Origin: a virus
Reading direction: 5' to 3' (one strand)
Virus record (IMG/VR): IMGVR_UViG_3300016486_001065
Span: 1-21,554 of that record
Length of the DNA stretch: 21,554 nucleotides
How positions within the stretch are numbered: the stretch's first letter is position 1; each line of letters begins with the position of its first letter. This document shows positions 1-21,554 of this stretch, one piece after another. The notes below the pieces were generated by a model. It worked only from the letters and a program-made list of their open reading frames with translations, ran no database searches and had not been told where the DNA came from. A program made the position numbers and the translations under genes.

Positions 1-330
1 GCGGCCGCGGCCTGTTTCCTGCGAACGCATGTCCGGTGGCGCGTGGCGCGTGATCCCCTGCTGCCTGCCCCGCGATCCGCGATCCGCGATCCGCGGTGCG
101 TGATCCCCGATCCCCCTGCCCGCTGCCCGCCCCTGGCGATCCCCCTGCCCGCTGCCCGCCCCTGGCGATCCCCCTGCCCGCTGCCCGCCCCTGGCGATCC
201 CCTGCCCTTGCCCGCCCCTGGCGATCCCCTGCCCTTGCCCGCCCCAGGCGATCCGCCCCGCGTGATCCGCGCTGCCTGCCCATGGCGCGTGGTGCCTGCC
301 TGGTGGCCGGTCCTGCCCTGCCCGCTGCCC

Positions 331-542
331 CAGGCGACATCGGATCCGCTGCCCGCTGCCCCAGGCGACATCGATCCGGTGCCCGGCCGCTGCCCCAGGC
401 GACATCGATCCGGTGCCCGGCCGCTGCCCGCTGCCCCAGGCGACATCGGATCCGCTGCCCGCTGCCCCAGGCGACATCGATCCGGTGCCCGGCCGCTGCC
501 CCAGGCGACATCGATCCGGTGCCCGGCCGCTGCCCGCTGCCC
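331..542. repeat. 106-bp perfect tandem duplication (higher-order repeat)
   Basis: Positions 331-436 and 437-542 read identically. Each 106-bp copy contains three CAGGCGACATCG cores spaced 31, 34 and 41 bp. A diverged partial copy follows at about 711-770. An exact higher-order duplication suggests recent unequal recombination or replication slippage. Confidence 0.9.
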
Positions 543-580
543 CAGGCGACATCGATCCGCCGGCCGCTGCCCGCTGCCCG

Positions 581-650
581 CTACCCGCTACCCGCTACCC
601 GCTACCCGCTACCCGCTACCCGCTACCCGCTACCCGCTACCCGCTACCCG
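581..650. repeat. Heptamer array (CTACCCG)x10
   Basis: Ten uninterrupted copies of CTACCCG occupy exactly 70 bp. The complementary strand reads (CGGGTAG)n, that is GGG runs separated by four bases, which meets the usual G-quadruplex pattern. The unit resembles a telomeric heptamer in form, but nothing else suggests a telomere. Two more isolated copies of the same unit occur near 990-1003. Confidence 0.95.
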
Positions 651-1073
651 CGATCCGCCGGCCGCTGCCCCAGGCGACATCGATCCGGTGGCCGGTCCTG
701 CCCGCTGCCCCAGGCGACATCGGATCCGCTGCCCGCTGCCCCAGGCGACATCGATCCGGTGGCCGGTCCTGCCCTGCCCGCTGCCCCATGCGACATCGGA
801 TCCGCTGCCCGCTGACCCCGCGATCCCCTGCCCGCTGCCCGCCCCTGGCGATCCCCTGCCCGCTGCCCGCCCCTGGCGATCCCCTGCCCGCTGCCCGCTG
901 GCGATCCCCTGCCCGCTGCGCCCGCGATCCCCTGCCCGCTGCCCGCTGCCCCAGGCGACATCGATCCGCTGCCCGCTGCCCGCTGCCCGCTACCCGCTAC
1001 CCGCGATCCGCCGGCCGCGCCCCGCCGCCCGGGCGACATCGATCCGCCGGCCGCGACCCGCGCGCCGCGTGTC

Positions 1074-1085
1074 TAGGGGCCCCTA
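1074..1085. repeat. 12-bp perfect palindrome TAGGGGCCCCTA
   Basis: A perfect palindrome at the boundary between the C-rich repeats and the more AT-rich control region. It could bind a dimeric protein or be a junction of repeat expansion. No family is recognised. Confidence 0.5.
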
Positions 1086-1134
1086 TGGCAATTGAGGCTA
1101 AACGGTCCGTAAGCCGCTGTTTTCGCTACGTTTT

Positions 1135-1147
1135 CCGCGGTCCGCGG
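1135..1147. repeat. Dispersed palindrome CCGCGGTCCGCGG
   Basis: A copy of the 11-bp CGCGGWCCGCG family, extended here to 13 bp. Other exact copies lie at 1240-1250, 3191-3201, 3285-3297, 5271-5281 and 6490-6500. The centre CGGWCCG is also the RsrII recognition sequence. Confidence 0.8.
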
Positions 1148-1158
1148 TGGGGGCCGAG

Positions 1159-1187
1159 GCGACGAGCGCATGGGCCATGTTCGTCGC
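1159..1187. other. Inverted repeat / hairpin in the control region
   Basis: GCGACGA (1159-1165) pairs with TCGTCGC (1181-1187), with an inner CATGG/CCATG pairing. A run of eight T starts about ten bases after the stem. That is too far for a standard intrinsic terminator, so I call it only a hairpin or dyad. Confidence 0.45.
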
Positions 1188-1218
1188 TAACAATCCTAAT
1201 TTTTTTTCGTTTGAGAAT

Positions 1219-1234
1219 TGTTTCACGTGAAACA
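1219..1234. promoter_or_regulatory. parS: parS-type centromere site, perfect 16-bp match
   Basis: The sequence reads TGTTTCACGTGAAACA, a perfect palindrome identical to the consensus bacterial chromosomal ParB-binding site (TGTTNCACGTGAAACA in Bacillus; the same form is used by Caulobacter and other Alphaproteobacteria). ParB loads at such sites as a CTP-dependent clamp and works with ParA in segregation. No parA or parB gene is in the window, so if functional it would recruit host ParB or a ParB encoded elsewhere on the phage. Only one copy is visible. The alternative is an unrelated dimeric regulator using the same CACGTG core. Confidence 0.8.
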
Positions 1235-1239
1235 TTAAC

Positions 1240-1250
1240 CGCGGTCCGCG
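1240..1250. repeat. Dispersed palindrome CGCGGTCCGCG
   Basis: An exact copy of the CGCGGWCCGCG family, five bases downstream of the parS site. Its closeness to parS makes this copy the most likely one to have a regulatory or segregation role. Confidence 0.75.
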
Positions 1251-1259
1251 ACGATTGGA

Positions 1260-1273
1260 TTTGTGATCACAAA
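1260..1273. promoter_or_regulatory. Palindromic operator TTTGTGATCACAAA, copy 1
   Basis: First of three identical 14-bp perfect palindromes in the 250 bp before the terminase gene (others at 1343-1356 and 1480-1493). The half-site TTTGTGA and the inner GATC suggest a dimeric helix-turn-helix regulator; the TTGT-N4-ACAA form would suit a GntR/FadR-type protein, but this is only a shape match. No regulator gene is in the window. Confidence 0.75.
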
Positions 1274-1329
1274 CCGTGCCCTTCTGATATTTTTTCGTGC
1301 AAAATCTGGGTGAGGGGCGGTTTTTGGCC

Positions 1330-1340
1330 CGCGATCCGCG
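1330..1340. repeat. CGCGATCCGCG variant of the dispersed palindrome
   Basis: This variant differs from CGCGGTCCGCG by one central base. The same variant is found in three overlapping copies at 71-95, at 5422-5432 and (13 bp, extended) at 15237-15249. It links the left-end repeats with the dispersed family. Confidence 0.6.
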
Positions 1341-1342
1341 AT

Positions 1343-1356
1343 TTTGTGATCACAAA
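1343..1356. promoter_or_regulatory. Palindromic operator TTTGTGATCACAAA, copy 2
   Basis: An exact copy 83 bp after the first. It lies next to the CGCGATCCGCG site at 1330-1340. Confidence 0.75.
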
Positions 1357-1382
1357 TGCTATTTGGGTCCCCTGTGCCCCCT

Positions 1383-1412
1383 AAAATATATATTTTTGAA
1401 ACCTGTGGATGG
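1383..1412. other. AT-only palindrome plus DnaA-box-like site
   Basis: AAAATATATATTTT (1383-1396) is a perfect 14-bp palindrome of only A and T in an otherwise GC-rich genome, a candidate easily melted segment. Eight bases downstream, TGTGGATGG (1404-1412) matches seven of nine positions of a reverse-oriented DnaA box (TGTGGATAA). One imperfect box is weak evidence, but the position beside parS fits an origin-like region. Confidence 0.35.
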
Positions 1413-1462
1413 GCTTGTTTTTGGGTGTATGGGGGGTGTATTTTGGGCATCGCATATTATCT

Positions 1463-1494
1463 TATAAAACAGAGGCTGTTTTGTGATCACAAAA
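1463..1494 (+). promoter_or_regulatory. Operator copy 3 with possible overlapping promoter of the terminase operon
   Basis: TTTTGTGATCACAAAA (1479-1494) is a 16-bp perfect palindrome containing the third operator core. Just upstream, TATAAA (1463-1468) could be a -10 element, which would put the transcription start near 1475 and the operator over it, the usual place for repression. No convincing -35 is present, so a phage or alternative sigma factor is possible. The operator lies 40 bp before the chosen terminase start. Confidence 0.5.
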
Positions 1495-1533
1495 TGTGCT
1501 AGGTTGCGCAGCGGTAAAAAGGGGTTGACGTCC

Positions 1534-2988
1534 ATGGACACAGACAACGCAAACGACAAGCTTCTGAAGCTGCAGCTTCGTCTGGCGCAGTTGGACAAGA
1601 AGGACCGGTGCCAAGATGATTTTCTGACATTTGTGAAGAATGTCTGGCCTGAATTTATCGCGGGCAACCACCATCGGATTATTGCTGACAAATTGGAGAG
1701 GGTGGCGAATGGCGAATTAAAGCGTCTGATTATCAATATGCCGCCGCGTCATACGAAATCGGAGTTTGCGAGTTTCTTGTTTCCGGCGTGGTTTATGGGA
1801 AAGTTTCCGAATAAGAAAATAATTCAGGCGACGCACACGACGGAATTGGCGGTCAGCTTTGGTCGAAAGACGAAGAACTTAATTGAGCGAGAAGATTACG
1901 CGGATGTGTTTTCTGTAAAGCTTGCGGCGGATTCGAAAGCGTCTGGTCGGTGGGACACGGACCGCGGGGGAATGTATTACGCTGTTGGTGTTGGATCGAA
2001 CTTGGCGGGCCGCGGCGGGGATTTGATTATTATCGACGACCCTCATTCGGAGCAGACGCTGATGTCGAACACGGGGTTTGACGATGCTTGGGATTGGTAC
2101 ACGGGTGGTCCGCGACAGCGTTTGCAGCCTGGGGGCGCGATTGTTGTGGTTATGACCCGCTGGTCAGAGAAGGACTTGACGGGTCAGTTGATTCGGGCGC
2201 AGGCCCGTGATCCGTTGGCCGATCAGTGGGAGGTGGTCGAGCTTCCTGCGATCATGCCGAGCGGGAAATCGTGTTGGCCGGAGTATTGGCCGATTGGCGA
2301 TTTGGAGCGGGTCAAGGCTTCGATCCCGCCGAGCAAGTGGAACGCGCAGTATCAGCAGAACCCGACGGGTGACGAGACTTCGATTTTGAAGCGCGAGTGG
2401 TGGCGTGTGTGGGAGAAGGACAAGATACCGCCTTTGGAGTATGTCATCCAGAGCTACGACACGGCGTTCTCGAAGCGGCAGACTGCGGACTATTCTGCGA
2501 TCACGACGTGGGGGGTCTTTCGGATGGACGAGGGCGGGCCGCCTGGTTTGTTGCTGTTGGACGCCAAGAAGGGGCGCTGGGATTTTCCGGAGTTGAAGCG
2601 TGTGGCGTGGGAGAACTTCCAGTTTTGGGAACCGGAGACGGTGATCATCGAGGCCAAGGCTACGGGCACGCCTTTGACGCAGGAGCTGCGCAACATGGGG
2701 ATTCCTGTTGTCAACTTCACGCCGAGCCGTGGGAACGACAAGATCAGTCGGGCGCACAGCATTGCGCCTTTGTTTGAGGCGGGGATGGTGTGGGCGCCTG
2801 ACGAGCAGTGGGCTTTGGATGTGATCGAGGAGTGCGCGGCGTTCCCGAACGGGGAACATGACGATTTTGTTGACAGCACCACGCAGGCGATGATGCGGTA
2901 TCGGCAGGGCAATTTTGTCAGTTTGCCGACGGACGATTGGTCCGTGGACGACGACGAGAGCCCGAGGATACGCGCGTATTATGGGTAG
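1534..2988 (+). CDS. terL: Terminase large subunit (DNA-packaging ATPase/nuclease)
   Basis: The 484-residue protein is the motor that pumps DNA into the prohead and cuts the concatemer. The ATPase domain has a deviant Walker A at residues 69-77 (MPPRHTKSE), Walker B LIIIDDP at 164-170 and a coupling-type MTRW at 207-210. The RNase H-like nuclease domain shows acidic metal ligands in SYDTAFS (D309), IIEAKATG (E373) and HDDFVD (D443/D444). I chose ATG 1534 because AAGGGG lies 9 nt upstream. An in-frame GTG at 1483 would add 17 residues but sits inside the operator palindrome. No small terminase gene lies next to it, which is unusual; it may lie outside the window. First gene of the rightward structural cluster. 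Confidence 0.97.
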   Translation: MDTDNANDKLLKLQLRLAQLDKKDRCQDDFLTFVKNVWPEFIAGNHHRIIADKLERVANGELKRLIINMPPRHTKSEFASFLFPAWFMGKFPNKKIIQATHTTELAVSFGRKTKNLIEREDYADVFSVKLAADSKASGRWDTDRGGMYYAVGVGSNLAGRGGDLIIIDDPHSEQTLMSNTGFDDAWDWYTGGPRQRLQPGGAIVVVMTRWSEKDLTGQLIRAQARDPLADQWEVVELPAIMPSGKSCWPEYWPIGDLERVKASIPPSKWNAQYQQNPTGDETSILKREWWRVWEKDKIPPLEYVIQSYDTAFSKRQTADYSAITTWGVFRMDEGGPPGLLLLDAKKGRWDFPELKRVAWENFQFWEPETVIIEAKATGTPLTQELRNMGIPVVNFTPSRGNDKISRAHSIAPLFEAGMVWAPDEQWALDVIEECAAFPNGEHDDFVDSTTQAMMRYRQGNFVSLPTDDWSVDDDESPRIRAYYG

Positions 2989-2993
2989 TTCCG

Positions 2994-3040
2994 TTGGCCG
3001 CGAAGCTATGGTATGGTTTGGTTTGACGAACCGCGGCCAA
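2994..3040. other. 9-bp inverted repeat just after terL
   Basis: TTGGCCGCG (2994-3002) and its exact complement CGCGGCCAA (3032-3040) are separated by 29 nt. The left arm starts six bases after the terL stop and the right arm ends ten bases before the next start codon. There is no T tract, so it is not a standard terminator; it could be an operator pair, an mRNA stabiliser or a processing site. Confidence 0.55.
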
Positions 3041-3050
3041 GGGCTTTTGC

Positions 3051-3305
3051 ATGTCCAACCTTTTCGATCTTTCTCCGGACGAGTTCTTGTTCACTTTGGA
3101 CGAGTTTGGCTATGAGCCTGCTCGCCGGCAGGAGCTGATTGAGGGGTACAATACTGCTTTTGCGGCAGGGCTTTACGCGAGCCCCCGGTTCGCGGACCGC
3201 GGTCAGAAATTATCGAAACGGAGGAGAAGTGATGATGCAGCCCCAAGGCATTGGCAGTTTGAGCGAGACGGCGCGGGGCATGTTCCGCGGACCGCGGGGC
3301 ATTGA
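3051..3305 (+). CDS. Small hypothetical protein
   Basis: An 84-residue frame between terL and the transglycosylase. The first ~57 residues ([20 protein letters not shown] onward) look like a real, mainly acidic and helical protein. The last 25 are read out of frame over the start of the next gene and are Arg/Asp/His-rich, so the native stop may once have been earlier. The overlap with the downstream gene is 74 nt, longer than others here. The Shine-Dalgarno (AAGGGC) is weak and about 5 nt from the ATG. Function is not recognised. The dispersed palindromes at 3191-3201 and 3285-3297 fall within it. Confidence 0.6.
3191..3201. repeat. Dispersed palindrome CGCGGACCGCG
   Basis: An exact family copy about 20 bp before the ribosome binding site of the transglycosylase gene. 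Here it is coding for the upstream small protein. Confidence 0.7.
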
Positions 3306-4044
3306 GGGCTTTGCGCAATTTATGAGCGAGGGCGGCGAGGTCGGCGTTCCGTCGTCGACGTTGGAGCGCCTGCGTGCCAAGATTATGCAGGAGTCTGGCG
3401 TGGACCCTTACGAGATCGCGCGCCAAGAGGGCATTGATCCGGAGTTGATGCTGCGGGTCATCCAGCAGGAAAGCAGCGGCAACCCGAACGCGCAGAGCAA
3501 GAAGGGCGCTTTTGGATATATGCAGCTGATGCCCGGCACGGCGAATGATTTGGGCGTGGACCGCACTGATCCTGCGGATAACATGCGCGGCGGCGCGCGG
3601 TATTTGCGCCAGCAGCTTGACGAGTTCCACACGGTGCCTCTGGCTTTGGCGGCGTATAACGCGGGTCCCGGCAACGTGAGCAAGTATGGCGGGATTCCTC
3701 CGTTCAAGGAGACGATCAACTACGTTTCGCGGATCACGGGCACGCCGATGACGGACCCGTCTTTGGGGCAAACGCGGTCGCAAGCTGCGGCGGAATTGGG
3801 CGTTGTGCGCCCTGTTGCTCGGCCCGACCGGTCCGGCCAGCCGCCTGTTTCGCAGGACGACCAGATTTTGTCTATTCTGGGGTCTTTGGGTCAAACCATG
3901 GCCGCGCCGCAGCCACCGGCCCCATTGCCGGAAATGCCTGGGCAGCTGGCGCCTTTGGGCGCACCTCCGGTGGAAAGCTCCCTTCGACCCATTGCGCGGC
4001 CGCAGCGCTTTATCGACCCTTTGCAAATTAACGCACCGCGCTAG
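3232..4044 (+). CDS. Virion-type lytic transglycosylase (SLT domain)
   Basis: A 270-residue protein that should cleave the glycan strands of peptidoglycan, probably locally during DNA entry because it sits among head genes and not with the lysis genes. The SLT/goose-lysozyme-like fold is shown by IQQESSG (catalytic Glu80), [10 protein letters not shown] (95-104) and AYNAGPG (141-147), followed by a YVSRI helix. The C-terminal third (~175-270) is Pro/Gln/Ala-rich and likely unstructured. Start: ATG 3232 preceded by GGAGGA at a 6-nt spacing. A GTG (3229) and a second ATG (3235) are adjacent, so the exact start may vary by one or two residues. The open frame continues upstream to 3139, but that segment lacks a ribosome binding site. 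Confidence 0.92.
3285..3297. repeat. Dispersed palindrome CCGCGGACCGCGG
   Basis: A 13-bp copy inside the transglycosylase frame, encoding RGPRG. It is 84 bp from the copy at 3191. Confidence 0.7.
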
Positions 4045-4108
4045 TCAATTTGCCTTTTGCGTGGTAAGTTGGCACAAATCTACGGTGTCTGACCGTTAGG
4101 AGGATTTT

Positions 4109-6553
4109 ATGGCGCGAGCCCCGACTGCTTCTTTTGTTGAGCGCGAGAACGACGATCCGAACTTGGCGCAAGCCGAGATCGACCTTGATATCGCAATGCC
4201 TGGCGCCTTAATGGCGTCACGGGTGCCTTTTGTTGAGGGCATCGACATTGTTGAAGAGGACGATGGCGGCGTCACGGTTGATTTTGACCCCCAAGCCGAA
4301 GCTGGGGACGAAGGGGACTTTGGCAGAAACCTTGCTGAAGACTTGGACAACGGCGAGCTGGGAGCCACGGCAAGCGATCTGATGGCGCAGTACGACAGCG
4401 CCAAGGAAAGCCGCGGCGACTGGGAGCAGGAATACAGCAAGGGCTTGGAGCTTTTGGGCTTCAATTACCAAGAGCGCACGCAGCCATTCAAGGGCGCAAC
4501 GGGCGTCACGCACCCACTTTTGGCCGAGGCCGCCACGCAGTTTCAGGCGCAGGCGTTCAACGAGCTTTTGCCGGCGGAAGGCCCTGTCCGGACGCAGGTC
4601 ATGGGCGAGCTGACCAAGGAAAAGCAGGCGCAGAGCAAGCGCGTCAAAGATTTTATGAATTACTACCTGATGAACGAGGCGGAAGAGTACACGCCCGAGT
4701 TTGATCAGATGCTATTTTACCTGCCGCTGGCGGGATCGACGTTCAAAAAGGTGTATTTTGACTCCAACCTTGATCGGGTGGTCAGCAAGTTTGTGCCTGC
4801 CGAGAACCTTGTGGTGCCTTATGACGCGTCGGACTTGGAGACGTCGCCTTTTGTTGCCCAAATTATCCGCATGCCGTGGAACGATGTCCGAAAAATGCAG
4901 GTCTCCGGATTTTATCGGGACATCCCGCTGCACGCTTCGACGGCCAAACAGGACGACATTGCCGAGGTAGAGGACAAGATTTCGGGCACTTCGGCGTCGA
5001 TGATTGATTACGACATCACGCTTCTGGAGTTCCATGTCGACCTAGACCTGCCGGGCTACGAGGATATCGGGGAAGACGGAGAAGAGACCGGCATTCGCCT
5101 GCCTTACCTTGTGACGATTTGCGAAGACACCGGCGACGTGCTGTCGATCCGCCGCAATTACCGCGAGGACGACCCCAAGCGCACCAAGATCGGCTATTTC
5201 GTGCACTACAGGTTCCTGCCCGGCTTCGGCTTCTACGGGCTGGGCCTGATCCACACCATTGGCGGTTTGTCGCGGACCGCGACGGCCGCTTTGCGGCAGT
5301 TGATTGACGCCGGAACGCTGTCGAACCTGCCTGCGGGTTTCAAGGCCCGCGGACTGCGGATCAGGGACAACGACGAGCCTCTGCAGCCGGGAGAGTTCCG
5401 CGACGTGGACAGCCCGGGCGGCGCGATCCGCGACAGTTTGATGCCTTTGCCGTTCAAGGGGCCGGATGGCACGCTGTTCCAGCTTTTGGGATTTGTGGTC
5501 CAAGCGGGCCAGCGGTTTGCCACGATCACTGATTTGAAAGTGGGCGACGGCAACCAGCAGGCTGCGGTTGGCACGACGATTGCTATGATGGAGCAGGGCG
5601 CGCGGGTGATGAGCGCTGTTCACAAGCGCATGCACTACGCAATGCGGCGGGAGTTCAAGCTTCTGGCGCGCGTGATGAAGGAATCGCTGCCGCAGGAATA
5701 TCCTTATACGGTCGCTGGGGCGGATCAGACCATCATGGCGCAGGATTTTGACGATCGCGTGGACGTCATCCCTGTTTCCGACCCCAACATCTTCAGCCAG
5801 GCGCAGCGCATTGCTTTGGCACAGGCTCAGTTGCAGTTGGCGACGCAGGCGCCCGAAATGCACGATATGTACGAGGCGATGCACCGTATGTACGAGGCGC
5901 TTGGGGTGCGGGACATCGACAAGATCCTGAAGCCACAAGAAGAGCAAGAGGCGGCGCCGAAAGACCCCGCCACCGAGAACATTGACGCTCTGAATCAAGT
6001 GCAGATGCAGGCGTTTGAGGGCCAAAATCACGACGCCCACATCATGTCCCACCTGGTGTTTGGTGCTTCAGGGATTGTTGCGCAGGCTCCGATGATCGCA
6101 GTCGCCTTGCAAAAGCACATCATGGACCATGTACGGCTCAAAGCCGTACAAACGGTTATGGAGCAGGTGACGGAGATGATGCAGGGCCAAGAGATTACGC
6201 CTGAAATTGACGTTCAGGTGCAGGCTTTGGTCGCCCAGCAGATTGCCGAAGACTTGCAGGCTTTGCGGGAGTTGAACTCCCAGATCACCGGCGAGGCCGG
6301 GCAGCCTGATCCGTTGATCGCGCTGAAAGAGCAGGAGCTCCAAATGCGCTCGCAAAAGGATCAGGCGCAGATTGAGCTGGACCGCGACGAATTGGCGCTG
6401 GCCCAGCAAAAAGCGGAGCAGCGCGCGCAGGAGCAGGCCCAGCGCATGCAGCAGACACGCGAATTGACAATGGTCAAACTGCAGGCAACCGCGGACCGCG
6501 AACGTATGCGCGTTGCCGCGCAACTTCAAATGGCAAACCAAAGGAGACAGTGA
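4109..6553 (+). CDS. Portal protein (head-tail connector)
   Basis: The 814-residue protein forms the ring through which DNA enters and leaves the capsid. Large size, position between packaging and scaffold/capsid genes, and the stretch FKGATGVTHPLLAEAA (~127-142) followed by a portal-like helical core support a podovirus/P22-like portal family. Residues 1-80 are strongly acidic and probably disordered. The end (~730-814) is Gln/Glu/Arg-rich coiled coil, as expected for the barrel helix of long portals. The start is clear: AGGAGG lies 5 nt before ATG 4109. The stop overlaps the next start by one base (TGATG). A perfect 9-bp hairpin (6130-6150) and dispersed palindromes at 5271 and 6490 lie within the gene. 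Confidence 0.9.
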   Translation: MARAPTASFVERENDDPNLAQAEIDLDIAMPGALMASRVPFVEGIDIVEEDDGGVTVDFDPQAEAGDEGDFGRNLAEDLDNGELGATASDLMAQYDSAKESRGDWEQEYSKGLELLGFNYQERTQPFKGATGVTHPLLAEAATQFQAQAFNELLPAEGPVRTQVMGELTKEKQAQSKRVKDFMNYYLMNEAEEYTPEFDQMLFYLPLAGSTFKKVYFDSNLDRVVSKFVPAENLVVPYDASDLETSPFVAQIIRMPWNDVRKMQVSGFYRDIPLHASTAKQDDIAEVEDKISGTSASMIDYDITLLEFHVDLDLPGYEDIGEDGEETGIRLPYLVTICEDTGDVLSIRRNYREDDPKRTKIGYFVHYRFLPGFGFYGLGLIHTIGGLSRTATAALRQLIDAGTLSNLPAGFKARGLRIRDNDEPLQPGEFRDVDSPGGAIRDSLMPLPFKGPDGTLFQLLGFVVQAGQRFATITDLKVGDGNQQAAVGTTIAMMEQGARVMSAVHKRMHYAMRREFKLLARVMKESLPQEYPYTVAGADQTIMAQDFDDRVDVIPVSDPNIFSQAQRIALAQAQLQLATQAPEMHDMYEAMHRMYEALGVRDIDKILKPQEEQEAAPKDPATENIDALNQVQMQAFEGQNHDAHIMSHLVFGASGIVAQAPMIAVALQKHIMDHVRLKAVQTVMEQVTEMMQGQEITPEIDVQVQALVAQQIAEDLQALRELNSQITGEAGQPDPLIALKEQELQMRSQKDQAQIELDRDELALAQQKAEQRAQEQAQRMQQTRELTMVKLQATADRERMRVAAQLQMANQRRQ
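5271..5281. repeat. Dispersed palindrome CGCGGACCGCG
   Basis: An exact copy within the portal gene. The related CGCGATCCGCG variant follows at 5422-5432. Confidence 0.7.
6130..6150 (+). other. Perfect intragenic hairpin in the portal gene
   Basis: TGTACGGCT, loop CAA, AGCCGTACA: a 9-bp perfect stem with a 3-nt loop inside the coding sequence, with no T tract after it. It may slow ribosomes, mark an mRNA processing site or be chance. Confidence 0.5.
6490..6500. repeat. Dispersed palindrome CGCGGACCGCG
   Basis: An exact copy near the end of the portal gene, where it encodes part of TADRE in the C-terminal coiled coil. Confidence 0.7.
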
Positions 6554-6759
6554 TGGACAGAAAAGTGAATTACATGGGCGCAGCCCCTGGCAAGACCGCT
6601 GCGGCTTCTAAAAAGGCCGTAATCGCGGGCCAGGGCAGCATCCCGTACAGCGATGTCAAGGATATTGCGACGCCCAACACCGCGAAAGGTTCGTCCACGA
6701 CGGGTCAAAAGCGCGGTATGGGCGCGGCTTTGCGCGGCGGGAAGTTTTCGTCGAAATAA
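6553..6759 (+). CDS. Small basic hypothetical protein
   Basis: A 68-residue protein rich in Lys, Gly, Ser and Ala, ending in a basic GMGAALRGGKFSSK tail. ATG 6553 overlaps the portal stop by one base and has AGGAG six bases upstream. A GTG at 6550 is in frame but less likely. The composition suggests a nucleic-acid or capsid-lumen contact, but no family is recognised. Translational coupling to the portal is likely. Confidence 0.75.
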   Translation: MDRKVNYMGAAPGKTAAASKKAVIAGQGSIPYSDVKDIATPNTAKGSSTTGQKRGMGAALRGGKFSSK

Positions 6760-6803
6760 AAGCGCAGCCTAAAATGGCTGGTCACGCCATATACGACAGG
6801 CTA

Positions 6804-6809
6804 TATAAT
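6804..6809 (+). promoter_or_regulatory. TATAAT -10-like element directly before a start codon
   Basis: A perfect TATAAT in an AT-rich patch (TATATAAT, 6802-6809) lies five bases before ATG 6815. A start of transcription the usual ~7 nt downstream would fall on or at the ATG, giving a leaderless message. The -35 region is poor (TGGTCA at 6779 with a 19-nt spacer). Confidence 0.4.
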
Positions 6810-6814
6810 ATCGC

Positions 6815-7012
6815 ATGGAAGAACTAGGCATAGTACAATTTGTGCAGCGCTCCATCAAGGAGCGCCGCACGATGGTTTTGGATACCCTTGAGAACAATGG
6901 TATCCGAACAATGGAGCAGTATCAGCTCTGCATGGGCGAATTAAACGCCCTCAATTTCGTAGCTCAGGAACTCTCGGGCCTGCTAGATAAACAGGAGCTC
7001 AAAAATGACTGA
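6815..7012 (+). CDS. Small hypothetical protein
   Basis: A 65-residue, mostly helical protein (MEELGIVQFVQRSIKERRTM onward) with no recognised domain. No Shine-Dalgarno is visible: the ATG follows a TATAAT box, so it may be translated from a leaderless message. It overlaps the GroES-like gene by eight bases (ATGACTGA). Size and position suggest an accessory to head assembly, without direct support. Confidence 0.75.
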   Translation: MEELGIVQFVQRSIKERRTMVLDTLENNGIRTMEQYQLCMGELNALNFVAQELSGLLDKQELKND

Positions 7013-7454
7013 ATCAGTCACATCTTCCATCGACATCTCGGCCGCGCAAGCAACGATGGCGTCGATGTATGTCCCCCCAGAGGACAGGGTCTTGGACCCG
7101 ACAAAAGCCGATCAATCCATTTTGGACCGCATGCCGCAGCCCACGGGCTGGCGTATGCTGATTTTGCCGTATCGCGGCAAATCCAAAACAGCCGGAGGGC
7201 TGCATCTTCCTGACAAGGTTGTCGAGGATGGGCAGCTCAGCACGGTTGTCGGATACGTGATGAAGCAGGGGCCGTTGTGCTACCAGGACGAAGCGAAGTT
7301 TCCCGCAGGTGCATGGTGCAAGACAGGCGACTGGGTAATTTTTGCGCGCTACGCGGGATCACGGTTCCGCATAGATGGCGGGGAAGTCCGTATCTTGAAC
7401 GACGACGAAATCCTTGCCGTGATCGGCGATCCAGAAGACATTTTAAGCCTGTAA
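7005..7454 (+). CDS. GroES-like co-chaperonin (Cpn10)
   Basis: A 149-residue protein likely to cap the host GroEL chamber and help fold the capsid protein, as T4 gp31 does. The Cpn10 core starts near residue 46 with PTGWRMLILPYRG. A mobile-loop-like GKSKTAGGLHLPDKVVEDGQ follows at 58-77, matching the KSxGGIxL region of GroES. After it come VVGYVMKQG, a KTGDWVIFARYAGSRF segment and an ILNDDEILAVI end, the typical GroES order. It is longer than cellular GroES (~95 residues) because of a ~45-residue N-terminal extension. It lies between the portal and scaffold genes, which fits a capsid-folding role. I expect GroEL to be supplied by the host. Confidence 0.85.
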   Translation: MTESVTSSIDISAAQATMASMYVPPEDRVLDPTKADQSILDRMPQPTGWRMLILPYRGKSKTAGGLHLPDKVVEDGQLSTVVGYVMKQGPLCYQDEAKFPAGAWCKTGDWVIFARYAGSRFRIDGGEVRILNDDEILAVIGDPEDILSL

Positions 7455-7467
7455 GGGGGACAAGACC

Positions 7468-8391
7468 ATGAGTGCGACAGAAAACACGTTTGGGTCAGCG
7501 GATGACTTGGACATCGAAATGGACGAGCAAGAGGCGGCAGAAGTAGAAATTGCAGCGTCGGACAAAGACGTCGCGGACAGCGAGTCTAACGAGCAAGAGG
7601 ATTATCAGGGGGCTGCGCAAAAGCGGATCAACCGCCTGACCAAGAAAATGCGCGACGCCGAGCGGCGCGAGCAGGAAGCCCTGCGGTATGCGCAGCAAGT
7701 GACGCATGAAACGCATACGCTTCAGGCGCGCATGAAGCAGCTCGACACCGGCTATATGCAAGAATATGGCGGCCGCCTAGAGATCGAAACAAAGACCGCG
7801 GAAAGCGCTTTGAAGCGCGCGGTCGAAATGGGCGACTCTGACGGCGTCATCGAGAACCAGCGGCGCCTCAACCAGCTTTACTCTGCCGCGGAAAAGTACC
7901 GCGAGGCAAAGCGCGGGCAGGAAATGCGTGAGCAGCAAGCCACGCAGCAGGCCGCGCCGCAATATGCCCCGCAGCAGCAGTACGCACCGCAGCAGCAGCC
8001 ACAACAGCAGAAGATTATCCGCCCGGACCCTAAAGCGGAGTCTTGGGCGGAAAGGAACACGTGGTTCGGCCAAGACGAGGCCATGACTTTTGCCGCCTTC
8101 GGAATACACAAAAAGCTCATTGAAGATGAAGGGTTTGACCCGGAGGCCGATGAGTACTATAGTGAGCTCGATCAGCGGCTCCGAAAACGCTTCCCACAAG
8201 AGTTTTCGTCGGCCCCTGCAAACGATTCGGGTGCCAGTCGCCGTCCCGTCCAGGCGGTAGCTGGTGTGTCCCGCACAAACGGTAATACGTCTGGACGCAG
8301 TAAAAAGGTTCGTCTCACCCCGACCGAAGTCGCCATTGCGAAAAAATTGGGTGTGCCGCTTGAAGAATATGCGAAATACGTGAAGAGGTAA
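7468..8391 (+). CDS. Head scaffolding protein
   Basis: A 307-residue protein likely to shape the prohead and leave before maturation. It has an acidic N-terminus (1-45), a Lys/Glu/Arg-rich helical middle (45-155), a Gln/Pro/Ala-rich linker (~155-180) and a C-terminal module with RPDPKAESWAERNTWFGQDE, a conserved-looking motif of phage scaffolds, ending in a basic helix (VRLTPTEVAIAKKLGVP). Charged, helical and low in aromatic residues, it lies three genes before the capsid gene, the normal place for a scaffold. GGGGGA precedes ATG 7468 by about 9 nt. Confidence 0.8.
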   Translation: MSATENTFGSADDLDIEMDEQEAAEVEIAASDKDVADSESNEQEDYQGAAQKRINRLTKKMRDAERREQEALRYAQQVTHETHTLQARMKQLDTGYMQEYGGRLEIETKTAESALKRAVEMGDSDGVIENQRRLNQLYSAAEKYREAKRGQEMREQQATQQAAPQYAPQQQYAPQQQPQQQKIIRPDPKAESWAERNTWFGQDEAMTFAAFGIHKKLIEDEGFDPEADEYYSELDQRLRKRFPQEFSSAPANDSGASRRPVQAVAGVSRTNGNTSGRSKKVRLTPTEVAIAKKLGVPLEEYAKYVKR

Positions 8392-8395
8392 GAAA

Positions 8396-8884
8396 ATGAC
8401 CGAAGAGACGAAAAATGATCGTTACGCGGGCGTTGACCGTGCCCCTCGCGCAAACAAGACCCGGGACAAAGAGGCTGCTCGCAGACCTTGGGCTCCCCCG
8501 TCAATGCTAGACGCTCCTCCTGCCCCAGAAGGGTATAAGCACCGGTGGATTCGTGCAGAAGTTCGTGGTTTTGATGACCGCAAAAACATTTCCGCCCGAG
8601 TACGCGAAGGTTACGAACTTGTCCGTCAGGACGAGTATCCGGACTTCGAGTCACCAGTGGTTGATTCAGGAAAATATGAGGGTGTCTTTGGCGTAGGCGG
8701 ACTACTTCTCGCTCGTATTCCCGTGGAAACGGTGGCCGAGCGGTCAGAGTATTTCCGGCAACGGAACTCCGACCAGATGGCCGCAGTGGATCACGATATG
8801 ATGCGCGAGAACTCCCACTCCACCATGACGATCACACGACCGGATCGTCAATCTCGTGTAACCTTTGGCGGCCCACGCAAATAA
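8396..8884 (+). CDS. Conserved phage protein, probable virion component
   Basis: A 162-residue protein with a basic N-terminus, then PWAPPSMLDAPPAPEGYKHR near 31-50, REGYELVRQDEYPDF in the middle and a conserved-looking VTFGGPRK end. I associate this pattern with a family found between scaffold and capsid genes in marine phages, with no assigned function. It starts four bases after the scaffold stop, with GAGGT overlapping the scaffold end as ribosome binding site. Confidence 0.75.
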   Translation: MTEETKNDRYAGVDRAPRANKTRDKEAARRPWAPPSMLDAPPAPEGYKHRWIRAEVRGFDDRKNISARVREGYELVRQDEYPDFESPVVDSGKYEGVFGVGGLLLARIPVETVAERSEYFRQRNSDQMAAVDHDMMRENSHSTMTITRPDRQSRVTFGGPRK

Positions 8885-8912
8885 GCGTGGCCCCTAACGA
8901 CGGAGAAAAGTT

Positions 8913-9563
8913 ATGGCAAATGCCGAAACTGCCTTTGGCCTTCGTCCTGTCGGGCTAGTTGGCTCCAGTGTGAACAGCACTGGTGTCACTGAGTACGAAA
9001 TCGCTGCGGATAACGCCAACGCGATTTTCCAGAATAGTCTGGTTGTGCCTACATCTGCAGGCGTAATCAACCAAGCTGGGAGTACTGCCGGCGGCACAAC
9101 AGCCGCACTCGGCGTCCTGACAGGCATTCAATACCACGACAGCGTCCAGAAGAAACCTGTGTTTCTTAATTTCTGGCCTGGCGCGGCAAGCGTGGCTGTA
9201 GACACAAACTACCCTGTAAAAGCCTTTGTTGCAGATAACCCCGATCAGTTGTTCGTGGTTGCTGCAGATGCTACTTTGACCAACCGCGCCACTGCTTTGG
9301 CAGGCGTGTTTGCCAACGCATCGCTGGGGACTTCAGCCCGTACCGGTGTGACCGCTGTCGGTCGCTCCAACTCGCAGTTGAGCGTTTCTTCCATCGCCAC
9401 CACTGCAACTCTGCCCCTGCGTATCGTGGGTCTTGTCGATGACGAGGCCAATAGCGATTACGGTGTGGCAGGCGCGCACCTGTTGGTCCGGATCAACTCT
9501 CATTTCAACGCAGCAACCCGTCGTTTTGATTCGCAGACCACTGCGGATTCGACGGGCGTATAA
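8913..9563 (+). CDS. Putative head decoration/stabilisation protein
   Basis: A 216-residue, beta-rich protein starting MANAETAFGLRPVGLVGSSV. It is rich in Ala, Thr, Val and Ser and poor in Lys, as expected of a capsid surface protein. Phages with this layout often have a MANA...PFGLRPV-type protein next to the major capsid gene. GGAGA lies upstream of ATG 8913 and the gene ends 13 bases before the capsid gene. The decoration role is inferred from position and composition. Confidence 0.7.
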   Translation: MANAETAFGLRPVGLVGSSVNSTGVTEYEIAADNANAIFQNSLVVPTSAGVINQAGSTAGGTTAALGVLTGIQYHDSVQKKPVFLNFWPGAASVAVDTNYPVKAFVADNPDQLFVVAADATLTNRATALAGVFANASLGTSARTGVTAVGRSNSQLSVSSIATTATLPLRIVGLVDDEANSDYGVAGAHLLVRINSHFNAATRRFDSQTTADSTGV

Positions 9564-9576
9564 GGAGGGTTAAAAC

Positions 9577-10482
9577 ATGGCTATCTCTCGCGCACAATTA
9601 GCGAAAGAGCTTGAACCAGGCCTTAACGCGCTGTTCGGCTTGGAGTACGATCGTTACGAAAACGAGCATTCGGAAATCTTCGACGAGGAGTCTTCGGACC
9701 GGGCGTTTGAAGAGGAAGTTATGCTCGGCGGATTTGGGACGGCCCCCGTTAAATCGGAGGGTGGCGCAATTTCGTTTGATGACGCACAGGAAACTTACAC
9801 TGCGCGTTATACACACGAGACCATCGCACTGGCGTTCTCAATTACCGCAGAGGCGATTGAAGACAATCTGTATGATCGTTTGGCAGCGCGCTATACCCGC
9901 GCTCTGGCACGGTCCATGTCCCAGACAAAGCAGATCAAAGCTGCTTCAATCCTGAACAATGCGTTTAGCGCCACAAACCCCGTCGGGGATGGTGCTGCCC
10001 TTTGTTCGAGCGCACACCCGACGTTGTCGGGCAACCGCAGCAACCAGCTTGCTGTGGCCGCGGACCTTAACGAGACGTCGCTTGAGCAGATGCTCATTGA
10101 CATCGCAGGGTTCACGGATGAGCGCGGTCTGAAGATTGCCGTTCGCGGCATGAAGATGATCATCCCCAAGGAACTGCAGTTTATCGCAGAGCGCGTCATC
10201 AATTCGAACCTGCGGTCTGCCACCGCGGACAACGATTTGAACGCATCGAAATCCATGGGCATGATTCCGGAAGGGGCTGTTGTAAACCATTTCTTGACAG
10301 ACACTGACGCGTTTTTCATCAAGACTGACGCGCCAAATGGCTTCAAGATGTTCCAGCGTAGCCCAATCCGGACTGCAATGGAGGGCGACTTCGACACAGA
10401 TAACATGCGATTCAAGGCCCGTGAGCGTTACAGCTTCGGTGTCAGTGACTGGCGTGCGGTGTTCGGTTCTCCGGGCGCGTAA
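9577..10482 (+). CDS. Major capsid protein
   Basis: A 301-residue protein, likely with the HK97 fold and resembling Mu gpT-like major head subunits. The N-terminus is acidic and helical (SRAQLAKELEPGLNALFGLE). The centre has ALARSMSQTKQIKAASILNN (spine-helix-like), AHPTLSG and an INSNLRS segment. The end RFKARERYSFGVSDWRAVFG resembles the terminal strands of this family. The ribosome binding site AGGAGGG is among the strongest in the window, and an intrinsic terminator follows 22 bases after the stop; both fit a highly expressed capsid gene. Confidence 0.9.
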   Translation: MAISRAQLAKELEPGLNALFGLEYDRYENEHSEIFDEESSDRAFEEEVMLGGFGTAPVKSEGGAISFDDAQETYTARYTHETIALAFSITAEAIEDNLYDRLAARYTRALARSMSQTKQIKAASILNNAFSATNPVGDGAALCSSAHPTLSGNRSNQLAVAADLNETSLEQMLIDIAGFTDERGLKIAVRGMKMIIPKELQFIAERVINSNLRSATADNDLNASKSMGMIPEGAVVNHFLTDTDAFFIKTDAPNGFKMFQRSPIRTAMEGDFDTDNMRFKARERYSFGVSDWRAVFGSPGA

Positions 10483-10504
10483 GCGGCGATTCACCTCTCA
10501 ATTT

Positions 10505-10528
10505 AGGCCCGCTTCGGCGGGCCTTTTT
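10505..10528 (+). terminator. Intrinsic terminator after the capsid gene
   Basis: AGGCCCGC (10505-10512), TTCG loop, GCGGGCCT (10517-10524), running into TTTTT. An 8-bp stem with a UUCG tetraloop and a U-tract is a textbook rho-independent terminator. It divides the head operon from the downstream genes, though read-through is likely. Confidence 0.95.
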
Positions 10529-10544
10529 ATGTCCAACGCGCCCG

Positions 10545-10573
10545 TGGACAGCCCTATTGCGCTGTGCTACTTT
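10545..10573 (+). promoter_or_regulatory. Possible sigma70-type promoter after the terminator
   Basis: TGGACA (five of six to the -35 consensus) and TACTTT (three of six, with a preceding TGC extended -10) are spaced 17 bp. It sits just after the terminator and ~95 bp before the next gene, where a new promoter would be expected. The match is modest. Confidence 0.35.
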
Positions 10574-10666
10574 AAGGGCAGGCAAAACTCAGCCATGCAG
10601 ACAGGACGCCTACCTGACGCTACACAGACTGCACGGCGAAACCTTGTGTAGAAGGACCTGAATACA

Positions 10667-10903
10667 ATGGCTTCAACGACTTTTTCCGGCCCAGTAACGT
10701 CCACCAACGGCTTCGTGGGTGACATCACTGGTGCTATTAAGCTCCCCACATTCACTGTTGCCACTGCGCCTTCGGCTGTTACTGCCGGCGCAGGCACGAT
10801 GATTTTTGTGTCTAACGGCGCTGCGGGCAGCCCTGTCGTTGCTTTTTCGGACGGCACTGACTTTCTGCGGGCGGATACCCTTGCCGCAATCGCTGCTGCG
10901 TGA
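10667..10903 (+). CDS. Small structural-type protein
   Basis: A 78-residue protein, Thr/Ala/Gly/Val-rich, starting MASTTFSGPVTSTNGFVGDI and containing TMIFVSNGAAGSPVVAFSDG. This pattern resembles the end of phage surface proteins that display a beta structure, and I associate such short genes with the area after the capsid gene in marine phages. AAGGA lies 10 nt upstream. Possible head fibre or decoration component; function not proven. Confidence 0.7.
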   Translation: MASTTFSGPVTSTNGFVGDITGAIKLPTFTVATAPSAVTAGAGTMIFVSNGAAGSPVVAFSDGTDFLRADTLAAIAAA

Positions 10904-10911
10904 GTTGACCC

Positions 10912-11016
10912 ATGAGCATTAAATGGGCAACCCCGAGTGAGGAAGAGCTGGCGCGGCGCAAGCCCGCCGAAGTTCCGAAACCAGTGAAGAAGCCTAAGGG
11001 CAAATCCAAGGAGTAA
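10912..11016 (+). CDS. Very small basic protein (34 aa)
   Basis: A 34-residue frame from ATG 10912 to TAA 11016: MSIKWATPSEEELARRKPAE then a Pro/Lys-rich tail. It fills exactly the gap between two structural genes and its end supplies the AAGGAG ribosome binding site of the next gene, which supports it being real. Its own ribosome binding site is weak. Function unknown. Confidence 0.6.
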   Translation: MSIKWATPSEEELARRKPAEVPKPVKKPKGKSKE

Positions 11017-11019
11017 GTC

Positions 11020-11289
11020 ATGTCGTCAGACATCAAAATGAAGCGTGTCACGGCGACAGGCGCATTGGCTGTGGGCCGCGCCCGTATCCGGCAGCTACAG
11101 GTGACGACCACCGGCGCGGCGCGGTTCACCATCACTGACGGCTCTGGCGGGGCAGTGCTGTTGGACCTCGATTTTGTCACCGACAGCACCCACATTGCGT
11201 ACATTCCCGATATGGGAATCCTGTCGTTCAATGATCCTGTGGTGAGCGCGCTGACAAATATCAGTGCCGCCACCATTTACTATGCGTAA
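11020..11289 (+). CDS. Small beta-rich hypothetical protein
   Basis: An 89-residue protein (MSSDIKMKRVTATGALAVGR onward) with alternating hydrophobic residues and TITDGSGGAVLLDLDF, likely a beta-sandwich. AAGGAG precedes the ATG by about 6 nt. I connect it with short structural proteins seen at this place in similar phages, without a named family. Confidence 0.75.
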   Translation: MSSDIKMKRVTATGALAVGRARIRQLQVTTTGAARFTITDGSGGAVLLDLDFVTDSTHIAYIPDMGILSFNDPVVSALTNISAATIYYA

Positions 11290-11300
11290 AGGGTCGTGAG

Positions 11301-11525
11301 ATGGACGTGCTTAACACCATCATGCAGTGGGTTGTTGCGCCAGTGGCCGGATTCGTATGGCTACTACACCTCAAGACACAGCAGAACACGACGGACATTG
11401 CTGTCATCAAGGCGCAAACTACCGCGACCAAGGAATCCCACGACCGTGAGTTCAAAGAGGTCAAGGAATCCTTTAAGGCAGTGATGGAAAAGCTCGACAA
11501 TATAGAACAGCACTTGAGGAAGTGA
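11301..11525 (+). CDS. Small membrane protein with coiled coil
   Basis: A 74-residue protein with one N-terminal membrane segment (about 8-26, MQWVVAPVAGFVWLLHL) and a charged coiled coil (~34-74). This layout is seen in phage lysis accessory proteins such as inner-membrane spanin-like or holin-associated proteins. It lies three genes before the endolysin, which suits a lysis role. The ribosome binding site is weak (GTGAG). Confidence 0.65.
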   Translation: MDVLNTIMQWVVAPVAGFVWLLHLKTQQNTTDIAVIKAQTTATKESHDREFKEVKESFKAVMEKLDNIEQHLRK

Positions 11526-11526
11526 T

Positions 11527-12012
11527 GTGGACCCAGCTTCAGTCACCTTAGCGATAGGCGCCGCCAGTAAAGCGTTCTCGATGCTCAAGCGCGGCTTCGA
11601 GATCGGCCGCGATATTGAGTCTATGCACGGTGACATCCAGAAGTGGATGGGTGCCTCTGCGCAAATCTCCGCGATTGAGAAGTCCACGAAGAATCCAAGC
11701 GTTATCACGCGGCTTCTGACAGGCTCCGGTAACATCGAGGCGATGGCCACGCAGGCGGTGCTGGCCCGCAAGCAGATCGAAGCGCAGCGCTATGATCTGA
11801 AGGTGTGGGTGTCGATGACCTACGGCATGGGAACATGGGAGGAAATCCTGCGCACCGAGGGGCAGCTGCGCAAGCAACGACAAGCCGTAATCGCAGAGCA
11901 GCAAGCGTTCTTTGCAAAAGTGTTCCTTGGCGCCACGCTTTTTGCTACTGTCGGCATAGGCGGCGGGCTGCTGTACTTTTTCGCAATGTTTTTGAAGGAC
12001 CTGCAACAATGA
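11527..12012 (+). CDS. Hypothetical membrane-anchored phage protein
   Basis: A 161-residue protein starting at GTG 11527 (MDPASVTLAIGAASKAFSML), with an amphipathic helical body, a YDLKVWVSMTYGMGTWEEIL segment and a C-terminal membrane segment (~129-155). Similar proteins occur in marine myo- and podoviruses, often unnamed. The start codon lies next to the preceding stop, with GAGGAAG upstream. It overlaps the holin gene by ATGA. The context suggests membrane or lysis function. Confidence 0.7.
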   Translation: MDPASVTLAIGAASKAFSMLKRGFEIGRDIESMHGDIQKWMGASAQISAIEKSTKNPSVITRLLTGSGNIEAMATQAVLARKQIEAQRYDLKVWVSMTYGMGTWEEILRTEGQLRKQRQAVIAEQQAFFAKVFLGATLFATVGIGGGLLYFFAMFLKDLQQ

Positions 12013-12497
12013 AAAACCTGACAGCAATACTCGGGGCGGTAGCCCCCACCATCGCGACCGCGCTAGGCGGCCCGCTGGGCGGCATGGCGCTCAAACTGGT
12101 AGCAGACAAGCTGGGTCTCCCTGAGTCAACCTTGGAAGCGGTCGAGGCTGCGGTAACAAACGCCACACCGGCGCAGCTGGCTGAAATCAAAAAGGTCGAG
12201 GCGGACTTCAAGGTCAGCATGAAACAGCTGGACGTGGATTTGGTTAAGATCGCTGCGTCAGACCGAGACAGCGCGCGTCGCCGCCACGCCAGCGTTAAAG
12301 ATATGACGCCCACCGTCCTTGCCGTAGGGACGCTGCTTGCGTTCTTTGGCTACGTTGGGGCAGTGACGTTCATCGACCACGGTGCCGACCTTGGTCTCAT
12401 CAACGTTGCTGTAGGCTGGCTGGGGGGTAGCGCATCTGCTGTCATCTCCTTCTACTTCGGCGCAAGCAACACAACGGAGAAAACACATGAGCTTTAG
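12009..12497 (+). CDS. Holin of the GTA three-TM type
   Basis: A 162-residue protein that should permeabilise the inner membrane at lysis and release or activate the endolysin. It starts MKNLTAILGAVAPTIATALG, has a charged amphipathic centre (40-98) and two clear C-terminal membrane segments (~101-121 and 130-151) with a short charged loop. Weak hydrophobicity of the N-terminus plus two strong segments matches the 'holin of 3TMs, for gene-transfer release' family. It overlaps the gene before it by four bases and the endolysin by 11, the classic lysis pair. Confidence 0.85.
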   Translation: MKNLTAILGAVAPTIATALGGPLGGMALKLVADKLGLPESTLEAVEAAVTNATPAQLAEIKKVEADFKVSMKQLDVDLVKIAASDRDSARRRHASVKDMTPTVLAVGTLLAFFGYVGAVTFIDHGADLGLINVAVGWLGGSASAVISFYFGASNTTEKTHEL

Positions 12498-12939
12498 ACT
12501 TTCAGAGCGCAGCATGAGCAACCTGCAGGGTGTAGACGAACAGCTCGTGGCAACTGTGAAGCTGGCGATCCTGACCACGAAGATTGATTTCGGTGTGATC
12601 TGCGGACTCCGTACAATAGAGGAACAGCGGGTCCTGGTCGACAAAGGTGCGAGCAAGACCATGCGGTCCAAGCACCTAGACGGCAAGGCCGTTGACCTAA
12701 TGGCCTACATTGGCAGCAGGGGTTCGTGGGAACTGAACCTGTACGACGACATCGCTGACGCCATAAAAGAGGCCGCTGTAGAGACTGGCGCTGTCCTGCG
12801 CTGGGGCGCTGCGTGGCACATCCCGGATATTTGCCAGTGGGACGGCACGATGGAAGATGCTATGAACGCGTATGTTGACCTCCGCCGCAGCCAAGGTAAA
12901 CGCCCCTTCATTGATGGACCTCATTTTGAGCTGGCCTGA
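12487..12939 (+). CDS. Endolysin, M15-family peptidase (VanY/L-Ala-D-Glu type)
   Basis: A 150-residue zinc peptidase expected to cut the stem peptides of peptidoglycan. Zinc ligands are visible in SKHLDGKAVDLMAY (H63, D70) and DGPHFEL (H146), as in T5 endolysin and related M15C enzymes. FGVICGLRTIEEQ (35-47) is the conserved substrate-binding strand. No signal peptide is present, so passage through the membrane would depend on the holin. GGAGA is the ribosome binding site. The full domain is present with no extra wall-binding domain. Confidence 0.93.
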   Translation: MSFRLSERSMSNLQGVDEQLVATVKLAILTTKIDFGVICGLRTIEEQRVLVDKGASKTMRSKHLDGKAVDLMAYIGSRGSWELNLYDDIADAIKEAAVETGAVLRWGAAWHIPDICQWDGTMEDAMNAYVDLRRSQGKRPFIDGPHFELA

Positions 12940-12954
12940 CCAAGGAATACGGTG

Positions 12955-13455
12955 ATGGCAAAGTCTTCCGCATGGCAGCGAAAAGAGGGCAAGGACCCGT
13001 CTGGCGGCCTCAACGCCAAGGGAAGGGCTTCCGCCAAAAAGCAAGGCATGAACCTCAAACCACCCGCGCCGAACCCAAAGAACAAGAAGGACGCTGCCCG
13101 GAAGAAGAGCTTTTGCTCCAGGATGGGCGGAATGCCCGGTCCGATGAAAGATGCCAAGGGGAAACCGACGCGTAAGGCGCTGTCGTTAAAAAGTGGAAAT
13201 GCTGATATGCCCATATCCAGATCAAATATGAAGCAACAGGTCGCCAAGCCTCCTGCAAAGCGGATGGCCAAGGGCGGCGAAGCGAAGTCCAAGGTCAACG
13301 AGGCGGGCAACTACACCAAGCCCAGCATGCGCAAGTCCTTGTTCAACAGCATCAAGTCTGGCGGCAAGGGCGGCGCCCCAGGGCAGTGGTCGGCCCGCAA
13401 GGCTCAGATGCTGGCCAAGCAGTACGCGGCTAAAGGCGGGGGCTACCGTGATTGA
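12955..13455 (+). CDS. Lys-rich phage protein, DUF6321-like
   Basis: A 166-residue, very basic protein. The start AKSSAWQRKEGKDPSGGLNA with KGRASAKKQGMNLKPPAP and SFCSRMGGM matches my memory of the DUF6321 family of phage proteins. A second basic module (MAKGGEAKSKVNEAGNYTKP, then RKSLFNSIKSG) follows from about residue 103 and also looks like a stand-alone phage motif, so the gene may be a fusion of two small proteins. ATG 12955 is preferred over GTG 12952 (AAGGAA upstream). Function unknown; DNA contact or virion packaging is a guess. Confidence 0.75.
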   Translation: MAKSSAWQRKEGKDPSGGLNAKGRASAKKQGMNLKPPAPNPKNKKDAARKKSFCSRMGGMPGPMKDAKGKPTRKALSLKSGNADMPISRSNMKQQVAKPPAKRMAKGGEAKSKVNEAGNYTKPSMRKSLFNSIKSGGKGGAPGQWSARKAQMLAKQYAAKGGGYRD

Positions 13456-13975
13456 GCAGGACCTGCGGTCTTGGTCCCGTGAGGTCCTCGAGGTGCCGAA
13501 TCAGCACCTGCGCGGCTTGCCGCCCTGTCCTTACGCGCGTAAGGCGTGGCGGGATAACGCGGTCCTTGTGGTCGAGACTGACGACATCATGAGCGATGCG
13601 CGCAAGCATTGCGAAGAGTTCCACGCCCAAGGTAAGGAACTGCTGATCGTTGCGACGTTCGATCTACCCGAGGCGGGCGCGCTGCACGCGCTGTCCGAAG
13701 AACTCAACACGGCGTTCCCTCAGCTGCACTGCATGACGTTCCACCCTGACTATGATGCGGACGACGCAGAGCTGGACTTTCTGACGGACAACGAGTGGCA
13801 AAGCGAGGTCTCTGAAGACTACGCAATGCTGTTTGTACAGGATTTGGCGCAGGTCGTCGCCGCTAGTGACAGGCTGCAGCCTTTAGGCTATTATGACGTG
13901 TATCCCCCAGACGAGTATGAAGCACTCGTCGTCAACCGCAAACGGAGACTGAACCATGGCAATGAAACCTCGTAA
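13448..13975 (+). CDS. Hypothetical conserved phage protein
   Basis: A 175-residue, acidic protein starting at GTG 13448 and overlapping the gene before it by eight bases. It has LPPCPYARKAWRDNAVLVVE (~24-43), which resembles the 'CP(Y/F)A' start of a DUF1415-like domain, then alternating strands and helices and many acidic residues. It is a different type from its basic neighbours. No ribosome binding site is clear, so coupling is likely. A 16-bp perfect palindrome (13529-13544) lies in it. Function unknown. Confidence 0.7.
   Translation: MIEQDLRSWSREVLEVPNQHLRGLPPCPYARKAWRDNAVLVVETDDIMSDARKHCEEFHAQGKELLIVATFDLPEAGALHALSEELNTAFPQLHCMTFHPDYDADDAELDFLTDNEWQSEVSEDYAMLFVQDLAQVVAASDRLQPLGYYDVYPPDEYEALVVNRKRRLNHGNETS
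13529..13544. repeat. 16-bp perfect palindrome CCTTACGCGCGTAAGG
   Basis: A perfect palindrome inside the coding region, encoding part of YARKA. It may be an operator, a hairpin or chance. Confidence 0.45.
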
Positions 13976-14144
13976 GATGATGCGCGGTGGCGCAGCAAAG
14001 AAAATGATGCGCGGCGGTGCTGTTGACATGCCTATGGGCACAAAAAAGATGATGGGCGGCGGTGCGGTCGACATGCCCATGGGCATGAAAAAGGGCGGCG
14101 CGGCCAAGAAAAAGATGATGCGCGGCGCCAAGAATAAGAAGTGA
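13956..14144 (+). CDS. Met/Lys/Gly-rich small repeat protein
   Basis: A 62-residue protein made of repeated KMMRGGA, GGAVDMPMG and GGAAKKKMM blocks. It has no aromatic residues. Such Met/Lys/Arg/Gly-rich peptides are familiar in marine phages and might bind DNA or RNA, but I know of no proven role. CGGAG lies upstream; the start overlaps the preceding gene by 20 bases and the end overlaps the next by four. Confidence 0.75.
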   Translation: MAMKPRKMMRGGAAKKMMRGGAVDMPMGTKKMMGGGAVDMPMGMKKGGAAKKKMMRGAKNKK

Positions 14145-14389
14145 AAAAGCCGCAGAAAAGCCTGAAGGATTGGGGGGATGCTGACTGGGGAACAAAATCC
14201 GGAAAGCCGTCCACCCAGGGCTCGAAAGCAACGGGCGAGCGTTACCTGCCAAAAAAGGCGCGTGACGCTCTCAGCCCTTCCGAATACGCTGCAACGTCCC
14301 GCGCGAAACGCGAAGGGACGCGCAAGGGCAAGCAGTTTGTGGCACAGCCCAAGAAGATCGCCAAGAAGACGGCCAAGTTTAGGAAATAA
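14141..14389 (+). CDS. Small basic protein, DUF5872-like
   Basis: An 82-residue, Lys-rich protein starting at GTG 14141. KSLKDWGDADWGTKSGKPST and KATGERYLPKKA followed by SEYAATSRAKREGTRKGKQF match the pattern I recall as DUF5872, found in phages and some large viruses. A DNA- or RNA-binding role is likely from charge but unproven. It overlaps the Met-rich gene and lies three bases from the next. Confidence 0.8.
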   Translation: MKKPQKSLKDWGDADWGTKSGKPSTQGSKATGERYLPKKARDALSPSEYAATSRAKREGTRKGKQFVAQPKKIAKKTAKFRK

Positions 14390-14392
14390 GCC

Positions 14393-15058
14393 ATGACCCT
14401 CTCCGGCACTGCCGTATTTGAGCTCGATGTCACAGAGTACATCGAAGAGGCTTTCGAGCGCTGCGGCTTGGAGGTCCGTACGGGCTATGACCTGAAGACC
14501 GCCAAGAGGTCCCTGAACCTGATGCTGGCAGAATGGGCGAATCGCGGCCTGAACCAGTGGACGATCCAGCGGACCACTGTGCCCCTGATCGTCGGGACGC
14601 GCGAGTACGCCCTTGGCGCGGAAACGATTGACGTCCTCTCCGCCGTTGTCCGTCGGACAGGGACGGATTTTGCCATGGCCCGCGTGAGCCGCGATACAGA
14701 TTTGAACACCCCAAACAAGTCTACCCAGGGGCGCCCTTCGCAGTTTTTCGTGGCGCGCAGCACGAATCCTGTTCTGCAGGTTTGGCCCACGCCCGATAAT
14801 AACACGGACGTCATTATTCTGGACCGTCTGGTGCGGATGGACGACGCGTCCAGCGCGACAAATACCGTGGACATGCCGTTCCGGTTCTATCCTGCCTTGG
14901 CGGCCGGCTTGGCTTACTACCTGTCCTTGAAGCGGTCGCCGCAGCGCACGCAGCTGCTGAAAGCGGTCTACGAGGAAGAGATGGAGCGCGCGATGTCCGA
15001 GGACCGTGATCGGGCGTCTTTGCGGATTGAGCCCGGTTTCGGTTACAGCGGGATGTGA
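14393..15058 (+). CDS. Head-tail adaptor / tail accessory factor (P22 gp4-like)
   Basis: A 221-residue protein with an N-terminal helical part (DVTEYIEEAFERCGLEV, LKTAKRSLNLMLAEWANRGL), a beta middle (VPLIVGTREYAL, SQFFVARSTNPVLQVWPTP) and a C-terminal helical arm rich in Arg/Glu. This order is typical of the proteins that dock under the portal ring of podoviruses. The exact family is uncertain; a T7 gp11-like tubular protein is the alternative. Confidence 0.7.
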   Translation: MTLSGTAVFELDVTEYIEEAFERCGLEVRTGYDLKTAKRSLNLMLAEWANRGLNQWTIQRTTVPLIVGTREYALGAETIDVLSAVVRRTGTDFAMARVSRDTDLNTPNKSTQGRPSQFFVARSTNPVLQVWPTPDNNTDVIILDRLVRMDDASSATNTVDMPFRFYPALAAGLAYYLSLKRSPQRTQLLKAVYEEEMERAMSEDRDRASLRIEPGFGYSGM

Positions 15059-15060
15059 TC

Positions 15061-15366
15061 ATGGGAAAATTTGCAACGGGGAAGAACGCATACGGCATTT
15101 CTGATCGCTCGGGGTTTCGATACCTTTTGTCGCGTATGAAGAAAGAGTGGACGGGGGCGTTGGTGGGCTTTGACGAATGGGAGCCGAAGCATCCCCAGCT
15201 GGAGCCGCGTCGAAAAGTGGTTGATCCGCAGGCGCTCCGCGATCCGCGGCCCGATATTGTGGAACCGTTGCTTGTTTTTGTAGGAGTCCCGTTGGTGGAG
15301 GCGCCAGGGTTGCTCCCCGTCCAGGCTTTCGGTAAGGTTGGACAGGTCACGGTGGATATAACATGA
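15061..15366 (+). CDS. Conserved small phage protein
   Basis: A 101-residue protein with MGKFATGKNAYGISDRSGFR, then EWEPKHPQLEPRRKVVDPQA. I recognise this as a conserved pattern near adaptor genes of marine phages, without a function. ATG 15061 is chosen over a GTG at 15055 that overlaps the previous stop. The dispersed palindrome variant at 15237-15249 encodes LRDPR here. It overlaps the next gene by ATGA. Confidence 0.75.
   Translation: MGKFATGKNAYGISDRSGFRYLLSRMKKEWTGALVGFDEWEPKHPQLEPRRKVVDPQALRDPRPDIVEPLLVFVGVPLVEAPGLLPVQAFGKVGQVTVDIT
15237..15249. repeat. Dispersed palindrome variant CCGCGATCCGCGG
   Basis: A 13-bp copy of the CGCGATCCGCG variant, far from the other family members and inside a coding region. 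Confidence 0.6.
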
Positions 15367-16010
15367 GCTTTACTTTTGCGCAGCTGAAGCAGGCCGTTCA
15401 GGATTATCTGGAGAACTCGGAGACATCTTTCGTCAACAATCTGCCGCTGTTTATCCGGATGGCGGAGGAGCGCATTTTGAAGAATGTGCGATTGAATTTG
15501 TTCCAAAAAAACGCTTCTGCGGTGGCGGGGGCGGGCAACCAGTTTCTGGCGGTGCCGCCGGATTTCTTGTCACCGTTGTCGTGTTCGGTTACGACGGACG
15601 AGGGCAAGTCGTTCCTGTTGTTCAAGGAGTTGGATTTTATCCAGACGTACAACCCTGACCCTTCTGTTACGGGCGTGCCCCTGTACTTTGCGACTTTTGA
15701 CGTTGACAACTTTTTGCTGGGCCCCCCACCGGACCAAAACTACCCTGTGATTTTGCACTATTTCTACCGTCCGGTCAGCTTGACTGCGGGGCCGGAGGAC
15801 GGGACAACGTGGCTCAGCGAGAATGCGGAGCTCTCTCTTTTGTACGGCACCTTGTTCGAGGCTTACACGTTCCTGAAGGGCGATCCGGACATGATGCAGC
15901 TTTACGCGTCTCGTTTTGCTGAATCGCTGGGGCGCTTGAAGGACTTGGGCGAGGGCAAGGAAACAACGACAGATTACCGTGACGGTAAGGTCCGGGTGCA
16001 GAGGTCCTAA
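15363..16010 (+). CDS. Phage adaptor-like protein (tail tube/head completion)
   Basis: A 215-residue protein: MSFTFAQLKQAVQDYLENSE, IRMAEERILKNVRLNLF, VPPDFLSPLS and a C-terminal LYGTLFEAYTFLKGDPDMMQ helix. This is the pattern of an SU10-type phage adaptor. It probably forms part of the connector between portal and tail. It is translationally coupled to the gene before it. Confidence 0.75.
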   Translation: MSFTFAQLKQAVQDYLENSETSFVNNLPLFIRMAEERILKNVRLNLFQKNASAVAGAGNQFLAVPPDFLSPLSCSVTTDEGKSFLLFKELDFIQTYNPDPSVTGVPLYFATFDVDNFLLGPPPDQNYPVILHYFYRPVSLTAGPEDGTTWLSENAELSLLYGTLFEAYTFLKGDPDMMQLYASRFAESLGRLKDLGEGKETTTDYRDGKVRVQRS

Positions 16011-16294
16011 TGTTTCAAGCAGGAAGCAGCGTCGGTTCGCCCTTTGTGGTGACGTCCAGCAACGGCGGCCACAGCGCCGAGCAGGTCGCAGAGTTGTGCG
16101 TCAACCGGCTGATCAAGGTTTCGGACCAGGCGCCGCCGGAGCTGGCGCAGCAAGCGCGCGCGTTCCGCAAACAAATGCTGGCTGTTGTCTTGCACTATGT
16201 TAGAGTGGCCGCAGCCGAGGACCGGGCCACGGTCTGTGTTAAACTTGAGCAGGCGGGGCATGCGCAGCTTGCGGACCAAATAAGGAGACTTTGA
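16010..16294 (+). CDS. Small conserved phage protein
   Basis: A 94-residue helical protein with a conserved-looking SSNGGHSAEQVAELCVNRLI start and an end (GHAQLADQIRRL) that I have seen in marine phage tail regions. No function is known to me. The ATG overlaps the preceding stop by one base (TAATG), with GAGGT as ribosome binding site. Confidence 0.75.
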   Translation: MFQAGSSVGSPFVVTSSNGGHSAEQVAELCVNRLIKVSDQAPPELAQQARAFRKQMLAVVLHYVRVAAAEDRATVCVKLEQAGHAQLADQIRRL

Positions 16295-16295
16295 G

Positions 16296-16730
16296 ATGGC
16301 GTTTACTGGAAATTTTCTTGCCACGAGCTTTAAGCAGGAAATTCTTAAAGGGGTGCATGATCTGTCGGTGACGGGCAATGTCTTCAATCTTGCTTTGTAC
16401 ACGAACGACGCGTCCTTCACGGCGGCGACGACGGCATACACTGTTACGAACGAGGTTGCCAATTCGGGCAGCTATGCGGCAGGTGGCGGGGCATTGACGA
16501 AGAACGGCGTGGCGACATCGGGAACCACGGCGTTTGTGGATTTCGAGGACATCTCGTTCACCTCTGCAACGATCACGGCCCGCGGCGCGCTGATCTATAA
16601 CGACACGGCGTCGGGCGACCCTGTTGTGTCGGTTTTGGACTTTGGCGAGAACAAGACGTCGACCACCGGCACATTCACTGTCCAGTTCCCGACACCGGAT
16701 GCCAGTAGCGCCATAATTCGAATCGCATAA
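16296..16730 (+). CDS. Tail/virion surface structural protein
   Basis: A 144-residue beta-rich protein (MAFTGNFLATSFKQEILKGV, FNLALYTNDASFTAATTAYT) with many Thr, Ser, Gly and Ala. It resembles small virion proteins found just before fibre genes in marine phages. AAGGAGA provides a good ribosome binding site. The exact location in the virion is unknown. Confidence 0.7.
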   Translation: MAFTGNFLATSFKQEILKGVHDLSVTGNVFNLALYTNDASFTAATTAYTVTNEVANSGSYAAGGGALTKNGVATSGTTAFVDFEDISFTSATITARGALIYNDTASGDPVVSVLDFGENKTSTTGTFTVQFPTPDASSAIIRIA

Positions 16731-16742
16731 GGAGGGCCTGCA

Positions 16743-17408
16743 ATGACCCTTATCTCAGGCTGGGGCCGAGGTTCGTGGTCCGAGGGCGCTTGGAATGAGC
16801 CGATTCCTGCGGAGGTTACGGGCGTTTCTGTGTCCGGGCAGGTCGGCACTGTTGCTGTCACGGGTTCGGCTATTTTTGCGGTTACGGGCGTTTCTGCGTC
16901 TGGGCAGGTTGGCACTGTTGCTGTGGATGCGGGGGCCACGGCGGAGGTTACGGGCGTTTCTGTGTCTGGGCAGGTTGGCACTGTTGCTGTCACGGGTTCG
17001 GCTATTTTTGCGGTTACGGGCGTTTCTGCGGACGGGGCTGTTGGCACTGTCGCGGTAAATGCTGCGACCGATGTCCCTGTTACGGGCGTTTCTGCGTCTG
17101 GGCAGGTTGGCACTGTTGCTGTGGATGCGGGGGCCACGGCGGAGGTTACGGGCGTTTCTGCGTCTGGGCAGGTTGGCACTGTTGCTGTCACGGGTTCGGC
17201 TATTTTTGCGGTTACGGGCGTTTCTGTGTCTGGGCAGGTTGGCACTGTTGCTGTGGACGCGGGTGCCACGGCTTTCCTTGTTGGGGTCACGGCGGTCGGC
17301 CGCGTGGGCCAAGCTGTCGTTTGGGGCAAAGTAATCCCAGACCCAGGCAATACATGGACGGATGTTGATCCGTCTGCTATAACCATTTGGACGCCAATCG
17401 CTGCGTGA
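16743..17408 (+). CDS. 22-residue tandem-repeat virion protein
   Basis: A 221-residue protein. After a GWGRGSWSEGAW head (6-17), seven 22-residue repeats run from about 25 to 178, each VTGVSxSGQVGTVAV plus one of three tails (TGSAIFA, DAGATAE, NAATDVP), then a degenerate eighth and a Trp/Pro end. At DNA level the 66-bp units are nearly identical, so they are recent or homogenised. The pattern suggests a beta-solenoid or fibre shaft. The GWG...W head is often seen in marine phage tail proteins. GGAGGG lies upstream of ATG 16743. Confidence 0.8.
   Translation: MTLISGWGRGSWSEGAWNEPIPAEVTGVSVSGQVGTVAVTGSAIFAVTGVSASGQVGTVAVDAGATAEVTGVSVSGQVGTVAVTGSAIFAVTGVSADGAVGTVAVNAATDVPVTGVSASGQVGTVAVDAGATAEVTGVSASGQVGTVAVTGSAIFAVTGVSVSGQVGTVAVDAGATAFLVGVTAVGRVGQAVVWGKVIPDPGNTWTDVDPSAITIWTPIAA
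16815..17276 (+). repeat. 66-bp tandem coding repeat, seven units
   Basis: Seven near-identical 66-bp units with alternating tail sequences; the two commonest tails alternate almost regularly. Such an array is open to gain or loss of units by slippage, which would change protein length in multiples of 22 residues without a frameshift. Confidence 0.8.
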
Positions 17409-17419
17409 GGAGATGAGCT

Positions 17420-19978
17420 ATGTCCAGTACGTTTACAAGCAATACCGGCATTGAAAAGATTGCCGACGGCGAACAGAGCGGCCTGTGGGGACAAACCACG
17501 AACCTGAACCTAGACATTGTGGACCGTTCTTTGAACGGGTCGTCGGACATTGTTTTGTCCGGCACGACGCACACGCTGACGACGTCCAACGGGGTTTTGT
17601 CCGACGGTCAATTCGCAGTGCTGGTGTTTACGGGCACTCCGAGCGGCACGAACACTGTTTCGATTGAGCCGAACACGGCGCAAAAGCTGTATTTTGTACG
17701 CAACAGCACTGCGCAAACCGTTATTTTGTCGCAGGGCTCGGGCGCCACGGTCAGCATTGCGCCAAGCACCTCGCGTGTGGTGTTTACGAACGGTGGCGGT
17801 GTTGGCGCTGCGGTGTCCGACATTACGAACACCTTGGCGATGGGCAGCGTTGCTATTTCTGGCGGCACGATCGACGGCACAACGGTTGGTGCGACAACAG
17901 CTTCGAGCGGTGCTTTCACCACTTTGACGGCGTCGTCCACGGCTACGCTGAACACTCTCTCCAGCTCTGGCGCCACCATCACGGGCGGCACGGTCAACGG
18001 CACGGTCATCGGCGGCGTTTCGGCGGCCGCGGGCACGTTTACAACTGCCACTGCCACCACAGGCAACATCACCACGGTCAACGCCACGACTGTAGACACC
18101 ACCAACCTTGAGGTCACGAACATCAAGGCCAAGGACGGCACGGCGTCTGCCACGATTGCCAACAGCACTGGCGTGCTGACGGTGGCCTCGTCTGTTTTGA
18201 CCACAACCGACATCAACGGCGGCACGATCGACGGCGCGACCATCGGCGGAGCGAGTGCCGCGGCCGGCACGTTCACGAACCTCGAGGCCAACGGCACGAT
18301 CAAGCTGGACGGGGATTATCCTGTTGGCACGTCGAACGTGGCATTAGGTGCTTTTTCTCTTATTGGCAACACCACGGGCTCCAACAACACAGCCTCGGGG
18401 TCCTGCGCCCTCTGCAGCAACACCACGGGCACCAGCAACACAGCCTCGGGGTCCAGCGCCCTCTGCAGCAACACCACGGGCAGCAGCAACACCGCCTCCG
18501 GCATCAGCGCCCTCTGCAGCAACACCACGGGCTCCAGCAACACCGCCTCGGGGTCCTACGCCCTTCGCAGCAACACCACGGGCGGTAGCAACACCGCCTC
18601 GGGGTCCAGCGCCCTTCTGCAGCAACACCACGGGCTCCAACAACACAGCCTCGGCCTCAAGCGCCCTCTGCAGCAACACCACGGGCTCCAACAACACCGC
18701 CTCCGGCCTCAACGCCCTCTGCAGCAACACCACGGGCGGTACAACACAGCATCCGGCATCCGCGCCCTCGCAGCCACACGGGATCAACACCACGGCGGCC
18801 TCAACACCGCCTCGGGGTCCTGCGCCCTTCGCAGCAACACCACGGGCTCCAACAACACCGCCTCCGGCCTCAACGCCCTTCGCAGCAACACCACGGGCGG
18901 CAGCAACACAGCCTCGGGGTCCTGCGCCCTCTTCAGCAACACCACGGGCGGCAGCAACACCGCCTCCGGCCTCAACGCCCTTCGCTGCAACACCACGGGC
19001 GGCAGCAACACCGCCTCCGGCCTCAACGCCCTCTTCAGCAACACCACGGGCGGCAGCAACACAGCCTCGGGGTCCTGCGCCCTCTTCAGCAACACCACGG
19101 GCTCCAACAACACAGCCTCGGGGTCCAGCGCCCTTCGCTGCAACACCACGGGCGGCAGCAACACCGCCTCGGGGTCCAGCGCCCTCTTCAGCAACACCAC
19201 GGGCGGCAGCAACACCGCCTCGGGGTCCAGCGCCCTTCGCTGCAACACCACGGGCGGCAGCAACACCGCCTCGGGGTCCTACGCCCTCTGCAGCAACACC
19301 ACGGGCTCCAACAACACCGCCTCCGGCCTCAGCGCCCTTCGCTGCAACACCACGGGCTCCGGCAACACAGCCTCGGGGTCCAACGCCCTCTGCAGCAACA
19401 CCACGGGCGGCAGCAACACAGCCTCGGGGTCCTACGCCCTCTGCAGCAACACCACGGGCATTAACAACACAGCCTCCGGCCTCAGCGCCCTCTTCAGCAA
19501 CACCACGGGCGTTAACAACATCGGCATCGGCGTTAACGCAGGCCGCACTGGTTCTACCCCCGCGGGCATCTGCAACATCACCACCGAGAGCGACTACATC
19601 GTCATGGGCAACGACGCCCATACCTGCGCTCTCATCAAGGTGGCGTGGACCGCGACATCTGACTGCCGGGACAAGACCTGCTTCAAGCCGCTCGATCACG
19701 GGCTGGACTTTGTGCGCGCCCTCAAGCCCACCGAGTATCAGTTCAAGAAGGGTGGCCGCGACAGTGTGGAAACCGACGGCAAGCGCCGCTACGGCTTCTT
19801 GGCCCAAGACATCCTGCCGCTCGAAGGGGACGCCCCCGTCATCATTAGTGCCGACAACCCCGAAAAGCTGCAATATACTGAGTCTCACTTGATCCCAATT
19901 CTGGTCAAGGCCGTGCAGGAGTTGACCGCCGAGGTCGACCGTCTGCGCGCAGAGATGGAGGAACTCAAAAATGCTTAA
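17420..19978 (+). CDS. Tail fibre with YadA-head-like repeats and S74 chaperone domain
   Basis: An 852-residue host-recognition fibre. Residues 1-130 form a virion-attachment-type domain (SSTFTSNTGIEKIADGEQSG). Residues ~147-290 hold GGTIDGTxxGGxSAAAGTF-type repeats. Residues ~315-700 are about 22 units of a 17-residue SNTTGxxNTASGxxAL repeat, as in trimeric adhesin heads. The end is an S74 intramolecular chaperone: TSDCRDKTCFKPLDHG with the catalytic Ser747-Asp748, then GFLAQDILPL and a C-terminal coiled coil (829-852). Self-cleavage before Ser747 is expected, leaving a mature trimer. Residues ~399-440 are read in a shifted frame (Gln/His-rich) between a +1 and a -1 change. Several repeats carry Cys (SCALCS), unusual for a fibre. 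GAGGAG precedes ATG 17420. Confidence 0.92.
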   Translation: MSSTFTSNTGIEKIADGEQSGLWGQTTNLNLDIVDRSLNGSSDIVLSGTTHTLTTSNGVLSDGQFAVLVFTGTPSGTNTVSIEPNTAQKLYFVRNSTAQTVILSQGSGATVSIAPSTSRVVFTNGGGVGAAVSDITNTLAMGSVAISGGTIDGTTVGATTASSGAFTTLTASSTATLNTLSSSGATITGGTVNGTVIGGVSAAAGTFTTATATTGNITTVNATTVDTTNLEVTNIKAKDGTASATIANSTGVLTVASSVLTTTDINGGTIDGATIGGASAAAGTFTNLEANGTIKLDGDYPVGTSNVALGAFSLIGNTTGSNNTASGSCALCSNTTGTSNTASGSSALCSNTTGSSNTASGISALCSNTTGSSNTASGSYALRSNTTGGSNTASGSSALLQQHHGLQQHSLGLKRPLQQHHGLQQHRLRPQRPLQQHHGRYNTASGIRALAATRDQHHGGLNTASGSCALRSNTTGSNNTASGLNALRSNTTGGSNTASGSCALFSNTTGGSNTASGLNALRCNTTGGSNTASGLNALFSNTTGGSNTASGSCALFSNTTGSNNTASGSSALRCNTTGGSNTASGSSALFSNTTGGSNTASGSSALRCNTTGGSNTASGSYALCSNTTGSNNTASGLSALRCNTTGSGNTASGSNALCSNTTGGSNTASGSYALCSNTTGINNTASGLSALFSNTTGVNNIGIGVNAGRTGSTPAGICNITTESDYIVMGNDAHTCALIKVAWTATSDCRDKTCFKPLDHGLDFVRALKPTEYQFKKGGRDSVETDGKRRYGFLAQDILPLEGDAPVIISADNPEKLQYTESHLIPILVKAVQELTAEVDRLRAEMEELKNA
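18364..19510 (+). repeat. 51-bp tandem repeat array in the fibre gene
   Basis: About 22 units of a 51-bp repeat with the core AACACCACGGGC. Units differ mainly at a few codons (TCC/GGC/AGC; TGC/CGC/TTC), giving a mosaic. Unit eight is badly degenerate (about 18735-18800). C-rich composition leaves a second + frame and an antisense frame open for the full length. Confidence 0.9.
18614..18741 (+). other. Frameshifted island within the fibre repeat array
   Basis: At 18614-18619 CCTTCTGC replaces CCTCTGC or CCTTCGC, one base extra. At ~18740 GGCGGTACAAC replaces GGCGGTAGCAAC, one base short. Between them the gene is read as Gln/His-rich sequence while the normal SNTTG motif continues in another frame. 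The reading frame is restored afterwards, so the fibre stays full length. Confidence 0.85.
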
Positions 19979-20876
19979 TACCTACGTCATCGAGGGCGGT
20001 ATCGGAAAGTGTACCGCCTTCACAGCCCTGATCCCGAAGCTGGCCGAAAAGGCTGGCCGAGGCATTCAGGTCTACACCCCGTATATCGACGTGTTCGCGT
20101 TCAACCCTGATGTGGAGATGGCCTATGAGCAGTCTCTGCCGCTGAACGATCCGCGCATCATGAAAAGCGACAACGTCCTGTACTGCGAGCCGTACAAGAG
20201 CAACTTCGCTCTGGGCAAGCAGCACCTGATCGAATCGTATTGCGATCTGTTCGGTGTCGATTACGATCCCACAATGGTGCCGAAGATCTACACCACGCAC
20301 CTCAAGGAGCGTGCAGCCGAGTGGCTGGAAAAGAACGGCGTCACGGGCAAGTACCTGATGGTGCAGTTCTCCGGCGGTCAAACCCCCGTGGGCTGGTCTG
20401 CGACCAACAACTACTTCAGCCACAACCCCGGTCGCAATTACCCCGCCTACATGGCGCAGGAAGTGGTCAACCGGCTGCGCTCGGAATACCCGAACGTCAC
20501 GATCATCGACTGCACCCTGCCGAACGAGCCAGGCTATGCTGGCACACTCAAATGCGCTGAGCATTGGGCCGTGGTCCACGAACTGTTGAAAGAGGCTGAA
20601 GGCTTTATCGGCATCGACAGCAGCTTGCAGCACTTCTCCGCATCGGCTGGGAAGCGCGGTGTGGTGATCTGGGGCAGCACCCGCTGGACCCAGTTTGGCT
20701 ACGGCCATAACGCGAACTTGCACTTCCACATGAAGGGCAAGTGGGACGAAACAAAGTTCGATCCCAACGATCCTCGCAATGCGCTGATCGACCCTGATGC
20801 GGTCGTGACGGCGTATAAAAATCTCATCACGAAGGGCAAAGACAAATCTGCCAATGTCCATTGTCTTACTGCTTGA
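19971..20876 (+). CDS. GT9-like glycosyltransferase (heptosyltransferase-like fold)
   Basis: A 301-residue protein like GT9 enzymes, which transfer a sugar from a nucleotide donor onto lipopolysaccharide core or a similar acceptor. N-terminal acceptor side: YVIEGGIGKCTAFTALIPKL. C-terminal donor side: YLMVQFSGGQTPVGWS (~127-142) and GIDSSLQHFSASAGKRGVVI (214-233), a GT9 donor-site signature. It overlaps the fibre end by eight bases. Placement beside the fibre suggests it glycosylates the fibre or alters the host surface sugar. No membrane segment. Acceptor and donor cannot be told from sequence. Confidence 0.8.
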   Translation: MLNTYVIEGGIGKCTAFTALIPKLAEKAGRGIQVYTPYIDVFAFNPDVEMAYEQSLPLNDPRIMKSDNVLYCEPYKSNFALGKQHLIESYCDLFGVDYDPTMVPKIYTTHLKERAAEWLEKNGVTGKYLMVQFSGGQTPVGWSATNNYFSHNPGRNYPAYMAQEVVNRLRSEYPNVTIIDCTLPNEPGYAGTLKCAEHWAVVHELLKEAEGFIGIDSSLQHFSASAGKRGVVIWGSTRWTQFGYGHNANLHFHMKGKWDETKFDPNDPRNALIDPDAVVTAYKNLITKGKDKSANVHCLTA

Positions 20877-20887
20877 AAGGGCGCGAC

Positions 20888-21097
20888 ATGACTGAAGAAA
20901 ACTGGGAAGGCACTTATAACGCCGCAATGGACAGCGTGAACCTGCTGAACAACGGCCAGCCAGAGGGCGACAGCGCCGAAGACTGGGCCGGCACCGTGCA
21001 GCGCAACGTCGACCACCTGTCGATCATCGTGGCAAAAGACTGGCCCACAGGCTTTGACCTGAAGCCGTTCAACGACGCCATCGCTGCCAATGCTTAA
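20888..21097 (+). CDS. Small acidic hypothetical protein
   Basis: A 69-residue protein (MTEENWEGTYNAAMDSVNLL), rich in Asp, Glu, Asn and Trp. AAAGGG lies about 8 nt upstream. It sits between the glycosyltransferase and DUF6165 genes, overlapping the latter by eight bases, so it is probably translated from the same message. Family not recognised. Confidence 0.7.
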   Translation: MTEENWEGTYNAAMDSVNLLNNGQPEGDSAEDWAGTVQRNVDHLSIIVAKDWPTGFDLKPFNDAIAANA

Positions 21098-21452
21098 AGT
21101 CCCTGCGTCCGTCGGTGAGGTTTTAGATAAAATCTCGATTTTGCAGATCAAGTCTGAGCGCCTCACCGACGGACGCAAACTGGCCAATGTCCACAAGGAG
21201 CTGGCCGAGCTACTTATTGCGGCAGAGCATCATCGCTTCTCTGACATGGAGGCGAGTCTCAAGACCGTGAACGAGACGCTGTGGGACATTGAGGACCGCA
21301 TCCGCGTAAAAGAAAAGCTGGGGGAGTTTGACGATGAGTTCGTCCAGCTTGCCCGTGCAGTCTACATCACCAACGACCGGCGCGCCGAGATCAAGCGACA
21401 GATCAACGACGCCAGCGGATCGGCTTTGACGGAGGAGAAATCTTATGCCTAA
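21090..21452 (+). CDS. DUF6165 family protein
   Basis: A 120-residue helical protein. PASVGEVLDKISILQIKSER at the start, ETLWDIEDRIRVKE in the middle and a NDASGSALTEEKSYA end match the conserved pattern of DUF6165. The family often occurs with glycosyltransferases and sugar-nucleotide genes in bacteria and phages; its activity is not known. The full domain is present. It overlaps the next start by eight bases (ATGCCTAA), suggesting an operon that continues to the right. Confidence 0.85.
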   Translation: MLKVPASVGEVLDKISILQIKSERLTDGRKLANVHKELAELLIAAEHHRFSDMEASLKTVNETLWDIEDRIRVKEKLGEFDDEFVQLARAVYITNDRRAEIKRQINDASGSALTEEKSYA

Positions 21453-21545
21453 GAACGTGACGTGGTCGTGAGCGGCGGCTTTGACCCGTTGCACTCTGGG
21501 CATGTGTCGTCTGGCCCACCAAACCGTAGGAGTGACCAATGCTAG
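21445..21545 (+). pseudogene. Broken nucleotidyltransferase start (cytidylyltransferase-like)
   Basis: ATG 21445 overlaps the DUF6165 end and has GGAGGAG upstream, but the frame stops after eight codons (21469-21471). The next frame from 21462 reads VVVSGGFDPLHSGHV, with the nucleotide-binding GGFDP and HSGH motifs of the cytidylyl/adenylyltransferase superfamily. ACGTG occurs twice in tandem at 21455-21464; removing one copy joins the frames as MPKNVVVSGGFDPLHSGHV. After HSGHV the sequence is not typical of the family (~130-160 residues) and stops at 21543-21545; the original frame resumes open from 21508 (RLAHQTVGVTNA), so a second small indel is possible. Real decay or contig-end error cannot be separated here. 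Confidence 0.7.
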
Positions 21546-21554
21546 GTTTAGCCC
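21539..21554 (+). CDS. Possible start of the next gene, cut by the window edge
   Basis: ATG 21539 has AGGAG six bases upstream (21528-21532) and reads MLGLA before the window ends. If real, it shows that the nucleotidyltransferase remnant has lost its body by deletion. Too short for any function. Confidence 0.35.

What the first reader, a model, noticed from the sequence alone, without database searches (positions are those of the whole stretch)
1260..1494. Three identical 14-bp palindromes before the terminase operon, the third over the likely transcription start
TTTGTGATCACAAA occurs at 1260, 1343 and 1480 and I see it nowhere else. Spacing of 83 and 137 bp is near 8 and 13 helical turns. 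The third copy extends to 16 bp and covers an in-frame GTG start and the expected start of transcription. This looks like a multi-operator switch for late genes.
Basis: seen in the sequence. Interest (0 to 1): 0.68.

Follow-up and report, generated by a model that had tools for sequence, protein, structure and literature searches.

The report
Shared phage operator beside borrowed parS
Three identical DNA palindromes before this marine phage's packaging genes belong to a binding site that unrelated marine phages carry in helix-spaced clusters and that host bacteria keep beside GntR-type regulator genes; a copy of the bacterial chromosome-segregation site parS lies next to them.

Summary
TTTGTGATCACAAA occurs at 1260, 1343 and 1480 and nowhere else in the 33,858-bp record. 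It is more than a local oddity. In IMG/VR the core TGTGATCACA recurs in clusters (56 of 111 distinct contigs, against 2 of 107 for a scrambled palindrome), with spacings at whole DNA turns (30-34, 39-46, 52-55, 62-65, 75, 97, 105 bp). Carriers include roseophages CRP-1, CRP-345 and CRP-603, in their early/late intergenic region. A diverged relative keeps four copies although its non-coding DNA is unalignable. Pairs of the same core occur in alphaproteobacterial chromosomes; 18 of 110 such loci have a GntR gene at the pair, and all five tested are GntR-FCD. No phage examined encodes a GntR domain. Best reading: a cooperative operator array at the terminase promoter, bound by a dimeric regulator of GntR/FCD specificity, possibly the host's own, probably as a repressor. 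The 'late switch' reading is plausible but unproven: promoter, regulator and sign are inferred. In most terminase relatives the motif is absent; the conserved element is a consensus parS (window 1219-1234), within 400 bp of terL in 40 of 61 distinct relatives, with no ParB-domain hit above cut-off in the 21 records searched.

The parts
1260..1273 (.). operator copy 1, TTTGTGATCACAAA
1343..1356 (.). operator copy 2, 83 bp (about 8 turns) downstream of copy 1
1479..1494 (.). operator copy 3, 16-bp palindrome TTTTGTGATCACAAAA, 137 bp (13 turns) downstream of copy 2
1219..1234 (.). consensus parS, TGTTTCACGTGAAACA, 25 bp before copy 1
   Evidence: conserved before terL in 40 of 61 distinct relatives; consensus as used in PMC10197239
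1455..1468 (+). tentative -10 region TATTATCTTATAAA of the terL promoter
   Evidence: comparative only: TCTTATA or near variants in the upstream 220 bp of 15 of 29 relatives, shuffles mean 1.8 and maximum 5; not detected by the consensus scan; CATAAA instead of TATAAA in L004
1534..2988 (+). terminase large subunit gene, first gene after the array
   Evidence: PHROG phrog_38, E 1.4e-106
1177..1230 (+). conserved short ORF start (M-F-V/L/F-T/A-N) upstream of parS in terL relatives; overlaps parS in the window

Best explanation
The palindromes are DNA-level operators, each binding one symmetric protein dimer. Several dimers on the same face of the helix act together, by direct contact or by looping across 8 and 13 turns, at the promoter of the terminase/late operon. 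The promoter-proximal copy lies just downstream of the presumed -10, and in the diverged relative G001 copies fall in the presumed promoter spacer, over the presumed start and up to the start codon, so repression is the likeliest sign. The recognition sequence matches operators of GntR-FCD regulators in alphaproteobacteria; since no GntR domain was found in the phages, a host GntR-FCD protein is the leading candidate. Shown: the sites, their clustering and phasing in other phages, retention in a diverged relative, the host GntR association, absence of a GntR hit in the phage records searched. Inferred: promoter position, sign of control, identity of the protein.
For: Exact triple and no other copy. 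Clustering 56/111 against 2/107 for a scrambled palindrome. Spacing resonance at 10.6 bp, R 0.65, 0 of 2000 jittered sets; spacing histogram peaks and empty troughs. Retained as four cores in G001 although the non-coding DNA aligns at 49% identity. Present in isolates CRP-1, CRP-2, CRP-345 and CRP-603 between divergent early and late modules. Host pairs beside GntR genes in 18 of 110 loci; five of five tested carry GntR and FCD domains. No PF00392 match in 27 phage records. A gapless perfect palindrome lacks the loop an RNA hairpin needs.
Against: No regulator is shown to bind. Host pair spacings (57-58, 21, 42, 50-54) overlap only partly with phage spacings. No sigma-70 promoter is found above chance. 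In HMO-2011-type phages the array lies nearer the early genes than terL. Two window spacings alone cannot prove phasing. The 84 and 150 spacings come from partly related contigs and are not fully independent. The 33.9-kb record and G001 are incomplete, so a regulator gene could lie outside them.
Confidence: 0.5

Rival explanations
1. The operator is read by a phage-encoded regulator of an undescribed family, as in classical phage switches; similarity to host GntR operators is convergence.
For: In the isolates read, the array is in a phage control region. Most phage spacings (30-34) are uncommon among host GntR-linked pairs. Many early genes are of unknown function. A 68-109 aa family is among the few found in all four motif-positive and none of the three motif-negative HMO-2011-type genomes.
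Against: No gene shared between the window-type and HMO-2011-type phages looks like a regulator; shared genes are lysis, structural and small late genes, DNA polymerase, and a GP88-family protein in HTVC027P and CRP-603. The 4-versus-3 correlation is weak and that small protein was not recognised as an HTH protein.
Confidence: 0.33
2. The array is a replication-origin or packaging-related element: phased dimer sites plus parS beside terL mark a DNA-handling locus rather than a transcription switch.
For: Proximity to terL, to parS and to low-complexity GC-rich repeats at 1-1080; in HMO-2011-type genomes the array sits in one long intergenic region.
Against: The same core in bacteria lies at gene starts beside GntR genes. 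Copies overlap the presumed terL promoter in window and G001. Number and spacing vary widely, and most terL relatives lack it.
Confidence: 0.12
3. The three copies are coincidental or duplicated sequence without function.
For: Absent from most terL relatives.
Against: Flanks of the copies are unrelated; the copies are exact; retention in G001 despite unalignable DNA; strong clustering and phasing elsewhere.
Confidence: 0.03

Closest known systems
Operators of GntR-family FCD (FadR-subfamily) regulators in alphaproteobacteria
   Same: Identical 10-bp core in closely spaced pairs, next to GntR-FCD genes and often aminotransferase or oxidoreductase genes.
   Different: Here the sites stand before a phage terminase operon with no GntR gene found in the phage; spacings differ in part.
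Multi-operator phage switches (lambda/434/P22 type)
   Same: Several palindromic dimer sites in a phage control region, helically phased, at a presumed promoter.
   Different: No cognate phage repressor gene found; the array precedes terL in the window; no lysogeny genes identified in the window.
Chromosomal parS sites (ParABS)
   Same: Exact 16-bp consensus.
   Different: In a phage, before terL, with no ParB_N match above cut-off in the records searched; function unknown.

Membership tests
GntR-FCD operator | core sequence shared with sites at GntR-FCD genes | tested here: met
GntR-FCD operator | GntR gene encoded with the sites | tested here: not met
   no PF00392 match in 27 phage records, the window's included
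GntR-FCD operator | binding of a GntR-FCD protein to the site | not testable with these tools
   needs a binding assay
Phage multi-operator switch | several copies of one dimer site in a control region on one helix face | tested here: met
   phasing is established from other phages, the window's 83 and 137 bp agree
Phage multi-operator switch | cognate phage repressor or activator gene | tested here: inconclusive
   none recognised; records incomplete
Phage multi-operator switch | operators overlap a promoter | tested here: inconclusive
   comparative -10-like element only
parS | 16-bp consensus TGTTTCACGTGAAACA | tested here: met
   consensus in PMC10197239
parS | cognate ParB encoded by the element | tested here: not met
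   PF02195: none over cut-off in 21 records, one weak sub-threshold hit in G002

The most novel reading that the evidence does not exclude
Abundant marine phages of unrelated groups control key operons with host DNA-binding proteins instead of their own: a host GntR-FCD metabolic regulator reads a helically phased operator array, and host ParB reads a conserved parS before terL, tying phage gene expression or DNA positioning to host metabolism and the cell cycle.
Probability: 0.25. Interest if true: 0.8.

Novelty: new variant of a known kind. Interest (0 to 1): 0.6.

Why it matters
Little is known about transcriptional control in the abundant phages of marine alphaproteobacteria. A recurrent operator with a defined sequence and spacing rule gives a direct handle on the regulator, and its match to host GntR-FCD operators makes host-dependent control testable. 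A conserved host parS before terL in dozens of phage contigs is unexpected, and I found no report of it in the papers searched.

Tried and rejected
Rfam and ARAGORN on the window and relatives for an RNA element or tmRNA, because the upstream box resembles a tmRNA resume site: nothing. ParB encoded in the phages as reader of the palindrome or parS: no hit over cut-off. GntR encoded in the phages: none. Regulator genes upstream of terL in G001 by Pfam and PHROGs: only a small terminase subunit, a beta-clamp-like protein and unknowns. Presence/absence comparison of CRP phages: only a weak small-protein candidate. Literature search for TTGTGATCACAA and TGTGATCACA: no relevant regulator paper. RNA hairpin rejected because the palindrome has no loop.

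Full report
OBSERVATION. TTTGTGATCACAAA is at 1260, 1343 and 1480 with no further copy in the window at up to 3 mismatches and no further exact copy in the 33,858-bp record. It is the only palindromic 14-mer repeated there apart from N runs. The third copy is a 16-bp palindrome at 1479-1494. The in-frame GTG at 1483 exists, but terL most likely starts at ATG 1534.

CONTEXT. The gene at 1534-2988 is a terminase large subunit, about 62% identical to that of pelagiphage HTVC027P. Portal and major head protein genes follow. Several small late genes are 57-71% identical to genes of roseophages CRP-1 and CRP-603, which points to an alphaproteobacterial, perhaps Rhodobacterales, host; this is inference.

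CONSERVATION AMONG TERMINASE RELATIVES. Of 61 distinct relatives with at least 400 bp upstream, only two (L004 and L005) carry TGTGATCACA there. L004 is nearly the same phage (97% identical in this region). L005, contig G001, has 86% identical TerL; its non-coding DNA aligns to the window at only 49% identity yet keeps four cores between parS and terL, at spacings of 136, 20 and 23 bp. Its last three copies surround a TATAAA and reach the terL start codon.

RECURRENCE IN OTHER PHAGES. Of 111 distinct stretches, 56 have at least two cores within 200 bp; a scrambled palindrome of the same composition gives 2 of 107. Spacings concentrate at 30-34, 39-46, 52-55, 62-65, 75, 97 and 105 bp with empty troughs between. 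The best period on the first set is 10.6 bp with R 0.65, not reached in 2000 jittered sets. On the set limited to 28-58 bp the best-fitting period is 11.35 bp (R 0.67; uniform null maximum 0.33), because the first three peaks lie slightly further apart than 10.5 bp; the longer spacings fit 10.5-10.8. The contigs are partly related, so the counts are not independent events. The window's 83 and 137 bp are 7.9 and 13.05 turns of 10.5 bp. Carriers include HMO-2011-type roseophages (CRP-1, CRP-2, CRP-345, CRP-603) with the sites 240-450 bp from the genome end, between divergent early and late modules, and a group with a different terminase. HMO-2011, CRP-9 and CRP-207 lack it.

HOST LINK. Pairs of the core 28-58 bp apart occur at 110 places in GTDB genomes, dominated by alphaproteobacteria. 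Eighteen of the 110 have a GntR-like gene starting within -150 to +400 bp of the pair and pointing away from it; five tested proteins all carry GntR and FCD domains. Other neighbours are aminotransferases, FAD oxidoreductases and the like. This identifies the core as an operator type of GntR-FCD regulators in these bacteria, by association only. No GntR domain was found in 27 phage records. Marine Rhodobacteraceae contig L253 has such a gene with a pair spaced 52 bp, which is also a phage spacing.

PROMOTER. The consensus scan gives no promoter above chance upstream of terL. Comparative evidence suggests a -10 region at 1455-1468: TCTTATA and near variants occur upstream of terL in 15 of 29 relatives against a shuffle mean of 1.8. 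L004 has one change in it. The third palindrome would lie just downstream of the start. This step is inferred.

PARS. TGTTTCACGTGAAACA at 1219-1234 is the parS consensus (PMC10197239). A perfect or Y/R variant lies within 400 bp of terL in 40 of 61 distinct relatives; a control palindrome is in none. Twelve of 21 records searched have the site with at most one mismatch, while ParB_N gives no hit over its cut-off. In HTVC027P a one-mismatch copy is intergenic. Thirty-one of 118 IMG/VR stretches with the exact 16-mer carry this terminase family. It is probably bound by host ParB (inference); its role is unknown.

CONCLUSION. The palindromes are a genuine operator array of a recurrent marine-phage type whose sequence matches host GntR-FCD operators. 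Control of the terminase/late operon, probably negative, is the best-supported reading. Whether the protein is the host's or the phage's is open.

Noticed in passing
window 1219-1234: Exact chromosomal parS consensus 25 bp before the first operator; conserved before terL in 40 of 61 distinct relatives, often paired with TGTTCCACGTGGAACA 24 bp away, without an encoded ParB found.
   Followed up: partly
window 1110-1195; L006-L083 upstream of terL: Two conserved boxes upstream of parS: AATTGAGGCTAAA-like, and a short ORF start ATGTTYSTSRCWAAYAWT (MF[VLF][TA]N) whose variation lies mostly at third codon positions; no Rfam match.
   Followed up: partly
window 1-1080: About 1 kb of GC-rich imperfect tandem repeats (CTGCCCGCTGCCC, GCGATCC and similar) at the contig end; a comparable GC-rich repeat tract lies before terL in G001.
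   Followed up: no
L007 and L008, last 200 bp before terL: Other relatives carry a different repeated site at the same place (TTTGCAA repeats spaced about one turn), as if operator specificity is exchanged between clades.
   Followed up: no
L220 (G001, reverse strand) 6300-8100: A repeated GC-rich element (GGCAGGGCAATCCCGCCC-like) followed by T-rich sequence precedes several consecutive small genes, possibly attenuator-like.
   Followed up: no
L350:503-1243 (CRP-603 gp02) and L206:16172-16771 (HTVC027P gp33): A GP88-family (PF17338) gene near the control region in both phage groups; early-to-middle expressed in HTVC027P according to PMC12753301.
   Followed up: partly
window 18300-19500: Highly repetitive tail-fibre-like gene (SNTTGSNNTASGSxAL repeats) with related sequence in CRP-1.
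   Followed up: no
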